Positions 1-64,000 of a stretch of DNA of 64,000 nt are shown here, piece after piece; position 1 is the stretch's first letter, and each line of letters begins with the position of its first letter. The position numbers were made by a program, and so were the translations under genes. Source of the stretch: Candidatus Eremiobacteraceae bacterium. Lineage in GTDB: Bacteria; Vulcanimicrobiota; Vulcanimicrobiia; Eremiobacterales; Eremiobacteraceae. Location: positions 1 to 64,000 of the forward strand of contig DASTCX010000019.1 in assembly GCA_035710745.1 (NCBI GenBank), read 5' to 3'. Below the pieces are notes generated by a model. That model was given only the letters and a program-made list of their open reading frames with translations, made no database searches and was not told where the DNA came from.

Positions 1-123
1 GCAGCGGCGGCGTGGCTGATCGACTACAACGAAGTCCGGCCGCATAGTTCGCTCGGTGACCGGACGCCCAAGGAGTTCGTGGATACTCTAGCGATCAACC
101 CATCACAGGAACCAGCTGCCTGA
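1..123 (+). mobile_element. 3' end of an IS3-family transposase
   Basis: The window opens inside an open frame that ends with TGA at 121-123. Its 40 codons include WLIDYNEVRPHSSLGDRTP, the typical C-terminal motif of the DDE integrase core (rve) in IS3-family OrfB transposases. The rest of the element lies to the left of the window, so completeness cannot be judged. I did not identify the terminal inverted repeat, and I see no other coding sequence between this stop and the next gene at 322. Family membership is clear; the IS subgroup is not. Confidence 0.85.
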
Positions 124-321
124 AAAACCGCCTCAGGTCACAGTGACGTGTGGTTGCATTTTGAGTATTTCGTCGTGATGGCGCAGGATTGGCGCGAGAA
201 ACATCCAGACGGCGTGTATCCACCGAAACTGCGACACATAATCGTCGACGATCCATGGCTTGTAGATGACAGGCGGTATGCAGAATCACGCCGTGTGTGA
301 TCGCGTGGCCTGCCGCGCCTC

Positions 322-1329
322 TTAAGGTTCACCCCAAAGGAGTGCGGTCGGAAAGCCCAGGCTGTTGGTCAGCTTCGCGTACGGCGTGAACACTCCGGGT
401 CGGTATGCATACACCGCTGGGGAATCGAGGTTGGCAATAGCTGCCTTGCCGCGCCTGTCGATGCTGATCGCACCCGGGAAAGAATAACCGGTCGTTATGG
501 TCTGGCTTGGAACGACTGAACCCGGTGGGTACACATTGATTTTGTCGCCCTCGCCATCGGTCACCCACAAGTTCCCCAGGTTGTCGAACGCAACCCCGAT
601 CGGCTCATACAGGCCTTGCAAGTTGAGCGGCACTACCGTCATCGTGTGTCTCTTGATCTCAAAGACCTGGTCGGAACTGGGATCCGCGATGTATAGGTCT
701 TGAGTCGCCTTGTTGATTGCGAGGCCGGTTGGTTCGGTCATACCCTGACCTCTAATCGTTTTCGACGGCGACGTCGCCCCGAGCGGGTATTCGGTGATCG
801 CTGCGGGATAGTTGCAGACGTAGAGGGTACCGCGCTTGTCTATCGCGAGGCCACTCGGGATATTGATCCCGTTGGTGATAGTCGCCGAGTGGATCGTCTG
901 ACCTTTGGGATACTCGGTCACGGTGTTTTGCGGGTAAGTACTCGCGACATAGAGCGTACCGGTGGAGTCACGAGCCAAGCCTTGCGGGCCCGTCAAGTCA
1001 TCTGTTATCGTGGCAATCGGTGCGGCGTTGCGCGCAAGTTTCGATGCCTGGTATATTGCGACTTGATTGTTGGTCGAGTCAGACTCGAAAAGAAGCTCGC
1101 TTGTCGTCGGATACGTTGCGATGATCGAGTGTCTTGCGGCCGTCGGAGCGGTTGAACGCGCGGCAAATGCTACGCCGGCGTGAACGATGTATCCGGCACC
1201 TTGCTCGACTTGAGCGGTCGGTTTCTGGATCGCCCCCATTTGAAGCGTCGATCCGACCCCGCCGCATGCGGCTAGCAATGCACCCAAGCAAACAATCGAT
1301 ACCCGCAGGGCCATCGATAATATCTTCAT
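322..1329 (-). CDS. NHL/SMP-30-like beta-propeller lipoprotein
   Basis: Predicted secreted lipoprotein of 335 residues. A start at 1329 gives a short basic N-terminus, a hydrophobic stretch and the lipobox-like LLAACGG, so Cys near residue 22 is probably lipidated; an in-frame TTG start at 1386 would bury the signal peptide. The mature part consists of repeats such as GLAIDKRGTLYVCNY, GLARDSTGTLYVAS and GVAFDNLGNLWVTDGEG, the signature of NHL/SGL-type beta-propeller blades. Repeats of the form ITEYPLGATSPSKTI are common in uncharacterised lipoproteins of Eremiobacterota-type genomes (recalled, not checked). No enzyme motif is visible and the function is unknown. The gene stands alone. Confidence 0.8.
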   Translation of the reverse strand: MKILSMALRVSIVCLGALLAACGGVGSTLQMGAIQKPTAQVEQGAGYIVHAGVAFAARSTAPTAARHSIIATYPTTSELLFESDSTNNQVAIYQASKLARNAAPIATITDDLTGPQGLARDSTGTLYVASTYPQNTVTEYPKGQTIHSATITNGINIPSGLAIDKRGTLYVCNYPAAITEYPLGATSPSKTIRGQGMTEPTGLAINKATQDLYIADPSSDQVFEIKRHTMTVVPLNLQGLYEPIGVAFDNLGNLWVTDGEGDKINVYPPGSVVPSQTITTGYSFPGAISIDRRGKAAIANLDSPAVYAYRPGVFTPYAKLTNSLGFPTALLWGEP

Positions 1330-1547
1330 ATACGAACCCCGATTGGATAGCAACCCGACAGCGCTGGCGCGGCCCGCCGCGACCAAGGAAAGCCTAACTC
1401 AAAATAGCGCGAAGCGCAAGCCCACTTGAGTGTGGTCGCGAATGTATGGCGAGGTCGCGTTAGACGGCGCCGGGTTCAGTCGGTAAGGCTTACGGTAAAG
1501 AGATACCTGAATAGTATCTCAGGTTGAGCGCTGGGATTTGGGAGCGA

Positions 1548-1603
1548 TCGCGCCCTTGTCGTTCTCCCCAGAGGAGTCCGGTCGGAAACCCGATGGCCTA
1601 CAA
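1548..1603 (-). pseudogene. Possible 3' remnant of an NHL-propeller paralogue
   Basis: On the minus strand this stretch reads AIGFPTGLLWGE, nearly the same as the LGFPTALLWGEP tail that ends the propeller gene at 322. A stop codon directly precedes it in this frame and the match is only about 12 codons, so it looks like a debris fragment of a duplicated propeller gene. Chance similarity of a short stretch cannot be excluded. Confidence 0.3.
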
Positions 1604-1604
1604 C

Positions 1605-2018
1605 CTAGGACGTCTCTGCGCCTCTGGCAATCATCTTGACTGCAAACCAAGTCAATAGCGCCACCGGGAGTTGCAACCCTAGATTTGGTCCGAAATTGAT
1701 GAACAATCCAATCGCTTCGCCCATATTCCAGCCTGAAAATGCAAGCATTGCGATTGAAAGGAGAACAAGGTATCCGGTGATGACAAGGATAGAGCGGAGC
1801 GCACTCAATCGCAGGGCTGTGACAACTATCGTGATCGGCCACAACTCGATGCCCAACCAAAAGCCCCGGAAAGCAAGATCGCCAATTGTCGATGTCATGA
1901 GCGGAATGAGTATCCGCCAGCTGGAGACGTACCAGTCTGTGACGACCAGAGCATACGCAATACCGACCACTATAAGAATGGCATAGATCAGGCGTCGGTT
2001 AGACCCAGCGTTCTTCAT
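1605..2018 (-). CDS. Small integral membrane protein, unknown function
   Basis: Predicted inner-membrane protein of 137 residues. The start at 2018 is preferred over an in-frame upstream start because GGAGGG lies just upstream at ribosome-binding distance and the protein then begins MKNAGSNRRLIY, a basic cap before the first helix. I see about four hydrophobic segments: near residues 10-27, 40-62, 72-92 and 105-130. No motif identifies a family. It lies between the propeller gene and the two tRNA genes, all on the minus strand. Confidence 0.65.
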   Translation of the reverse strand: MKNAGSNRRLIYAILIVVGIAYALVVTDWYVSSWRILIPLMTSTIGDLAFRGFWLGIELWPITIVVTALRLSALRSILVITGYLVLLSIAMLAFSGWNMGEAIGLFINFGPNLGLQLPVALLTWFAVKMIARGAETS

Positions 2019-2118
2019 GACGAACCCTCCGGATATCCGACAATCATCGACATAGATCGAAAACATGCACAACGCTGCCAATGCACACTGCAGCGTCGCT
2101 ATGCCTTATCTAATGAGT

Positions 2119-2194
2119 TGGTAGCCCCAAGGGAATTCGAATCCCTGTCTCCGCCTTGAGAGGGCGGCGTCCTAGGCCTCTAGACGATGGGGCC
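2119..2194 (-). tRNA. tRNA-Glu (anticodon CUC)
   Basis: Read on the minus strand this 76-nt sequence folds as a cloverleaf. The acceptor stem is GGCCCCA/TGGGGCT with a G-U first pair; the anticodon stem CCGCC/GGCGG encloses CTCTCAA, giving anticodon CTC; the T-arm is AGGGA-TTCGAAT-TCCCT. The 3' CCA is encoded. It follows tRNA-Gln by 21 nt and is probably co-transcribed with it. Confidence 0.95.
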
Positions 2195-2215
2195 GCGTTA
2201 CGAACATCGGAAGAA

Positions 2216-2289
2216 TGGCTGCCAGGGAAGGATTCGAACCCTCACACGCAGGTTCAGAGCCTGCTGTCCTACCTTTAGACGACCTGGCA
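2216..2289 (-). tRNA. tRNA-Gln (anticodon CUG)
   Basis: 74-nt minus-strand cloverleaf. The acceptor is TGCCAGG/CCTGGCA; the anticodon stem GCAGG/CCTGC encloses CTCTGAA with anticodon CTG; the T-arm is GAGGG-TTCGAAT-CCTTC; CCA is encoded. The unusual U1 paired to A72 is typical of bacterial tRNA-Gln. A strong sigma-70-type promoter starts transcription about 16 nt upstream. Confidence 0.95.
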
Positions 2290-2311
2290 TCACGTTTTGG
2301 GAACGCAGTGG

Positions 2312-2341
2312 ATTATACTATGCCGTCGCGCGCAGTGTCAA
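2312..2341 (-). promoter_or_regulatory. Promoter of the tRNA-Gln/tRNA-Glu unit
   Basis: On the minus strand a perfect TTGACA (-35, at 2336-2341) is followed by an 18-nt spacer and a perfect TATAAT (-10, at 2312-2317). Transcription should start near 2305, about 16 nt before tRNA-Gln. The plus-strand reading of the same bases gives TATACT, which could also serve dapD but has no matching -35. Confidence 0.8.
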
Positions 2342-2388
2342 TGCGCGGGACGCGGGGCACGAACGCGCGAGTCGCGAACGCAACTGAC

Positions 2389-3216
2389 ATGGCGACGGAG
2401 CCCGTAGACGCGGCGAAAACAATCGCCGCGGCGTTCAAAGACCGCGCGCGTGCGAACACGCCCACAGTTCGCGACGCCGTCGATCGGACGATCGCGGCGC
2501 TCGACCGCGGCGAACTGCGCGTCGCAGAAAAACGCGGCGACGAGTGGATCGTCAACGAGTGGATCAAAGAGGCGATCCTCCTCTATTTCACGCTCCACGA
2601 CAGCGCGCCGTCTAATGCCGGACCGCTCGGTTTCTTCGACAAGCTCCCGATGAAGACGAAGTGGCAAGGTACGGGCGTCCGCGTCGTGCCGCCCGGCGTC
2701 GCACGCTACGGCAGCTTCCTCGAACCAAACGTCGTCCTCATGCCGGGTTTCGTCAACATCGGCGCGCGGGTCGGCGAAGGCACGATGATCGACACGTGGG
2801 CGACGGTCGGCAGCTGCGCTCAGATCGGCACGCACGTCCACCTTTCCGGCGGCGTCGGCATCGGCGGTGTCCTCGAACCGCCGAGCGCGCGACCGGTCGT
2901 CGTCGAAGATGGCGCGTTTATCGGTTCGCGCTGCATCGTCGTCGAAGGCGTCATCGTCCAAAAAGACGCCGTGCTCGGCGCTGGTGTCATCCTCACAGCG
3001 TCGACGCCGATCATCGACGTCACCGGTGCAAAGCCGGTAACGACAAAAGGTGTGATCCCAGCTCGTGCCGTCGTCATCCCGGGCACGCAAAATAAGACTT
3101 TCCCCGCCGGCGAGTTCGGCACGCCGTGCGCGCTCATCGTGGGCCGGCGCAACGAATCGACCGATCGCAAGACATCGCTCAACGACGCGCTGCGAGAGTA
3201 CGGAGTTCAAGCGTAG
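2389..3216 (+). CDS. dapD: 2,3,4,5-tetrahydropyridine-2,6-dicarboxylate N-succinyltransferase
   Basis: Transfers succinyl from succinyl-CoA to tetrahydrodipicolinate in the succinylase branch of lysine/meso-DAP synthesis; cytoplasmic trimer in the family. The 275-residue length matches E. coli DapD (274). The N-terminal helical part is followed from about residue 95 by left-handed beta-helix hexapeptides, including GTMIDTWATVGSC (131-143) and HLSGGVGIGGVLEP (151-164), characteristic DapD sequences. The ATG at 2389 is chosen because an in-frame start at 2215 would run through tRNA-Gln. The stop abuts the aminotransferase ATG, so this is the first gene of a dapD-dapC-VKOR operon. Confidence 0.95.
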   Translation: MATEPVDAAKTIAAAFKDRARANTPTVRDAVDRTIAALDRGELRVAEKRGDEWIVNEWIKEAILLYFTLHDSAPSNAGPLGFFDKLPMKTKWQGTGVRVVPPGVARYGSFLEPNVVLMPGFVNIGARVGEGTMIDTWATVGSCAQIGTHVHLSGGVGIGGVLEPPSARPVVVEDGAFIGSRCIVVEGVIVQKDAVLGAGVILTASTPIIDVTGAKPVTTKGVIPARAVVIPGTQNKTFPAGEFGTPCALIVGRRNESTDRKTSLNDALREYGVQA

Positions 3217-4359
3217 ATGTCGAGCGCAAATCCGCGTCTCGTCGCGCTACCTGCGTCGGGTTTGCGCGTCGTTCAACACCGCATGCGGCCGACTTCGCTC
3301 GACTTGAGCATTGGTCAACCGAGCCTCATGCCCGACACCGAGCCGTTCGAGACCGCAACGCAATGGATCCGTGAGCACGGCTGCCCGTACCCGCCTTACA
3401 ACGGTATCCCTGAGCTTCGCGCTGCGATAGCGTCGATCTACGGCGGTCGCAATCACACGAAAGCCGACAACGTCTGCGTAACGAACGGCTCACAAGAAGC
3501 GATCTACCTCGCCATCAAAGCGTTGCTCGAACCCGGACGCGACGGAGTGCTCGTCGTCAATCCCGGCTATCCCTCGTATGCGCGGTGTTGCGCGCTTGAA
3601 GGCATCGCCTGCCGGACGGTCAACGCGCATGCCCGCGACGGCTTTCGCATTCGCGCTCACGCGCTGCTCGAAGCCTTACGGCCCGAAACGCGCATGATCA
3701 TCCTCGGCTCGCCTGCGAACCCGAGCGGCGCATTGCTCATGCAGCAAGACGTCGACGAGCTCGCGCGCGAGCTGACGAATCGACCGGGACCGCCGGTCAT
3801 CGTCGTCGTCGATGAAGTCTATCGCGAGCTGACGTACGGCTCGCAACCTTATCCTTCAATGGCGGATGCCTATCCGAACACGTACGTCGTCCAGAGCATG
3901 TCGAAGTCGTGCGCGCTCACCGGTCTGCGCGTCGGCTTCCTCATCGGCCCCGAAGACGGCGTCTCGCTCGCGACGCGCGCCCATATGCTCATGCTCATGT
4001 CGGTGAGCGTCTTCTCGCAGCGCGTCGCTTTGGAAATCGTCCGCAAACCCGAGCGCTTGCGCGCGCACGTACCCTGGTACGTCGCGCAGCGCGCCGCGAT
4101 GCTCGAAGCAGCGGTCGCGGGGGACGTCCAGATCATCGAACCCGACGGCGCCTTCTATACGATGGTGCGCCTGCCCGATCGATGGCGCAGTGACTCGCTC
4201 GGTGCGGCGCACGCGCTTTTCGACGAGCAGGACGTCGTCACGGTGCCTGGCTTCCTCTTCGGTTCGCAGGCGGAAGGCTATCTGCGCGTCACGTGGTCGG
4301 CGGACCCGGCAAGTGTACGCGAAGGTTTCGCTCGCATCGGACGCTTCGTCCAGGCGTGA
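3217..4359 (+). CDS. dapC: PLP-dependent aminotransferase, probable succinyl-DAP aminotransferase
   Basis: Fold-type I (class I/II) aminotransferase of 380 residues. Visible hallmarks are GQPSLMP near residue 33, the cofactor-contacting NGSQEAI (90-96), NPSGALL (168-174), the Asp/Tyr pair in DEVYREL (199-205) and the Schiff-base lysine K230 in SMSKSCALTGLRVG. The start codon directly follows the dapD stop, so translation is coupled. Family membership is certain; the assignment to DapC (N-succinyl-LL-2,6-diaminopimelate:2-oxoglutarate aminotransferase) rests on this linkage, since DapC-like enzymes cannot be told from other class I aminotransferases by motif alone. Confidence 0.85.
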   Translation: MSSANPRLVALPASGLRVVQHRMRPTSLDLSIGQPSLMPDTEPFETATQWIREHGCPYPPYNGIPELRAAIASIYGGRNHTKADNVCVTNGSQEAIYLAIKALLEPGRDGVLVVNPGYPSYARCCALEGIACRTVNAHARDGFRIRAHALLEALRPETRMIILGSPANPSGALLMQQDVDELARELTNRPGPPVIVVVDEVYRELTYGSQPYPSMADAYPNTYVVQSMSKSCALTGLRVGFLIGPEDGVSLATRAHMLMLMSVSVFSQRVALEIVRKPERLRAHVPWYVAQRAAMLEAAVAGDVQIIEPDGAFYTMVRLPDRWRSDSLGAAHALFDEQDVVTVPGFLFGSQAEGYLRVTWSADPASVREGFARIGRFVQA

Positions 4360-4730
4360 GGTTCGTCGTCCTCGGACTCTGCGCCGTCGGACTCTACGTA
4401 TCCATCTATATGCAGCGCAAGGCGATGGACGCGCGTGACGGTAGATTGACCGACGCGAGCGTCGTGCAGACGCCTCGCGCTCGCGTCGTGGGCGGCGTGC
4501 CGAATTCGTTGATCGGGATCTGCTACTACCTGGCGCTTGGGATCCTGTCGTTCGGCCTCACGGAGCCGGCGGTATATCTCCCCGCGCTCATCGCGGTAAG
4601 CCTCGCGGCAGCGATGTCGCTCTATCTCGCGTACAGTTTGCTATTCGTCACCAAGATGCCGTGCCTATACTGCTGGACTGGCCACATCGTCAACTGGGCG
4701 CTGCTCCTCGTCTTGATCTTCCTCAGGTAA
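4356..4730 (+). CDS. VKOR-like membrane protein lacking the loop cysteine pair
   Basis: 124-residue inner-membrane protein starting with GTG at 4356 in a GTGA overlap with the aminotransferase stop, so it is translationally coupled. It has four hydrophobic segments. The sequence VVGGVPNSLIGICYYLALG matches the conserved segment after the first periplasmic loop of vitamin K epoxide reductase-like proteins, and PCLYCWTGHIVNW carries the CXXC redox motif at the start of the last helix. The loop cysteine pair that normally shuttles electrons in VKOR is absent; the aligned positions fall in the stretch DASVVQTPRARV. It may rely on another thiol partner or have a different role. An A-family palindrome begins 1-2 nt after its stop. 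Confidence 0.75.
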   Translation: MRFVVLGLCAVGLYVSIYMQRKAMDARDGRLTDASVVQTPRARVVGGVPNSLIGICYYLALGILSFGLTEPAVYLPALIAVSLAAAMSLYLAYSLLFVTKMPCLYCWTGHIVNWALLLVLIFLR

Positions 4731-4765
4731 GACCGCGGCGGTCGAGATAAATCTCGACCGCTCCC
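4731..4765. repeat. Interspersed palindrome, family A (A1 stem)
   Basis: GACCGCGG flank, stem GGTCGAGAT/ATCTCGACC around AA, then CTCC. It begins directly behind the stop of the VKOR-like gene and lies between it and the convergent lipoprotein gene. No T-tract follows, so it is not a classical terminator. Confidence 0.9.
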
Positions 4766-4797
4766 CGATCTTCTTGTATCGTCGCCCGCGGTCTTGA

Positions 4798-5877
4798 CTA
4801 GCCGACGATGTGCCAGTCGATGATGAGCGCCTGGGTACCGTTCGCGAAGGTGATGACGCCGTCACCGTATTGGTCGACGGTGAAGGTCGCGACCTGCTCG
4901 CCACCACTGTTCGTCACGACGCCGTTGATCGCGATGCTGCCCGGCGATCCGCTGCTCGTCATCGCGACGTTGTAACCGCTGACGGTCGTCACGTTGACGT
5001 TCACCGCAATGAGTTGGCCGGCGGCGTCGAACTCGATCGATCCGCTCGCGTTGCCCGTGCCGATGACCGTGCCGCCTTCGACCTGGAACGGTGGAGCGGA
5101 CGGCATCGTCAGTCCGTAGAGGGAGCCAGCCGACAGCGATACCGAACGGCCACCGGCGAATGTCACGTCGCCGGATCCGTCGACCGAGGCGGTCACGTTC
5201 TGCAACGCCGCCGACACGCCGTAGGACGCGTTCACTCGCGGGTCGACGATGTTCAGGATGTCGGCGTGGTCGCCGGCGATCGTCCAGGTCGTCGAGTTCT
5301 GCGGCGCGACGGTCAGTTGGCCGCCGAACTGGTTCGTCGGTTGCGCCGACGTGCCGGCGTAGAACGCGCTCGTGAGCACCGCTGCGAAGTCGCCGGGCGA
5401 GCCGGTGATGTTGAAGTTCGCATTGCGATTCGCGAGCTGCGTGCCGGCATTGTTGAACCACGTCGCGGTCCGGACGATCGACTCATCCGACGGATCGGGG
5501 ATCGTCACGTCGGCGACGACGTCCTTCGCGAGCTGCGCGCATGCCTGATCGTAGAAGAACTTGATCTCGTACTTCGTCTCGTCGGGGCTGATCTGCGTCT
5601 TGAAGAACTCGTGACGATTGACGCATTGCTGGCTCAGCGCATGAAACGTTTCGCTGTTGTTGTTGATGACGAGTGGCTGGCCATATGAGCCGCCGAAGAG
5701 CCCGCTCGTCATGTCGCCGGTACTGACCGGCGACATCGCCGCTTGTGCTGCTGTGCGAGCATCTTGCGTCGCGTTTTGCGCGGGAGGATGGGTTGAGGAG
5801 AGTACGCCGCTGCCTGCGCCCGCACAACCGGCGAGCGTGAACGAGGCTGCGATCGCACAGACGAATGAGGAGCGCAT
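4798..5877 (-). CDS. Secreted lipoprotein with beta-rich C-terminus, unknown function
   Basis: 359 residues from the ATG at 5877, preceded by GGAAAGG. The N-terminus MRSSFVCAIAASFTLAGCAG is a lipoprotein signal with the lipobox LAGC. The mature part begins with a low-complexity Ala/Thr/Pro linker. The middle contains three cysteines (QQCVNRHEF, DQACAQL) and the C-terminal half is Gly/Ser/Thr/Val-rich with short beta-like repeats (GSGDVTFAGG, GSIEFDAAGQ). No enzymatic motif or known domain is recognised. It is convergent with the dapD operon and divergent from the two-component system. Confidence 0.7.
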   Translation of the reverse strand: MRSSFVCAIAASFTLAGCAGAGSGVLSSTHPPAQNATQDARTAAQAAMSPVSTGDMTSGLFGGSYGQPLVINNNSETFHALSQQCVNRHEFFKTQISPDETKYEIKFFYDQACAQLAKDVVADVTIPDPSDESIVRTATWFNNAGTQLANRNANFNITGSPGDFAAVLTSAFYAGTSAQPTNQFGGQLTVAPQNSTTWTIAGDHADILNIVDPRVNASYGVSAALQNVTASVDGSGDVTFAGGRSVSLSAGSLYGLTMPSAPPFQVEGGTVIGTGNASGSIEFDAAGQLIAVNVNVTTVSGYNVAMTSSGSPGSIAINGVVTNSGGEQVATFTVDQYGDGVITFANGTQALIIDWHIVG

Positions 5878-5937
5878 GACTTCGAACCTTTCCGCATATG
5901 ACGAGTTGATGTGGCGTCGCGGCGCCCGCTGGGAGAA

Positions 5938-5943
5938 AGTATA
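5938..5943 (-). promoter_or_regulatory. Possible -10 box for the lipoprotein at 4798-5877
   Basis: TATACT on the minus strand, preceded by GTTTA. A start of transcription near 5931 would give a leader of about 54 nt. No good -35 is visible at 16-18 nt, so this is weak evidence. Confidence 0.35.
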
Positions 5944-6084
5944 AACGCCTCGGCTCACACACGCATGAGCCGGTGGTGAGCCGGTTCTGAGATTTCTCTG
6001 TGCTTTCGCGGAGATTTGCATGAGTAGGTCATCTGCTGTGTCGCGGGTTACAGACGTTCTCAGCCATGGCTCAGCAGACGCCGA

Positions 6085-6090
6085 TATACT
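6085..6090 (+). promoter_or_regulatory. -10 box of a probable leaderless promoter for the response regulator
   Basis: TATACT ends 7 nt before the ATG at 6098, so transcription would start at or next to the start codon. No ribosome-binding site precedes that ATG. The -35 is not recognisable. The same arrangement recurs at 40811, 46844 and 47091. Confidence 0.5.
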
Positions 6091-6097
6091 CTACTAT

Positions 6098-6805
6098 ATG
6101 AGCGCCAGCAGCTCGACGCGGGCGAAAGTCGCCGTCGTCGACGACGAACGCAGCATACGCGATCTTCTCGAGATCGGTCTCGGCCGTGAGGGTTACGCGG
6201 TGCGCACGGCCGCCGATGGACAGCAAGCGATCGCGCTCGTCGCCGAATGGCAACCGGACGTCATCGTGCTCGACGTCATGATGCCGAAGCTCGATGGGTT
6301 CTCGCTGCTGCCACTGCTCCGCCGGCGGACGCAGGCGCCGATCATCATGCTCACCGCACGCGGTGACGTCGTCGACCGGGTCACCGGACTGCGCGGGGGC
6401 GCGGACGACTATCTCGCCAAGCCGTTCGACCTCGACGAGCTCCTCGCGCGGCTCGAAGCGGCCCTTCGCCGGCCGCATCTCGCGACGCCGAAACAACTTG
6501 CCTACGAAGACTTGACCGCCGATCTCGAAACGCGCGACGTCTTCCGAGGCGGCGAGCGCATCGATCTCACTGTCCGCGAATTCGAGCTGCTCGTCGTCCT
6601 CATGCGCGAGCCGCGCCGCGTCTTTTCGAAAGACCGCCTGCTCGACATGGTATGGGGAGCGGATTTCGACGGTCCGGTCGGCATCGTCGAGACGTATATC
6701 TCGTACTTGCGCGCGAAGGTCGACGCGAGAACGGATAACAAGCTCATCCACACGATCCGCGGCGCCGGCTACACGCTCCGCACCGAGCCCGCGAGGACGC
6801 TGTGA
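6098..6805 (+). CDS. OmpR-family response regulator
   Basis: 235 residues from the ATG at 6098. The receiver domain (about residues 9-125) shows the acidic pair D15/D16, the phospho-acceptor D59 in VLDVMMP, the Thr of MLTARGD and K108 in YLAKPFD. The DNA-binding winged helix (about 140-230) contains LTVREFELL, a VWG turn and ETYISYLRAKV, as in PhoB/OmpR regulators. The next gene starts in a GTGA overlap and encodes the partner kinase. The signal and target genes are not evident. An in-frame upstream start at 6020 would add 26 residues without domain content and lacks a ribosome-binding site. Confidence 0.93.
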   Translation: MSASSSTRAKVAVVDDERSIRDLLEIGLGREGYAVRTAADGQQAIALVAEWQPDVIVLDVMMPKLDGFSLLPLLRRRTQAPIIMLTARGDVVDRVTGLRGGADDYLAKPFDLDELLARLEAALRRPHLATPKQLAYEDLTADLETRDVFRGGERIDLTVREFELLVVLMREPRRVFSKDRLLDMVWGADFDGPVGIVETYISYLRAKVDARTDNKLIHTIRGAGYTLRTEPARTL

Positions 6806-8109
6806 AATCGCTCGCGACGCGCTTGAGCCTGCGCTTTGCCGGCGTGTTCGCCGCGTTGCTCGTCCTCGTCGTCGGCTTCACGTCGCTCATCATCGTGTTC
6901 GTGGCGAACAAGAGCGCGCAAACGGCGGTCGCCGAAGCGGAGGCCGACGTCCATCAACTGGCAGCGCTGTACGCGATGTCCGGACGCCCGCTGTCGTCTT
7001 CGGCGCCGGTCATCGTCGCGACGGCTAGCGGGCGCCACGTGCGTATCGCGATCTTCGATACGACCGGCCGGCTGCTCGCCGGCGACGGATCTGTGACCGC
7101 GCCGCCGACACCGCGCTACTTCGATCGCTTCGATATCGCAGGCGGCTCGGTCGCGATCGCGCCCGCGGAAAACGTCGGCGCCGGCGTCTTCGCGTATTGG
7201 ATCCTCATGTTGTTCGTCGGCGGCCTCGGTCTGCTCGTCGCGTGGCTCGTCGGGCGCTATCTTGCCGTCCAGTCGCTGCGACCCGTCACCGACGTGACCA
7301 ACGCGCTCGATCGCCTTGCCTGCGGCGATTTCTCGCGTCGCACGTTCGTCATGGAAGAGCGAAGCGAAGTGGGCTCGCTCGCGTCGGCGTTCAATTCGGC
7401 GGTCGACAAAGTCGCGTCGGTGTTCGCGGAGCGCGACGCGACCGAAACGCGCATGCGCCAGTTCATCGCCGACGCCGGCCACGAGCTGCGAACGCCGCTC
7501 ACCGTCATCATGGGCTACGTCGATGTGTTGCGACGCGGCGCGCTCCGCGATGAAGCGCTCGCGACGCGCATCCTCGAGACGATGGGTGATGAAGGCGGCC
7601 GCATGCGTTCGCTTGTCGACAAGCTCTTGACGCTCGCGCGGCTTGAGGACGTCGCAGCGCCGCAGGCGTCGCGGGTCGACGTCGCTGCGCTGCTCGGCGA
7701 TGTCGTCGACTCGATGCGCCGGTCGGCTCCGGCGGCGACGATTTCGCTGCATTCGGAACCCGGCCGCTTTGTCGTCATCGATGAGGCCGAGCTGCGTGGG
7801 GCGATCGTCAACCTCATCGACAACGCGCTCAAGTACGCGCCGGGCGTACCGGTCGATGTCGAGTCGCGCGAGGAAGGCGACGAGGTTCTTATCTTAGTTG
7901 CCGATGCCGGTCCGGGCATGACCGCGCAAGAGCGTGCGAGCGCCTTCGAGCGCTTCTACCGCGGTGACAATCGCGCCGACGCGACTGGCGCCGGCCTCGG
8001 CCTTTCGATCGTCAAACGAACGGTCGAACGTGCAGGCGGAACTGTCGCACTTGAATCGACGCCCGGCATGGGCACACGCGTCACCATCCGCCTTCCTCGG
8101 GTGATGTAG
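6802..8109 (+). CDS. Sensor histidine kinase (HAMP-HisKA-HATPase)
   Basis: 435 residues, GTG start overlapping the regulator stop. TM1 lies near residues 12-35, a short extracytoplasmic region of about 95 residues follows, TM2 is near 130-153, HAMP near 153-205, then the dimerisation/phospho-acceptor domain with H227 in DAGHELRTPL. The ATPase domain has the N box (NLIDNALKYAP), G1 (DAGPGM), F box (FERFYRG) and G2 (GAGLGLSIVK). It should phosphorylate the co-encoded OmpR-type regulator. The extracytoplasmic loop has no recognised ligand-binding motif. Its TAG stop at 8107-8109 falls in the flank of a family B palindrome. Confidence 0.93.
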   Translation: MKSLATRLSLRFAGVFAALLVLVVGFTSLIIVFVANKSAQTAVAEAEADVHQLAALYAMSGRPLSSSAPVIVATASGRHVRIAIFDTTGRLLAGDGSVTAPPTPRYFDRFDIAGGSVAIAPAENVGAGVFAYWILMLFVGGLGLLVAWLVGRYLAVQSLRPVTDVTNALDRLACGDFSRRTFVMEERSEVGSLASAFNSAVDKVASVFAERDATETRMRQFIADAGHELRTPLTVIMGYVDVLRRGALRDEALATRILETMGDEGGRMRSLVDKLLTLARLEDVAAPQASRVDVAALLGDVVDSMRRSAPAATISLHSEPGRFVVIDEAELRGAIVNLIDNALKYAPGVPVDVESREEGDEVLILVADAGPGMTAQERASAFERFYRGDNRADATGAGLGLSIVKRTVERAGGTVALESTPGMGTRVTIRLPRVM

Positions 8110-8158
8110 GAGGCCGAGCGAAGCTCGGCTGTAGCGGTCGAGCTTTAGCTCGACCGGG
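8103..8158. repeat. Palindrome mosaic: family B followed by A (A3 stem)
   Basis: B core GCCGAGC/GCTCGGC at 8113-8129, preceded by a GATGTAGGAG flank that contains the histidine kinase stop, then A3 core GGTCGAGCT/AGCTCGACC at about 8134-8155 with the GTAG-type flank. The mosaic separates the kinase gene from the TMEM175-like gene. Confidence 0.85.
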
Positions 8159-8225
8159 GCGGCCTATTCAATGAGCCAGAATGATCGCGCAGGTAGAGCA
8201 CCGCTTTTCGTTTCAATACGCCGCT

Positions 8226-8876
8226 ATGGCCGGAACTCAGCCGCCGAACGACGTCGTCATTTCTAAAGGCCGCTTCGAAGCCTTCAGCGATGGAGTCTTC
8301 GCGATCGCCATCACGCTGCTCGTGCTCGAACTCCATCCGCCCGATCTCGCCAACCCGAGCAACGGCAGCCTCGTGCGCGCGCTCCTCGCGATGTGGCCTG
8401 AATTTCTCGTCTACTGGGCGAGCTTCGCGACCATCGGCATCGTCTGGTTCAACCACTATGCGCTTTTCCACAATACTCGCGACGTGACGTATACCGCGCT
8501 CATCGCCAATCTAGCGCTGCTCTCGTTCGTCTGTTTCGTTCCGTTCACGACGCTACTCATCGCGCGCGAGGGCATGATCCCGATCGCGACGGCGCTATAC
8601 GGCATCGTCCTATTACTGCTCTCGGCCTGCTACAACGTGCTGTTGTACGTCGTGATGCTCCCGCCTGGCGAACGGGGCACCTTCATGGGCTTCTTGCGCC
8701 AACGCAATGCCTGGAACACCCTCGGTCCGGTGGTGTACGCGGGCGGCACCTTGCTCGCGTTCGTAAGCCCGCTCGCCAGCATCTTGCTCTTCTCGGCGAT
8801 CGCGGTCTTCTATCTGCTTCCTGGGACGGTGAGGAGCACGCTCGAGTCGACCGGGGGCGCTGATACCTCGACATAG
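8226..8876 (+). CDS. TMEM175-like (DUF1211) potassium channel protein
   Basis: 216 residues from the ATG at 8226; an ATG at 8181 would add 15 residues and neither start has a clear ribosome-binding site. The first helix carries RFEAFSDGVFAIAITLLVLEL, where the RxxxFSDG signature defines the TMEM175/DUF1211 family, a K+-selective channel whose pore is lined by hydrophobic residues of TM1. Six hydrophobic segments follow, the usual count for one bacterial TMEM175 unit; four units would form a channel. It is a monocistronic plus-strand gene whose 3' end overlaps the convergent metallopeptidase gene by 67 nt. Confidence 0.85.
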   Translation: MAGTQPPNDVVISKGRFEAFSDGVFAIAITLLVLELHPPDLANPSNGSLVRALLAMWPEFLVYWASFATIGIVWFNHYALFHNTRDVTYTALIANLALLSFVCFVPFTTLLIAREGMIPIATALYGIVLLLLSACYNVLLYVVMLPPGERGTFMGFLRQRNAWNTLGPVVYAGGTLLAFVSPLASILLFSAIAVFYLLPGTVRSTLESTGGADTST

Positions 8877-9742
8877 TCCGATCGGCGAAGACCTGATTCG
8901 AAAACCTTTTCGATCAGCGCGAACATCTTAGGATCTCGCGCCTTCAAGTCGAAGCGCGTCAGCGGGAGCCACGCGCAATGCGAGTCGTTGATTTCGAGAT
9001 AAGCTCGTACGCTCTCCGCGAAGTATTCGTCGAGTGCCGACGCGGCGTACTCGTTGACGAAGCCGGCGGTCGTGGCGAAACAACGTCGCAGTTCTTCGCT
9101 CTCGTAGGAGAAATACGAGCGCGGTTTTTTGGCGAGCACTGCGTCGAGGGCGTGAGCGAACTCATGGGCGACGGTCATCGTCATCGCCCGATCGCGCAAT
9201 AGGATCCGCTTTTCCTCGACGACGAACAACCCTGAAGGCGGAGCGCTCCAATCGTCGATTCCGGGCACGAGCCGGGCGACTGCACGTGAGAATTCCGCAT
9301 ATCGCTTGCGTTCGGGCACAATCGAGATGTGCACGTCGCCCGCAACGGCAGCCGCAAGCGCGTTCTCACCGAACGCTGAAAGCGCTTTCACGATCTTTGC
9401 GGGCGGGCGTGCATCGAACATCGCCCGCACGGCCCGCGTCGCAACGCGGGTGGATGCCGGCGCTACGATGCTCGGGACCGCGTTGAAAGGTTCGGACACG
9501 ATGAGCGCGTCGCCGAGCTGGTACGCCGCGATGTGCGGGTTTTGGAGGCGTCGCAGGGATCCCACGATCCGATCGATGTCGCCCGCCGGCGGCGCCCTGC
9601 GAAGCAACGACCGGCGCCGCTGCATCAGGCGCGTGCGGGTGGTTTCGACTGCGAACGCCGTCACCTCGTCGTCGCAGACGACGAGCCGTGACGTATCGGG
9701 TGGTCTGTCGAGGTTCGCGAGAACCACCCGGCGGCGCGGCAT
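8810..9742 (-). CDS. HEXXH zinc metallopeptidase (lethal factor/PPEP-like)
   Basis: 310 residues without signal peptide, so probably cytosolic. The motif TVAHEFAHALD near residue 195 supplies two zinc-ligand histidines and the catalytic Glu; about 40 residues later ALDEYFAESVRAYL offers the Glu ligand in the form EYFAE, which is typical of the anthrax lethal factor/Pro-Pro endopeptidase (M34, ATLF-like) group. The N-terminal 170 residues are not recognised. The substrate is unknown. The last 67 nt overlap the convergent TMEM175-like gene; whether the final residues are native cannot be told from sequence alone. Confidence 0.8.
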   Translation of the reverse strand: MPRRRVVLANLDRPPDTSRLVVCDDEVTAFAVETTRTRLMQRRRSLLRRAPPAGDIDRIVGSLRRLQNPHIAAYQLGDALIVSEPFNAVPSIVAPASTRVATRAVRAMFDARPPAKIVKALSAFGENALAAAVAGDVHISIVPERKRYAEFSRAVARLVPGIDDWSAPPSGLFVVEEKRILLRDRAMTMTVAHEFAHALDAVLAKKPRSYFSYESEELRRCFATTAGFVNEYAASALDEYFAESVRAYLEINDSHCAWLPLTRFDLKARDPKMFALIEKVFESGLRRSDYVEVSAPPVDSSVLLTVPGSR

Positions 9743-9796
9743 TGCCGCAGTTTACCGCCGCCTTGTGATTGGGATGTTGCGGGGCCGTGAAGGATA

Positions 9797-9856
9797 GGCC
9801 GCGTCGGTCGAGCTGAAGCTCGACCGCTACAAACCGAGCTTGGCTCGGCCTGCTAC
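9797..9856. repeat. Palindrome mosaic: family A (A3) followed by degenerate B
   Basis: GGCCGCGT flank, A3 stem GGTCGAGCT/AGCTCGACC around GA, CTAC flank, then a B-like hairpin CCGAGC-TTG-GCTCGG at about 9834-9848 with tail CCTGCTACTT. The tail contains, on the minus strand, the TAG stop of the downstream deacetylase-like gene. Confidence 0.85.
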
Positions 9857-10767
9857 TTCACGAGCGTCTTGGCGTCGACGAAGGCGAAGCCGGCAGCTTC
9901 CATCTGCGGCACCATCGTCTCGAGCGCCTGATACGTGGCCGGGAACGGATGCCCGATCGCGATCGCGGTACCGTTCTTCTTCGCGGTCGCCTCGAGTTGC
10001 CGGATCTGGCCTTCGATATACGGCACGTTCACTGAATCATCGAGGAAGACGTCGCGCTCGGCGGTCGGTACGCCGAGCTCGCGCGCGGTCGATGCGCCGA
10101 CGGTCGTCATCGCCGTCATCGAATCGATGAAGAACATGTCGTTGTGCTTCAATATGTCGATGACGTCGCGCATGACGCGCGGGTCGCTCGACGCTTTCGA
10201 GCCCATGTGGTTGTTCGCGCCGGGCAGCGGCGGGAGCGAGGCGATATCCGCATTGAGCTGCGTATCGATCTGCGCATCAGTCATCTCGGTCGATATCTCG
10301 CCGGGTCCTGGATGCGCCCCGGACGAGAACGGCTCCATCGGTATGTGGAGCATGACGGCTTTGCCGGCCGCAACGGCGTCTGCCGCGACTTCTTTGCCGT
10401 GTGGCGTCATGGGCAGGATCGATAGCGTCAGGGGGATCGGCAACTTCAAGAAGACGAGATCGCGGGGCAGGCTGTAGCCGCAATCGTCGATGATGATCGC
10501 GATGCGCGGCGCGCCGCTCGGAGCCGGCGACGGCGAAGGCGCTGGGCTGATCGACTCCAGCGGCGACGGAGTTTCAGAAGTGGTAGGCGTCGGCGACGTG
10601 ACGGCGACGTGGTGTGCCGGCGTTCGCCCGCCGAAATAACCCGCGAATTGGCGCTCGACGACGAAGATGATGACGACCAACACGAGGACGACCGCGATGA
10701 TAAGCGGCAGTCCGGCTCGACGGTTTCGGGCTTGTCGGCGAACCGGTCGCCGGCGGCGAGATGCCAT
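9853..10767 (-). CDS. Divergent polysaccharide deacetylase family protein (YibQ/DUF610)
   Basis: 304 residues with one N-terminal membrane anchor (about 20-38) after a very basic tail, then a Ser/Pro/Thr-rich linker (about 50-88) and the enzymatic fold in the periplasm or outside. Family signatures are IAIIIDDCGYS, LTLSILPMTPHG, AVMLHIPMEP, NHMGSKASSD, FFIDSMT and GHPFPAT. DUF610 proteins resemble NodB-type polysaccharide deacetylases but their substrate is not established. It lies alone between two blocks of palindromes, and its stop codon TAG is part of a B-element flank. Confidence 0.88.
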   Translation of the reverse strand: MASRRRRPVRRQARNRRAGLPLIIAVVLVLVVIIFVVERQFAGYFGGRTPAHHVAVTSPTPTTSETPSPLESISPAPSPSPAPSGAPRIAIIIDDCGYSLPRDLVFLKLPIPLTLSILPMTPHGKEVAADAVAAGKAVMLHIPMEPFSSGAHPGPGEISTEMTDAQIDTQLNADIASLPPLPGANNHMGSKASSDPRVMRDVIDILKHNDMFFIDSMTAMTTVGASTARELGVPTAERDVFLDDSVNVPYIEGQIRQLEATAKKNGTAIAIGHPFPATYQALETMVPQMEAAGFAFVDAKTLVK

Positions 10768-10804
10768 GTCGTGCGACAGTTCGCATCAGCGTGGGTTTGG
10801 ACCT

Positions 10805-10978
10805 AGCCGAGCTTCGCTCGGCCTACTTCATCTACCACTTGGACTGGCCGCGGCGGTCGAGATGAATCTCGACCGCTCCCTATCTCTCAAGCAAGGCCGC
10901 GGCGGTCGAGATGAATCTCGACCGCTCCCTATCTCTCAAGCAAGGCCGCGGCGGTCGAGATGAATCTCGACCGCTCCC
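10805..10978. repeat. Family B palindrome plus three tandem family A units
   Basis: B core GCCGAGC/GCTCGGC at 10805-10821 with CTACTTCAT tail. Three identical A1 elements start at 10846, 10895 and 10944, each 35 bp and separated by the same 14-bp spacer, so the unit is 49 bp. Identical spacers show local tandem duplication and rule out a CRISPR array. Confidence 0.95.
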
Positions 10979-10990
10979 TGTGTCTTTATT

Positions 10991-11476
10991 CTAGGGTGAG
11001 GGCGTCGTCGCGGGTTGCACGACGTTCGGGATCGGCGCGCCCTTGAGCGCGTGGACGACGATGTCCAACCGCTCCTGTGAGAGCACATTGCCCGACGGGT
11101 CGAGGATCTTCACGAGGATGTACTTCGTGCCCGACAGCGCGACGGCCGCGCCGTTCATCGGAAACGTGTAATCCTTGTCGACGACAAAGCCGAACGGCGA
11201 CGCCGGCAGGCTCTGATCGACCTGTTCGGTCTGGCTCGCGAGCATCGAGTCCGTGGCATTGAACACCGCGAACTGGACTGAGGTGAGCGGGATGTGCCCG
11301 AAGCCCTTCGCCACGACATGCGCGTGGACGGTCTCGGACGTATCGAGAAGGCCGACGATGAGCGGGTTAGGCGTTAACGTTAATGAGAGCGAGTGATCGT
11401 TGCAACCAGCGGCCATGCCGGCAGCTGCAATGGAGAGCGCCGCGGCGGCCGCCGCGATCGGCTTTCGGAAGAGCAT
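10991..11476 (-). CDS. Lipoprotein downstream of the secretin, unknown function
   Basis: 161 residues; AAAGGA precedes the ATG at 11476. A long alanine-rich signal ends in GMAAGC, a lipoprotein cleavage site. The mature part looks like an all-beta, Ig-like domain (LTLTPNPLIVG, KYILVKILDPSGNVLS) and has no enzyme motif. It follows the secretin gene by 18 nt in the same direction. That position fits a secretin-associated (pilotin-like or periplasmic) lipoprotein, but this is only context. Confidence 0.7.
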   Translation of the reverse strand: MLFRKPIAAAAAALSIAAAGMAAGCNDHSLSLTLTPNPLIVGLLDTSETVHAHVVAKGFGHIPLTSVQFAVFNATDSMLASQTEQVDQSLPASPFGFVVDKDYTFPMNGAAVALSGTKYILVKILDPSGNVLSQERLDIVVHALKGAPIPNVVQPATTPSP

Positions 11477-11494
11477 CGATGTCCTTTCGTCCTG

Positions 11495-13144
11495 TTACGG
11501 AGTCGGAGTCGGCGCGGGCGCGGCGGATTGAGCGGGCGCCGGCGACGAGCCGGGTTCAGGCACGATGTGCGGTGTGATCGTGATGATCAGATTCGTGTCC
11601 TGACGGGTCTCCGTGTAGAAACGAAATAGCGCGCCTACAAGTGGCAGGTCGCCGAGAATCGGTATCTTCTGGAGATTTCGGATGTCCCGCTGTTGGAGCA
11701 GGCCGCCTATCACCAGCGTCTGCCCCTCCAATAGATTGACGCGCGTCTGCGCCTGACGCGTCGAGATCTGCGGATCGTTGCTTGACGTAAAACCAGTCAC
11801 CGACGATACGACCGAATAGATATCCGCGTTGACGCCGCCGCCGGTCGTGATGTGCGGCAATATCTGGAGGTTGACGCCGACGTTGATGTACTCGACCTGG
11901 CTCGACACAGCCGTCGCGCCGTTGAAGCCGACCGGCGTCGTCACGCGGATCGGCAACGAGTCGCCGGTGAGGATCGAAGCGGGCACGCCGTCTTCGGTCA
12001 GGATCTTCGGCGATGCGAGGACGCGTGCGAGCCCCTTGCTGACGAGCAAGAAGATGTTCGACTGTATCGCGAGCGAGCCCGGCACAGCACCGGCCGGAAG
12101 CGCGCCCATGATCGCCGCTTGCGTGTTGAAGATGCGGGTGATCGGGTCGGTCGTCGTCTGGTTATAGTCGAGGCCGAGCGCTTTTGCGCCGCTCTCCGTC
12201 ACCTCGAGCACTTCGGTGTCGAGCAGGACGCTCTGGACGGGGACGTCGAGCAGCTTGATCATCTGCTCGGCTTGCGCGATTTCAGCAGGCGTGCCGGTCA
12301 GGATGACCGCGTTGAGCCGGCGGTCGATGGCGATGTTGTCGCTGATGCGCTGACCCATCGCGTTGCCGTTCTCGCCGCCGTAATTGCCGTTGTTGTAGCC
12401 GCCGAACGGCTGTTGGAAGCCGCCGCCGTTGAATCCGCCTGCGTTGAAGCCGCCGTTGACGGGGCCTTGGAAACCGCCGCCGTTGAAGCCGCCGCCGTTA
12501 TCGGACTGCGATCCGAACTGCGACGGCTGCGGATTGAAGACGCTCGTCGGTGCGACCTCGCCATTGCTCGTCAATATGCCGACGACTTCGGACACGTCCG
12601 CGTAGTGCAGCCGGATCAACTTCGTGATCTGCGGACCGCCGGGCGTGCTCGGCGCCGGCGCCTGATATTGGTTCTGTTGCGGCTGGAACGGGTTGCGATA
12701 ACCGTTGTTCGACCCGCCCGACGCCGGCGGCACATCGATGATGTAGACGCCGTTGCCGCCGCCGGGCCCGAAAGTCGGATGGACCGGCCCGCTCAAGGCG
12801 AGCGCGATGCTCAGGCCTCCCGGAAACGACGACACGTTGATCGTCGTCAGCGGCCCGAGGTTGATCGGCATGATGTTCTGGATCGTGGACGCAGCCGTCG
12901 CGCCCTGTACTTGGAAGATGACGGTCGTCGCGGCGCCGGCGGTCAATTGCCGGATCGAGGCCGGCGCGCTGAACTGGAGCAGCACGCGGACATGCTGATT
13001 CGGCAGCACCTGCGTCTGGACCGATTGCAGCACGGTCGTCGCCGAGGACGCCGGCTGCGACCCACCGAGAGCCGTCGCGATGCCGAAAGTAAGCGACAAG
13101 AAGATGATTGCGAGCCGTCGATGCAACTGCGAAAGGTCGAACAC
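11495..13144 (-). CDS. Secretin (PilQ/GspD-type outer-membrane pore)
   Basis: 549 residues, GTG start at 13144 preceded by GGAGGA. A signal peptide (about 1-35) is followed by an AMIN-like domain (about 38-140) with FSAPASIRQL and FPGGLSIAL. An N-domain contains KLIRLHYADVSEVVGIL and is interrupted by a Gly/Asn/Gln/Phe-rich stretch (about 200-260). The second half of the N-domain carries NIAIDRRLNAVILTGTP and IKLLDVPVQSVLLDTEVLEV. The C-terminal secretin domain ends with TRVNLLEGQTLVIGGLLQ and KIPILGDLPLVGALFR, the diagnostic gate motifs. It should form the outer-membrane ring of a type IV pilus or type II-like system, but no pilin or assembly ATPase gene is in the window. Confidence 0.92.
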   Translation of the reverse strand: MFDLSQLHRRLAIIFLSLTFGIATALGGSQPASSATTVLQSVQTQVLPNQHVRVLLQFSAPASIRQLTAGAATTVIFQVQGATAASTIQNIMPINLGPLTTINVSSFPGGLSIALALSGPVHPTFGPGGGNGVYIIDVPPASGGSNNGYRNPFQPQQNQYQAPAPSTPGGPQITKLIRLHYADVSEVVGILTSNGEVAPTSVFNPQPSQFGSQSDNGGGFNGGGFQGPVNGGFNAGGFNGGGFQQPFGGYNNGNYGGENGNAMGQRISDNIAIDRRLNAVILTGTPAEIAQAEQMIKLLDVPVQSVLLDTEVLEVTESGAKALGLDYNQTTTDPITRIFNTQAAIMGALPAGAVPGSLAIQSNIFLLVSKGLARVLASPKILTEDGVPASILTGDSLPIRVTTPVGFNGATAVSSQVEYINVGVNLQILPHITTGGGVNADIYSVVSSVTGFTSSNDPQISTRQAQTRVNLLEGQTLVIGGLLQQRDIRNLQKIPILGDLPLVGALFRFYTETRQDTNLIITITPHIVPEPGSSPAPAQSAAPAPTPTP

Positions 13145-13166
13145 GAGTCCTCCGTGTCCCGTTCAG

Positions 13167-14459
13167 CTAGCCCGTTGAAGCGACTTTTGCGCTCGCCGTC
13201 GGCTCGCCTTCTCGCCGGCTGAAAAGCCACAAGAGATCGACCATCACGAGGTTTACCACCATGCTCGAACCTCCGTATGAGAAGAACGGCAGTGTGATTC
13301 CTGTGAGCGGCAAGAGTCCTAGGACCCCGCCGACGATGACGAAGACTTGGATGCCGATGGTCGCCGCGAAACCGATCGCGAGCAACGAGCTGAATCGATC
13401 GGATGCGTAAAACGCGATGCGGATGCCGCGCACGACGAGCGCGAGATACAACGCGAGCAACGCGAGCGCGCCTGAGACGCCGAACTCTTCTCCCCACGCG
13501 GCGTAGACGTAATCGGTCGGCGCATCGGGGATGAATCCCGGATGGCCGAGATGATAGCCCGCGCCGAACAATCCGCCATTCGCGAGCGCGAACAGCGCTT
13601 GCTCCGCCTGATAGCCACGCCCAAGCGGATCGCTCCACGGATCTTGCCACACGGCGATGCGCGTCTGCACGTAGCCGAAATGCGATGCGACGAACCACGC
13701 GCCGACCGCGAACACGACGACGGCGACCGCGATGAGATCGAGCCGCCGCGACGCGACGTAGAGCATGACGAGGAAGATGCCGAGGAACAAGAACGCCTCG
13801 CCGACGTCGCGCTGCATGACGAGCGTGACTATCGACACGCCCCAGCCGAGCACGAGTGGGCCGAGCAGCCGGAGATTCGCCCCGAGATCGGTCGGCGCAA
13901 GCGCACCGATGGCGGCTCCGTTCTCGGTGAGATACGCGGCCATGAAGAAGACCATGAAGATCTTGACGATCTCCACCGGCTGCACTTCGAACGAGCCGAA
14001 GCTGAACCATAACCGCGCGCCGTTCACCTCGGTGCCGAAGAACTGGAGCAGCGCGAAGAGTACGATCGACGCGACGACCCACGTGTACTTGACGTGCACG
14101 AGCCGCCGATATTCGCGCAGCAGTCGTTGCCCCGCGACGATGATGCCCAAGCCCACCGCGATCCAGATCGCTTGATGATCGCCGAGCTTCGGGTCGAGCC
14201 GCGCGACCGCGAGAACGCCGAGCGTACATGCGGCGGCGACGAGAGGCCAAAGCGCTTCATCGAGCTCCGATGCATCCGGCGTGACGACGCGGATGAGGAT
14301 GAAGCCGATAGCCGGCAGCGCAAGTAGCCACCATGGGATCGAGGCCGCGATCGGAAGCAGCAAGATGAGCGCCACAGCGGCGCAGCAGAGGACGACGTAA
14401 AGCGGAAGAGCGGTGCGCGCGGCGCGCGGAAGCGTCAGTGCCGAGATTGCGCCTGCCAC
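13167..14459 (-). CDS. SEDS-family peptidoglycan polymerase (FtsW/RodA/SpoVE)
   Basis: 430-residue polytopic inner-membrane protein with about ten helices. GTEVNGARLWFSFGSFEVQP matches the RG/ARxWI..xxxQPSE signature, MQRDVGEAFLFLGIFLVML the QPDxG-like segment, and LTGITLPFFSYGGSSMVVNL the highly conserved C-terminal SEDS motif. SEDS proteins polymerise lipid II glycan strands, usually with a class B PBP. The GTG start lies inside the end of the PP2C gene (25-nt overlap). As in mycobacterial and Firmicute clusters it sits next to FHA and PP2C genes, but no kinase or transpeptidase is adjacent. FtsW versus RodA cannot be decided here. Confidence 0.92.
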   Translation of the reverse strand: MAGAISALTLPRAARTALPLYVVLCCAAVALILLLPIAASIPWWLLALPAIGFILIRVVTPDASELDEALWPLVAAACTLGVLAVARLDPKLGDHQAIWIAVGLGIIVAGQRLLREYRRLVHVKYTWVVASIVLFALLQFFGTEVNGARLWFSFGSFEVQPVEIVKIFMVFFMAAYLTENGAAIGALAPTDLGANLRLLGPLVLGWGVSIVTLVMQRDVGEAFLFLGIFLVMLYVASRRLDLIAVAVVVFAVGAWFVASHFGYVQTRIAVWQDPWSDPLGRGYQAEQALFALANGGLFGAGYHLGHPGFIPDAPTDYVYAAWGEEFGVSGALALLALYLALVVRGIRIAFYASDRFSSLLAIGFAATIGIQVFVIVGGVLGLLPLTGITLPFFSYGGSSMVVNLVMVDLLWLFSRREGEPTASAKVASTG

Positions 14460-15553
14460 TTGGCGACGACGGCGTTAGCCGCGGTCGGCGTGCTCACCGG
14501 ATAGCCGCTATCGACTTCGCGTTGCTCGGCGACCGTCAACGACGAGACTTCGAGCGTGTAGGGCGCGCGTTCGATGTGAAGCGGCAAACCCATGAACGTG
14601 TCCGGCGAGCCGGCAAACAATCCGACGTCGCCGCTCGAGTCCGCAGCGAGGTAGAGATGACCGTCGCCGAACCAGAAGTTGCGAGCGACGGCGCCGGTGA
14701 TGAAGAACAGGACGACGGCAGCCGCGAACGCGGTAAGCGCACGCCACGGCGGGATCGTCGACAGCGTGACGGTCTCGACCGGCGGCCCGTGCACGGTCGC
14801 GTTGCGCGCGAGAATGACGGTCGCGTTATCCGTGCTGCCCGACGCCCGCGCCGCCGCGACGACTCGCTCGGCCGCGGCGCGCGCACTCTCGCGCGTCATC
14901 GCCGCGTTTTGCAGTTCCGCCGAGCCGAGCACGCGCGACGCGCCATCCGTGCACAACATGAGCGCGTCGTGGCTGTGCAGCGTATAGTGCGCGATCTTCG
15001 TCTTCAGCGCGCTGGCTTGCTCGACGCCGAGCGCTTGCGGCAGGAGCGCGGGTCCAAAGGACTTTCGGGCGGGCCCCGCCTGTTGCGGCGCGCCGCTGCG
15101 GACGTATTCGGGGAACAGCGACTCGTCGCTCGTCAGTTGGACGAGCTCGCCGCGTCGCAGTAAGTACGCGCGCGAGTCGCCGATGTGCGCGATGAAGGCC
15201 TGATTGCTGACGACGAGCGCGAGCGTGCACGTCGAGCATGCGGAGACGAGGTCTTCGGTGGCGCCCCCGAGCCGGAGCAGCCGTTCGTTGCCTTCTGCGA
15301 ATGCTGAGACGAGCAGCTCGCGCATGTCGTTCGCGGTGAGGCTTCGCGGAGGAAACGTGGCGCGACGCAATTCGCGTCGGATGACGTCGCGAATCGCATC
15401 GAGCACGATCGCCGCCGACGGAACGTCTTGCGGTCTACCGAAACCGTCGGCCACCGCAAGCAACGTCACATTGCGGTGCAGCTGCTCGTGACACCATGCA
15501 TCATCGTTGCATCGCTGGCCGCTGCCGACGTCGGTGGTGACCGCAACCTCCAT
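14435..15553 (-). CDS. PP2C-family Ser/Thr phosphatase with membrane anchor
   Basis: 372 residues. The catalytic domain shows the metal-binding Asp motifs: TDVG (D8), CNDDAW (15-20), AVADGFG (D36), the HIGDSRAYLLRRGEL segment, LCTDGASR and STDNATVILAR. It resembles PrpC/Stp/PstP phosphatases that reverse Hanks-type kinase phosphorylation. A single transmembrane helix near residues 270-290 separates it from a roughly 80-residue extracytoplasmic tail, as in PstP. It follows the FHA gene by 8 nt and overlaps the SEDS gene, so all three are co-translated. The matching kinase is not in this window. Confidence 0.92.
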   Translation of the reverse strand: MEVAVTTDVGSGQRCNDDAWCHEQLHRNVTLLAVADGFGRPQDVPSAAIVLDAIRDVIRRELRRATFPPRSLTANDMRELLVSAFAEGNERLLRLGGATEDLVSACSTCTLALVVSNQAFIAHIGDSRAYLLRRGELVQLTSDESLFPEYVRSGAPQQAGPARKSFGPALLPQALGVEQASALKTKIAHYTLHSHDALMLCTDGASRVLGSAELQNAAMTRESARAAAERVVAAARASGSTDNATVILARNATVHGPPVETVTLSTIPPWRALTAFAAAVVLFFITGAVARNFWFGDGHLYLAADSSGDVGLFAGSPDTFMGLPLHIERAPYTLEVSSLTVAEQREVDSGYPVSTPTAANAVVAKWQAQSRH

Positions 15554-15561
15554 GGTCGCCG

Positions 15562-16005
15562 CTACCCTTTCGGATTTTTCGAGCCTCGGACCGCAAGGCC
15601 GAGAAAAACTATTTTGGCGGCTCCGAGGGCAATCCTGTCGCCGCGTCGCAGCGCGGTCGGTCCGTCAGCTGGGCGACCATTCACATATGTACCGTTTGTC
15701 GAGTCGAGGTCCTCGATGGACGGGCCTGCGTCACATCGTATACGAGCGTGATGCTTGCTGACCGTCGATTCGTCGACCACGAGATCGCAGCCGGGAGCTC
15801 GGCCGATCGTCGCGCCGTCGTTCAACTCGACCGTTTGGACAGCTCGTCCGCGGACGCTTACCTTGAGGCGAGCGGCGACCGCCTGTCCTGCAGCGGCCGG
15901 CTCTTGTCGCACGATGTCGGGGTCGCGCAGCGCCCAGACAGCGAGAACGAACGCTGCCACGATCGTGCCGAGCGATTCCCACTGTATCGCTGCGACCGCA
16001 TTCAT
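15562..16005 (-). CDS. Membrane-anchored FHA-domain protein
   Basis: 147 residues: an N-terminal transmembrane segment (about 10-27), then an FHA domain (about 47-140). Phosphothreonine-binding residues are visible: R69 in TIGRAPGCD, S83 and H86 in STVSKHHARI, and N104 in DSTNGTYVNG. It resembles FhaB-type adaptors that recruit phosphorylated cell-wall proteins. It is the first gene of the FHA-PP2C-SEDS group, which implies a Ser/Thr kinase elsewhere in the genome. A block of palindromes separates it from rsmB upstream. Confidence 0.92.
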   Translation of the reverse strand: MNAVAAIQWESLGTIVAAFVLAVWALRDPDIVRQEPAAAGQAVAARLKVSVRGRAVQTVELNDGATIGRAPGCDLVVDESTVSKHHARIRCDAGPSIEDLDSTNGTYVNGRPADGPTALRRGDRIALGAAKIVFLGLAVRGSKNPKG

Positions 16006-16026
16006 ATATTAATCTTCAATTGGGTT

Positions 16027-16146
16027 GGAGCGGTCGACCTTTATGGTCGACCGCCGCGGCCTCGCCTGGTCAGCCGAGCTTCGCTCGGCCTGCTACATTA
16101 CTAAAAAGCTAGGCCGCGGCGGTCGAGATAAATCTCGACCGCTACA
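16027..16146. repeat. Palindrome mosaic A2-B-A1
   Basis: A2 element at 16027-16061 in reverse orientation (GGAG flank first, stem GGTCGACC twice around TTTAT, CCGCGGCC last); B core at 16073-16089 with tail CTGCTACATTA; A1 at 16112-16146 in forward orientation with a CTAC flank. The last flank gives the TAG stop codon of rsmB at 16142-16144. Confidence 0.95.
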
Positions 16147-17575
16147 TCTTACTATTATGGAGCAGCGCGTAGAAAAAGCCGTCGGCGCCGTCGATGCCCG
16201 GCACTGTCAACGCGTACTTGCCGATCTTTCTGACGCCCGATGACGCGGTCAAAGGCAGGTCGGCGGCGCTCCACTCGGCATTTTCGCCCAAAAACGCATC
16301 GACGATCGCTTCATCTTCTTCTGCGGGCGTCGTGCACGTGACGTACTGCAACCGCCCACCGGGTCGTACGCGCTGCGCAGCCGTTCGCAAGATCGCCGCC
16401 TGGACTCGCGCGAATCGCGCCGGATCGTGCTCGCGCTTTCGCCAACGCGCGTCTGGCCGGCGTCCGAGAACGCCGAGGCCAGAGCACGGTGCGTCGACGA
16501 GCGCCGCATCGACCTGCGTTGGCACTTCAGTCGGGTACGTCTCGCGAGCGTCCGCACGCAGGACGCGCACGTTTTTCCACTCCTTACGCTGCACCGTGTC
16601 GCGAAGCGCCGACAGCTTTTGCTCGTCGTCGTCAAGCGCCCATACAGTTCCCTCGCCTGCGAGGCGCGACGCGATCATCGATGTCTTCACGCCTCGCCCG
16701 CAGCACGCATCGAGCACGACTTCGCCGGGCTTTGGATCGAGGAGATGGACCGCGAGCTGGCTCTCCTCGCTCTGACGAACCACACGACCACTCGCGATCG
16801 CTTCACGAAGCGTCTCGTTCGCGGCGCCGACGACGACAAGACACTCAGGGATCTGGTACCGGTTCTCGTTTAGTCCATCTGGCGACGATCGCGATGTATC
16901 ATTCGCCTGGCTTGGCCGCGGCGGTCGACCGTGAAGGTCGACCGCTCCAACGACTACTTCCATCAACCGCTCTCGTTCGACTGGAGAGCCGTCGATGCGG
17001 AATGCGCGCCGAGGCGCGCCGTTCATCCCATCGGCGGCGCGCAGCGCATCGTCGAAGCCGAAGCGTGCGATGAGTTGCGCGGCGATCCAATCGGGAAGCG
17101 AGGCGTAAATGCCAAGCGCTACCGCACCGTCTGCGGGCGTCGGCACTGGAGGCCGCGCCTTGTCGGCCGCGACCTTTCTAAGCACGGCATTTGCGAAGCC
17201 GGCGATGCCCGGATGCCCGCCCGCGCGGGCAAGAGTCACCGCCTCGTCGACTGCGCTGTGCGCCGGCACTCGATCCAAATAAAGCAACTGGTACGCGCCG
17301 AGCAAGATCACCCATTTAAGCCGCTCGTCGAGGGATTCGAACGGGCGCGAGAGATGCCGGCTGACCGACCAGATCAACGCGCGGCGCATCTTGAGCGTGC
17401 CGTATGCGAGCTCGGTCGCGAATCCCCGATCGGTGGGGCCCAGCGAAGCGGCCCGCAATTCGCGATCGAGGTCTTCGGCGGCGAATCCGCCGTGCATGAG
17501 CGCGGCGAGCGCGACGCCGCGCGCGGTCAACTTCGCGGGCGCTCGCTTCGCGACGGCCCGTTTCGTCTCGTTCAC
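16142..17575 (-). CDS. rsmB: 16S rRNA (cytosine-967 C5)-methyltransferase, with in-frame palindrome insert
   Basis: 477 residues. The N-terminal NusB-like RNA-binding domain (about 14-140) includes LLGAYQLLYLDRVPAHSAVDEAV and GFANAVLRK. The SAM domain has DACCGRGVKT (motif I), LVDAPCSGLG with the first catalytic Cys, and QYVTCTTPAEEDEA with the second. Residues 211-222 (AVDLHGRPPRPS) are encoded by a family A palindrome in the linker before the methyltransferase domain. The frame stays open, so the gene is probably functional. The start overlaps fmt (ATGA), and the stop codon lies in another A element. Context def-fmt-rsmB-PP2C is the classical Firmicute order. Confidence 0.93.
   Translation of the reverse strand: MNETKRAVAKRAPAKLTARGVALAALMHGGFAAEDLDRELRAASLGPTDRGFATELAYGTLKMRRALIWSVSRHLSRPFESLDERLKWVILLGAYQLLYLDRVPAHSAVDEAVTLARAGGHPGIAGFANAVLRKVAADKARPPVPTPADGAVALGIYASLPDWIAAQLIARFGFDDALRAADGMNGAPRRAFRIDGSPVERERLMEVVVGAVDLHGRPPRPSQANDTSRSSPDGLNENRYQIPECLVVVGAANETLREAIASGRVVRQSEESQLAVHLLDPKPGEVVLDACCGRGVKTSMIASRLAGEGTVWALDDDEQKLSALRDTVQRKEWKNVRVLRADARETYPTEVPTQVDAALVDAPCSGLGVLGRRPDARWRKREHDPARFARVQAAILRTAAQRVRPGGRLQYVTCTTPAEEDEAIVDAFLGENAEWSAADLPLTASSGVRKIGKYALTVPGIDGADGFFYALLHNSKM
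16914..16948. repeat. Family A palindrome (A2 stem) in frame inside rsmB
   Basis: A complete A2 element: GGCCGCGG flank, stem GGTCGACC/GGTCGACC around GTGAA, CTCC flank. It lies wholly within the rsmB reading frame, about 630 nt after its start, and encodes residues near 210-222. The surrounding frame is uninterrupted. Confidence 0.95.
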
Positions 17576-18483
17576 CGGCGCGCCGTCGTCGAGCGCACGA
17601 ACTCGGCACCGCTCATCGCGCGTTTGCCTTCGGGCACGACGCGCAGAAAGCGGACGATGCCGTCAGCCGCTGCGACGCCCGGTCCATCGGCAGACACGAG
17701 CGGCGACCCGGCCGGTTCGAGCCGAGCGGCGAGCACTTTCAAGCGTTTGCCTTCGTAGACGAGCCACGCTCCCGGCGCCGGACTCGCCGAGCGAACCAGA
17801 TCGACGATCGTGCGCGCCGGCGAGGACGACACGATGCGCAAGTCATCTTTGTCGATCGGACGCGTATACGTCGCGCGGCTTTCGTCTTGGCGACGGCGCG
17901 GCAAGGCTCCGGCGTCGAGCATTCGGGCCGCCTCGGCGAGCAGCGAAGCTCCGACGGTCGCGAGCCTGTCGTGCAGCGCGCCGAGATCTTCATCTGCCCC
18001 GATCGCGATCTCGCTCTGAAGCGCGATATCGCCGGCATCCATCTTCGACGACATCCAGATGACGGTGACGCCGGTGATGGTGCGCCCTTCCCGCAGCGCC
18101 GCCTGGATCGGCGACGCGCCGCGATACTCGGGCAAGAGACTTGGATGGACGTTGAGCGCAGTCGATCCGCCGATCGACAAGAGCGCTTCGGGCAGGATCT
18201 TTCCGTACGAGACACATGCGAGCAATGCCGGCTTCAGCGCCGCGATCGAAGCGGCGAATGCGGCGTCCAATCGCTCGGGCGTCATGACGTCGAGACCGAG
18301 TTCGAGCGCGCGGACCTTGACCGCGCTTTGGCGTTCGCGCAAGCCTCGGCCGGCGGGTCGATCGGGCTGCGTGACGACGGCGATGACGTCATGCGCCGAT
18401 GCGAGCGCATCGAGCGAAGGGACTGCGAAATGCGATGTTCCGAAGAAGACGACCGGCAGCTTCGCGGCAGCCTCAGATCTCAA
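17572..18483 (-). CDS. fmt: Methionyl-tRNA formyltransferase
   Basis: 303 residues. Formylates initiator Met-tRNA using 10-formyl-tetrahydrofolate. The N-terminal Rossmann domain begins VVFFGTSHFAVPSLDAL; VTQPDRPAGRG, the catalytic region NVHPSLLPEYRGASPI with the HP(S)LLP motif, and the Asp of MDAGDI are all present. The C-terminal domain contains the usual ATY.R.I.K.D-like segment (ATYTRPIDKDDL). It overlaps def upstream by 11 nt and rsmB downstream by 4 nt, so def-fmt-rsmB is one operon. Confidence 0.96.
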   Translation of the reverse strand: MRSEAAAKLPVVFFGTSHFAVPSLDALASAHDVIAVVTQPDRPAGRGLRERQSAVKVRALELGLDVMTPERLDAAFAASIAALKPALLACVSYGKILPEALLSIGGSTALNVHPSLLPEYRGASPIQAALREGRTITGVTVIWMSSKMDAGDIALQSEIAIGADEDLGALHDRLATVGASLLAEAARMLDAGALPRRRQDESRATYTRPIDKDDLRIVSSSPARTIVDLVRSASPAPGAWLVYEGKRLKVLAARLEPAGSPLVSADGPGVAAADGIVRFLRVVPEGKRAMSGAEFVRSTTARR

Positions 18484-18994
18484 CGGTCGCGTCGTCGCTC
18501 ACGGCCGCCTCGGCCTCGACGGGGATGGCCTCGCGGATATTGACCGCCTTGTCGGTGATGAGCACGCCGTCGAGATGGTCGACTTCGTGCTGGAAACATC
18601 GTGCGAGGAGGCCCTCGGCTTCGAGACGGAACTTGCGGCCGGCGCGATCGACGCCCGTCACGCTGCATTTCTCCGCACGCGTGACATCGCCGACGATACC
18701 CGGGATCGAAAGGCAACCCTCGGTCGCGACCACTTCGCCTTCGAAATCGGCGAGCACGGGATTGACGACGACGTACGGCCCGTCATCCTCGCCGACATGG
18801 ACGACGATGATGCGTTTGCCGATGCCGACTTGCGGAGCGGCGAGGCCGATCCCCGGTGCGTCGTGCATCGTCTCGATCATGTCGTCGATGAGCTGCTGCG
18901 TCAACGGCATCTTGAGCTCGAGGTCGCTCACTTTTTTCGCGACCTTGTGCAAGATAGGTTCGGGATCCGAGACGATGTGCCTGACGTACGCCAC
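18473..18994 (-). CDS. def: Peptide deformylase
   Basis: 173 residues. Removes the N-formyl group from nascent proteins, complementing Fmt encoded next to it. All three metal-site motifs are intact: GIGLAAPQVG (motif 1), EGCLSIPG with the Cys ligand (motif 2) and QHEVDHLDG with the two His ligands and catalytic Glu (motif 3). The C-terminal tail after residue 155 is acidic and variable. It starts 27 nt after the hslU stop, so the operon may begin at hslU. Confidence 0.97.
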   Translation of the reverse strand: MAYVRHIVSDPEPILHKVAKKVSDLELKMPLTQQLIDDMIETMHDAPGIGLAAPQVGIGKRIIVVHVGEDDGPYVVVNPVLADFEGEVVATEGCLSIPGIVGDVTRAEKCSVTGVDRAGRKFRLEAEGLLARCFQHEVDHLDGVLITDKAVNIREAIPVEAEAAVSDDATVEI

Positions 18995-19021
18995 GTGTGT
19001 TTGGCTAGACGACCTCGCCGG

Positions 19022-20443
19022 TCAAAGGATATAGTGTGACAGGTCTTGGTCTTTCACAATCGCGGCGAGACGGTCCTCTACATACGCTCGATCGACGGTG
19101 ACCTTGCCCGCCGATTCTGGCGCATCGTAGGATACCGCTTCGAGCACGCGCTCGAGCATCGTGTGGAGACGTCGCGCGCCGATGTTCTCCGTTTGCTCGT
19201 TCACTTTCGTCGCGAGATCAGCGATCGCATCGATGCCGCTGTCGGTGAAGTCGAGCTCGACGCCGTCGGCAGCGAGCAATTGGCGGTATTGCTCGATGAG
19301 CGCGTTCTTCGGCTGCGTCAGGATCGTCTTGAAATCTTCCTTCGTCAAGCTGTCGAGCTCGACGCGGATCGGAAAGCGGCCCTGAAGCTCGGGGATGAGA
19401 TCGCTCGGCTTGCTCGTGTGGAAGGCGCCGGCGCCGATGAAGAGCACGTGATCGGTCTTCACGGGGCCGTGCTTCGTCATGACGGTCGATCCTTCGACGA
19501 TCGGGAGGATGTCGCGTTGGACGCCCTCGCGCGACACGTCCGGACCCATGCGGCCGGCGCCACCGCCGCCGGCGATCTTGTCCATCTCGTCGATGAAGAT
19601 GATGCCGTTGCTTTCCGCGCGGCGCACCGCTTCGCGCTTGAGGGTTTCGCTGTCGACGAGCTTCGCCGACTCCTCTTGTGCGAAGACATCACGCGCTTCG
19701 GCGACGGTCACACGGCGCTTCTTGCGCTGCTTCGGCAGCATGTTGCCGAGCATCTCGCCGAGATTGCCGCCGCCCATCTCCTCGAATTGCGGGCCGCCGA
19801 AGGCGCCGATGATCTGCGGCGTTTCCTCGACGTCGATCTCGATCATGCGGACGTCGTAGAAACCGTCACGGATCTCGTTTTTTAGTTTGCGGCGGCGCTC
19901 TTCGACATCGTCGGTGCGCGGTGTCGGTGTCGGTTCCGACGATGGCTGCGCTCCGCCGCGGCCGCCGAGCATGGCGGACAGCGTCGAGAACGGCGATTGC
20001 TGATGCGCCTGCGAGACGCGCGTCGACGGGTCGATGATATCGGCGAGCCGCTCGATGGCGAGATCTTCAGCGCTGCCGCGCGTCTCGGCGAGCCGCTCTT
20101 CGCGCAGCATCCGAATGCTCGCTTCGACGAGGTCGCGGACCATCGACTCGACGTCACGTCCGACGTAGCCGACCTCGGTGTATTTCGTCGCCTCGACTTT
20201 GACGAACGGGGCGCCGACGAGCGACGAGAGGCGCCGCGCGATCTCCGTTTTTCCGACGCCGGTCGGGCCGATCATGAGGATGTTCTTCGGGATGACTTCG
20301 TCGCGCATGTCGCCTTGGAGGCGCTCGCGGCGGAAGCGGTTGCGCAGCGCGATGGCGACCGCCCGCTTCGCGCTCGCCTGTCCGACGATGTAGCGGTCGA
20401 GTTCTGCGACTATACGTTTCGGTGTGAGTTCTTGCGGATTCAT
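19022..20443 (-). CDS. hslU: ATP-dependent protease ATPase subunit HslU
   Basis: 473 residues from the ATG at 20443; a GTG two codons upstream is also possible and neither has a clear ribosome-binding site. AAA+ unfoldase that feeds HslV. It contains IVGQASAKRAVAIALRNR, Walker A GPTGVGKTE, the HslU-specific VEATKYTEVGYVGRDVE, a charged I-domain insertion (about 135-260), Walker B GIIFIDEMDKIA, sensor sequences around ELQGRFPIRVELDSL, and the C-terminal ILYSL-like tail (LSHYIL), which docks into HslV. hslV is about 5 kb away with topA-trmFO. Confidence 0.97.
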   Translation of the reverse strand: MNPQELTPKRIVAELDRYIVGQASAKRAVAIALRNRFRRERLQGDMRDEVIPKNILMIGPTGVGKTEIARRLSSLVGAPFVKVEATKYTEVGYVGRDVESMVRDLVEASIRMLREERLAETRGSAEDLAIERLADIIDPSTRVSQAHQQSPFSTLSAMLGGRGGAQPSSEPTPTPRTDDVEERRRKLKNEIRDGFYDVRMIEIDVEETPQIIGAFGGPQFEEMGGGNLGEMLGNMLPKQRKKRRVTVAEARDVFAQEESAKLVDSETLKREAVRRAESNGIIFIDEMDKIAGGGGAGRMGPDVSREGVQRDILPIVEGSTVMTKHGPVKTDHVLFIGAGAFHTSKPSDLIPELQGRFPIRVELDSLTKEDFKTILTQPKNALIEQYRQLLAADGVELDFTDSGIDAIADLATKVNEQTENIGARRLHTMLERVLEAVSYDAPESAGKVTVDRAYVEDRLAAIVKDQDLSHYIL

Positions 20444-20483
20444 GGACACGAAAGGTTCGATGGCCGCGCTGGCGTCGACCTTT

Positions 20484-21299
20484 TCAATGTCCTACCTTCC
20501 ATATGTCCGAAGTGTTACGTTCGTAGGGATAGACGTGGACCATCCAGTTGAAGATTACCGGGATGAAAGTGCCTCCTGCCGCGCGGCACGCGTCTTCGGT
20601 CGAGATCGAGCCCTCGAGGCCGAATTTCGCGTGCGGGCCGAGGTAGTCGTCGCGCGTCGATCCGGCCGGCCCTTTGCAGAAGTTGACGTGCTCGTGCCAG
20701 TGCGCGATCGAAAGCGGTACGCGTGCGTCGAGATCCGCGAGCGTCGCGGCGCGCGGCGCGGTATACATCGCGCCGATAAGTTTGTAACCGTCGGCGGTCT
20801 TCTCGTAAAGGAGCGACGTCGGTCTTGTCGGGTCGAAGGCCGTCTGCGCAGCCATCGCGTTGTTGTAGTTCGTGAAGTGATATTGCTTCTGCGGGATGTT
20901 CGGTAGAAACGGCACGTAGCCGGCTTGTTCTGCAAGACGATAATCTTGATACTTGCCAATCCAGCCGCGCAACGCATCGACGACCTTCTGCGCGCGGTCG
21001 GCGTCGCCGGGATGCGACGGCATCTCGGGCGTCATCCGCATGTGCGGACCCATGCCGGCCGTCATATCGGGCGGCCGACCGTTGCCCGACTGCATCGAGG
21101 GCATATCACTGGTCGCCGGCATCGGGCTTGCGTCAACCCCCGACATGCCGGTCATCGACATCCCCTCGCGCGTGACGCACGTCGTCGTGCACGGCGCGCT
21201 CGCCGACTTGTCATGCGGCATGGCGGCCTTCGCCGCCCCGAGCGCTGCGGTCGCGATCAGTGTGACGCCTATAACCCCGACGATCGTGGCGCGTTTCAT
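20484..21299 (-). CDS. Secreted Met/His-rich protein of unknown function
   Basis: 271 residues from the ATG at 21299, preceded by AAAGAGGAG. A signal peptide (about 1-25) is followed by a Met/Ser/Pro-rich low-complexity region (MSMTGMSGVDASPMPA, MRMTPEMPSHP) and a C-terminal domain with IAHWHEHVNFC and several Cys/His/Met residues (TTTCVTREG, EDACRAAGG). This composition suggests metal (copper) or haem handling in the periplasm, but no known family signature is recognised. The gene is monocistronic and divergent from the transhydrogenase operon. Confidence 0.75.
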   Translation of the reverse strand: MKRATIVGVIGVTLIATAALGAAKAAMPHDKSASAPCTTTCVTREGMSMTGMSGVDASPMPATSDMPSMQSGNGRPPDMTAGMGPHMRMTPEMPSHPGDADRAQKVVDALRGWIGKYQDYRLAEQAGYVPFLPNIPQKQYHFTNYNNAMAAQTAFDPTRPTSLLYEKTADGYKLIGAMYTAPRAATLADLDARVPLSIAHWHEHVNFCKGPAGSTRDDYLGPHAKFGLEGSISTEDACRAAGGTFIPVIFNWMVHVYPYERNTSDIWKVGH

Positions 21300-21426
21300 C
21301 TCGAATCGACTCCTCTTTCGCATGCCCTTCTCGTACATTTTATCGGTCCCGACCTGGGCGAGCCCTGAGCGGACGGTGAGAAAATAGGAAGAGTCGCGCG
21401 GGCGGGGAAGATTAGGTCGCATATCA

Positions 21427-21452
21427 GGTCGACCCGAAGCGGTCGACCTTGT
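21427..21452. repeat. Diverged A-like palindrome upstream of pntAA
   Basis: AGGTCGACC, a six-base loop CGAAGC, then GGTCGACCT: a perfect 9-bp inverted repeat in the divergent region between the Met/His-rich gene and pntAA. It shares the A2 stem but lacks both A flanks, so it may be a decayed copy or an operator. Confidence 0.6.
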
Positions 21453-21504
21453 GACGATTGCTCGCGCATGTGTCTGTCGTGCATCGGCCTATGGAGGGTG
21501 ATTC

Positions 21505-22638
21505 TTGAACGTTGCCGTCCCCCGGGAAACGACCCCCGGCGAGCGCCGCGTCGCGCTCAATCCCGACGCGGTGTCGCGACTCGTCAAAGCCGGCAACCCG
21601 GTCGCCGTCGAGCGCAGCGCCGGCGCTTCGGCCGGTTTCCTCGACGGCGCGTACGAGACCGCAGGCGCGACGATCGCCGCGACGCCGCAAGACCTCTATG
21701 GAAGCGGCGAGTTCGTCCTCAAAGTGCAGCGGCCGCAGGACGCCGAGGTCGGTTTGCTCCGCCAAGGTTGCGCGCTCATCGCATTTCTTTCGCCCCTCAC
21801 CGCTCCGCAAAGCGCGAAGCTGCTCGCGGCGCGCAACGTCACGTCGTTCGCGATGGAGCTCATCCCGCGCATCTCGCGGGCGCAGAGCATGGACGCGCTG
21901 TCATCGCAAGCGACGGTGAGCGGCTATAAGGCGGTGCTGCTCGCTGCCGATGCTTTGCCTAAATTCTTTCCGATGCTCATGACGGCGGCCGGCACGATCG
22001 CGCCTTCGAAGGTGCTCGTCCTCGGCGCCGGTGTCGCGGGTCTGCAGGCGATCGCGACCGCACGCCGTCTTGGCGCCGTCGTCTCCGGATTCGATACACG
22101 CCCGGTCGTCAAGGAGCAAGTCGAAAGCCTCGGCGCCACGTTCGTGGCGCCGCCGATCACCGGCGAAGGCTCGGGCGGCTACGCGCGCGAGCTCACCGCC
22201 GACGAACAAAAGACCAATCGCGACGCGCTCGGCAAGCACGTCGCCGAAGCCGACGTCGTCATCACGACGGCGCTCGTGCCTGGCCGGCGCGCTCCGATCC
22301 TCATCACCGAGGATATGTTGAAGGCGATGCGCCCGGGAAGCGTCATCGTCGATCTCGCCGCCGAAGCGGGCGGAAACACGGAGACGATCAAGCCGGGCGA
22401 GACGAGCGTCTCGCACGACGTCACGATCATCGCACCGTTCAATGTGCCCAGCTCGATGCCGCTCCATGCGAGCCAACTCTACGCGAAGAACGTGCTCGCG
22501 CTGTTCGATTTGCTCGTCAAAGATGGGAAGCTCGCGCTCGACATGGGCGATGAGATCACCAAAGGCGCCTGCGTGACCAACGGCGGCGCGATCGTCAATC
22601 CCGCTGTCGCGAAGCTCGTGGAAGGAGGCGCCGCATGA
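21505..22638 (+). CDS. pntAA: NAD(P) transhydrogenase subunit alpha part 1 (NAD-binding, dI)
   Basis: 377 residues. TTG start at 21505 supported by GGAGG about 9 nt upstream. Soluble NAD(H)-binding component of the proton-translocating transhydrogenase: AVPRETTPGERRVALNPDAV at the N-terminus is the AlaDH/PNT signature, followed by the Rossmann motif VLGAGVAGLQAIATARRLGAVV with GxGxxG-type glycines, and PGRRAPILITEDML with GSVIVDLAAEAGGN. The alpha subunit is split, as in Rhodospirillum and many Actinobacteria. It is followed by pntAB in an ATGA overlap. Confidence 0.96.
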   Translation: MNVAVPRETTPGERRVALNPDAVSRLVKAGNPVAVERSAGASAGFLDGAYETAGATIAATPQDLYGSGEFVLKVQRPQDAEVGLLRQGCALIAFLSPLTAPQSAKLLAARNVTSFAMELIPRISRAQSMDALSSQATVSGYKAVLLAADALPKFFPMLMTAAGTIAPSKVLVLGAGVAGLQAIATARRLGAVVSGFDTRPVVKEQVESLGATFVAPPITGEGSGGYARELTADEQKTNRDALGKHVAEADVVITTALVPGRRAPILITEDMLKAMRPGSVIVDLAAEAGGNTETIKPGETSVSHDVTIIAPFNVPSSMPLHASQLYAKNVLALFDLLVKDGKLALDMGDEITKGACVTNGGAIVNPAVAKLVEGGAA

Positions 22639-22934
22639 GCCCGCAGCTGCTCACCGAGATCACGGTCTTCATCCTCGCCGTGTTCGTCGGCTTCGAAGTC
22701 ATATCGAAAGTGCCGTCGATGCTCCACACGCCGCTCATGTCGGCGACGAACGCGATCCACGGCATCGTCGTCGTCGGCGCGATGCTCATCGCCGGCGCTT
22801 CGATCGGCGGAACCGTCGGGCAGGCGATCGGCCTCGCCGCGATGGTGCTCGCGACGATCAACGTCGTCGGCGGCTTCGCGGTGACGGGCCGGATGCTCCA
22901 GATGTTCAAGGCGAAAGCGGGTCCTAAAGCATGA
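22635..22934 (+). CDS. pntAB: NAD(P) transhydrogenase subunit alpha part 2 (membrane)
   Basis: 99-residue membrane subunit with three hydrophobic helices (about 6-24, 37-58, 64-85). The sequence FEVISKVPSMLHTPLMSATNAIHGIVVVGA is the conserved signature of the C-terminal membrane part of PntA. It starts in an ATGA overlap with pntAA and overlaps pntB by 4 nt, so the three subunits are translationally coupled. Confidence 0.95.
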   Translation: MSPQLLTEITVFILAVFVGFEVISKVPSMLHTPLMSATNAIHGIVVVGAMLIAGASIGGTVGQAIGLAAMVLATINVVGGFAVTGRMLQMFKAKAGPKA

Positions 22935-24331
22935 CGCTGACCGACACGCTGCTCGCCTTCGCCTACCTCATCACGGGCGTGCTCTTCATCATCGGCTTGA
23001 AGTTCTTGAGCTCGCCGGCGCACGCGCGAACGGGCAACACGCTCGCCGCGATCGGCATGCTCATCGGCGTCGTGGCGACCGGCTTCGATACGCACATCAT
23101 AACGTGGCCGCTCATCATCATCGGCGCCGTTATCGGAGCGCCGATCGGCTACTTCTCGGCGATGCGCGTCAAGATGACCGCGATGCCGCAGATGGTCGCG
23201 CTGTTCAACGGCGCGGGCGGCGGCGCTGCGGCGCTCGTCTCGAGCGGGGAGTTCCTGCGCATCCTCACCGGCGACCAGTCATCCGATGCGTCGACGCTCG
23301 TGCCCATCATCTTGAGCACGATCATCGGCTCGATCTCTTTTGCCGGCTCGCTCGTTGCGTTCGCGAAATTGCAGGAGCTGATGACCGGCCGGCCGATCAC
23401 GTACGCCGGTCAGCAGATCGTCAACGGTCTTATCGCGCTGACGATCGTGGGTCTCTCCGTCGCGCTCGTGCTCGGCTACCTCACGCCGGCGGTTTTCGGC
23501 GGATTGGTCGCGGCGGCGCTCGTCCTCGGCGTCTTGGCGGTACTACCGATCGGCGGTGCCGATATGCCGGTCGTCATCTCGCTGCTCAACTCGTTCACCG
23601 GCGTCGCGGTGGCGATCACCGGCTTCGTCTTGAACAACACCGTGCTCATCATCAGCGGCACGCTCGTCGGCGCGTCCGGTACGCTGCTGACGATGCTCAT
23701 GGCCAAAGCGATGAACCGCAGCCTAGGCAACGTGCTCTTCGGGGCATTCGGGGCGGCTCCGGCGTCGGCTGGTGGCGCTGCGAGCGCCAGCAAGCAGACA
23801 TCGGTGCGCACCGCTTCTATTGAAGACGTCGCGACGATGTGCGCGTACGCGCGCAGCGTCATCATCGCGCCGGGTTACGGCATGGCGGTCGCGCAGGCGC
23901 AACACGCGGTGCGCGAACTGTCGGCGAATCTCGAAAAGCGCGGCGTCGACGTGCAATTCGCGATCCACCCGGTGGCGGGCCGGATGCCCGGACACATGAA
24001 CGTCCTCCTCGCGGAAGCGAACGTGCCGTACTCGCAGCTCCACGAGATGGATGAGATCAACCCGCAATTCGAACACTGCGACGTCGCGCTCGTCATCGGC
24101 GCGAACGACGTGACGAATCCCGCGGCTCGCAACGTCCCGTCGAGTCCGATCTTCGGCATGCCGATCCTCGACGTCGATAAGGCGAAGGCGGTTATCGTCT
24201 TCAAGCGTTCGATGGCGACCGGATTCGCCGGCATCGACAACCCGCTGTTCGAGAACCCGAAGACGGCGATGCTCTTCGGCGATGCGAAGGACACCGTGAC
24301 GAAACTCGCCCAAACGGTCAACACGGTCTAG
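22931..24331 (+). CDS. pntB: NAD(P) transhydrogenase subunit beta
   Basis: 466 residues. The N-terminal half has eight or nine transmembrane helices (MKFLSSPAHARTGN-like start, AMRVKMTAMPQMVALFNGAGGGAAALVS). The C-terminal dIII domain binds NADP(H), shown by VIIAPGYGMAVAQAQHAV, HPVAGRMPGHMNVLLAEA, VLVIGANDVTNPAA-type sequence and VIVFKRSMATGFAGIDN. With PntAA and PntAB it couples proton entry to NADP+ reduction by NADH. It is the last gene of the operon; an A element lies 9 nt behind the stop. Confidence 0.97.
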   Translation: MTLTDTLLAFAYLITGVLFIIGLKFLSSPAHARTGNTLAAIGMLIGVVATGFDTHIITWPLIIIGAVIGAPIGYFSAMRVKMTAMPQMVALFNGAGGGAAALVSSGEFLRILTGDQSSDASTLVPIILSTIIGSISFAGSLVAFAKLQELMTGRPITYAGQQIVNGLIALTIVGLSVALVLGYLTPAVFGGLVAAALVLGVLAVLPIGGADMPVVISLLNSFTGVAVAITGFVLNNTVLIISGTLVGASGTLLTMLMAKAMNRSLGNVLFGAFGAAPASAGGAASASKQTSVRTASIEDVATMCAYARSVIIAPGYGMAVAQAQHAVRELSANLEKRGVDVQFAIHPVAGRMPGHMNVLLAEANVPYSQLHEMDEINPQFEHCDVALVIGANDVTNPAARNVPSSPIFGMPILDVDKAKAVIVFKRSMATGFAGIDNPLFENPKTAMLFGDAKDTVTKLAQTVNTV

Positions 24332-24339
24332 GAATCTTG

Positions 24340-24413
24340 GGGAGCGGTCGAGATTCATCTCGACCGCCGCGGCCTCGCAGTAAGGAAATGTAATAGGCCG
24401 AGCGAAGCTCGGC
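24340..24413. repeat. Palindrome mosaic: family A (A1) followed by B
   Basis: A1 in reverse orientation at 24340-24374 (GGGAG flank, stem GGTCGAGAT/ATCTCGACC around TC, CCGCGGCC), then a B element with ATGTAATAG leader and core GCCGAGC/GCTCGGC ending at 24413. It separates pntB from the next gene by filling almost the entire gap. Confidence 0.92.
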
Positions 24414-24420
24414 ACCGTCT

Positions 24421-24921
24421 ATGAGCCTCCTCGAATACCTCGATCAGCTCTTCTTCGGCCCGGCACTTCAGTTCGTCGCGCACAGCAAGTACTCGCTGGA
24501 TGAATCGGTTGCGCGGCTGCGCGCCGCGCTTCTCCCGAAGTTCTGGCGACTCGTCCTGCCGTTCCGCACCGGGCTTTGCGGTACCGTCGAACCGGATCGC
24601 GTGCACGTGAAAGCGCACCAGGGTTGGCGTCGCTCGGGTGTCGCGTGGTTCGACGGTGCGTTCTCGACCGACCGATCGGGCGTTACATTGAGCGGCCAGA
24701 TCGCGGTGCCGCTGTTCTACAAGTTGCTCTTTCTGGTTCCGATTCCGATCATCGTCGTCGAGATCGCATGGGCAGCTCACCGCGGAGCACGCATCCCTGC
24801 GTGGTGGATCACCATCGCAACGGCGGTCTTCGTTCAGGTGATCGTCGTTGTCGCCTCACGTCTCCAGCGCGGCTGCGACGAGAGACTCATCGCAGACCTG
24901 CTCGACAACGCGTTGGCCTAA
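24421..24921 (+). CDS. Hypothetical membrane protein
   Basis: 166 residues. The N-terminal 95 residues are soluble-looking (SLLEYLDQLFFGPALQFVAH, LPFRTGLCGTVEPDRVHV); two hydrophobic segments follow near residues 96-120 and 126-146, and the last 18 residues contain two Leu/Asp-rich turns. I do not recognise a family. There is no obvious ribosome-binding site before the ATG at 24421, since the preceding sequence is a palindrome. The 3' end overlaps the convergent acetyltransferase gene by 4 nt. Codon usage resembles the neighbours, so I regard it as a real gene. Confidence 0.6.
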   Translation: MSLLEYLDQLFFGPALQFVAHSKYSLDESVARLRAALLPKFWRLVLPFRTGLCGTVEPDRVHVKAHQGWRRSGVAWFDGAFSTDRSGVTLSGQIAVPLFYKLLFLVPIPIIVVEIAWAAHRGARIPAWWITIATAVFVQVIVVVASRLQRGCDERLIADLLDNALA

Positions 24922-25430
24922 GCATCTCGCTTCGCGTCGACAGCGAAGCGCAGGTCCTTGCCCGCTCCCGAAACCTGTTGCATCCCGAGCGAGTTCGCGA
25001 GCGCGATCGACGCCGAGTTCCGCGGGTCGACCGTCGCCACGATCGATGTCACGAGATACGAGCGCACGAGGTGCGCCATGACGGCGGTCGTGGCTTCCTT
25101 CGCATATCCGCAGCGTTGATGATCGACGAACGTGACATAGGCGATCTCGGCCGTCCGATCGGCGCGCACGGTGGCCTGGAACCAGCCGACGTACACTTCC
25201 GTGCCGCGCAAGCGCGCTGCCCAGTTGAGCCATCGCTCGGAACGATCTGGCGATAGACCCGTCGACCACCCGCGATAGCGCATCTCGAGCGCTTGCTCCG
25301 ACGCCGGCGGGTCTTGATCGACGTACGTGAAAAGGCGGACGTGGCTCACGAGCGGGAAAAGCGTCCGCGCGTGCGACGGCCCGATCGGTTCGAGGACGAG
25401 CCGCTCCGTTTCGAGCTGTTCCACGCTCAA
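24918..25430 (-). CDS. GNAT-family N-acetyltransferase (RimJ/RimL type)
   Basis: About 170 residues. The frame extends upstream into hslV, but homology-like sequence begins at VEQLETERLVLEPIGPSHA, so the start is a TTG at 25430 or a GTG at 25424; neither has a convincing ribosome-binding site. Acetyl-CoA-binding features are RCGYAKEATTAVMAHLVRS (motif A region, R/QxxGxG/A variant), IVATVDPRNSASIALANSLGM (motif B). RimJ-like enzymes acetylate ribosomal or other amino groups; the substrate is not predictable. It follows hslV by about 13 nt in the same operon. Confidence 0.8.
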   Translation of the reverse strand: MSVEQLETERLVLEPIGPSHARTLFPLVSHVRLFTYVDQDPPASEQALEMRYRGWSTGLSPDRSERWLNWAARLRGTEVYVGWFQATVRADRTAEIAYVTFVDHQRCGYAKEATTAVMAHLVRSYLVTSIVATVDPRNSASIALANSLGMQQVSGAGKDLRFAVDAKRDA

Positions 25431-25443
25431 TGCGGTGGAGCGG

Positions 25444-25974
25444 TCACAAGACCTCGACCGCGATATCCTCGTTCGTATAGATGCAGATCTTCGCCGCGAT
25501 CGCGAGCGCTTCGCGGACGATCTGATCGGCCGACATCGTGCTGTTGCGCAGGAGCGCGACCGCCGCCGCTTGTGCGTACGGGCCGCCGCTGCCGATCGCG
25601 GCGACGTCATCATCCGGTTCGACCACGTCGCCGGTTCCGGACAACACGAAGAGATGCTCGGTATCGCCGACGATGAGCAGCGCTTCGAGCCGACGCAGGT
25701 AGCGGTCGGTGCGCCAATCCTTCGCGAGTTCGACCGCGGCGCGCGTGAGGTTGCCTCGATACTCGGAGAGCTTGGCCTCGAACTTATCGAGCAGCGTTAT
25801 GCCGTCTGCCGCCGAGCCGGCGAAGCCTGCGAGCACTTTGCCGTCGCCGATCCGACGGATCTTGCGCGCCTTATGCTTCATGACGGTCTTGTCGAACGTC
25901 ACCTGTCCGTCGCCGGCGATCGCGAGTTTGCCGTCGCGGCGCACGGCGAGGATAGTCGTCGAACGTGATTTCAT
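25444..25974 (-). CDS. hslV: ATP-dependent protease peptidase subunit HslV
   Basis: 176 residues. N-terminal-nucleophile threonine protease of the HslUV complex. The precursor [16 protein letters not shown] is processed to expose a Thr of the TTI motif; AGDGQVTF, the Lys in [12 protein letters not shown] and [15 protein letters not shown] are typical family sequences. It starts in an ATGA overlap with trmFO, giving the order topA-trmFO-hslV known from Firmicutes without the intervening xerC-like gene. Its ATPase partner HslU is encoded about 5 kb away. Confidence 0.97.
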
Positions 25975-27335
25975 TTTGGATTTCCCGCCGCAGCGAGCGG
26001 TCGTCGGTCTAGTTGCGCGGCGATCTCATCGATCGCGGTCAGCGCACGTTCGGCGAGCGCGCGGCGCCGCGCCTTCTTGTCGCGTATGGCGGTTTCGAGC
26101 GGCGCGAAGTAGGCGAACGTCACGTTTTGCGGCTGGAAATCGGCAGACGTGTCGTCGCGCAAGTACGCGCAGAGCGCGCCGAGCGCGGTCGTCGCGGGCG
26201 GCACGAACGCTATCTTTTCGCCGCGCAACCGACGGCACGCGTTGATCGAAGCGACGATACCGCTCGCTGCGGCTTCGACGTAGCCCTCGCTGCCGGTGAC
26301 TTGGCCCGCGAGAAAGACGTTCGGCGCGTTTTTCAATGAGAGATCCGCGTTCAGCACGCGCGGCGAATCGACGAACGTGTTGCGATGCATGACGCCGAGA
26401 CGCAGCCACTCTGCATCTTGGAGTCCCGGCAGTTTCGAGAACACCGCTTTTTGCGCCGGCCACGAGAGTCGCGTTTGAAATCCGACGAGGTTATACGCGG
26501 TGCCCTCCCGGTTCTCGCGCCGCAGCTGGATGACCGCATACGGCCGCTTGCCGGTGGACGGGTCTTCCAAACCGACGGGCTTGAGGGGACCGAAGCGCAG
26601 CGTCTCCTCGCCTCGCTCCGCCATCACTTCGACCGGCAGGCACGCTTCGAAGTACGGCACCTTACCGCCGGCCGCATCTTCTTCGAATCCGTGCGGTTCG
26701 TGCTTTTCGCTCTCGACGAGATCGCGCACGAGCTGACGGTATTGTTCGCGGTCGAGCGGGATGTTGAGATAGTCCGCGCCGTCGCCCTTACCGTAGCGCG
26801 ACGCTTCGAATAGCTGCGAGCGATCGATCGACTCGGTCGCGACGATCGGCGACGCCGCGTCGAAGTAGTGGAGATGCTTTGTGCCGCACAGTTTGGATAA
26901 CGACGCCGCGAGGCTCTCGCTCGCAAGCGGACCGCACGCGACGACGCTCACCGTGCGCGGGTCGATCTCCCGGACTTCCTCGCGCCGCAGTTCGATCAAC
27001 GGATGCGCGCCGATGCGGTCCGCTATAGACGCGGCGAAACGCTCGCGATCGACCGCGAGCGCGCCACCGGCCGGCACCGAAGACTCGCGCGCGCAGGCGA
27101 CGACGATCGAGTCGAGCCGCGCCATCTCTTCCTTGATGAGGCCGACAGCGTTCTCGGTCGACGCCGCGCGAAGGCTGTTACTGCAGACGAGTTCGGCGAG
27201 GTTGCCGGTCTTGTGGGCAGCGGTCATGCGCGTTGGCCGCATCTCAAACAGCGTCACCGGCACGCCGCTCTGCGCGGCCTGCCATGCGGCTTCCGTTCCG
27301 GCAAGGCCGCCGCCGACGATGATCAATCGGTTCAC
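25971..27335 (-). CDS. trmFO: Methylenetetrahydrofolate--tRNA-(uracil-5-)-methyltransferase
   Basis: 454 residues, GTG start at 27335 with GAGGA upstream. FAD- and folate-dependent enzyme forming m5U54 in the tRNA T-loop. The dinucleotide-binding motif [17 protein letters not shown] lies at the N-terminus, followed by [29 protein letters not shown], the signature of the TrmFO/Gid family; further conserved stretches are [24 protein letters not shown] and [17 protein letters not shown]. It is separated from topA by three tandem A palindromes and coupled to hslV downstream. Confidence 0.97.
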
Positions 27336-27377
27336 AAAATCCTCATTGGATGAGTCGACGATTCGCGCCTATGGAAA

Positions 27378-27492
27378 GGCCGCGGCGGTCGAGATAAATC
27401 TCGACCGCTCCCCGTTCGGCCGCGGCGGTCGAGATAAATCTCGACCGCTCCCCGTTCGGCCGCGGCGGTCGAGATAAATCTCGACCGCTCCC
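27378..27492. repeat. Three tandem family A palindromes between topA and trmFO
   Basis: Identical A1 elements start at 27378, 27418 and 27458 (35 bp each), separated by the same 5-bp spacer CGTTC, so the unit is 40 bp. The array fills the gap between two genes of one operon, so it would be transcribed as three successive hairpins in the topA-trmFO mRNA. Confidence 0.95.
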
Positions 27493-27511
27493 AAATCGCG
27501 CGTATTCGATG

Positions 27512-29713
27512 TTACGCCGCGTGTTCGTCGGCGGCGCTTGGTGACGGCTCTGCCTCGTGATGCCCATGCTCGTGGAGCGGATCGACGCTGCAGACGATCT
27601 TGTCGCCCTTGCGGCCCGACTTGCGGATCAAGAATGCACCGCAGGTCCGGCACTTCGAGCCGACGACCGGCGGATACCACGCGACGAAGTTGCACTGCGG
27701 CCAGTTATTGCAGCCGTAGAAGACCTTGCCGCGCTTGCGTCCGCGCTTCTCGACGATCATGCCGCCGTCGACCGGGCACACGACGCCCGCATCGATGATG
27801 ATGTTCTTCGTCGTCTTGCACGCCGGATAGCCGGAGCACGCGATGAACTTGCCGTTGCGCCCGTTCTTGAAGATGAGCGGCTTGCCGCAGTTCGGACACG
27901 ACTCACCGGTCGGCACGTCCTCGAATTCCATCTTCGGGATCGTCTTCTCGGCGTTTTCGAGCTGCGCGACGAACGGCGTCCAGAACTCGCGCAGAGGCAC
28001 GACCCAATCGTCGTGGGCATCCTCGACGCGGTCGAGCCGGCGCTCCATATCGGACGTGAAGCTGTCGTTGACGATCTCCGGGAAGTACTCGGCGAGCAGA
28101 TCCGTCACCGTGTAGCCGTCCTCGACCGGCTTGAATCGGCGCTGCTCGAGCACGACGTACCCGCGCGCCTGGATCGTGCCGACGATCGATGCATACGTGC
28201 TCGGCCTACCGATGCCGCGTTCCTCGAGCGCTTTGACGAGCGTCGCTTCAGTATAACGCGGCGGAGGCTGCGTCTCGTGCGCGTCGGCGCCGACGTGACG
28301 AGGATCGAGGCGCTGTCCTTGCTCGACCGGCGGCAGACCGCGACGCGCATCGTCATCTTCTTCCGACGCGTCCTCATCGCGGCTCTCTTCGTATACTTTT
28401 CGATAGCCGAGGAACGTGACGACGCTGCCGGTCGCGCGCAACGTGCAGCCATCCGCCTCGATCTCGACCGTCGTCTGCTCGAGCTCCGCCGGCGACATCT
28501 GGCTCGCGACGAAGCGCTCCCAGATGAGGCGGTACAGCTTCAGCTGCGCAGCCTCGAGGAATGGCTTCATCTTATCGGGCGTGCGGTTGACGTCGGTCGG
28601 ACGAATCGCTTCGTGCGCGTCTTGCGCGTCGTCCGAGACTTTGTACTGCTTGCCGCCCCAGAACGACTTGCCGTTCTCATCGGGGAAACGTTCGCGGACG
28701 TACTGCTCGGCCATCGCGAGCGCGGTCGACGACAAACGCGTCGAGTCCGTACGCATGTAGGTGATGAGGCCGACCGTGCCCTCGTCGCCGACGTCGACGC
28801 CCTCATACAAGCCTTGCGCGATCTGCATCGTCTTGCTCACGCGCATCTTGAGCTTCTTCGACGCTTCCTGTTGCAGCGTGCTCGTCGTGAACGGTCCGCG
28901 CGGATTATCTTTGCGCGGCTCCTGCTTCACCGATGTGACGGCGAACTTCGAGCGCTTCAGGCGCCCGACGAGTAGGTTCGCGTCGGCCTCGGTCGTCACG
29001 TACGACGTCTTCTGACCGACGATCGCGGCATCGGCCTCGGACAAGCCGGTGCGCCGGCCGTCGACCGAATAGAGGTTCGCGATCAGCGTGTGCTCTTGGT
29101 CGTGATGGCCGTGCGGCCACAGCCGCGCGTGAACCGTCCAGTACGAACGCTTCTTGTTTTTGAGGAAGTCCTCGATCTCGCGCTCGCGGTCGACGATCAG
29201 CTTTACCGCGACCGACTGGACGCGCCCGGCCGACAGACCACCGCGCACCTTGCGCCACAATAAAGGAGAGATCTTGAAGCCGACGAGCCGGTCGAGGATG
29301 CGCCGCGCTTGCTGCGCGTTGACGCGGTCCATGTTGATGTCGCTCGGGTGCTTGAGCGCTTCCTGAGCGGCCTGCTTGGTGATCTCGTGGAGCTCGATCC
29401 GCTTCGCGTCCGGGATCTTCAATAGCTCGCGCAAATGCCAGGCGATCGCCTCGCCTTCGCGGTCCGGATCGGGGGCCAGATAGACGTGGGCGGCCTTTTT
29501 GACCGCCGCACGAAGCTCTTTGATGACGTCACCCTTGCCCTTGATGGTGACGTAGGTCGGGGCGAAGTCGTTATCGACGTCGACGCCGAGACGGCTCTTG
29601 GGCAGATCCCGGACGTGCCCGACCGACGGGAGCACCTGGTAGCGTGAGCCGAGGTATTTCTTGAGCGTCCGTGCCTTGGCTGGAGACTCGACGATGATGA
29701 GCGATTTCGACAA
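27512..29713 (-). CDS. topA: DNA topoisomerase I
   Basis: 733 residues. Type IA topoisomerase that relaxes negative supercoils. The TOPRIM domain starts IIVESPAKA (E9) and has DPDREGEAIAWHL (82-94); the active-site tyrosine is Y319 in LITYMRTDS; TEATLVKALEERGIGRPSTYASIV is the conserved type IA segment. The C-terminus has three Cys-rich zinc-ribbon modules starting ESCPNCGKPL, GVVCPVDGG and GSKCRTCGAF, the last followed by a His-rich tail. The gene has its own strong promoter at about 29775-29804 and leads the topA-trmFO-hslV operon. Confidence 0.98.
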   Translation of the reverse strand: MSKSLIIVESPAKARTLKKYLGSRYQVLPSVGHVRDLPKSRLGVDVDNDFAPTYVTIKGKGDVIKELRAAVKKAAHVYLAPDPDREGEAIAWHLRELLKIPDAKRIELHEITKQAAQEALKHPSDINMDRVNAQQARRILDRLVGFKISPLLWRKVRGGLSAGRVQSVAVKLIVDREREIEDFLKNKKRSYWTVHARLWPHGHHDQEHTLIANLYSVDGRRTGLSEADAAIVGQKTSYVTTEADANLLVGRLKRSKFAVTSVKQEPRKDNPRGPFTTSTLQQEASKKLKMRVSKTMQIAQGLYEGVDVGDEGTVGLITYMRTDSTRLSSTALAMAEQYVRERFPDENGKSFWGGKQYKVSDDAQDAHEAIRPTDVNRTPDKMKPFLEAAQLKLYRLIWERFVASQMSPAELEQTTVEIEADGCTLRATGSVVTFLGYRKVYEESRDEDASEEDDDARRGLPPVEQGQRLDPRHVGADAHETQPPPRYTEATLVKALEERGIGRPSTYASIVGTIQARGYVVLEQRRFKPVEDGYTVTDLLAEYFPEIVNDSFTSDMERRLDRVEDAHDDWVVPLREFWTPFVAQLENAEKTIPKMEFEDVPTGESCPNCGKPLIFKNGRNGKFIACSGYPACKTTKNIIIDAGVVCPVDGGMIVEKRGRKRGKVFYGCNNWPQCNFVAWYPPVVGSKCRTCGAFLIRKSGRKGDKIVCSVDPLHEHGHHEAEPSPSAADEHAA

Positions 29714-29774
29714 ATAGGCCTTTCGTGGCCGTACCGCTATTCGGACTTGCGGGTCCAGCCTTCAAACGTCCCCT

Positions 29775-29804
29775 ACTATACACCACCGAGTCAAGCCGTG
29801 TCAA
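29775..29804 (-). promoter_or_regulatory. Promoter of topA
   Basis: Minus strand: TTGACA (-35, 29799-29804), 18-nt spacer, TATAGT (-10, 29775-29780). Transcription would start near 29768, giving a leader of about 55 nt before the topA start at 29713. Confidence 0.75.
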
Positions 29805-29857
29805 AAGCGGGACATCGCTCTGACGTTCGATTCTAGTTCACCCACCCCCTAGAAAGT

Positions 29858-29892
29858 GGAGCGGTCGACCTTCATGGTCGACCGCCGCGGCT
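29858..29892. repeat. Interspersed palindrome, family A (A2 stem)
   Basis: Reverse orientation: GGAG flank, stem GGTCGACC/GGTCGACC around TTCAT, CCGCGG flank. It lies in the gap between the topA promoter and the 3' end of the propeller gene, 19 nt beyond the latter's stop. Confidence 0.93.
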
Positions 29893-29910
29893 TGCCATTT
29901 CGACGACTTT

Positions 29911-31140
29911 TTAGGGGTTGATGGGTCGCCCGTTTACGCGGCGGATCACCTCGCCCTTGGCATTCAACAGCGGCAATCGGTGCGTCGATATCGTCGCCTT
30001 GAAAGTACGTGCGGTAGACAACGCGGGGATCATGCCGACCTTCACTCGACCGATCTGATTCGTTCCGATCGTGACGTTCGGGTCGAAACCGCCGTCTGTG
30101 AACCACACATTCCCGTCCGGCCCCGCCGTTAAGTAGACGGCCGTCGTGCCGCTTCCCGGTATGCCGTATTCGGTGACGACGCCGCTGGGAGTCACACGTC
30201 CGATCGCGCCGCTGTCGGCCTCACCGAACCAGATGTTCCCACCCGCGCTGGTGATACCGAGGCAGACATCGCCATCCGGCGCCGGCTGCGGCTGGAATTC
30301 CATCAAGTACTCCGTGATCGATGGACTCGCACCCGTGGTTATGCGCCCGATCTGACATCCGGTAAGCGATCCGATGCCCAATTCCGTGAACCACAACGCG
30401 CCGTCCGGCCCAAGCGTGATGTACGCGGGATCCGATGGGTTCGTCGGGATTCCATAGTCCACAAACGTTGGGGCCCCTCCCGGGAACGTCAGATGACCCA
30501 CCGAGTTACGGCCGGAGTCGAGATACCAGACACTGTTGTCGCCAGCGATTGCCACGGCCAACGGTGTGCTCCCCGAGAGACCGGTAGCATATTCGGTGAA
30601 CGATCCGCCGATCGTCATCCTGGCGATTTTCGCGACGTTCGATTCGGCGAACCAAAGAACTCCGCTTTGATCGGACGTCAAGCCGGACGGTCCTGAGTTT
30701 GAAGTCGGGATAGTGAACTCGTTGTACGTACAAGTACCTGGATCGACGTTCGCGATCTTGTTGTTCGCAAATTCGTCGAACCACACTTTCGGGTTGCCGG
30801 TGACTGATGTGATGTCAACGGGCCCTGATCCGGCTGTTGGCAGAGGCCCGCATTCAACCATTGAGCCGGCGCCCGGGAATGTGCCCGGAATGACGTGGCC
30901 GATCTTGTTGCCGTTGAGTTCGGTGAACCACACATTTCCGTCGGGTCCGCTCGTTATCCCCAACGGCGTCGCATTCGATGTCGGTATTGGCTTCTCACTC
31001 ACAACGCCTGGTTGGAGCGTCGGCGGTCCTCCTGGACCGGGAAGCGGGCTGCCTAGGCTCGAGTACTTGCAACCGGCGAGTGTGAGCGCGAGAGCGGCCG
31101 CGAGCGCGGCGAACGACGTCAAGATGATGGAAGGACGCAT
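29911..31140 (-). CDS. Vgb-like (streptogramin lyase-type) beta-propeller lipoprotein
   Basis: 409 residues. The signal peptide ends in LTLAGC (lipobox), then a Gly/Pro-rich linker. Seven or so blades carry GITSGPDGNVWFTELNGNKIGHV, GLTSDQSGVLWFAESNVAKIARM and YLTAGPDGNVWFTDGGFDP, the pattern of virginiamycin B lyase-like propellers. The family is used both for enzymes and for binding proteins, and I cannot confirm the catalytic His/Glu set, so antibiotic inactivation should not be assumed. A family B palindrome lies about 35 nt upstream of the start. It is the second secreted propeller lipoprotein in the window. Confidence 0.82.
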   Translation of the reverse strand: MRPSIILTSFAALAAALALTLAGCKYSSLGSPLPGPGGPPTLQPGVVSEKPIPTSNATPLGITSGPDGNVWFTELNGNKIGHVIPGTFPGAGSMVECGPLPTAGSGPVDITSVTGNPKVWFDEFANNKIANVDPGTCTYNEFTIPTSNSGPSGLTSDQSGVLWFAESNVAKIARMTIGGSFTEYATGLSGSTPLAVAIAGDNSVWYLDSGRNSVGHLTFPGGAPTFVDYGIPTNPSDPAYITLGPDGALWFTELGIGSLTGCQIGRITTGASPSITEYLMEFQPQPAPDGDVCLGITSAGGNIWFGEADSGAIGRVTPSGVVTEYGIPGSGTTAVYLTAGPDGNVWFTDGGFDPNVTIGTNQIGRVKVGMIPALSTARTFKATISTHRLPLLNAKGEVIRRVNGRPINP

Positions 31141-31174
31141 GCCGGAGCTACCCCCAAATCAGCTAGGCGCAAGA

Positions 31175-31203
31175 GCCGAGCTTCGCTCGGCATACCACAT
31201 TTT
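31175..31203. repeat. Interspersed palindrome, family B
   Basis: Core GCCGAGC-TTC-GCTCGGC at 31175-31191 with tail ATACCACATTTT. It lies in the 5' leader region of the Vgb-like gene. A second TACCACATG sequence follows shortly after, possibly a remnant of another copy. Confidence 0.9.
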
Positions 31204-31308
31204 CAGAGTACCACATGCTCAGGGCATCAGATAGTCAGGTTCAGTCAGGCAAACGTATAACGCAGCCGTGGCGGTTCCCCGCCCGGGCTGATGAACGAAG
31301 CGTGAAAT

Positions 31309-31725
31309 CTAACGGAGTTCGAGGGCGACGTCGACGAGGAGCGGCTCGCTGACGATATCGCGGCTCGAAAGCGTCACGATGACGTCGGGCCGGTACCACG
31401 TGAGGTCGCTTATCGCGCGATAGCCCGCGCGCTCAGTGTAGAGCGCGGGGTAGCCGTCGAGGTTGAAAAGCTCCGCCTGCGGGTCCGGCGATGAAAGACG
31501 AGCTCCTGCGACACGCTCGTCGACGCGGATGAGCGAACCCTCGATGGAATACTCGAGCCGGACTTCCGAGCCGTCTTTGGAGGCGTCGGCGCGGATCAAT
31601 TGCGTGCTCGACGGCAGCAGCAAGACATGGAAGGCGGCGGTGCGCTGCACAGCTGCCAGCTGCGCGGCGGGCGAGGGGCCTGAAGTGTGGATGAGGGCTG
31701 CCGCGATGAGCGCTGCTGCGAACAT
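31309..31725 (-). CDS. Small secreted protein of unknown function
   Basis: 138 residues with an N-terminal signal peptide (FAAALIAAALIHTSGPSPAAQ) and a C-terminal part that looks beta-rich (FHVLLLPSSTQLIRADAS, RLEYSIEGSLIRVDERVAG, ALYTERAGYRAISDLTWYRPDVIVTLSS). AAAGG precedes the ATG. It lies 21 nt behind oppF in the same direction, so it may be the last gene of the transporter operon. I recognise no family. Confidence 0.65.
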   Translation of the reverse strand: MFAAALIAAALIHTSGPSPAAQLAAVQRTAAFHVLLLPSSTQLIRADASKDGSEVRLEYSIEGSLIRVDERVAGARLSSPDPQAELFNLDGYPALYTERAGYRAISDLTWYRPDVIVTLSSRDIVSEPLLVDVALELR

Positions 31726-31746
31726 GGCCTTTGCTCTAAAAAGACG

Positions 31747-32808
31747 TCAGGGCGATTTCGAACCGATCGGCGCGGCGCCCACTTTGATCGATGGCTGCGC
31801 TCCGCCCAGCTCTTGCACTTTGTGGCATGCCACGAAGTGGTCCCCGTAGTTCAAGAGCTCCGGCACCTCGACCTTGCATCGTTCGTACGCTATCGGGCAT
31901 CGCGTATGGAATCGGCAGCCGCTCGGGGGTCGCACCGGCGACGGGATGTCGCCTTCCAGGATGATGCGCTCGCGCCGAGCTTCCGCGCGCGGGTCGGGGA
32001 TCGGAATCGCCGACAGCAGCGATTGCGTGTACGGATGAAGCGGCCGCTCGTACAGCGCATCGCGGTCCGCCAGCTCCATGATCTTGCCGACGTACATGAC
32101 GGCGACGCGATCGGATATGTGGCGGACGACCGACAGATCGTGTGCGATGAAAAGATATGTCAAACCGAATTGCTGCTGCAGGTCTTGTAGAAGATTGACG
32201 ACCTGTGCTTGGATCGAGACGTCGAGCGCCGAGACCGGCTCGTCCGCGACGATGAACTTCGGGCTCACCGCGAGCGCGCGGGCGACGCCGATGCGCTGGC
32301 GCTGCCCGCCTGAAAATTCGTGCGGATAGCGGTTCGCATGGTACGGTGAGAGGCCGACCGTGCGCAGCAGGTCGTTCACTTTCGCGTCGACTTCGGGGCC
32401 CTTGGCGAGCTTGTGGATCTGCAGCGGCTCGGCGATGATGTCGCCGACCGTCATGCGCGGGTTGAGCGACGCGTACGGGTCTTGGAAGATGACCTGCATC
32501 TCTCTGCGCTTCGCGCGCATCGCTTTCCGGTCGATCTTCGTGATGTCTTCGCCGTCGAAGCGGATTGCGCCGGTCGTCGGCTCGAGCAATCGCAAGATGC
32601 AGCGTCCGATCGTCGTCTTGCCGGAACCGGACTCGCCGACGAGCCCGAGCGTCTCGCCGGTCTTGATGCTGAACGAGACACCGTCGACCGCCTTGACGTC
32701 GGCGACGTGCCGCGAGAACACGCCGGCCGTGATTGGGAAATACTTGGTGACGCCCTCGACCTCGACGAGCGCTTGCGAGTCCGAGGCCGGCTTCATCTCA
32801 GCTGCCAT
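31747..32808 (-). CDS. oppF: Oligopeptide/dipeptide ABC transporter ATP-binding protein, OppF-type
   Basis: 353 residues from the ATG at 32808; the frame is open further upstream but that part is a shadow of oppD. Walker [13 protein letters not shown]-loop, signature [15 protein letters not shown], Walker [15 protein letters not shown] and the switch His in [12 protein letters not shown] are intact. The C-terminal oligopeptide-transporter extension contains [19 protein letters not shown], whose cysteines are typical of OppD/OppF-type subunits (possible Fe-S or regulatory site). The start overlaps the oppD stop by 11 nt. Confidence 0.94.
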
Positions 32809-33871
32809 CGGCCTTACCCTTGCCTTCGGCGATGAAGGCCTCGGCGGCCGCGACTTCCGTGACCGCGGCTTGCTCCCGCAATTGGCGGACGTCGACCGAC
32901 TTGTCGGTCTCGTACAGCCAACAACGCGCGACGTGCGTGCCGCCGAAATCGATGAGCGGCGGCTCGATCTCGAAATGCTTCGGCTGCGCGTAGCGGCAGC
33001 GCGCTGCGAAAGAACAGCCGGTCGGCAGTTTGAGCAGGTTCGGCGGCTGCCCCTCGATCGGCACGAGCCGACGGCGCCCCTTTTCATCGAGCCGCGGCAG
33101 CGAATCGAGCAGGCCCCACGTGTACGGATGCTTCGGCGAATTGAAGATCTGATCGGCGGTGCCGTACTCGATCATGTTGCCGCCGTACATGACGAGCACG
33201 TTCTCGCACACCTCGGCGACGACGCCAAGATCGTGCGTGATCATGATGATCGCGGAGTTGAGCCGCTTCTGCAGGTCGCGCATGAGGTCGAGGATCTGCG
33301 CCTGGATCGTAACGTCGAGCGCGGTCGTCGGTTCGTCGGCGATGAGCAGCTCGGGATCGCACGAAAGCGCCATCGCGATCATGACACGCTGGCGCATGCC
33401 GCCCGAGAACTGATGCGGATAATCGCCGAGACGTTTTGCAGCGTCGGGGATGCGGACGAGGTCGAGCATCTCGACCGCGCGTTTGCGCGCTTCGGCCTTC
33501 GTCTTGTGCTGGTGGAGGACGATCGTCTCGGTGATCTGGTCGCCGATCGTGAGCACCGGATTGAGGCTCGTCATCGGGTCTTGGAAGATCATCGAGATCT
33601 TGTTGCCGCGGATCCGCCGCATCTGCTGCTCGTCGATCGTCAGCAGGTCCGTGTCTTTGAAGATGACCTTCCCGTTCTCGATGCGGCCGGGGGGCGATGC
33701 GATGAGCCGCATGATCGACAGCGCCGTGACGCTCTTACCGGATCCCGATTCGCCGACGATGCCGAGCGTTTCGCCCGGCGCGAGATCGAACGAGAGCCCG
33801 TTGACCGCGCGGACGATGCCGTCGTCGGTCGCGAACGTCACACGCAGGTCCTTGACAGCAAGCAGAGACAT
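32798..33871 (-). CDS. oppD: Oligopeptide/dipeptide ABC transporter ATP-binding protein, OppD-type
   Basis: 357 residues. Walker [12 protein letters not shown], signature [15 protein letters not shown], Walker [15 protein letters not shown], and switch His in [12 protein letters not shown]. The Opp-type C-terminal region includes [20 protein letters not shown] and [18 protein letters not shown]. The last 30 residues are a variable charged tail. A 72-nt gap separates it from oppC and contains a -10-like TATACT nine nt before the ATG, so oppDF may have an extra promoter. Confidence 0.94.
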
Positions 33872-33880
33872 GGAGGTTAC

Positions 33881-33886
33881 AGTATA
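33881..33886 (-). promoter_or_regulatory. Possible internal promoter (-10) for oppD-oppF
   Basis: TATACT on the minus strand, 9 nt before the oppD ATG at 33871, in the only sizeable gap of the opp operon. The leader would be zero to two nt. No -35 is recognisable. Confidence 0.4.
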
Positions 33887-33943
33887 CCCCGGATCGGTCG
33901 CGCGGGCGTGGCCGCTAGATTACCGTGCTTTTTCATCGGTTTC

Positions 33944-34855
33944 CTATGCGCGCCCGCCTGACGAGCGCGGGTCGAGCGCATCGCGCAAGCCCTCGCCGAC
34001 GAGGTTGAACGCCATGACGGTGATGACGATCAACATCCCGGGTATGAATGTCAGCCACGGCGCGCCGAGGACGTCCGGATCGAGCGCCTTCTGAAGGCTG
34101 TTGCCCCAACTCGCGGTCGGCGGCTGGACGCCGAGACCGAGATACGACAGGGCCGATTCGGTTAGGATGTTGTTGCCGATCGCGAGCGTCGCTGCGACGA
34201 TGACCGGCGCGAGCGCATTCGGCAGCAAATGCCGCCACATGATGCGGCCGTCCGGTGCGCCGACCGCTTTCGCCGCTGATATGAAGTCGCGCTCGCGCAA
34301 GCTCAGGATTTGCCCACGGACGAGGCGCGCGACGCTCATCCACGACAGCAAGCCGATGACGAGCATGATGACGATGATGCTGAAGTTGTTCGTCAGCGCT
34401 TCGATCGCTAGGATGAGAAAGAACGTCGGGAACGAGAGCATCATGTCGACGAAGCGCATGAGGATAGCGTCGACGATGCCGCCGAAGTACCCTGAGATGG
34501 CGCCGTAGAACGTCCCGAACGTGATGGCGACGAGCATCGCCGAGATGCCGACCTCGAGCGAGATGCGCGCGCCGAACAGCATCCGGGCGAAGTAGTCGCG
34601 GCCGTCATCATCCGTGCCGAAGAGATGTACGAATGACGGCGTTTGCGGAGTGCCCATGATCGACGTGTCGATCGCGTTGGGATCGTAGTGCGAGAGGAGC
34701 GGCGCGAAAAGAGCGGAGAGGACGAGCAATAGGACGATGGCGAGTCCGACCAGGGCCAGCCGGTTGCGCCTGAAGCGCCGCCAGACGTCCGCGGTCATCG
34801 AGACGTGCGGGGTGAGGTCGTCCGTGACGACCGCTTTCGCCGGCACGCTAGTCAT
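33944..34855 (-). CDS. oppC: Oligopeptide/dipeptide ABC transporter permease, OppC-type
   Basis: 303 residues from the ATG at 34855, which overlaps the oppB stop by 8 nt; the open frame upstream is out-of-frame oppB. About six helices; the first (45-65, LALVGLAIVLLLVLSALFAPLL) precedes the OppC_N region HYDPNAIDTSIMGTPQTPSFVHLFGTDDDGRDYFARM-type sequence. The cytoplasmic EAA loop reads FISAAKAVGAPDGRIMWRHLLPNALAPV. It ends SGGRA. It pairs with OppB to form the channel. Confidence 0.94.
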   Translation of the reverse strand: MTSVPAKAVVTDDLTPHVSMTADVWRRFRRNRLALVGLAIVLLLVLSALFAPLLSHYDPNAIDTSIMGTPQTPSFVHLFGTDDDGRDYFARMLFGARISLEVGISAMLVAITFGTFYGAISGYFGGIVDAILMRFVDMMLSFPTFFLILAIEALTNNFSIIVIMLVIGLLSWMSVARLVRGQILSLRERDFISAAKAVGAPDGRIMWRHLLPNALAPVIVAATLAIGNNILTESALSYLGLGVQPPTASWGNSLQKALDPDVLGAPWLTFIPGMLIVITVMAFNLVGEGLRDALDPRSSGGRA

Positions 34856-35807
34856 ACCGGATCCTCGGGTCCGCGGCGGCGTAGCCGATGTCCGCCAATA
34901 GATTGCCGATGACGACGAGCACTGCGGAGATGACCGTCGTCCCCATGACCGTCGGATAGTCGCGCTCGAAGATCGCGTTGAGCCCAAGATAGCCCATCCC
35001 GGGAATCGTGAAGACGATCTCGACGAAGTACGCGCCGGTGAGCAGTGCCGGGAGATAGAGGCCGAGGAGCGTGATGAGGGGCAGGAGCGCGTTGCGGAAG
35101 GCGTGCTTGAAGACGACGACGTTTCCGGAAAGCCCTTTCGCGGCGGCCGTCCGTATGTAGTCCTCGCCGAGCACCTCTAACATTGAAGATCGCTGGAACC
35201 GGATCCAGCTCGCGAGGCTGACGAACGTCAGCGTCGCTACGGGCAAGATGAGGTGCCTGGTCACGTCGCCGAGGTTGAAGCCTGTCGAGTCGATGCTCGT
35301 CAAACCGGAATCGGGCAGCAAGTTCCACTTGACGCTGAACAGCTGGATGAGCTCGATGCCGAGCCAGAACGTCGGCGCGCCGTAGCCGATGAACGCGATC
35401 GCGGTCGCGATGTAGTCGAAAAGCGAGTCCTTATGCACCGCCGAGTAGATCGCGGTCGGGATGGCGATCATGATGGTGAAGAAAAAGGAGACGCCGATCA
35501 GAAGGGCGGTCACCGGCACCTTCTCGAGGATCTTCGTGAGCACGGGGCGCCCGTCGGTGAACGAGTAGCCGAAGTTCCCATGCAATATGTTGCCGAGCCA
35601 CAAGAAGTATTGCACGTACCACGGCTTATCGAGACCGAGGTTGTGACGAATGTTCTCGATCTCGACCGGTGACATCGGATGCGAGCTTGCAAGGAATACG
35701 GACGTCGGACCGCCTGGCGCCATGAACATCATGCCGAAGGACACCAGTGATATGCCGATGAGCAGCGGCACCAGCCCGATGACGCGCCGGATGAGGTAGT
35801 TGGTCAC
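34848..35807 (-). CDS. oppB: Oligopeptide/dipeptide ABC transporter permease, OppB-type
   Basis: 319 residues, six helices. The start MTNYLIRRVIGLVPLLIGIS is typical of DppB/OppB; GLDKPWYVQYFLWLGNILHGNFGYSF is the conserved periplasmic region and DYIRTAAAKGLSGNVVVFKHAFRNALLPL the EAA loop. It starts 22 nt after the oppA stop. Substrate class (oligopeptide, dipeptide or nickel) cannot be read from the permease. Confidence 0.95.
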   Translation of the reverse strand: MTNYLIRRVIGLVPLLIGISLVSFGMMFMAPGGPTSVFLASSHPMSPVEIENIRHNLGLDKPWYVQYFLWLGNILHGNFGYSFTDGRPVLTKILEKVPVTALLIGVSFFFTIMIAIPTAIYSAVHKDSLFDYIATAIAFIGYGAPTFWLGIELIQLFSVKWNLLPDSGLTSIDSTGFNLGDVTRHLILPVATLTFVSLASWIRFQRSSMLEVLGEDYIRTAAAKGLSGNVVVFKHAFRNALLPLITLLGLYLPALLTGAYFVEIVFTIPGMGYLGLNAIFERDYPTVMGTTVISAVLVVIGNLLADIGYAAADPRIRYD

Positions 35808-35829
35808 GCGACGTCAGCGTCGATGACTG

Positions 35830-37479
35830 CTATTGCGCGATCCACCACTCCGGTTCGTAGTACATCGTCTGTGTGAAGAACGAGCCGGTCTTCGCCGGAT
35901 CGACTCCCTCGACGCGCTTGTTGATGACGTTGCGGTAGTACGGCGCGACGTCAAACAAGTACGGTACGTCCTGGATGCACAGCTCTTGGATCTGATAATA
36001 GTACTTCGCGCGGATGGCCGGGTCGGTCGCTTCGCGAGCTTGCTCGATGAGCGCATCCATCTTCGGACTGCTGTAGTGCGAGTAGTTGAGCCCGTTCGGG
36101 GGCAGCGATTTCGACGAGAGGAACTGGTAGACGTCCGGATCGCCGCCGCCGCCGAAGCCGCCGCCGTCGAGCTCGAATTGCCCCTTCGCCTCTTGGTCGA
36201 AGTAGACGTTGAACTCGATTTGGTGCGCGTCGAGCTTGATGCCGATCTTCTGCATGTCCGCCTGGAGCAGCTCGAAGTCTTTGTCGCCGACCGAATTGCC
36301 GGCGATGAGATTCGTCTGGATCTCGAGGCGCTTGCCGTTCTTGTAGCGCCAGCCGTCTTGCCCCATCGTCCAGCCGTCGGCGTCGAGGATCTGGCCTGCC
36401 TTTTGCGGATCGAATGGATACGCCGTGAGCGTCACGGGGTCGAACGCCCACTTTTGCGCGAGCGGTATCGGTGAGAACGCGGGGATGTCTTCCCCGTGGA
36501 AGAGCTTTTGCGCTTCGGTGACGCGGTCGTAACCGTACATCATCGCCTGGCGCACGTGAAGATCGCCGAGGATCGGCGTCGTCAAGTTCGGCACCCACCA
36601 ATCCCAGTTGTCCGACGGGTTGTGGATGAGCGTGAATTTCGGGTCGTTCTTGAGCGCGAGCCATTCGGGCGTACCGAGCTGGAACTCGGTGTCGACGTCA
36701 CCCTTCTGGAGCGCGACCTGCGTCGCGGTGTCGTTGAGATATTCTTTGAAGTAGATGCGATCGATGTATGGCCGCCCGTGCCACCACGTCTTGTTGCTCA
36801 GCATGATGAGGTGGTCGTCGGGTTTCCATTCGCCGAACGTGTACGGACCGGACGTCACGAGGTGCTTCGTCAGGTCGAGATGCTGCATTTGCGACGGCGG
36901 CACGTTGCCGTAGACATGGACCGGCAGGGGCCCGTGCGGCAGCGACCCGATCGTCGAGAGAAACGGCGCGTTCGGTTGGTACAGGTGATAGACGAGCGTC
37001 CATTTGTCGGGCGCCGTCATGCTCTGGACGATCGCCCAGTCGGAGGCGTACGGCGCGTTCGACGCGGGGTTCGTCTCGAGCGCATGCTCGAACATGAAGT
37101 CGGCGCTCGTCAGCGGCACCCCGTCCGACCATTTCGCGTCGTGGCGGAGATGGAACACGTATGTCCGGCCATCGGGCGAAATCGTCCACGACTGCGCGAG
37201 CCACGGAACGACCTTGAAGTTCTCGTCCTGGTTCGTGAGGCCGTCGTACATGAAGCCGAGCATGTCGGCCGCGCCTTGCGTGTCGGCGTACATCGACAGC
37301 ATCGTCTTGATGTTCGCGGCGCCGGAACCGATGCGCAGCTCACCGCCGTAATGCGGCTTGCTCACGACGAGGCCGCCGCCTTGCGGGCCCGTACTCGACG
37401 ACGTATTGCCGCCGCCCGAGCATGACGACGCGATGATCGCTGCGAGTGCGAGCGCTGCAGCCGACGGAGCGTGACGCAT
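35830..37479 (-). CDS. oppA: Peptide ABC transporter substrate-binding lipoprotein
   Basis: 549 residues, GAGGAG before the ATG. The signal peptide ends in IIASSC (lipid-modified C20), then a Gly/Ser linker. The mature protein is a family 5 extracellular solute-binding protein: GGELRIGSGAANIKTMLSMYADTQGA, TYVFHLRHDAKWSDGVPLTSADFMF and VTSGPYTFGEWKPDDHLIM are typical segments. The expected ligand is a peptide, but related proteins bind nickel or other oligomers. It heads oppABCDF and follows secG by 23 nt. Confidence 0.92.
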   Translation of the reverse strand: MRHAPSAAALALAAIIASSCSGGGNTSSSTGPQGGGLVVSKPHYGGELRIGSGAANIKTMLSMYADTQGAADMLGFMYDGLTNQDENFKVVPWLAQSWTISPDGRTYVFHLRHDAKWSDGVPLTSADFMFEHALETNPASNAPYASDWAIVQSMTAPDKWTLVYHLYQPNAPFLSTIGSLPHGPLPVHVYGNVPPSQMQHLDLTKHLVTSGPYTFGEWKPDDHLIMLSNKTWWHGRPYIDRIYFKEYLNDTATQVALQKGDVDTEFQLGTPEWLALKNDPKFTLIHNPSDNWDWWVPNLTTPILGDLHVRQAMMYGYDRVTEAQKLFHGEDIPAFSPIPLAQKWAFDPVTLTAYPFDPQKAGQILDADGWTMGQDGWRYKNGKRLEIQTNLIAGNSVGDKDFELLQADMQKIGIKLDAHQIEFNVYFDQEAKGQFELDGGGFGGGGDPDVYQFLSSKSLPPNGLNYSHYSSPKMDALIEQAREATDPAIRAKYYYQIQELCIQDVPYLFDVAPYYRNVINKRVEGVDPAKTGSFFTQTMYYEPEWWIAQ

Positions 37480-37502
37480 GGAACGTTCTCCTCTGTTGGA
37501 CC

Positions 37503-37856
37503 CTAGCGTGTGATCACGAAGTTCAGGATCGCGAGGAACATGAACGAGACCGCGAAGACCGTCGTGAGCCTCGTGAGCTGTTGCTCGATGCCGAGCCGGC
37601 CCTTGTACGCGGATTCCATCCGGCCGCCGATGCTGCCGGAAAGACCTTCGGTCTTCGTCGTCTGGATCGACATGAGCGCGATGAGGCCGATGACGCTGAT
37701 GATGAAGAGGATCTGTATAAGGTAGAGCACGGCGATGTGCTCGCTACCCCATGACGGCCCGGTCGGGACCGCACTTGGAGGAACTGTGACTGCGCCGACC
37801 GGCGCCGCCGTAGCGACGGGAGCGGCGGCTGCGAGGATTGCTAAGAACAAGTGCAA
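37503..37856 (-). CDS. secG: Protein-export membrane protein SecG
   Basis: 117 residues. Two hydrophobic helices near 43-63 and 95-115 are joined by the cytoplasmic loop SIQTTKTEGLSGSIGGRMES, the SecG signature (QxxKxxGLxGxxGG). SecG assists SecYE translocation. Unusually, a hydrophobic Ala/Pro/Val-rich N-terminal extension of about 40 residues precedes the first canonical helix; an alternative start is not available after it without losing the helix. It lies 23 nt upstream of oppA. Confidence 0.9.
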   Translation of the reverse strand: MHLFLAILAAAAPVATAAPVGAVTVPPSAVPTGPSWGSEHIAVLYLIQILFIISVIGLIALMSIQTTKTEGLSGSIGGRMESAYKGRLGIEQQLTRLTTVFAVSFMFLAILNFVITR

Positions 37857-37942
37857 CGACTCCGCGGAGTGAGGGGCAAACGTTGCTACGGTCGCGCTTT
37901 CGCGGCCGTCGCCTCGGACGCTCGTGGTTCGGAACGGCCCGC

Positions 37943-38704
37943 TTATCTACCTTCGGGACAGGGGTTGCTTTCGAGCCGTTTCAGGAAATCGACGATTAAC
38001 GCATCGATGAGCCGCAGATTAGGTTCGATTGTCATGAGATGCGAGCCCGCATCGATGAGTTCTAGCCGTTTATCTTCGCTTGAGGCGCGATCGTATATCT
38101 CGCGAGCGCTATCGACCGGCACTGTGAGATCGCGCACCGAGTGCATGACGAGCAACGGCGCCTTCACCGCGCCGAGCTCTTTGCGGACGCGCGCGAGCAC
38201 CTCGAGCACGATGTTGACGGCGCCGATCGTCGTCGACTTGTAGCCGACGACGTTGCCTTGCCACGCCGCGAAGTTCGCCGGCGCGCGCAGGCCGGGAAGC
38301 CACTGCTCGATGAGCGGCAACGTCGCGCGCATCATAGGATAAAGGAAGACGGGCGCTGAGATCGTGACGAGTCCGGCGACCCGCTTGTTCGCTGCGAGGT
38401 GCAAGCCGAGCGTGCCGCCGATCGATAGACCGACGATGTAGACGCGCTCGAATCGCCGGCACGCTTCGTCGAAGGCGCGCTCTGCCTGGAGCAGATAGTC
38501 GTCGGCGGTCGCCTTCTCAAGTTCGGCGACGTCGGTCGCATGACCGGCGAGCGCTGCGCCGTACACGCCGAAGCCGCTCGCATGAAGCAACTCGCCGAGC
38601 GCACGGACTTCGAACGGACTCCCGGTGAAACCGTGAAACGCTAGGATGCCGGCGCCGCCCTCGCCGAGCACGAACGGCTCACCCCCCTCGATGTACTTCG
38701 TCAA
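37943..38704 (-). CDS. Alpha/beta hydrolase, carboxylesterase (Est30-like)
   Basis: 253 residues if translation starts at the TTG at 38704 (LTKYIEGGEPF); the frame is open further upstream, but that part overlaps a palindrome and the end of dxs. GILAFHGFTGSPFEVRALGELL holds the oxyanion region, YIVGLSIGGTLGLHLA the nucleophile Ser in GLSIGG, VMHSVRDLTVPVDSA the acid Asp and DAGSHLMTIE the catalytic His. The arrangement matches monoacylglycerol lipase/Est30-type carboxylesterases. The natural substrate is unknown. It lies downstream of dxs in the same orientation. Confidence 0.85.
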   Translation of the reverse strand: MTKYIEGGEPFVLGEGGAGILAFHGFTGSPFEVRALGELLHASGFGVYGAALAGHATDVAELEKATADDYLLQAERAFDEACRRFERVYIVGLSIGGTLGLHLAANKRVAGLVTISAPVFLYPMMRATLPLIEQWLPGLRAPANFAAWQGNVVGYKSTTIGAVNIVLEVLARVRKELGAVKAPLLVMHSVRDLTVPVDSAREIYDRASSEDKRLELIDAGSHLMTIEPNLRLIDALIVDFLKRLESNPCPEGR

Positions 38705-38750
38705 TCTCGAGTCACGATATGGGGTGGAGCGGTCTCGCCACGCGCAGCAC

Positions 38751-40691
38751 TCATGTGGTACGCCGAGCGAAGCTCGGCTCTCGTTGACCGACGATCGCTC
38801 GCACAGCCTTGACGATGCCGGCTTCGTCGAGCCCGCACTCCTTACGCTGCGCGGCCTGCGTCGCATGGCTTATGAATTCTTCCGGAATCCCGAGCCGCAC
38901 GACGCGCGAAGTGATCCCGCGGTCCGAGAGCGCCTCGAGCACCGCCGAACCGAAGCCGCCCGCGAGGCTGTGCTCTTCTACCGTGACGATAGCCTTGTGC
39001 GTGCGTGCAAGCTTCTCGATCAGCTCGATATCGAGCGGCCGGATGAAGCGCGCGTTGACGACCGTCGTGTCGATGCCATCCCCAGCGAGAACGTTTGTCG
39101 CCCCGAGCGCAGCCTCGACGCAGATGCCGGTTGCGACGATCGCGACTCCTTCGCGCTCGCCGTGTCGCAGCACGTGCGCCTTGCCGAATTCAAGCGCAAC
39201 CGGATCCGGACGATCGTCGCGCTTAGCGCTCGAACCGCGCGGATAGCGGATCGCGACCGGACCTGTGTGCTTCGCTCCATCAGCGGTCGTGCCGTCGTGC
39301 AGCGCGTGACCGTAACGCAGCATCATCCGCAGCTCGTCTTCGGTCGACGGCGCCATGATGACGACGTTCGGCAACGTCCGCAGGTACGCGATATCGTAGG
39401 CGCCTTGATGCGTCTTCCCATCGTCGCCGACGAGTCCCGCACGATCGATGCAGAACGTCACCGGCAGCGATTGCACGCTGACATCGTGGACGATCTGATC
39501 GTATGCGCGTTGGAGGAAGGTCGAGTAGATCGCGACGAGCGGCCGCAAACCCGCGGCCGACGCGCCCGCTGCGAAACACGTCGCGTGTGCCTCGGCGATG
39601 CCGACGTCGAAGAAACGCGCCGGATAGGCCTTGGCGAACTCTTTCAGGCCGGTACCATCTGGCATCGCCGCTGTGATGGCTATGATGCGCGGATCGTGCG
39701 CCGCCATCTGTGCGGCTTCGTTCGCGAACGTCGACGCGAACGTCGTGCCGGATTTCTTGGCGAACTCGCCCGTCACGGGATCGAACGCTGCGACGCCGTG
39801 GAAGGTCCTCGCATCACCTTGCGCCGGCTCGAAACCCATGCCCTTGACCGTGAGAATGTGGAGGAGCACCGGACCTTCGACTTTCGTGCACGCGCGCAAC
39901 GCGTCGATGAGGAAGTTGACGTCGTGGCCGTTGCACGGTCCGATATACGTGAAGCCCATCTCTTCGAACACGACCGACGCTTTGGGCAGCGGCGACACGG
40001 TTTTCCGGCCCGCTGTTTCGGCGGAGCGGATCGCCTTCGTCGCGACTTGGCCGAAGGGCAACCGGCTAAGAACGCGCTTCGTGAGGTCGGCGGTGTGGAC
40101 GACGAGCGGATGCGCGCGCAGCATACTGAGATAGGTCGACATCGCGCCGACGTTCGGAGCGATGCTGAATTCGTTGTCGTTCAGGACGACGATGAAGTTC
40201 GTCTTCAGCTGGCCGGCGTTGTTGATCGCTTCGTAGGCGAGACCGCCCGTGAGCGCTCCGTCGCCGACGACCGCGACGACCCGCTCGTCACGGCCGGCGA
40301 GGTCGCGCGCGGTCGCCATGCCGAGCGCCGCCGAGATCGCGGTCGACGCGTGCGCGGTGCCGAAGTGGTCGTGCGGGCTCTCGCCTCGCTCGGGAAATCC
40401 GGCGATGCCGCCTTGTTGTCTCAGCGAATCGAAGCGGCCGTTGCGCCCGGTGAGCATTTTGTGCGCGTACGTCTGGTGGCCGACGTCCCACACGATTTTA
40501 TCGTCGGGCGATGAGAAGACGTAGTGGAGCGCGAGTGTCAGCTCGACGACACCGAGGTTCGGCGCCACGTGCCCACCATTCCGCGCGCAGACTTCGACGA
40601 TGCGCGCGCGCAGTTCATGCGCGAGTTGCGGCAGTTCGGCACGCGTCAGTTTCTTGAGATCGTCGGGTCCGTCGATGCGTTCGAGTTGCAT
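38751..40691 (-). CDS. dxs: 1-deoxy-D-xylulose-5-phosphate synthase
   Basis: 646 residues from the ATG at 40691; a GTG 12 codons upstream is less likely. TPP enzyme that condenses pyruvate and glyceraldehyde-3-phosphate in the MEP isoprenoid pathway. Seen are WDVGHQTYAHKMLTGR, VVGDGALTGGLAYEAINNAG (TPP/Mg motif, GDG...NN), the transketolase pyrimidine domain with DVGIAEAHATCFAAG, FCIDRAGLVGDDGKTHQGAYD and the C-terminal domain VVNARFIRPLD. The final residues EPSFARRTT are encoded by a family B palindrome, so the native C-terminus was probably replaced or extended by it. A good promoter lies about 50 nt upstream. Confidence 0.96.
   Translation of the reverse strand: MQLERIDGPDDLKKLTRAELPQLAHELRARIVEVCARNGGHVAPNLGVVELTLALHYVFSSPDDKIVWDVGHQTYAHKMLTGRNGRFDSLRQQGGIAGFPERGESPHDHFGTAHASTAISAALGMATARDLAGRDERVVAVVGDGALTGGLAYEAINNAGQLKTNFIVVLNDNEFSIAPNVGAMSTYLSMLRAHPLVVHTADLTKRVLSRLPFGQVATKAIRSAETAGRKTVSPLPKASVVFEEMGFTYIGPCNGHDVNFLIDALRACTKVEGPVLLHILTVKGMGFEPAQGDARTFHGVAAFDPVTGEFAKKSGTTFASTFANEAAQMAAHDPRIIAITAAMPDGTGLKEFAKAYPARFFDVGIAEAHATCFAAGASAAGLRPLVAIYSTFLQRAYDQIVHDVSVQSLPVTFCIDRAGLVGDDGKTHQGAYDIAYLRTLPNVVIMAPSTEDELRMMLRYGHALHDGTTADGAKHTGPVAIRYPRGSSAKRDDRPDPVALEFGKAHVLRHGEREGVAIVATGICVEAALGATNVLAGDGIDTTVVNARFIRPLDIELIEKLARTHKAIVTVEEHSLAGGFGSAVLEALSDRGITSRVVRLGIPEEFISHATQAAQRKECGLDEAGIVKAVRAIVGQREPSFARRTT
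38754..38779. repeat. Family B palindrome forming the 3' end of dxs
   Basis: Tail ATGTGGTAC and core GCCGAGC/GCTCGGC around GAA. The dxs frame runs through the whole element and stops with TGA in its tail. A fragment GGAGCGGTC just beyond (38725-38733) looks like half of an A element. Confidence 0.93.
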
Positions 40692-40746
40692 AGCCTTATA
40701 CGGTTCAACGGCGTCGTCGTAGCCCACCCGCTGTATTTAATGTACT

Positions 40747-40775
40747 TTGTATCACAAAGTTAATCATATTGTCAA
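40747..40775 (-). promoter_or_regulatory. Promoter of dxs
   Basis: Minus strand: TTGACA (-35, 40770-40775), 17-nt spacer, ATACAA (-10, 40747-40752). The start of transcription near 40739 gives a leader of about 48 nt. It is back-to-back with the promoter of the PAP2 gene, 12 nt apart. Confidence 0.65.
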
Positions 40776-40787
40776 TCGAAAAGCGAC

Positions 40788-40816
40788 TTTACACGGTTTT
40801 GCGAGCGGGCTATAAT
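40788..40816 (+). promoter_or_regulatory. Leaderless promoter of the PAP2-type gene
   Basis: TTTACA (-35, 40788-40793), exactly 17 nt, then a perfect TATAAT (-10, 40811-40816). The ATG at 40825 follows after 8 nt, so the mRNA would begin at or a base or two before the start codon. Confidence 0.8.
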
Positions 40817-40824
40817 GGGGAAGT

Positions 40825-41484
40825 ATGCGCGATCCGCAGGCGCCGCAGACCGAGCGACCAGGGACCGGCGGCGTTTACGTCATCCGAGAGCGGCGTGCCG
40901 CGACCGAATTCGCGCGCGCGCTCTCGACGATCTTCAACCCGTTCCTCACCGCGACGGGTCTCTTCATCATCGTCGCGCACGCGTTCGCGCATCACTCGAC
41001 GCCTGAGTTCTGGATCTACTCGACCATCGGCGTCGTCTGCTTCACCGTCGCCCCTTTGACGTTCATCCTCTACCTCTATCTCACCGGACGCATCTCCGAC
41101 TTCGATATCTCGGAGCGGCCCGAGCGCGAACGCGTCTTCGCCGGTTTCGTCGTGATCTATCTCATCGCCGCGGTCGGGCTTTCGCTCGCGCACGCGCCGG
41201 TGCAGCTCCAGGCGATCACGTGGGGTTCGTGGGGCACCGCGCTCGAGACGATGGTCATCACGCGCTCGTGGAAGATCAGCACCCACGCGCTCGGAATCGC
41301 AGGCCCATTCGCTGCGATGTTCGTCTTCTTCCAATTCCAGCCGCTGCCGTACGTCGCGCTCGTTCCGCTCGTCGGCTGGGCTCGGGTCCATCTGCGCAGC
41401 CACACGCTTGCGCAAGTGCTCGGCGGCGTCGCGCTCGCGATCGCAAACACGGCGATCTTCTTCCGCCTCTTCCATCTACTTTAA
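40825..41484 (+). CDS. PAP2-superfamily membrane phosphatase-like protein
   Basis: 219 residues with about five hydrophobic helices after a 30-residue polar N-terminus. WKISTHALGIAGP near residue 152 matches the PSGH-containing motif 2 with S/T-H, and WARVHLRSHTLAQVLGG near 190 matches motif 3 (SRVYLGVHWPxDVxxG). The first PAP2 motif (KxxxxxRP) is present only as the degenerate SERPERERV. Such short proteins act on polyprenyl or phosphatidyl phosphates; the exact substrate is open. It is expressed from its own leaderless promoter and followed by four A palindromes. Confidence 0.82.
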   Translation: MRDPQAPQTERPGTGGVYVIRERRAATEFARALSTIFNPFLTATGLFIIVAHAFAHHSTPEFWIYSTIGVVCFTVAPLTFILYLYLTGRISDFDISERPERERVFAGFVVIYLIAAVGLSLAHAPVQLQAITWGSWGTALETMVITRSWKISTHALGIAGPFAAMFVFFQFQPLPYVALVPLVGWARVHLRSHTLAQVLGGVALAIANTAIFFRLFHLL

Positions 41485-41501
41485 CGGCTGCGATAAGGAA
41501 T

Positions 41502-41683
41502 GGGAGCGGTCGAGATTCATCTCGACCGCCGCGGTCTGACATCTCGCCATGTAGCGGTCGAGCTTTAGCTCGACCGTAGACGGCCTTTCCCTTGCAAGAC
41601 CGCGGCGGTCGACCGTAAAGGTCGACCGCTCCATTCTTCCCTATGCAAGACCGCGGCGGTCGAGCTAAAGCTCGACCGCTACA
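41502..41683. repeat. Cluster of four family A palindromes (A1, A3, A2, A3)
   Basis: A1 reverse at 41502-41536 (GGGAG flank), A3 reverse at 41551-41576 (GTAG flank), A2 forward at 41598-41632 (CTCC flank), A3 forward at 41649-41683 (CTAC flank). The two convergent genes on either side are separated only by this cluster. The last flank contains, on the minus strand, the TAG stop codon of murI. Confidence 0.95.
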
Positions 41684-42467
41684 GTCCCACGTGGTGTGCC
41701 GTCGCGACGGGCGCACCCATCAAGAGCGACGCGCTTGTTGCGAAGGCCGTCGGATCGCCGCTGACTTCGAAGTCGATTGAGCCCCTTTGCGGCTCGAACT
41801 CGGATAAGATCTGCGCGGCATCGCGGCCGACCGCTTCGCCCGGATCGACGATGCGCACGCCCGGACCGAGGGCCTCGCGAAACCATTTCGTCAAGTGTGG
41901 GAAGTGCGTGCAGCCAAGCACGACGGTGTCGCATTTCGCTCGCAGAAACGACTCGCAGCATGCGGCGACTGCGGCTCGCGCTTCTTCCGTCGCCCAGTCG
42001 CCGCGCTCGACGATCGGCACGAGGGCTGGAGCGCCGATGCTCGTCACAACGGCATCCGCGCGCATGGAACGGATCCCCCGATCGAAGACGCCGCTCTTCG
42101 CGGTCGCGTTCGTCGCGACGACGCCGATCGCGCCCGAGCGCGACGCCTCGACCGCAGACCGCGCGCCAGGCCCGACCAGCCCCAAAAGCGGCACGCCGAT
42201 ATCGGGCCAGCCGAGCTTGTCGAACGCCGAGCACGTCGTGCCGCACGCGATCGCGATCATCGCCGGCTCACGCTCCATGAGATGCGCGATGATGCGTCGC
42301 GCAAAACCTGAAACTTCTTCGAGCGTTCGATCGCCGTACGGCACGTGTGCCGTATCCGCGAAATAGACGACGTCCGTCGCGTCGATGGACGAGCGGACGG
42401 CGTTGAGCACGGTCAGTCCGCCGAGGCCGGAATCGAACATGCCTAGGCGTCGTGGTCGTCGAGCCAT
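41679..42467 (-). CDS. murI: Glutamate racemase
   Basis: 262 residues. Makes D-glutamate for peptidoglycan. LGMFDSGLGGLTVLNAV is the N-terminal signature with catalytic-region Asp; YFADTAHVPYGDR follows; the first catalytic Cys lies in AIACGTTCSAF (usually ACNTAS) and the second in VVLGCTHFPHL. The Asn that normally follows the first Cys is Gly here. It follows the amidase gene by 5 nt and ends with a TAG supplied by an A palindrome. The GerMN-amidase-murI order suggests a cell-wall operon. Confidence 0.94.
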   Translation of the reverse strand: MARRPRRLGMFDSGLGGLTVLNAVRSSIDATDVVYFADTAHVPYGDRTLEEVSGFARRIIAHLMEREPAMIAIACGTTCSAFDKLGWPDIGVPLLGLVGPGARSAVEASRSGAIGVVATNATAKSGVFDRGIRSMRADAVVTSIGAPALVPIVERGDWATEEARAAVAACCESFLRAKCDTVVLGCTHFPHLTKWFREALGPGVRIVDPGEAVGRDAAQILSEFEPQRGSIDFEVSGDPTAFATSASLLMGAPVATAHHVGL

Positions 42468-42472
42468 GGATC

Positions 42473-44599
42473 CTACGGCTTCGGAGCGCCGGGCGGCTGC
42501 TGCGGCCGCGCTTGCCCCACGGGCGTTGGCGGGCCACCGGTGAAATCGGCGATGCCGCGCGCGATGCCTGCTGCGATCTGATCGAGGAACGATTGGCGTG
42601 CGAGCAGCGTCGCATCGTGCGGGTTGCTCAGGTACGCCGCTTCGACGAGGATCGACGGCATCATCGTGTGGTGGATGACGTAGAAGTTATTGCGGATGAC
42701 GCCGTCGTCGGTGATGCCGCTCGCTGTGATCATGTCGTTCTCCACCGTCTGCGCGAGCGCTCGATCGGTCGGGTGCCAAAAGTAGGTCGTTCCGCCGTTT
42801 GGCGCGGACGAGACCGACGAATTGATATGGATGCTGACGAACAGCCGCGCGCCGGCCGCGTTCGCGACGTCGCAACGCGCTTGAAGCTCTTGCGCGTCGG
42901 TGCCGTCCGGAGGGCCGACTTCGTAGTCACCGTCGCGCGTCATGACGACGTGCCACCCCTGACGCTTCAGATCGGCTTCGAGACGCTGCGCGATGTTGAG
43001 CGTGATGTGGCTTTCCGTCAGGCCATACCCGGTGTTGAGCGATCCGGGATCATTGCCGCCGTGGCCGGGATCGATGACGATGAGCGTCGGGTCGGTCCGC
43101 GCCGGTAACGCGGGCTGCGCCGACGGCGGCGACGACGCCTGTGCCGTCGCGAAGGTGTTGCCGATGCCGGCAAGAGCCGCATCGGGAGCCGGTGGCTGGT
43201 TCTCGATCTCGATGCCGAGCTGGTTCGGCGAGCCCGCGATCGTTCCGACGCGGACGTCGATCGCTTGCGTCGGCGTGATCGAGACGCGCACGACCTGATC
43301 CGGATCGAGCGCGTGCTGACTCACCTTGATCTCTTTGATGAAGGCGAGCTTCGATAGAAGCGTCTGCGCCGGGCCTACCAAGACCGCACGATCGATGTCG
43401 AGCCAGTAGCGATCGTCCGGATCGCCGAGCCGATGCCATTCGAACGCGACCGGTCCGGTCAACGTCAACGTGATTCGCGTGCCGGTCGGCGCCTCGGCGA
43501 CGCTCACGTCCGTGATCTTCTGCGTCGTCAGCGGCGGCATCGAAGCGCTAGGCGTTCCGGGCGAGCCGGAAGGCGACGGCACTGATGGCGATTCGCCTGC
43601 GCCGAGCGGCTCCGCCGTCGCGATACCGCTCGGTGCACCAGGTGATGAGGACGTCGCCACCGTTGGTTCGACGGTCGGCGATGGACTAGGCGGAACGGGC
43701 GTCGGAGGCGCCGGCGTGTTCTTCGGCAGCGGTGGGGGCGTCTGCAGCGGCGTCACCGCGACGTGGACCGACGATGGCGTCGAAGCCGGTGTCGCGGCGC
43801 GCAGCTGCGCGGCGTCGCGCGCGATGACGACATCGACCGCGGCTCCCGAGCCAACTCGACGCGACGCGAACGTCGCCGCGTGCTTCAACGAGATAGAGAC
43901 GGCGGTCGTCGGGTAGCCGGGTGGCCCGGACTCGCTGACGTCGGCCCCAGTCGCCAACCCAGCGGCGATCGGCTGCGATCCGGCGGCGTCAGTGCCGAAG
44001 CCTGGAAACGAAACGGTGAGCGTATGCGCGCGAGCGCTGTTCGCGTACGACGAATGCCATGTAAGCGGCGCCGAGCCTTCGATGCGCACGATCGTCACGG
44101 CCCCTTCGCGACGCGGCGTCACCGACACGATCTGCGGAACGAAGACGTAGCCGCCGCGAAAGCCGCGCACGCCGAGATCGAGCGCTTTCGCGAGCGGCAC
44201 GAGCGGCAGATAGAGCTCGGAGCCGGAGTTGAACGGTGCGAACGGCATCGATACCGGCACGCCGTCGACGCTCACGGCGTCGCTTCCGAGCGTGAAGGTG
44301 ATGAGCTTGCCGTCGCCTCGCGTGATCGCGACGAAGCGCGTGCCCGGCTGCCACGACGAGCGTGCGCCGACCGCCGCGAGCATCGCATGCAATCCTGAGT
44401 CGTCGACCTGCGTCACCGGGTCGCCGTACGTGATGCCGAGATGCGCGAACGCGATCTGGCGCCCGAGCACCCACACTTGCGCTTTTGTCGGCGTCACTGC
44501 GGGTCCGAGCGCGAGCGCAGGCGTCAGCGGTACGAGCGCGCACGCGAGAGCGCATAAGAGCGCGAGTGATACGCGCCCTTTTCTGACGACTGCCGTCAC
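42473..44599 (-). CDS. N-acetylmuramoyl-L-alanine amidase (AmiC-type) with AMIN region
   Basis: 708 residues. A signal peptide (about 1-31) is followed by a copper-amine-oxidase-N-like region (about 50-150: LGITYGDPVTQVDDSGLHAML, LYLPLVPLAKAL). AMIN-like segments flank a Pro/Ser/Thr linker of about 80 residues (near 285-370). The catalytic Amidase_3 domain (about 500-690) has VIDPGHGGNDPG (His ligand), GLTESHITLNIA (Glu ligand), VSIHINSS (His ligand) and SILVEAAYLSN (catalytic Glu). It cleaves the amide between MurNAc and the stem peptide outside the membrane. ATGA overlap with the GerMN gene upstream. Confidence 0.94.
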   Translation of the reverse strand: MTAVVRKGRVSLALLCALACALVPLTPALALGPAVTPTKAQVWVLGRQIAFAHLGITYGDPVTQVDDSGLHAMLAAVGARSSWQPGTRFVAITRGDGKLITFTLGSDAVSVDGVPVSMPFAPFNSGSELYLPLVPLAKALDLGVRGFRGGYVFVPQIVSVTPRREGAVTIVRIEGSAPLTWHSSYANSARAHTLTVSFPGFGTDAAGSQPIAAGLATGADVSESGPPGYPTTAVSISLKHAATFASRRVGSGAAVDVVIARDAAQLRAATPASTPSSVHVAVTPLQTPPPLPKNTPAPPTPVPPSPSPTVEPTVATSSSPGAPSGIATAEPLGAGESPSVPSPSGSPGTPSASMPPLTTQKITDVSVAEAPTGTRITLTLTGPVAFEWHRLGDPDDRYWLDIDRAVLVGPAQTLLSKLAFIKEIKVSQHALDPDQVVRVSITPTQAIDVRVGTIAGSPNQLGIEIENQPPAPDAALAGIGNTFATAQASSPPSAQPALPARTDPTLIVIDPGHGGNDPGSLNTGYGLTESHITLNIAQRLEADLKRQGWHVVMTRDGDYEVGPPDGTDAQELQARCDVANAAGARLFVSIHINSSVSSAPNGGTTYFWHPTDRALAQTVENDMITASGITDDGVIRNNFYVIHHTMMPSILVEAAYLSNPHDATLLARQSFLDQIAAGIARGIADFTGGPPTPVGQARPQQPPGAPKP

Positions 44600-45129
44600 T
44601 GCGCGAACGTCTCCCGCGTCAGCGGCTCATCTATCTCGAACTCGCCGCCGGGAAGCGTCGGCACTTTGCGGCCCGCGACCGTCACTTGAACGCGCGCGAT
44701 GCCGCTGACCGACGTGACCGTATACGTCAAGGATTTGAAGAGGCCGATCTCGTCACTCGCTCCGCCGCGATAGCCCTTTGCGATTGCGCCATTCAGGTCG
44801 ACGGTCGCGAGATCACCCGCGAGGTCGACGGTCGCCGTCGTCCCCGGCGGGAACTGGACGACCGTGCTCGTCGGCACTGCCGGACCGGCAAGCAGCTGCG
44901 CGACGAGCGCGTTTTCGAGACGTGAACCCACAAGCGATTTATCGACGGAAAACGGGGTCGGCACGAGCGCGTCGCTGCCGACTTTGCAGAAATAGACGTT
45001 GACCTGAGGCGTAACGGTCGCCGGCGGTTTAGGCGTGCATCCGGCAGCGATCAAGGTAGCGAGAAGCAGAACGAACGGTATCCGTGGGCCCGAGATGATA
45101 GTCTCCCCCTCCCTGGCGAGCGTGTACAA
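44596..45129 (-). CDS. GerMN-domain lipoprotein
   Basis: Up to 177 residues. The lipoprotein signal is IPFVLLLATLIAAGC with Cys as lipidation site; the mature part is a GerMN domain (VNVYFCKVGSDALVPTPFSV, LENALVAQLLAGP, GTTATVDLAGDLATVDLNGAI, LTYTVTSVSGIARVQVTVAGR). The TTG at 45129 is the only near-standard start, but AGGGAGGGGG lies inside that frame at codons 6-9, about 5 nt before an ATC, so translation may actually begin downstream. GerMN proteins occur in non-sporulators too, often next to AmiC-type amidases as here; they probably bind wall glycans. Confidence 0.85.
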   Translation of the reverse strand: MYTLAREGETIISGPRIPFVLLLATLIAAGCTPKPPATVTPQVNVYFCKVGSDALVPTPFSVDKSLVGSRLENALVAQLLAGPAVPTSTVVQFPPGTTATVDLAGDLATVDLNGAIAKGYRGGASDEIGLFKSLTYTVTSVSGIARVQVTVAGRKVPTLPGGEFEIDEPLTRETFAQ

Positions 45130-45215
45130 ATCGGCAAGCGCCTACGGATTTCTAACGTTCACGGCGCTCGGGTCGTTCTCCCGCGACCAACAAGGTCGGG
45201 CGAGCGGCCCTCCGG

Positions 45216-45941
45216 TTAAAGTCGAATGCGCGCGGCGGCGAAGAGACCGGCGCCGACGTTTCGGTCGGCTTCGCGACCACTGGCGAACTTCGCGGCGAAA
45301 TTGATCGCTCGCCCGCCGACGAGATAATCGAATCGGCCGCGCGTGATGCCGTAGGCCAATGAAAGATCCGTCATCCCCGCCGTCTCCGCGGCGCTTTTGC
45401 TGAACTGTTCGAATACGGGCGAGGTTCTCGTCACGTAGAGCAACCCGCTCAAGTGCGGCATCACAGCGAGGTCCGTTTCGAAGAACCGGTCCGCGCGCGC
45501 ACCTACGGGGACGTCGCCGACCAGCTCGTAACGGCTGCCTGCGAGCCTCGACGCGTTGACCGTCGAGACATCGGTCTGCGGCGTGCGCTGCGCGAGGACT
45601 TGCGTGCCAGCTCCTATCCAGAATCGGCCGGCGCGATCGATACGGAACCGGGCGGACGCGGTGAACCAACCGAGGGTCGCCTGCGACGGCCCCATCCTCG
45701 TGTTCACGGTCGCCGTGCCGACCGATGGGATCCCTTCCAAATGGATCTGAAAAGGTTTCCAGCGCTGATCGAGCTGGATGAATCCCGCGAAGCCCGAAGT
45801 CGATACGTTCTCTTTCGGCTCGAAGTGCGTACCGGAAAGGGCTATAGCCTCGATGCCGAGTCGCGTATCGGCGCGCGCCTGCATGGTGATAAAGCAGCAC
45901 GCAAATATCGCGAAAAGCGAAGCAAGAACGGACTTCGGCAT
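45216..45941 (-). CDS. Predicted outer-membrane beta-barrel protein
   Basis: 241 residues. The signal peptide ends MQARA-D; the rest alternates polar and hydrophobic residues in about eight to ten strands with aromatic girdles (SGFAGFIQLDQRWKPFQIHL, ATLGWFTASARFRIDRAGRFWIGAG, MTDLSLAYGITRGRFDYLVGG) and ends in AARIRL, with a terminal hydrophobic residue rather than the usual Phe. These traits fit a small outer-membrane barrel; no named family is recognised. A 269-residue overlapping frame on the same strand is a GC-rich shadow. Confidence 0.7.
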   Translation of the reverse strand: MPKSVLASLFAIFACCFITMQARADTRLGIEAIALSGTHFEPKENVSTSGFAGFIQLDQRWKPFQIHLEGIPSVGTATVNTRMGPSQATLGWFTASARFRIDRAGRFWIGAGTQVLAQRTPQTDVSTVNASRLAGSRYELVGDVPVGARADRFFETDLAVMPHLSGLLYVTRTSPVFEQFSKSAAETAGMTDLSLAYGITRGRFDYLVGGRAINFAAKFASGREADRNVGAGLFAAARIRL

Positions 45942-45980
45942 GATGCTGCATTGGGGTCGTCTGATGACGACTCCTCTACG

Positions 45981-46553
45981 TCAAGAACGCCACGCCGGAT
46001 TCGTCAGCGATGTGAGTACGTGTTCGCGCCATGCGCCGTTGATGCGCAAGTAGTCGTTCGCGTGGCCTTCGACCGTGAATCCGAGCCTTTCGAGGACGGC
46101 GCGACTCCGCTCGTTCGAAGGAACGAAGTTGGCCATGATGCGGTGTAGGTTCAGTTCCGCGAATGCGAAGCGGAGCAAGAGCGCCAGCGCTTCGTGCATC
46201 AATCCCTTGCCTTGCGCTTTTTCCGCAAGCGCATAGCCGAGATAGGCGGCTTGAAAAGGACCGCGCACGATTGCCGAGAGGTTCGCCGTGCCGGCGATGC
46301 CACCGTCGTCTCGGAGAAAGATGAACGTTTTACACGATTCGTCGTGGAAGAACTCGATGCGGCGCCGCTCGATCTGATCGGACCAATGCTGGCGCGTCAA
46401 ATGTTCGCGCGAGCACGCCGCTCCGTACGGCGTTAGGTGCGCCTCGTTCGCGGCGAAGAACGCGATGATGGCGTCGACGTCGTCGGGCTCGGCAAGCCGC
46501 ACGTCGACGCGATTCCCCTCGAGGAGGAACGGACGTGTTCCGCGATCGCGCAT
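45981..46553 (-). CDS. rimJ: RimJ/RimL-type GNAT acetyltransferase
   Basis: 190 residues from the ATG at 46553; the frame upstream is a shadow of the preceding gene. VRLAEPDDVDAIIAFFAANEAHLTPYGA, GYALAEKAQGKGLMHEALALLLRFAF (acetyl-CoA-binding Q/RxxGxG) and LHRIMANFVPSNERSRAVLERLGFTVEG are diagnostic of the RimJ group, which acetylates the N-terminus of ribosomal protein S5; other amino-acyl substrates are possible. It follows a small unknown gene by 22 nt. It is the second RimJ/RimL-like acetyltransferase in the window. Confidence 0.88.
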   Translation of the reverse strand: MRDRGTRPFLLEGNRVDVRLAEPDDVDAIIAFFAANEAHLTPYGAACSREHLTRQHWSDQIERRRIEFFHDESCKTFIFLRDDGGIAGTANLSAIVRGPFQAAYLGYALAEKAQGKGLMHEALALLLRFAFAELNLHRIMANFVPSNERSRAVLERLGFTVEGHANDYLRINGAWREHVLTSLTNPAWRS

Positions 46554-46575
46554 CCCCGTTGTGTTCACCGGTGCC

Positions 46576-46836
46576 TCACGCACCCGGTACAGCCGGCAGC
46601 CAACATCGGTGAACGTCGATCGCGACATTTGCATTGAGCGCGATCCAGTCCGAAATCGTCCCCGGCTTTTCCGGCTCGGCGACGAAAATGTAGATCGCCT
46701 TGTCGCGTGGATCGCGAATCCAACGGACAAGGGACCTCTGATCGGGCGAGACCCGGTTCGCCCACATCTCGATCTCGTGACGTTCGCTCGGTGTAACTTT
46801 CTTCTCATCGAGCCAAAGTTCTGTCATAGGGTACAT
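46576..46836 (-). CDS. Small hypothetical protein (86 aa)
   Basis: 86 residues from the ATG at 46836, three codons before another ATG (MYPMTELWLDEKK). The sequence WANRVSPDQRSLVRWIRDPRDKAIYIF, ending KPGTISDWIALNANVAID and CWLPAVPGA, looks like a compact soluble domain of unknown family. A -10-like GATACT ends 7 nt before the ATG, the same leaderless arrangement seen elsewhere here, which supports the gene and its start. It probably forms an operon with the acetyltransferase downstream. Confidence 0.55.
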   Translation of the reverse strand: MYPMTELWLDEKKVTPSERHEIEMWANRVSPDQRSLVRWIRDPRDKAIYIFVAEPEKPGTISDWIALNANVAIDVHRCWLPAVPGA

Positions 46837-46843
46837 ACGGTCA

Positions 46844-46849
46844 AGTATC
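46844..46849 (-). promoter_or_regulatory. -10 box of a probable leaderless promoter for the 86-aa gene
   Basis: GATACT preceded by TG one base upstream (extended -10), ending 7 nt before the ATG at 46836. The -35 is weak. Confidence 0.4.
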
Positions 46850-47090
46850 CAGCATCGCGTGGGTGAGGAAGCTGGGGTCGGCAGCGGCGTAGCGGGTAAC
46901 GTGGTCGGGTGCGTGCTTCTGGCACAACCGAGCAGCACCGAACGAATGACACCAAGAATGGCAGCACGACCAGTCATTTCTTATCGAGCCCACCTTTTTG
47001 GTCGGTGTTGGACATTTCACTGGCGTGCCAACAATTTCCCATCATTCGTTCGAACACAATGCGCACGAAGACAACTGATTAGACTCGTGA

Positions 47091-47096
47091 TAGAAT
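47091..47096 (+). promoter_or_regulatory. -10 box of a probable leaderless promoter for the RibD-C gene
   Basis: TAGAAT followed by 6 nt and the ATG at 47103. No ribosome-binding site precedes the ATG. The -35 is not recognisable. Confidence 0.5.
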
Positions 47097-47102
47097 CCGG
47101 TT

Positions 47103-47687
47103 ATGAGAAAGCTGATTTTGTTCATGCATATGTCCCTCGACGGATACGTGGCGGACAAAGGACGGGCGTGGATTACGATGGCGCCGGGCATTTTCGGCAG
47201 CGCAGTTCCGGCGTTGATCAAAAGGTCGGACACGCTCTTGCTCGGGCGCATGATCGCCGACGATTTTTTAGACTATTGGCTCAACGCGGAAGCTAAAGAG
47301 AGCGGGTTAAGCAAGGGCGAGATCGCCTACGCGAGGTGGGCGACTAGGGCGCACAAAGTCATCATGTCGAAGGTCGATGAAAACCTCAAATGGGAGAACA
47401 TCGAGCTTCGGGTCGTCAAGAGCGACAAAGACATGGTCCGTGTCGTATCCAGTCTGAAGAAAAGGCGCGGCAAGAACATGATCGTCCACGGCGGCGTGCG
47501 GACCGCCCGGAATTTGATCAGGCTAGGCTTGGTCGACGAATACCAGATGGTCGTGCACCCGGTGCTCTTGGGCAAAGGCTACGCGTCGATATTCGAAAGC
47601 CTTACCAACCGGCGCGCCCTGAAGCTCGCAAGAGTCGAGGACCTCAAGGCTGGAGTGGTCCTGCTGGTGTACAAGATGGGAAGATGA
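47103..47687 (+). CDS. Dihydrofolate reductase-family protein (RibD C-terminal domain)
   Basis: 194 residues. The start RKLILFMHMSLDGYVAD is the typical first strand and SxDG turn of RibD_C/YyaP-type reductases; LLLGRMIADDFLDYW supplies the NADPH-binding GR segment, and MIVHGGVRTARNLIRLGLVDEYQMVVHPVLLGKG the G-G motif and the conserved HP(V/I)xLGxG. These are NADPH-dependent reductases of uncertain substrate, distinct from true DHFR. The region around the gene is somewhat less GC-rich (several AAA/AAG codons) than its neighbours, a hint of acquisition. It ends just before tmRNA. Confidence 0.88.
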   Translation: MRKLILFMHMSLDGYVADKGRAWITMAPGIFGSAVPALIKRSDTLLLGRMIADDFLDYWLNAEAKESGLSKGEIAYARWATRAHKVIMSKVDENLKWENIELRVVKSDKDMVRVVSSLKKRRGKNMIVHGGVRTARNLIRLGLVDEYQMVVHPVLLGKGYASIFESLTNRRALKLARVEDLKAGVVLLVYKMGR

Positions 47688-47693
47688 GGAGAT

Positions 47694-48045
47694 GGTGGAG
47701 GCGACCGGAGTTGAACCGGTGTCCGAGAAGACCCCCACGAAGGCATCTACAAGCTTAGCTCAGGCTTTGATCTCGCGGCCGCGTACTCTCCCGAGCAAGA
47801 TTACCGCGGTCGCATGCCCCGATCAATTTCCCACCTGCGTCGAGGTACCCGCAAACGGTAGCCGTCTTGTTTGACATCCGCGGGCCCGTGCCGGCGCCGT
47901 TGCCCCGCGGAAGTAGTAGCCTAAGTTAGGCTGCTAGTGCGTATTCGCTATTCGCGTTTATACGTTGTCCGATCGTTTAAGGAGGGCTCGGAACTCCGCT
48001 TGCTTCCTTCGCCTGGGCACAGCCCGTCGAGACCGTGACGCCCCC
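47694..48045 (-). ncRNA. ssrA: Transfer-messenger RNA (tmRNA)
   Basis: 352 nt on the minus strand. The tRNA-like ends pair GGGGGCG with CGCCTCC, the 3' part carries GGTTCAACTCC as T-loop and ends in an encoded CCA. A reading frame in the middle ends ...INANSEYALAA followed by TAA, with GGA as the likely resume codon giving the tag GQRINANSEYALAA; the ALAA end is the usual proteolysis signal. It rescues stalled ribosomes with SmpB. A mature 5' end at 48045 implies RNase P processing of a leader of about 44 nt. Confidence 0.95.
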
Positions 48046-48095
48046 GCGACATACGTTTCTAGATGAAACGACCGGCTATCGACGCCGGCCAATCT

Positions 48096-48124
48096 AGTAT
48101 ACCTGATTTCCGGCGCGCCTGCAA
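48096..48124 (-). promoter_or_regulatory. Promoter of ssrA
   Basis: Minus strand: TTGCAG (-35, 48119-48124), 17-nt spacer, TATACT (-10, 48096-48101). Transcription would start near 48089. A weak hairpin CCGGC/GCCGG between promoter and mature RNA could belong to the leader. Confidence 0.65.
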
Positions 48125-48134
48125 GACGCGCCCA

Positions 48135-49802
48135 TCACATGCTTTGCTTGTATTGAGCCAGACGCGGATTGGGCTGCAGCAGCACGAGCGAGTCGTTGTA
48201 GTCGAAGTAGACGTCGAAATAGCGCAGGAACTGATAGCCGATCAGACCGTTTTGATCTTCGCCTTGGAAATCGGCGACCGAATCGACGATGTCGTAGACG
48301 CGAAAGTCGTCGAGGCTCGCACCAGCCACGAAATGCTTCACGGTCGCCGGCTGCAGCTCGAAAAGCCCTCCGACACCCTCCGCCGTCACGAGCGGATAGT
48401 ACGTCTTGTTCGCGATGGTATAGCTCAGCGCCGGCAGCTCGGCGGCGTGCTTTTGCGCGAAACCCTGGAAGAGCACGACGAGCGTCGACCCCGTATCGAT
48501 GATGAAATCGTTCCCACCCGTCTCGCCCAACGACGCGCTCACGACCGGTACCGCATCATCGAGCTTCAGCGGCAACGGATACACCGTGCCCGACGGCGGC
48601 ACGAACGATTTCGGATCGTACGCATCGACGGTGCCGTCGTAGTAGTCGACCTTTATGACTGCACCCGCGAGAAAATCGTAACCGAGCAGGCCGACGACTT
48701 TCGTGTCGCGGTCCTGCTGGTAGTTGAATGGGATCGCGGAGATGCTCACGTCATCGAGCGCGAGATCGCCGATGCGCATCTCGGGCACGATCGTGTTGGC
48801 GGCCTCGAACGTTCCGGCGACGGTATGCGTGCTCTCTCCGAAGCGCTTGAGGCCAAGCTGATCCGCGACACCGGCATCGAGCGCGATGCCCGACGTTCCG
48901 GAATCGAGCTTGAAGTCGAGACCGCGGCCGTTGACGCTCAGGCGGACGATGATCGAACCGTTCTCGATCCGAGCGGGCAGGCGGACGTGCGTGACGCCGG
49001 CCGGGAAATGAAGCGGCGACCGTGTCGGCGGTATCGCAAGTTCGGACGGCGCGACGGGACCGCCGTAAGAAAGCTGCGACGTGCGCCAATCGACGTCGTT
49101 CCCGGCGAAGCCGTCGAAGAGATGTTGATGCCATGGGGTCGTCAGGCCGTCGGTGGTGCGGAAATCGTCGTACGTCCAGACGATCCGGTGGCCGAGACGG
49201 CTCTCTTCTCTTCGGAAGAGCCTGCCGGTCGCTGTCTCGATGAACAGCCACTCGTGACGGCCCGCGCTCGGGTTCACCTCGACGACGTACGCGTGCTCGG
49301 GAGTAGCGACTTCACCGAGCAGGCGAACCGAGCCGAGGTTCTCGCCCTTGATCGCCCGGCTCAACGCCTGATCGCTTCGCGCTTCTTCTCCATGCACGCC
49401 GCTGACCGACCGCGTGTAACCGTTTTCGTTTTGACGCCATTGCTGCCCATGATACGTACCGCTCGCCGTCGTCGTCGGACCAAGCCGAGTCGTTTCGATG
49501 AAATCGTCGCCAGAGTCGAGCTCGGTATACGTCCCCGATTCGCCGTACGCGGTGATCGCATCGACTTCACGCGATGTCGTAGTCCCCTTCGGAAGCGAGC
49601 CAGAGCTCGCGTCGTACAAGGCAAGCACCTGCGTCAGCGTCGCTTTTGTGGGAACGATGCCGGCGGGTGGCTGCGCGCTGGGATCCGCGGTGGCGGCCGG
49701 AGCCGGCGGTGCGTCCGCGAATGCCCTCACCGGTCCGGACGCGAACGCGATCGAAACGCAGGTTGCGATCGCGAGACGTCCGAGCGCGCTCCAACCGTTC
49801 AT
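48135..49802 (-). CDS. Secreted protein with two retropepsin-like aspartic protease domains (copy 3)
   Basis: 555 residues. A signal peptide (1-30) is followed by a 240-residue N-terminal domain (GESGTYTELDSGDDFIETTRLGP, IVWTYDDFRTTDGLTTPWHQHL) resembling LolA-like outer-membrane lipoprotein-carrier folds. Two retropepsin-type units follow: D300 in FKLDSGTSGIALD with GLLGYDFLAGAVIKVDY (371-387), and D436 in FIIDTGSTLVVLF with GLIGYQFLRYFDVYFDY near 520. Each unit has both the D[ST]G motif and the hydrophobic-Gly flap-return motif, so the protein could form an intramolecular active dimer. Last of three tandem paralogues; the ATG overlaps the preceding stop (ATGA). Confidence 0.82.
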   Translation of the reverse strand: MNGWSALGRLAIATCVSIAFASGPVRAFADAPPAPAATADPSAQPPAGIVPTKATLTQVLALYDASSGSLPKGTTTSREVDAITAYGESGTYTELDSGDDFIETTRLGPTTTASGTYHGQQWRQNENGYTRSVSGVHGEEARSDQALSRAIKGENLGSVRLLGEVATPEHAYVVEVNPSAGRHEWLFIETATGRLFRREESRLGHRIVWTYDDFRTTDGLTTPWHQHLFDGFAGNDVDWRTSQLSYGGPVAPSELAIPPTRSPLHFPAGVTHVRLPARIENGSIIVRLSVNGRGLDFKLDSGTSGIALDAGVADQLGLKRFGESTHTVAGTFEAANTIVPEMRIGDLALDDVSISAIPFNYQQDRDTKVVGLLGYDFLAGAVIKVDYYDGTVDAYDPKSFVPPSGTVYPLPLKLDDAVPVVSASLGETGGNDFIIDTGSTLVVLFQGFAQKHAAELPALSYTIANKTYYPLVTAEGVGGLFELQPATVKHFVAGASLDDFRVYDIVDSVADFQGEDQNGLIGYQFLRYFDVYFDYNDSLVLLQPNPRLAQYKQSM

Positions 49803-51478
49803 TGCTTCATCTCGTTGAGCAGAATCGAATTCGGTTGTAGGAAGATCGTCGAATCAGCGTAGTCGAAATAGACGTCGAAGAACTGCAGTATCGGATAACC
49901 CACGAGACCATCGATGTCCTCGCCGACGAAGTTCGCGGCTTGCGTAAGCCGTACGTCCTGGAAGCCCTCTTCACCGATGAAAAAATCCCGCGCCTGGATG
50001 GGCTGAAGGAAAAAAAATCCGCCAACTCCTTGCGCAACCTCCTTCGGATAGTACACCTTCCTGCCGTCCGCGTAACCAATTTGCGCGATATCGTTGCTGT
50101 GCTGCTTGGCGAAATCGTCGAAAATGATGAACGATTGCGCGCCGGTGTCGATGACGAAGTTGCCGGGGTCTCCACTTCCGAGCTGAGCATCGATCATCGG
50201 GATTTGATCGTCTAGCTTGATCGGTAGTTTTTCGATCGGTCCGGCCGGCGCCTTGAACGATGCCGCGTCGAACGCGTCGACCGTGTCGTTGACGTAGTCT
50301 ACCTTCACGACCGCGCCGGCAAAGAAATCATAGCCGAGCAGCCCGACGACCTTGTGCTCCGAGTCGGGATTGTAAAAGAACGGGAGACATTGAACGACGA
50401 CGTTGTGCATCGACAGCGGCCCGATCTGGATCTCGGACACGATGGCGCTCGACACTTCATGCGATGTCGACTGCTCGTCGCTTTGAGTATCGAATTTCTC
50501 CAGCCCGAGCTGGCTCGCGACATCGGCGTCGATGACGACGCCGCTCGCGCCGGAATCGAGCTGGAGATCGAGGCCCCGACCGCCGATCGTCACGTGCACG
50601 ATGATCGCGCCGTCTTCAAACATCGCCGGAAGTCGGATGTCGCCTGCGGCGGCCGGGAACGTGAGCGGCCCTCGGCTCGGCGGGATCGCGAGTTCGCCCG
50701 GCGTGAGCCGCGCTGCGTCGTCGAGACTCGTGGTCTTCCAATCGAAAGCATCTTCAGGCGACCCGTCCGCGTAGGTCTCGTGCCAAGGTTCGACAACGCC
50801 GTCCGTCGTGCGGAAGTCGTCGTACGTGTACGTCTCGCGCGTGCCGTCACCTGAGTCTTCCTTGCGTACGAGCCTACCGCTCGCCCTGTCGATGAACAGC
50901 CACTCGAGCAAGCCGCCCTGCGGGTGGACTTCCATCACGTACGCTTCGACCGGCTTCGCGACTTCACCGAGGAGGCGCACCGAATCCGCGGGGGTGCCCT
51001 TTAACGCGTCGGCAAGGGCTCTGGCGCTCAACATCGATTCGTCGTGGATGCCGCTTACGATACGAGTGTAGCCGTTCTCGTTGTGGCTCCAGCGGACGCC
51101 GTGGAACGACCCGAATGAAGCCGAGGTCCGCCCCAACCGGAACGTCGTGACGAAGTCGTTGCCAGAGCGCACGATCGTCTCGGTGCCGCTATCGCTTTGT
51201 CCAGATACCGCATCGACTTCGCGCGACACAGCGATCGGCTTGACGACGTTCCCGGCACTTGCTCGATAAAGCGCGAGCACCTCAGCAACAGTCTTTGTCG
51301 TAGGAACGAGTCCGGCGGGCGGCAGCGTGCTTGGATCGGGCGTCGCCGTGGATGTGGTCGAGGGTGCATCTGCCAGCAATGATCCGACGGTGCCGCCTGC
51401 GAGAGCCGGCGCCGAATAGACCGCCCCCGCTACGAGCGCTGCGCTAGACCAAGAAGCAATCGTATTTCTGATCGTCAC
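49799..51478 (-). CDS. Secreted protein with two retropepsin-like aspartic protease domains (copy 2)
   Basis: 559 residues with the same layout as its two neighbours: signal peptide, variable Thr/Pro/Ser linker, PPAGLVPTTKTVAEVLALYRAS, YTYDDFRTTDGVVEPWHETY. The aspartic motifs are LQLDSGASGVVID (about residue 305) with VVGLLGYDFFAGAVVKVDY, and FVIDTGAQSFIIF (about 440) with GLVGYPILQFFDVYFDY. It is the most diverged of the three, with different residues around both motifs. It starts 6 nt after the first copy's stop and overlaps the third copy by 4 nt. Confidence 0.82.
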   Translation of the reverse strand: MTIRNTIASWSSAALVAGAVYSAPALAGGTVGSLLADAPSTTSTATPDPSTLPPAGLVPTTKTVAEVLALYRASAGNVVKPIAVSREVDAVSGQSDSGTETIVRSGNDFVTTFRLGRTSASFGSFHGVRWSHNENGYTRIVSGIHDESMLSARALADALKGTPADSVRLLGEVAKPVEAYVMEVHPQGGLLEWLFIDRASGRLVRKEDSGDGTRETYTYDDFRTTDGVVEPWHETYADGSPEDAFDWKTTSLDDAARLTPGELAIPPSRGPLTFPAAAGDIRLPAMFEDGAIIVHVTIGGRGLDLQLDSGASGVVIDADVASQLGLEKFDTQSDEQSTSHEVSSAIVSEIQIGPLSMHNVVVQCLPFFYNPDSEHKVVGLLGYDFFAGAVVKVDYVNDTVDAFDAASFKAPAGPIEKLPIKLDDQIPMIDAQLGSGDPGNFVIDTGAQSFIIFDDFAKQHSNDIAQIGYADGRKVYYPKEVAQGVGGFFFLQPIQARDFFIGEEGFQDVRLTQAANFVGEDIDGLVGYPILQFFDVYFDYADSTIFLQPNSILLNEMKQ

Positions 51479-51484
51479 TGCTTG

Positions 51485-53224
51485 TCACTGAGAAGAGAGC
51501 ACGCGCAAGACGAGCAGTTTGTTCGGCTGGAGGATCAGCATCGAGTCACGGTAATCGAAGTAGACGTCGAAATACTTGAGCAACGTATGGCCGATCAGGC
51601 CATCTAAGTCCTCATCTTTGAAATCCGATTGCGCGCGGACGGCGTCGAGGACGGTGAAATCGTTGAAACCGACCGTCGCGAATCTGAACGTCGATGCCTG
51701 AAGGGGCATGAGCGAGACTTCGCCGCCGACGCCTTGCGAGGTGACGATCGGATAGAAGGTACGGCTGCCCTCCGAGTATCCGAAATCGAGCAGATTGTTC
51801 GAATTCTCGGAGACGAACGACGGGAAGACGAGCACGGCGAACGACCCGGTATCGACGATGAACTGCCCCATCGCGCCGCCGCCGACTTGCGCCGATGCGA
51901 CGGGGACGTCGTCGTCGAGCCTGATCGGGACTTGGAACGTCTGACCTGGCGGCACGTGGAACGCCGAATAGTCGTACGCGTCGACGGTTTGATTGAGGTA
52001 ATCCACTTTGACGACCGCGCCTGCGAGGAAGTCGTAGCCGAGCAGCCCGACGATCTTCGTGTGCTCGTCCCAATTCGATGCGAACGGCAGGCAGTGCACG
52101 CTGACGTTCGACATCGTGAGCTGTCCGATCTGGATCTGCGGAACGATCGCATCGGATGCCTGGAAATCGCCCGCGACCGCTTGCGTCCGCTGGCCGAACG
52201 TCTGAAGTCCGAGCTGGCGCGCGACGTCCGCGTCGATGACGATGTTGCTCGCGCCCGAGTCGAGCTGGAAGTCGAGACCGCGCCCGTTGATCGTCAGCCT
52301 GACGATGATGACGCCGTACTCGATGCGCGCGGGCAGCCGGACTTCGGTGACGCCCGCCGGGAAATGGAGCGGCGAGCGTGACTGCGGTATCGCGACGTCC
52401 GCCGGTGACACGGCGGCACCTAACTGGAGGCTCGTCGTCGTCGTATCGACATCGTTGCCGACGAAGCCGTCGGAGAAGTGCTCGTGCCACGACTCGGTCG
52501 TACCGTCAGTCGTACGGAAATCGTCGTACGTCCAAATGAGCCGATGCCCGGTGCGCGACGCTTCGCGCCGCACGAGGCGCCCCGACGTCGTGTCGAAGAA
52601 CAGCCACTCGTGCCGGCCGCCTTTCGGATCGACCTCGACGACGTACGCGGTCACCGGCGTCGTCACCGTGCCGAGCAGCCGAACGGTGTCGACGTTCTCG
52701 CCGTGCTCGGCCTTCGAAAGCGCGCCCGAACTGAGCTCCTCTTCGGGATGCATATCGGTCAGCGCATTCGTGTAGCCGTTTTCGTTCTGCTCCCAGCGTT
52801 TGCCGTGGTTGCTGCCGCTCGACGTCGTCGATGGCCCGAGCTGCGTCGTCTCGACGTAGTCGTCGCCGGAGCGCGCGTACGACTCGGTTCCGCTTTCTCC
52901 ATACGCGGAAATCGCGTCGACCTCGCGCATCGTCGAAACCGGTTTAGCCGGTTTCCCTTCGCTCGACCTATACGCGCGCAACACTTGCGCGAGCGACACT
53001 TTCGTCGGCGTGATCCCTGATGGCGGCTGATCGCTCGGGTCCGGCGTCGATGAGCTCGCCGCGGCGATCGCCGCATCCGCGCCCGACGTCGAAGCGGGTG
53101 TCGCGGTCGGCGACACGGCCGGGGCGGGAGACGGCGTTGTCGACGCCTCGCGTGCGCTCGCCGCAGTGCCGAGCACGAGCGCGAGCGCGGAAACCAAAAC
53201 TACCACGCACGTAGTGCGAGCCAT
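51485..53224 (-). CDS. Secreted protein with two retropepsin-like aspartic protease domains (copy 1)
   Basis: 579 residues; first gene of the tandem trio. Signal peptide (about 1-24), then a long Ala/Thr/Pro/Ser linker (to about 65), PPSGITPTKVSLAQVLRAYRSS and WTYDDFRTTDGTTESWHEHF. Motifs: FQLDSGASNIVID with IVGLLGYDFLAGAVVKVDY, then FIVDTGSFAVLVF with GLIGHTLLKYFDVYFDY. It ends with ILQPNKLLVLRVLSSQ; the ILQPN segment is shared by all copies (LLQPN, FLQPN). Likely periplasmic or surface-exposed; proteolytic activity is inferred only from motifs. Confidence 0.82.
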   Translation of the reverse strand: MARTTCVVVLVSALALVLGTAASAREASTTPSPAPAVSPTATPASTSGADAAIAAASSSTPDPSDQPPSGITPTKVSLAQVLRAYRSSEGKPAKPVSTMREVDAISAYGESGTESYARSGDDYVETTQLGPSTTSSGSNHGKRWEQNENGYTNALTDMHPEEELSSGALSKAEHGENVDTVRLLGTVTTPVTAYVVEVDPKGGRHEWLFFDTTSGRLVRREASRTGHRLIWTYDDFRTTDGTTESWHEHFSDGFVGNDVDTTTTSLQLGAAVSPADVAIPQSRSPLHFPAGVTEVRLPARIEYGVIIVRLTINGRGLDFQLDSGASNIVIDADVARQLGLQTFGQRTQAVAGDFQASDAIVPQIQIGQLTMSNVSVHCLPFASNWDEHTKIVGLLGYDFLAGAVVKVDYLNQTVDAYDYSAFHVPPGQTFQVPIRLDDDVPVASAQVGGGAMGQFIVDTGSFAVLVFPSFVSENSNNLLDFGYSEGSRTFYPIVTSQGVGGEVSLMPLQASTFRFATVGFNDFTVLDAVRAQSDFKDEDLDGLIGHTLLKYFDVYFDYRDSMLILQPNKLLVLRVLSSQ

Positions 53225-53281
53225 GCCCGGTGATTCGGCGAGCTGCGGAGCCCATCCTCACGAACGCCGCCTGGCCCAAGA

Positions 53282-53320
53282 TTAAAAAGAGCGGCCGGCC
53301 ATGCTCGGGCCGACCGCTCT
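53282..53320 (-). terminator. Rho-independent terminator of the uvrC-cupin operon
   Basis: Minus strand: AGAGCGGTCGG and CCGGCCGCTCT arms around a short loop, followed by TTTTTAAT. A second hairpin CGCCGGGC/GCCCGGCG lies between it and the cupin stop. It terminates the operon ending at 53358, and is the clearest intrinsic terminator in the window. Confidence 0.85.
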
Positions 53321-53357
53321 ACGCGCCGGGCTATTGCCCGGCGTCTCCACCCGCTGC

Positions 53358-53834
53358 CTACATCGAGTCCTTGACCATCACCATCGCGAACGGCTTCGAA
53401 CCCGAGAGCTGAACGACGCAGTCGGTTTTCGCCATAGCGAAGTGCTTGATACCCGCCGGTATGACGACGAACGATCCTGCCGGCAGATCCATGAGTTTGC
53501 TCTCATCGAATTTGTCGCCGATGGCTGCGGCGAACGTGCCCGAGATCACCGTCACCATCTCGGTGTCGTTATGGTAGTGGACCGGGAACTTGGCGCCGGC
53601 GGGCGCCTTGAGGCGCACCGTCCACGGCCCATCCTTCGTCGGATCGCCCGACATCCACGCGACGGTCAAGCCCTTGAACTCGCCGGTCCCGGCTTCCCAC
53701 TTGACGGTCGACGGGGTGAATATCACCGGTTTCATGCCGCTCGACATCATCGAGTCGTCGGCACGCGCGCCGGCGGCGATCGTCGCCAGCGATGCCGCTA
53801 ACGCGGCGAACGCGATTGCGTATGTCCTCCTCAC
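53358..53834 (-). CDS. Secreted cupin-domain protein
   Basis: 158 residues. GTG start at 53834 with GGGAGGA upstream; the frame upstream is a shadow of the next gene. Signal peptide RTYAIAFAALAASLATIAAGARA. The cupin fold carries FPVHYHNDTEMVTVISGTFAAAIGD (motif 1, H-x-H...E) and LPAGSFVVIPAGIKHFAMAK (motif 2 His). The metal ligands suggest either binding or small-molecule oxygenase/isomerase chemistry in the periplasm; similar proteins appear as DUF4437-like cupins. It overlaps the holin-like gene by 4 nt and is last in the operon. Confidence 0.82.
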   Translation of the reverse strand: MRRTYAIAFAALAASLATIAAGARADDSMMSSGMKPVIFTPSTVKWEAGTGEFKGLTVAWMSGDPTKDGPWTVRLKAPAGAKFPVHYHNDTEMVTVISGTFAAAIGDKFDESKLMDLPAGSFVVIPAGIKHFAMAKTDCVVQLSGSKPFAMVMVKDSM

Positions 53835-54211
53835 GATTGTCCTCCCTGCGGCCGCGCCGCGTCCTTGCGATCCTCTCCAAGGATGAGCGAGAGTATCCAC
53901 GAGATGATCGTCATAACTATCGAGGCCAAGAACGCGGACCAGAAGCTGGGGATCACCCAGCCGGGCACGAGCTTCAGCCCGAAATAGAATATGAGCGCGT
54001 TGATCACGAGGGTGAAAAGACCGAGCGTGAGCACTTCCAGCGGGCAGCTGACGACGATCAGGATCGGCTTGATGATCGCGTTGACGATACCGAGCACGAC
54101 CGCGCCGATGAGCAACGACTGGACGTCGCCCGCGTGGACGCCGGCGATATGCAGATACGAGATCACTGCAAGCGCAACGGCATTGATCAGAAGGCGGATT
54201 ATGAACTTCAT
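53831..54211 (-). CDS. Phage_holin_4_2-type membrane protein (YvlD-like)
   Basis: 126 residues with four hydrophobic helices. INAVALAVISYLHIAGVH, IIKPILIVVSCPLEVLTLGLFTLVINALIFYFG and the general layout match the PF04020 family of small membrane proteins, misleadingly named phage holin family 4 superfamily IV; there is no phage context here. Function unknown, possibly envelope stress. It follows uvrC by 11 nt and couples to the cupin gene by a GTGA overlap. Confidence 0.85.
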   Translation of the reverse strand: MKFIIRLLINAVALAVISYLHIAGVHAGDVQSLLIGAVVLGIVNAIIKPILIVVSCPLEVLTLGLFTLVINALIFYFGLKLVPGWVIPSFWSAFLASIVMTIISWILSLILGEDRKDAARPQGGQS

Positions 54212-54222
54212 GGCGCGGACGT

Positions 54223-56112
54223 TCAGCCCCGTGCTGAGCGCTCCTCCTCACCGGCGAGCGCAGCGGCAATCGAACGCGCGAGCGATTCCGTGATGCCGGG
54301 GACCGCCTGCAGCTCCTCGACCGATGCGCGGCGCACGGCCGCCGCCGAACCGAAGCGCTCGATGAGCGCCTTCTTGCGAGCCGGTCCGACGCCCGCGAGC
54401 CCATCGAGCGCCGACGTCACCTGACGTTTGCCGCGGACGCGCCGATGGTACGTGACCGCGAAGCGGTGCGCTTCGTCGCGTATCCGCTGGACGAGATGGA
54501 GCGCGGGAGAGTTGCGCGGCAAGAGCACGGGGACAGGCTCGTCGGGCAGATAGATCTCCTCGAACTGCTTCGCGAGCGCCGCGACCGGCATCGCGACGAG
54601 GTCGAGTTCCCTGAGCACCTCGAGGGCCGCTGAGAGTTGGCCGCGTCCGCCATCGATGAGCAACAGGTGCGGACGACGTGCGAACTTCTTGTCCTTGCCG
54701 AGCGTCGTGTCGTCGTCGACACCGGGCCGCAGATAGCGCAGGCGACGGCGGAGCATCTGCCCCATGTTCGCGAAATCGTCGTTCTTCTCGCTGCCCTGGA
54801 TCTTGAAACGACGGTATTCCGACTTGCGCGGTTTGCCGTCCTCGAACACGACCATCGAGCCGACGACATCTTTGCCTTGGATATGCGAGATGTCGTAGCA
54901 CTCGATGCGTTGCGGCAAGCCGGGGAGGTCGAGCGCGCCGGCCAACTCGTCGAGCGCGGCGGTCGCGCGTTCGGCGGCGACGGCCGTCGTCGCGAGGTGG
55001 TTCGCGAGATGCTGCTCCGCGTTTCGCCGCACTTTCTTCATGTAGTCGGCGCGGCGCCCACGCTCGGGGCAGAGTATACGGACGCGATTGCCGCGGATCG
55101 CCGAAAGCGCGCGCTCGACCTCCTCGCGATCTTCGATGCGGACGTCGATCATGATCTCTTTGGCGACCATCGGCGCGCGCGCGTAGAACTGCTTGACGAA
55201 TTCCGAGGCGATCTCGTCGGGGCGACGGCCTTCGGTCCCCTCGACGATGAAGTCGTCTTGGCCGACGAGCTTGCCGTCGCGGACGTTGAAGACTTCGAGG
55301 CACGACAACCCCTGGCCGTGCGCACCTGAGATGAGATCCATGTCGATCTTGCTGCCCCAGACGACCTCTTGCTTCTCGAGGACGCGCCGCAGATCGGCGA
55401 TGCGGTCGCGCAGCCGGCCAGCCTGTTCGAATGCGAAGTGCTCGGCCGCGTCCACCATCTCGCGCTCGAGCCGGTCGACGAGCACGCCCTGTTTGCCCGA
55501 GAGGAAGAGGACGACGTCGGCGACGATCGCGTCGTAGTCTTCTTTCGTCTGGAAGAACGCGCACGGCGCGAGGCAGCGCTTGATGTGGTACTGCAGACAC
55601 GGGCGATGGTACTTCTCGCCGATGTCGGTATACTTGCACGTCCGAAGCGGAAAGACGCGGCGGATGACGTCGATCATATCGCGCAGCCGCGCCGCATTCG
55701 TGTATGGGCCGAAGTAGCGGCCGCCGTCCTCGATGATCTTACGCGTGAATATGACGCGCGGAAACGGCTCGTTGAACGTCACCTTGAGGAACGGGTACTT
55801 CTTGTCGTCCTTGAGGCGGATGTTGTAGTACGGCTGGTGCTGCTTGATGAGATTGCATTCGAGAAGCAGCGCCTCGGCTTCGTTGCGGACGATGATCGTG
55901 CGCACGTCCGCGACACGCTCGACCATCGCATCGGTGAACGCCTGCGACACCCGGCCGGCTTGGAAATACGAGCGGACGCGCGAGCGTAGGTCGATCGCCT
56001 TGCCGACGTACAGCACGTGGCCGCCCGCATCGAGCATCTGATAGATGCCGGGTTCCGTCGGGAGATGATCGAGCGTCTCTTTGAGGCGCGACTTGGCAGG
56101 CTCGCCGTCCAT
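54223..56112 (-). CDS. uvrC: Excinuclease ABC subunit C
   Basis: 629 residues. Makes the 3' and 5' incisions in nucleotide excision repair. The GIY-YIG nuclease domain opens with EPGIYQMLDAGGHVLYVGKA and RSRVRSYF. A Cys cluster YHRPCLQYHIKRCLAPC follows, then the UVR motif AFEQAGRLRDRIADLRRVLE that binds UvrB. The RNase H-like domain has CYDISHIQGKDVVGSMVVFEDG and LLIDGGRGQLSAAL, and tandem HhH motifs end the protein (LAGVGPARKKALIERFGS, LQAVPGITESLARSIAAAL). It follows the DedA gene by 9 nt. Confidence 0.97.
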   Translation of the reverse strand: MDGEPAKSRLKETLDHLPTEPGIYQMLDAGGHVLYVGKAIDLRSRVRSYFQAGRVSQAFTDAMVERVADVRTIIVRNEAEALLLECNLIKQHQPYYNIRLKDDKKYPFLKVTFNEPFPRVIFTRKIIEDGGRYFGPYTNAARLRDMIDVIRRVFPLRTCKYTDIGEKYHRPCLQYHIKRCLAPCAFFQTKEDYDAIVADVVLFLSGKQGVLVDRLEREMVDAAEHFAFEQAGRLRDRIADLRRVLEKQEVVWGSKIDMDLISGAHGQGLSCLEVFNVRDGKLVGQDDFIVEGTEGRRPDEIASEFVKQFYARAPMVAKEIMIDVRIEDREEVERALSAIRGNRVRILCPERGRRADYMKKVRRNAEQHLANHLATTAVAAERATAALDELAGALDLPGLPQRIECYDISHIQGKDVVGSMVVFEDGKPRKSEYRRFKIQGSEKNDDFANMGQMLRRRLRYLRPGVDDDTTLGKDKKFARRPHLLLIDGGRGQLSAALEVLRELDLVAMPVAALAKQFEEIYLPDEPVPVLLPRNSPALHLVQRIRDEAHRFAVTYHRRVRGKRQVTSALDGLAGVGPARKKALIERFGSAAAVRRASVEELQAVPGITESLARSIAAALAGEEERSARG

Positions 56113-56121
56113 CGGAGATCC

Positions 56122-56745
56122 TTACGCTTTTGCGGCCTGCTTCTCCGCGCGGAAGTGCGACCAGATCCAGATGCCGATCGCGATGATGACGAGGATGACG
56201 AGCAGCACGGAGAATCGGCGGATGAACGGATCGAGTTCCGCCCAGTTCTTGCCGAGCACGAAGCCGAGCGAGGCGAACGCGGTGCACCAAATGAGCGATC
56301 CGGCTGCGGTGAATCCGGCGAAGACCGCGACGTGCATGCGCGTGACGCCCGCCGGCAATGACGCGAACGCACGGATGCCCGGCAACAGACGACAGATGAG
56401 CACCGCCCGCGAGCCGAACTTGTTGGACCAGCGTTCGATGCGTTCGAGGTCGGAGGGGCGGACGAAGACGAGCTTGCCGAAGCGCTCGAGGAGCGGCCGC
56501 CCGCCGTAGTAGCCGATCGCATAGGCGACGAGCGCGCCGGCGATGTCGCCCAACGTGCCGGCGGCGATGACCGCCCAGAGCTCGAGCTTTTGCCCTTGCG
56601 CGAGATAACCGCCGAACGACATCATGACCTCGCTCGGCAGCGGCACGAAACCCGTCGCCTGCAAACCCATGCCGCCGAAGATGCCAGCGTAACCGAGCTT
56701 GGCGATGAGATCGACGACCCAAGTAGTGACTTCGTGGAGCATCAA
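56122..56745 (-). CDS. DedA-family membrane protein
   Basis: 207 residues, about five helices. GMGLQATGFVPLPSEVMMSFGGYLA, GTLGDIAGALVAYAIGYYGGRPLLERFGK, FGSRAVLICRLLPGIRAFASLPAGVTRMHVAVF and the Gly/Trp-rich WCTAFASLGFVLGKNW are characteristic of DedA/SNARE-associated (VTT) proteins, which flip undecaprenyl phosphate or phospholipids. A second in-frame ATG is one codon later. The start overlaps the Clp-N gene stop by 4 nt, giving a Clp-N-DedA-uvrC arrangement. Confidence 0.93.
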   Translation of the reverse strand: MMLHEVTTWVVDLIAKLGYAGIFGGMGLQATGFVPLPSEVMMSFGGYLAQGQKLELWAVIAAGTLGDIAGALVAYAIGYYGGRPLLERFGKLVFVRPSDLERIERWSNKFGSRAVLICRLLPGIRAFASLPAGVTRMHVAVFAGFTAAGSLIWCTAFASLGFVLGKNWAELDPFIRRFSVLLVILVIIAIGIWIWSHFRAEKQAAKA

Positions 56746-57167
56746 GACGCCGCTGGGGCCCGCTCCGCTTCTGCGGGCGAGGCGATAGACGACAGCGATG
56801 CGAGCACGCGAGCGCCGACGCCGCCGCCATCTTCTATGATCGCGTCGAGCAGATCGATCGGCGTGACGAACCCGTCAGCTTTCTTCGCCGCCGCAAGTTC
56901 GAAGACGCGTTTCACACGCGGCGTGACGATAACGCCTTCCCACGGATGATCGGAGGCGGGCTCCATGCTCGCGCGGCACGCCCACTTCACTTGCCACGGT
57001 TCGACGCCGTCGCGTCGGAAGCGTTCGCCGACATCGGGCGGCGTCATGATCGCCATGGACAGCAGCAGATGCTCGGTGCCGAGGTAGTAGTGGCTCGCGT
57101 TGCGGCACTCTTGTTCGGCGAGCGTGACGACCGCTCGGGCCGCCGGATCGAAGCGCGAGAACATCAT
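56742..57167 (-). CDS. Stand-alone Clp N-terminal domain protein
   Basis: 141 residues from the ATG at 57167; the open frame continues far upstream but only as an antisense shadow of the trkA genes. It comprises a pair of Clp-N repeats: FSRFDPAARAVVTLAEQECR..HYYLGTEHLLLSM (1-40) and VTPRVKRVFELAAAKKADGFVTPIDLLDAI (81-110), as in the N-domain of ClpC/ClpA, without any ATPase domain. Such proteins may act as adaptors or decoys for Clp substrates or phosphoarginine-type degrons (inference). It heads the Clp-N-DedA-uvrC operon, with an A palindrome just upstream. Confidence 0.85.
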   Translation of the reverse strand: MMFSRFDPAARAVVTLAEQECRNASHYYLGTEHLLLSMAIMTPPDVGERFRRDGVEPWQVKWACRASMEPASDHPWEGVIVTPRVKRVFELAAAKKADGFVTPIDLLDAIIEDGGGVGARVLASLSSIASPAEAERAPAAS

Positions 57168-57190
57168 CTGCCTTGCATCGTCGAAACGGC

Positions 57191-57223
57191 GGCCACCGGT
57201 CGAGATGAATCTCGACCGCTCCC
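57191..57223. repeat. Diverged family A palindrome (A1 stem)
   Basis: GGCCACC flank (CCGCGG degenerated), stem GGTCGAGAT/ATCTCGACC around GA, CTCC flank. It lies between tRNA-Pro and the Clp-N gene, within the likely 5' leader of the latter. Confidence 0.88.
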
Positions 57224-57242
57224 AGCCGCCATAATCGGAATC

Positions 57243-57317
<75 letters not shown>

Positions 57318-57473
57318 ATCAAGAACATCGAACTGACTGACCGATTTTGATTCTGCCGTCATCATATGCCCTCCTTGCCGTGCCCGCTCGCGGAGGGGAG
57401 TCGCCGATAGGCGCCACGAACAGGCCGTATCGCGCTGGGCTTGCAACGCGCGAATTGACCGGAGTCTTCCAAC

Positions 57474-58136
57474 ATGCGCTACCTCATCGTCGGCTGCGGC
57501 CGCGTCGGATCGACGCTGGCGAGACGCCTCATGCGCGCCGGTCATGAGATCACGGTCGTCGACGAAAATCCGGCGGCGTTCCGGCGCCTCGGCCGCAACT
57601 TCAACGGCCAGCAAGTCCTCGGCACCGGGATCGACGTCGACGTGCTGACGCGCGCCGGCGCCGCGAACGCCGACGGTTTCGCCGCTGTCACGCAAGGCGA
57701 CAACCGCAACATCATGGCCGCGCTCATCGCGCAGCAGCATTTCAAGATCAAGAAGGTCGTCGCGCGCATCTACGACCCCGAGCGGTCGCAGATGTACCGC
57801 GACTTCGGGATCTCGACGATCTGCCCGACGACCGTCGGCGCGAAGCTCATGGCGAACGCGCTCATCGAGCAGACGTATCGCGTGCTTCCGTTCGAGCGTA
57901 AGGACATCGAAGTCATCGAGTTCGTCGTCACCGCGTCGCTCAACGGCAAGACGGTGAAGGACGTGACGATCGAGGGCAAGACCCAGGTGTGCGTCGTCGT
58001 CCGCCGTGACGCGAGCGTCGTGCCGAAAGCGGACCTGAAGCTCGAGACGGGTGACCGCGTCGTCACCGTCGTCGCGCCCGACTACCTCGACGAGTATCGC
58101 AAGCTCGTCGATACGAACCTCGCAAAGGCGGGCTAA
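57474..58136 (+). CDS. trkA: TrkA-family potassium uptake regulator (first of pair)
   Basis: 220 residues. The TrkA-N/RCK domain starts YLIVGCGRVGSTLARRLMRAGHEITVVDENP (GxGxxG nucleotide-binding loop and acidic residue after strand 2); IVARIYDPERSQMYRDFGISTICPT is the other conserved half. A C-terminal TrkA-C domain (about 135-217) follows. Such proteins gate Trk/Ktr K+ channels in response to ATP/NAD. No Trk/Ktr membrane subunit is nearby. The next gene begins directly behind the stop, as in mycobacterial ceoB-ceoC pairs. Confidence 0.92.
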   Translation: MRYLIVGCGRVGSTLARRLMRAGHEITVVDENPAAFRRLGRNFNGQQVLGTGIDVDVLTRAGAANADGFAAVTQGDNRNIMAALIAQQHFKIKKVVARIYDPERSQMYRDFGISTICPTTVGAKLMANALIEQTYRVLPFERKDIEVIEFVVTASLNGKTVKDVTIEGKTQVCVVVRRDASVVPKADLKLETGDRVVTVVAPDYLDEYRKLVDTNLAKAG

Positions 58137-58808
58137 GTGTTCATCGTTGTCGTCGGCGGCGGAAAGCTCGGCACGTATCTCGCGAAGACGCTCCTCGAGG
58201 AGCGCCACGAGGTCATCGTCGTCGAGAAAGACGAGCGCAAAGCGGCGCGGCTGTGCCAAGCGCTCGAGCTTGAGATCGCGCAGGTCGGCGACGGCTGCGA
58301 TCCGCTCGTGCTCGAAGATGCCGGCGTCGCGCGGGCCGACGTCGTCGTTGCCGACACCGGCGACGACGAAGACAATCTCGTCATCTGCCTCGTCACGAAG
58401 AAGAAATTCCCGAAGCCGCGCACGATCGCGCGGGTCAACAATCCGAAGAACAAGCGCATCTTCGAGGAGCTCGGCATCGACTCGGTCATCAGCAGCACCG
58501 AAGTCGTCATGAAGATGATCCAGCAAGAGGTCAACGTGCGCGAGGTCGCCCCGCTCATGGCGTTCAAGGGCGGCAACCTCGAACTCGTACGGCTGTCCGT
58601 GCCCGAGGGCTCGCCGGCGAATCGCAAGCGCTTGTCGGATCTCAAGCTGCCGCGCCACTGCGTCATCGTCGCGCTCGAGCGCGCCGGCGAAGTGACCGTC
58701 CCCGGCGGCGACACGACCGTCGAGTCCGGCGACGTCATGCTCATCATCACCGAACCCGGCGCGACGCCCGAACTCAAGACCCAACTCGTCGGCGCCGGCA
58801 CCCGCTAA
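58137..58808 (+). CDS. TrkA-family potassium uptake regulator (second of pair)
   Basis: 223 residues, GTG start immediately after the first TrkA stop. N-terminal RCK domain: FIVVVGGGKLGTYLAKTLLEERHEVIVVEKDERKA, with the GxGxxG and acidic specificity residue; VVADTGDDEDNLVICLVTKKKFPKP and ARVNNPKNKRIFEELGIDSVIS follow. The C-terminal TrkA-C domain (about 140-222) ends TRLVGAGTR-like. The two products may form hetero-oligomeric gating rings. An A-B-A palindrome cluster follows 18 nt behind the stop. Confidence 0.92.
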   Translation: MFIVVVGGGKLGTYLAKTLLEERHEVIVVEKDERKAARLCQALELEIAQVGDGCDPLVLEDAGVARADVVVADTGDDEDNLVICLVTKKKFPKPRTIARVNNPKNKRIFEELGIDSVISSTEVVMKMIQQEVNVREVAPLMAFKGGNLELVRLSVPEGSPANRKRLSDLKLPRHCVIVALERAGEVTVPGGDTTVESGDVMLIITEPGATPELKTQLVGAGTR

Positions 58809-58825
58809 GCCAAAAAAATAGCTCA

Positions 58826-58946
58826 GGGAGCGGTCGAGATTCATCTCGACCGCCGCGACCTTGCCTTTTAGAAAATGTAGTAGGCCGAGCGAAGCTCGGC
58901 TCGATAAAAAATGTAGCGGTCGAGCTTTAGCTCGACCGCCGCGACC
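58826..58946. repeat. Palindrome mosaic A1-B-A3
   Basis: A1 reverse at 58826-58860 (GGGAG flank, CCGCGACC), B at about 58874-58900 (leader ATGTAGTAG, core GCCGAGC/GCTCGGC), A3 reverse at about 58912-58946 (GTAG flank, CCGCGACC). The convergent cupin gene ends inside the A3 element with TAA in its loop. Confidence 0.95.
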
Positions 58947-59649
58947 TATCGGGAGTCGAGACCTGGCGGCAGAGTCCGCGCGGTTTCCAGTCGAGCGCGA
59001 CGGACGAGAACGGTTTGGAAGCGTCTTGCAGCACGGAGGCAAATCCGAAGCGGTTCTTCGACCCGATCGCGGTGAGCTTCATCGGCACGCCCGCGCGCAC
59101 GATGATCGCCTGACCCCCCGCGCTTTGCGTCTGAACGCCGGCCGGCGTCTCGACGCACGTCTCTCCTGTCACTGTATAGAACGCTTCGACGCCCGGGTGC
59201 CGATGGACGCGCGTGGCCATGCCTGGCGTGAAGTCACCCTCGACATACTCGACCGCATATCGTTTGGCCGAGACGAGCGGCAACGCGCCGATCCGCGCGA
59301 CTCTGCGTCCGGCGCCGGCATGCCATCCGCCGCCTGCGATCGTGAACAGCCAGGCAGCGCCGTGCGAATCGAACACCACGCCATGCGGGCCTCGGGCGGC
59401 GATCGCCGCACTGGTTGACGGGAACTCATCGATGTACCAATATGCCGGCGCGCGAAGCTGCGACCCGAGATCCACTCGGCCGACGACGATGCAACCAACG
59501 CGGGGCGCACCGGGCGCGAGCGGCGCGCACGGCCGAACCTCGACCTGCGTCGGCCCATGAGGCGCGGTCGCGTGACCTGCCGGCGTCATCTGACCTGTCA
59601 GGAAAATCGCCACTAGCAGAGCGATGACGGTCATCGGAAAATGCTTCAC
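58927..59649 (-). CDS. Secreted cupin-like protein
   Basis: 240 residues from a GTG at 59649 in a GTGA overlap with the radical SAM gene; an ATG at 59634 is also possible. Signal peptide KHFPMTVIALLVAIFLTGQM. Two cysteines flank a loop (RPCAPLAPGAPRVGC), and the C-terminal half has the cupin motif ATRVHRHPGVEAFYTVTGETCVETP (His, His, Glu ligands) and GGQAIIVRAGVPMKLTAIG. The last residues TPDRSRRSS come from an A3 palindrome. Coupling to a radical SAM gene is unusual; its function is not evident. Confidence 0.75.
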   Translation of the reverse strand: MKHFPMTVIALLVAIFLTGQMTPAGHATAPHGPTQVEVRPCAPLAPGAPRVGCIVVGRVDLGSQLRAPAYWYIDEFPSTSAAIAARGPHGVVFDSHGAAWLFTIAGGGWHAGAGRRVARIGALPLVSAKRYAVEYVEGDFTPGMATRVHRHPGVEAFYTVTGETCVETPAGVQTQSAGGQAIIVRAGVPMKLTAIGSKNRFGFASVLQDASKPFSSVALDWKPRGLCRQVSTPDRSRRSS

Positions 59650-60890
59650 CCGAAGCCGCGGGTGAAGTTGCCGATGCGAAGCTTCGGGAATTCGCGAGCG
59701 AGCCAACCGATCCAGTTGCGCATCCCGATCGGCTTCTTCCTCGGTCGGCCGACGGCAGCAAAGTAAACGGCGGGGTCGACATTGAGCGTCCGCGTCTGGA
59801 CCATCGAAATCGGATACGCTCGCAGCATGTTCGCGAAGGCTTCCATCTCGTCGGGATCGTCCGTGACGCCTGGATGCGTCAACAGATTCAGCGATATCGA
59901 CGCATCGTGATCGCCTCCGACGCGCATGCTCTCCGCGACGTCCGCCAGCGAGTATCCCTTAGGGCGATAGTATGCGGCGTAAACATCGGGTCGCGCGCTG
60001 TTGAGGCTGACGCGAACGGATGTAAGGCCCGCATAGAGGAGCTGCTCGAGCGCGCGTGGCCTACTCGCGTTCGTATTGATGTGGATCGTCCCCGCCGATG
60101 TCGACGCACGGATGCCCTTGATCGCTCGCGCGACGAGCGGTGCGGCGAGGAGCGGCTCGCCCTCACAGCCTTGGCCGAACGACACGATGCCGTCCGGCGC
60201 GGCGGTCAAATGCGCGACGGCGACTGCGACGATTTCGTCGACGGTCGGTGCGACTCGAACGCGCGTCTGCGCGCTTTGAATGCGGGCGTCCGGCTCTTGT
60301 TCAGAGATACAGCCGATGCACTTCGCGTTGCACGCCGGCGAGACGGGGATCGCGGCCTCTCCCGATCGCAGAAAGACATTTTGAGCGGTAAAGCAGCCGT
60401 ATTCGGTCGCGCACAGCGCAAGCTGGCGGATCAGCCCACTCGTCGGGAACTCGCGACGCCGCGCCTCGATTCCAGCCCGGACGATGTCGGTCGCATGCGC
60501 CTCGGGGCTCCAGGTCTCGAGCGCATCGGTCCGCGTAGCGCCTACGCAGATGTGCCGGCCGTCCCATGCCACCGCAGCGTAGCCATATAAAGGAAGCGGC
60601 GGTGCGCCGGCGCGCTCGACGTAGGCTGGCAAGAGCGTCCGTGTATATCCTAATGGAAGGGCAGCGGCGACCGCATCGACTTCGGACCCGTCTATCTCGC
60701 CGACGACGCTGCGTCGGGAAGCGTTGAAACCGACGACCGATCGTCCGGGGAGCGTCAGCAGCAGCGACCCTTCGGGCAGGGGGATGAAATCGCGCTGGTG
60801 CGCGGGCGCGATCAGGCCGTCATCAGCGCCGGCGCGCAGTGCGGGCAGGTCGAGGACGGTACCGTCGGAACGAGCGAAAAGCGGATTCAT
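59646..60890 (-). CDS. Radical SAM protein with C-terminally shifted core, unknown function
   Basis: 414 residues from the ATG at 60890; an in-frame start upstream at 60923 would lie in a B palindrome. The first 175 residues form an unrecognised N-terminal domain (LPEGSLLLTLPGRSVVGFN, LYGYAAVAWDGRHICVGATRTD). The radical SAM site is CNAKCIGC near residues 187-194 (CX3CX2C), followed by GIVSFGQGCEGEPLL, TIHINTNASRPRALEQLL and VRVSLNSARPDVYAAYYRP. Related genes with this N-terminal extension occur in Chloroflexi-like genomes without assigned function (recalled, not checked). Coupled to the secreted cupin gene by GTGA. Confidence 0.85.
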   Translation of the reverse strand: MNPLFARSDGTVLDLPALRAGADDGLIAPAHQRDFIPLPEGSLLLTLPGRSVVGFNASRRSVVGEIDGSEVDAVAAALPLGYTRTLLPAYVERAGAPPLPLYGYAAVAWDGRHICVGATRTDALETWSPEAHATDIVRAGIEARRREFPTSGLIRQLALCATEYGCFTAQNVFLRSGEAAIPVSPACNAKCIGCISEQEPDARIQSAQTRVRVAPTVDEIVAVAVAHLTAAPDGIVSFGQGCEGEPLLAAPLVARAIKGIRASTSAGTIHINTNASRPRALEQLLYAGLTSVRVSLNSARPDVYAAYYRPKGYSLADVAESMRVGGDHDASISLNLLTHPGVTDDPDEMEAFANMLRAYPISMVQTRTLNVDPAVYFAAVGRPRKKPIGMRNWIGWLAREFPKLRIGNFTRGFG

Positions 60891-60897
60891 GAACTCT

Positions 60898-60925
60898 GCC
60901 GAGCTTCGCTCGGCATACCACATTA
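60898..60925. repeat. Family B palindrome in front of the radical SAM gene
   Basis: Core GCCGAGC-TTC-GCTCGGC at 60898-60914 with tail ATACCACATTA. It ends 7 nt before the ATG at 60890, so it overlaps the place of the ribosome-binding site and would put a hairpin next to the start codon. Confidence 0.92.
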
Positions 60926-60937
60926 TCTTACGGCATC

Positions 60938-61774
60938 TTACGGCGAGACGGCGACGACTTCGTCGGCGACGTCGATCGTCGTGTCGAAGACGAGTTCGGC
61001 GCCGCCGGTGAGGAACGCGTTTTCACCCGCGCCCGCCCACTCGACCGTCACGTCGCCGCCGAGCATCGTGACCCGAACCGGCGACTCTGCGCGGCCGAGT
61101 TCGATCGCCGCGATCGCGACGGCACACGCGCCCGTACCGCACGCCTGGGTCTCACCGACACCACGTTCGTAGACGCGCATCGCTAGCGGACCGCCGGAGA
61201 ATATGCGCGCGATCTCGACATTGACGCCGTCGGGATACGTGCCGTCGGCGGCGATCGCATCCGCGGCCGAGGCGAGGTCGACCGGCATCAAGTCGACGTC
61301 GACGAAGACGACGCAGTGCGGATTGCCCATCGAGACGTCGACGCGATCGCCCGCGATGCCGACGGTTCTCACCTTGCCGTACTCCCTGATCTCGCCCGGC
61401 ACGCCCATGTCGACGCGCACGGAAAACTGCGAGCTGCCGGCGATCTCTGTTCGTACCGTGCCCGACACGGTTTCTATCTTGAGACGAGTAGGCGCCGTCG
61501 GTGTCCTGTCGTGCATGTAACGCGCGACGCAGCGCACGCCGTTGCCGCACATCTCCGCCTGCGAGCCGTCGGCGTTGTAGATACGCATCTTGAGGTCTGC
61601 GCCCATATTCGACGCTCGCTCGAGGACGAGCAGACCGTCGGCGCCGATGCCGACGTGGCGATCACACAGCGTCTGCGCGAGGTCTGGATAGGGAAGCTCG
61701 CTGCCGGCCCTGCGGTCGAGCAACACGAAATCGTTGCCTGTTCCTTGGCACTTGGTGATCGAGATCCGGGCCAT
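60938..61774 (-). CDS. dapF: Diaminopimelate epimerase
   Basis: 278 residues. Converts LL- to meso-diaminopimelate, completing the pathway of DapD and DapC encoded 57 kb away. Both catalytic cysteines are present: AEMCGNGVRCVARY (Cys near 74) and TQACGTGACAVAI (Cys near 220). GTGNDFVLLDRR at the N-terminus, SMGNPHCVVFV and GVNVEIARI complete the signature. It begins 13 nt after hfq and is probably the last gene of the mutL-miaA-hfq-dapF group. Confidence 0.96.
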   Translation of the reverse strand: MARISITKCQGTGNDFVLLDRRAGSELPYPDLAQTLCDRHVGIGADGLLVLERASNMGADLKMRIYNADGSQAEMCGNGVRCVARYMHDRTPTAPTRLKIETVSGTVRTEIAGSSQFSVRVDMGVPGEIREYGKVRTVGIAGDRVDVSMGNPHCVVFVDVDLMPVDLASAADAIAADGTYPDGVNVEIARIFSGGPLAMRVYERGVGETQACGTGACAVAIAAIELGRAESPVRVTMLGGDVTVEWAGAGENAFLTGGAELVFDTTIDVADEVVAVSP

Positions 61775-61787
61775 GCGAAAAAGCGCG

Positions 61788-62105
61788 CTAGGATGCGGAC
61801 GTGCGCGCGATTCCCTCTGCGGCAGGCGCCGCTTGATCGCCGTTGGACGCCGCCACCGGCGCAGGACGCGATGCCGAAAGATCGTGACCCGTGAATTGCA
61901 CTGGCGTCTGCGGCGACACGGTCGACACTGCGTGCTTGTAGACGAGGTGCGGCTTGTTATCGTATTCGAGGATGATCGTGAAGCTGTCGAACCCGCGGAC
62001 GTGACCTCGCAACTGGTAGCCGTTGCGGAGGTAGATCGTCACCGGCGCGTTCTCTCTCTTCATCGCCTGCAAATACGCGTCTTGCAGCGGCAGATTGTTC
62101 TTCAC
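61788..62105 (-). CDS. hfq: RNA chaperone Hfq
   Basis: 105 residues. The Sm fold occupies residues 1-68: Sm1 region LQDAYLQAMKRENAPVTIYLRNGYQLRGHVRGFDSFTIIL-type sequence and Sm2 YKHAVSTVSP (usually YKHAISTI.P). Y/FxxFD lateral residues are conserved (RGFDSF). A disordered Ala/Pro/Ser tail of about 35 residues follows. It mediates sRNA-mRNA pairing. The classical miaA-hfq order is conserved here, although a gap of about 60 nt separates the two. Confidence 0.96.
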   Translation of the reverse strand: MKNNLPLQDAYLQAMKRENAPVTIYLRNGYQLRGHVRGFDSFTIILEYDNKPHLVYKHAVSTVSPQTPVQFTGHDLSASRPAPVAASNGDQAAPAAEGIARTSAS

Positions 62106-62164
62106 GCCTTATTGACTCCGATGTTCTCTCTATGTCGCGCGCTCCGGCGCTCGGTGCCGTGGCT

Positions 62165-63100
62165 TCACGTACGCGACGTGGTTTCCCTTGCAATACTAAC
62201 GATAGCATCGGCCGCAGCGCGTTCGTCCGACGCGTCGACGCGCGGTGCCGCATCCATGCGACGGAACCACGTACGTTGGCGCTTCGCGTAGCGAAGCGTG
62301 CGATTGATGGTCGACGCGATCGCTTCCGCGCGCGTCATCTCGCCCCGAGACCAAGCGAGCGCCTCAGCGTATCCGAGACCGGTGAGCGCAGGCGCCTGGG
62401 GACAGCGCCCCGACACCGCAAGCGCCTCATCGACGATCCCTTTTTCGAACATCCCTCGTGCACGAGCGGCGATTCGCTCAGCGAGCACCGCACTATCGAG
62501 GTCGAGGACGACGATATCGAGCCGCCGCGTCGCCAGCGGCGCAGAGTTCGGATGCGATGGTTCGCCAGCCCGGCTCGCTAGGACGCTTTCGATCGCGCGC
62601 AGCGTGCGGTATCGATCGTTCGATGGTACGCGCTTGGCGTCGTCCGGTCCGATGACGCCAAGCCACTCGTACAGCGTTGCGTGTTCGTGCACCGACGCTT
62701 CGACCCGAACGCGCGTGCGAACGACCTCATCTGCCGCGCGGCGATCCATCGGCATGCTTCCGCCGAGCGCCTCGATGTAAAGGCCCGTGCCGCCCACGAC
62801 GATCGGTAGTCGCCCGCGCTCATCGATCGCGCCCATGACCGCGTTCGCATCTCGAACGAATGCCCCCGCGCTGTAGCGTTCGCACGGATCGACGAATTGG
62901 AAAAGATGGTGCGGCACGGACGCGAGCGCCTCGCGAGATGGTACACCGGTGCCGACGGTCAGGCCGCGGTAGATCTGACGCGAATCCGCGTTGACGATCT
63001 CGCCGTCGAGCGCCCGCGCGACCTCTAGCGCGATCGCGGACTTGCCCGCCGCGGTCGGCCCGCAGATCGCGAGTGCGCGCGGCTGTGAAGAGGCGTTCAC
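62165..63100 (-). CDS. miaA: tRNA dimethylallyltransferase
   Basis: 311 residues from a GTG at 63100 in a GTGA overlap with mutL; the longer open frame upstream is a mutL shadow. Adds dimethylallyl to A37 of tRNAs reading UNN codons. P-loop AICGPTAAGKSAIALEVA (about 11-28), EIVNADSRQIYRGLTVGTGVPS, HHLFQFVDPCERYSAGAFVRDA and VVGGTGLYIEAL are all diagnostic. The C-terminal part includes GLGYAEALAWSRGEMTRAEA and RYAKRQRTWFRR, the tRNA-binding end. Confidence 0.96.
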   Translation of the reverse strand: MNASSQPRALAICGPTAAGKSAIALEVARALDGEIVNADSRQIYRGLTVGTGVPSREALASVPHHLFQFVDPCERYSAGAFVRDANAVMGAIDERGRLPIVVGGTGLYIEALGGSMPMDRRAADEVVRTRVRVEASVHEHATLYEWLGVIGPDDAKRVPSNDRYRTLRAIESVLASRAGEPSHPNSAPLATRRLDIVVLDLDSAVLAERIAARARGMFEKGIVDEALAVSGRCPQAPALTGLGYAEALAWSRGEMTRAEAIASTINRTLRYAKRQRTWFRRMDAAPRVDASDERAAADAIVSIARETTSRT

Positions 63101-64000
63101 ACGCGCTTGAACGCTTTGGCGAGCGCGAGGCGATCCAGCCGCAGCATCGTCGGCCGGCCATGCGGGCAGCTGTGCGGCTCGCGGCACCGGACGAGCCGCT
63201 CGTACAGCGATGCTTGCTCCTGCGGCGAAAGCGCTTCGCCCGCTCTTACGACCGAGTGGCACGCGATGGTCGCGAGCACGCGATTGCGATGCGCGACGCC
63301 TTCGCGCGGCGCATCGTCGGCGCCGAGATCGTCGAGCAACCCGTCGAGGTCGAAGCGGCGTTTCTCGTAACCGGCGGGCAGCGACGCGATGCGATAGGCG
63401 CCGTCGCCGAACGGCTCGACGACGACGCCCGCCGCCGCAAGTTCTTCCTCGGCATCGTGAAGCACCGCCGCGCGTGCCGGCGTCAGTTCGATGACTGACG
63501 GGAAAAGCAGCGGCGCCGCCGTGTCCGTCGCGCCCGCGCCGTCGACGATCGCTTCGTATGCGATGCGCTCGTGCGCCGCGTGCTGGTCGATGACGATCAT
63601 CTCGCCGTCGTTCGCGGCGACGATGAACGTGCGCTCGATCTGCCCCAGCATCCGGACGCCGTTCCCCGTGCGTGACGGTGCGAACGAGAGTTGCGCTTCG
63701 ACGGCGTCGAACGACTCGCCGAGCTTCGATCGGCCTACTACATTTTCGGTTACCCCGCTGTCCAGTGGCATAGAGCTCACCGCGAAGGACCGCACCGTTT
63801 CGGTCGCACGCAAGGTTCGTGCGACGGCGCGCCGCACCGCATCGAACACCGCCGCCTGGTTGGCGAAGCGCACTTCGACCTTCGTCGGATGGACGTTGAC
63901 GTCGACCTCGCCGGGCGGCAACCGGACGCCGAGCGCGCCGTACGGGTAGCGGCCGGTCATGCCGAACGATCCGTAGCCCGCGAGCCACGCCGATGAGAGC
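63097..64000 (-). CDS. mutL: DNA mismatch repair protein MutL (3' part; 5' end outside window)
   Basis: The frame is open to the right edge, so about 300 C-terminal residues are visible. VDVNVHPTKVEVRF closes the N-terminal GHKL/S5 ATPase region. A linker of about 50 residues follows and contains VGRSKLGESFD, encoded by a family B palindrome. The C-terminal domain has the endonuclease motif DQHAAHERIAYE (DQHAX2EX4E), ACHSVVRAGE and CPHGRPTM, so this is a nicking MutL as in bacteria without MutH. It heads the mutL-miaA-hfq group. Confidence 0.95.
   Translation of the reverse strand, partial: LSSAWLAGYGSFGMTGRYPYGALGVRLPPGEVDVNVHPTKVEVRFANQAAVFDAVRRAVARTLRATETVRSFAVSSMPLDSGVTENVVGRSKLGESFDAVEAQLSFAPSRTGNGVRMLGQIERTFIVAANDGEMIVIDQHAAHERIAYEAIVDGAGATDTAAPLLFPSVIELTPARAAVLHDAEEELAAAGVVVEPFGDGAYRIASLPAGYEKRRFDLDGLLDDLGADDAPREGVAHRNRVLATIACHSVVRAGEALSPQEQASLYERLVRCREPHSCPHGRPTMLRLDRLALAKAFKRV
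63718..63746. repeat. Family B palindrome in frame inside mutL
   Basis: Core GCCGAGC-TTC-GATCGGC (one mismatch against the consensus) with tail CTACTACATTTT, fully inside the mutL reading frame in the linker between ATPase and dimerisation domains. The mismatch suggests an old insertion. Confidence 0.9.

Follow-up and report, generated by a model that had tools for sequence, protein, structure and literature searches.

How a dispersed palindromic repeat came to lie in frame within the gene of an rRNA methyltransferase, and what has kept it there, is the question raised by the rsmB locus in the 64,000-nucleotide stretch of Candidatus Eremiobacteraceae DNA analyzed here (the window). The question concerns three nested features:

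16142..17575, minus strand: rsmB, encoding the 16S rRNA m5C methyltransferase RsmB (477 aa), the host of the element, assigned from the ORF, its Pfam domains (NusB and Methyltr_RsmB-F) and Foldseek
16914..16948, minus strand: a complete family-A REP in frame in rsmB, 35 nt long, matching the consensus and with perfect palindrome arms
16921..16945, minus strand: the stem-loop (palindromic core) of this element, also recovered in the genome-wide pattern search

The Pfam domains of the host protein lie at residues 30-136 (NusB) and 277-472 (Methyltr_RsmB-F), and the top PDB match of the RsmB model in Foldseek was 1sqf, the E. coli Fmu/RsmB (TM 0.75/0.83). Read on the minus strand, the 35-nt element is GGAGCGGTCGACCTTCACGGTCGACCGCCGCGGCC, which matches the family-A consensus GGAGCGGTCGACCTTYAYGGTCGACCGCCGCGGYC with 0 mismatches and consists of a GGAG tag, two 10-nt arms (GCGGTCGACC and GGTCGACCGC) enclosing the 5-nt loop TTCAC, and the tail CGCGGCC. 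This match, together with the presence in the window of 4 family-A sites (with up to 3 mismatches) against 0.00 expected from 100 shuffles, bears out the initial annotation, which had proposed that a complete family-A element lies inside the rRNA methyltransferase gene. The element translates to GAVDLHGRPPRP, which occupies residues A211-S222, exactly where that annotation had placed it; the peptide across the whole region is GAVDLHGRPPRPS. The reading frame is open throughout, and the catalytic motifs, which had likewise been described as intact downstream, retain the cysteines C364 (DAPCSGLG) and C414 (YVTCTT) that are invariant in the alignment.

We compared this protein with the RsmBs of relatives in one alignment and in a second one with named genomes. 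The same element is found at the same position in the RsmB of CRAIB_MAG119, a separately deposited genome of the genus, and the two proteins are 85% identical. When RsmB was searched against named genomes, the nearest kin proved to be Candidatus Eremiobacterota; the comparison within the genus rests on these two genomes, the present one being that of a soil bacterium (2.97 Mb in 41 contigs, with the window on contig C19). The insert is absent from the eleven same-family RsmBs that cover the region and from the class-level RsmBs, so the initial annotation's contrary case, in which all relatives would carry the peptide, does not hold. An eye count on the alignment puts the net insert at about 20 residues, as against the about 12 or more that had been anticipated at the palindrome. 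This exceeds the 12 residues of the palindrome itself, and the immediate flanks are likewise extra sequence. The other concern, a sequencing or assembly error or a chimera, has a negligible chance of explaining the locus: such repeats can indeed mislead assembly, but the same site is occupied in the separately deposited CRAIB_MAG119 and the frame is intact in both genomes. In the AlphaFold model of RsmB (mean pLDDT 88) the insert sits in a loop between the helix at 198-208 and the strand at 245-248, with residues 214-216 and 220-235 below 50. It is thus predicted to form a disordered loop in the subdomain that precedes the catalytic domain of an otherwise confident RsmB fold. The initial annotation had placed it in the linker between the NusB-like and SAM domains; in the predicted structure the loop falls within a small subdomain ahead of the SAM domain and not in a bare inter-domain linker.

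The rsmB palindrome is one of a large population. Exact matches to the core GCGGTCGA-N(6-12)-TCGACCGC number 441 in this genome and 263 in CRAIB_MAG119, and almost every one of 59 other relatives has one or none; the exceptions are G004 with 33 cores of a different loop type, G011 with 6 that are unlike ones, and G056 with 2. A reversed-pattern control gave 0 in both genomes of the genus. About 124 copies in this genome belong to family A (at most 1 mismatch). A census of sampled stretches amounting to 1.19 Mb of this genome and 0.46 Mb of CRAIB_MAG119, in which genes were called with a simple home-made caller, recovered 251 elements in the 1.19 Mb, mainly of three subfamilies that differ in the interior of the stem and in the tag:

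Subfamily A: stem interior CC..GG; tag GGAG in 47 of 50
Subfamily B: stem interior GC..GC; tag GTAG in 63 of 75
Subfamily C: stem interior GA..TC; tag GGAG in 102 of 109

The tail is often CGCGGCC or CGCGGTC. As many as 236 of the 251 elements are wholly extragenic, though 89% of the 1.19 Mb is coding, and the gene spaces that bear them are 117 convergent, 102 same-direction and 15 divergent, compared with 95, 308 and 145, respectively, among intergenic spaces of at least 40 bp. Hence, these elements show two features of REPs: 1) they are short palindromes (35 nt, within the 20-50 nt range) in many copies (441 cores); 2) they are mainly extragenic and favor convergent and same-direction spaces. 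As to the tag, the published definition specifies GT[A/G]G (PMC3686654), which subfamily B fits, and from which the conserved GGAG of A and C is one base off. A shorter, distinct palindrome family, GCGGTCGAATNNATTCGACCGC, is present in G004, a member of the same family (33 exact cores, e.g. on G004:C11), in which no PF01797 gene was detected.

The genome also encodes the likely enzymatic counterpart of these elements. Two IS200-like Y1_Tnp (PF01797) genes scored above the cut-off and contain the HxH motif DHVHMVL, and the catalytic tyrosine of the predicted RAYTs would, from the sequence, lie in WQRGYYERIV. One of these genes has inverted subfamily B REPs on either side and the other inverted subfamily C REPs, and both have counterparts in CRAIB_MAG119. 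They thus combine, as single genes between inverted REPs, the Y1_Tnp domain and HUH motif of RAYTs with a putative tyrosine. A third RAYT was sought in this genome and not found, and neither of the two is specific to, or flanked by, family A. As the C REPs have the same GGAG tag, the subfamily C RAYT is by inference a candidate mobilizer of family A. By analogy with characterized TnpA-REP systems, an IS200-like HUH single-tyrosine transposase of this kind would recognize the hairpin in single-stranded form together with the tetranucleotide at its 5' side, and would then move or copy REPs, and selection would purge nearly all genic insertions save those that keep the frame in flexible loops. 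REP insertions in flexible linkers or loops have been considered potentially neutral (Di Nocera et al. 2013, PMC3733652), and the rsmB insert agrees with that account. We propose, with a probability of about 0.87, that the rsmB palindrome is a REP of this REP/RAYT system, which entered the gene in frame before the two known species of the genus diverged and has persisted because its sole effect is to extend a disordered loop.

The initial annotation had held that in-frame palindromes in housekeeping genes are known chiefly from the Rickettsia palindromic elements (RPEs). This framing is too narrow: a survey that spanned many species (Di Nocera et al. 2013, PMC3733652) already described GTAG-REPs lying within genes, among them genes for replication and repair, for tRNA synthetases and for pseudouridine synthases. 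Its judgment that the sequence is unrelated to RPEs agrees with the tags, GGAG in the rsmB element and CGTC in the RPEs of R. conorii (PMC3733652). Both kinds of palindrome behave similarly in settling in frame in housekeeping proteins (here those of rsmB, gltX, glcF, mutS2, purD and cysS), but descent of the present elements from the RPE lineage is extremely improbable, given that their tag is GGAG or GTAG and not CGTC, that the genome encodes RAYTs with cognate REPs, while the CGTC elements are without an associated transposase (PMC3733652), and that the sequence is nearly confined to the genus among the relatives searched.

At least five housekeeping genes besides rsmB carry in-frame REPs: internal elements are found in gltX, glcF (two elements), mutS2, purD and cysS, a count from which a partial copy in L150, and copies at either predicted terminus of an ORF, were excluded. 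The decorated genes serve rRNA methylation (rsmB) and encode two tRNA synthetases, MutS2, PurD and GlcF. All six intragenic sites have a REP or its remnant in both genomes of the genus, and the other family members are without one. The cases of cysS and mutS2 are less clear-cut, since the cysS copy is decayed in this genome and the linkers of both proteins vary in length among relatives. Six weak intragenic matches (C25:10570, C25:124253, C25:148989, C4:198221, C4:274654 and C4:308858) lack the tag or the tail and were discounted as chance matches, and a copy at C3:7327 was not counted as intragenic, because the translation suggests that a glycoside-hydrolase-like gene begins only downstream of it. 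The idea of a single favored reading frame, always giving GAVD, was dropped because mutS2 and cysS use other frames.

In gltX the insert resembles an A element whose loop holds a nested B element, an arrangement that recurs extragenically at C4:18485, where the B element is absent in CRAIB_MAG119 and the flanks are ~99% identical, a presence/absence difference that indicates REP mobility. At the mutS2 site CRAIB_MAG119 (L207) has a family-A element reading GERSTFTVDRRG and this genome (L208) a subfamily C element reading GAVEIHLDRRG in a different frame; in CRAIB_MAG119 the core is 1 nt and the adjacent sequence 2 nt longer, so that the local length restores the frame. In purD one species has a chimeric REP and the other a regular one. 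The swapped subfamilies of mutS2 and the chimeric versus regular REPs of purD lead us to raise, tentatively, the possibility that settled intragenic REPs keep being rewritten by the REP/RAYT machinery, with the subfamily replaced and the frame restored; if true, this would amount to continual editing of protein loops by a transposase system that has been domesticated. In the glcF of CRAIB_MAG119 (L116/L158) a REP-derived insert has grown by expansion into a series of tandemly repeated peptides (ATELVDVAVDVH..., PARPLQDHT...).

The two species further allow conservation of the DNA to be told apart from conservation of the peptide. Across rsmB, gltX and glcF, synonymous differences affect 1 of 48 codons inside elements and 349 of 1610 outside (Fisher p = 2e-4), and non-synonymous ones 4 of 48 and 205 of 1610 (p = 0.5), these being small counts from one species pair. 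The rsmB element has two differences between the species, H/Y and P/S, which are confined to the loop and 3' tail, leaving the stem unchanged. With synonymous changes nearly absent and non-synonymous ones near background, it is, as far as these codons tell, the DNA hairpin and not the peptide that is conserved. This is the reverse of protein constraint, and it makes it very unlikely that the RsmB insert was co-opted, for instance for contact with RNA or the ribosome, and is held by selection on the protein. A short, basic, proline-rich peptide kept in the same frame in both species would suit such a role, but the insert is predicted to be disordered and the copies in other genes are read in other frames, as in mutS2 (see above) or in cysS, where the element reads GERSRFIST. 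The REP sequence would instead be kept by processes at the DNA level, namely RAYT-driven re-insertion, homogenization among copies or selection on the hairpin, any of which would do it, as the data fit each alike.

If the rsmB hairpin itself were selected, as an mRNA or DNA element acting in translation pausing, mRNA stability or as a gyrase site, one would expect the identical stem of both species and the stable hairpin in the sense of the mRNA, which is indeed present in the minimum-free-energy fold of the region (z -2.34). Against this, in the shared extragenic REPs, which lie in other contexts, the cores are mostly preserved too, amid diverged flanks, so that the conservation would seem to characterize the REPs as a population, and the host genes are functionally unrelated; we regard such local selection as improbable.

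Insertion in the common ancestor, as we favor, has also to be weighed against separate acquisitions, each species having gained its own REP in one permissive loop that serves as a hot spot. These are conceivable because the two species cannot be aligned in the sequence within about 25-30 nt of the rsmB element, which is itself nearly identical; furthermore, the mutS2 site is occupied by different subfamilies, as are some extragenic sites. Nevertheless, position, orientation, subfamily and frame are all identical in rsmB, and both species have a REP or remnant at all six intragenic sites, whereas by our own tally of 27 comparable extragenic elements 11 are shared with the same subfamily, 4 have a different subfamily and 12 are absent in the other species. 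Independent insertion into rsmB therefore seems unlikely. The intragenic elements were shared in 4 of 4 cases, and the greater sharing of intragenic than of extragenic elements is only suggestive, since Fisher tests on a previous, less extensive tally yielded p values of 0.03 when elements were counted and 0.06 when genes were.

Further REPs in the window are:

16112..16145, minus strand: a second REP at the rsmB 3' end, with a GTAG tag and the loop region GATTTATC, read from the sequence
16027..16061, plus strand: an extragenic family-A REP between the rsmB 3' end and the next ORF (15562-16005, minus strand)
29858..29892, plus strand: a family-A REP with 1 mismatch
41598..41632, minus strand: a family-A REP within a four-REP cluster (41501-41697)

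The stop codon of rsmB (16142-16144) is the TAG of the GTAG tag of the second REP, a GTAG tag being able to supply a TAG stop codon (Di Nocera et al. 2013, PMC3733652). When the site was compared between the two genomes, CRAIB_MAG119 had no counterpart REP at the rsmB 3' end and no intact counterpart of the REP at 16027..16061 in that place.

In their general behavior these elements resemble the GTAG-REPs (PMC3733652), which are short tagged hairpins, mostly extragenic, with some in frame in repair genes and tRNA synthetases, which occur singly or grouped within a gene, and whose tag supplies a TAG stop as at the rsmB 3' end. They differ in the GGAG tag of A and C, in the stem and in the Ca. 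Eremiobacterota host, and the two-species data go beyond that catalogue in pointing to conservation at the level of the DNA and not of the peptide. The arrangement of an IS200-like HUH gene between inverted cognate REPs, one RAYT per subfamily, is that of the RAYT/TnpA-REP REPtrons (PMC8266576, PMC3686654), with the difference that family A is without a RAYT of its own and the RAYTs described here are predicted. The Stenotrophomonas REPs SM11 and SM12 (GTAGAGTCGAGC..GCTCGACT; PMC3686654) likewise have a tag adjoining a perfect palindrome, with a similar GTCGAGC..GCTCGAC stem, but they belong to another phylum and differ in flanking bases and tail, and the likeness is probably convergence. In the literature searched we found no description of REPs in Eremiobacterota. 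The kind of element is already known; new, as far as checked, are this particular member with its GGAG tag, the set of six genes that carry such inserts and the conservation at the level of the DNA. The case shows that REP/RAYT elements, besides the RPEs of Rickettsia, place repeat-encoded peptides in core enzymes, here in a phylum that has been little studied. Comparing two species makes it possible to tell whether such inserts are conserved as DNA or as protein, a point left open by the 2013 catalogue, and the nested and swapped copies offer natural material on how RAYTs move REPs.

The window contains other repeats as well. REPs occur in tandem at 10846-10992 (three 49-nt units) and 27378-27506 (three 40-nt units), and the cluster at 41501-41697 packs four REPs of mixed subfamilies within 200 nt. 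A second dispersed palindrome family, with a consensus near GTAGTAGGCCGAGCGAAGCTCGGC and without a RAYT assignment, often adjoins REPs:

9834-9861, 10807-10834, 16073-16102, 24383-24413, 31175-31204, 38748-38778, 58870-58900, 60898-60927 and 63718-63747: palindromes resembling GTAGTAGGCCGAGCGAAGCTCGGC

Finally, three divergent direct repeats of ~300 nt each, at spacings of 1652 and 1704 nt, lie at 48744-52702, which suggests three tandem paralogous genes.
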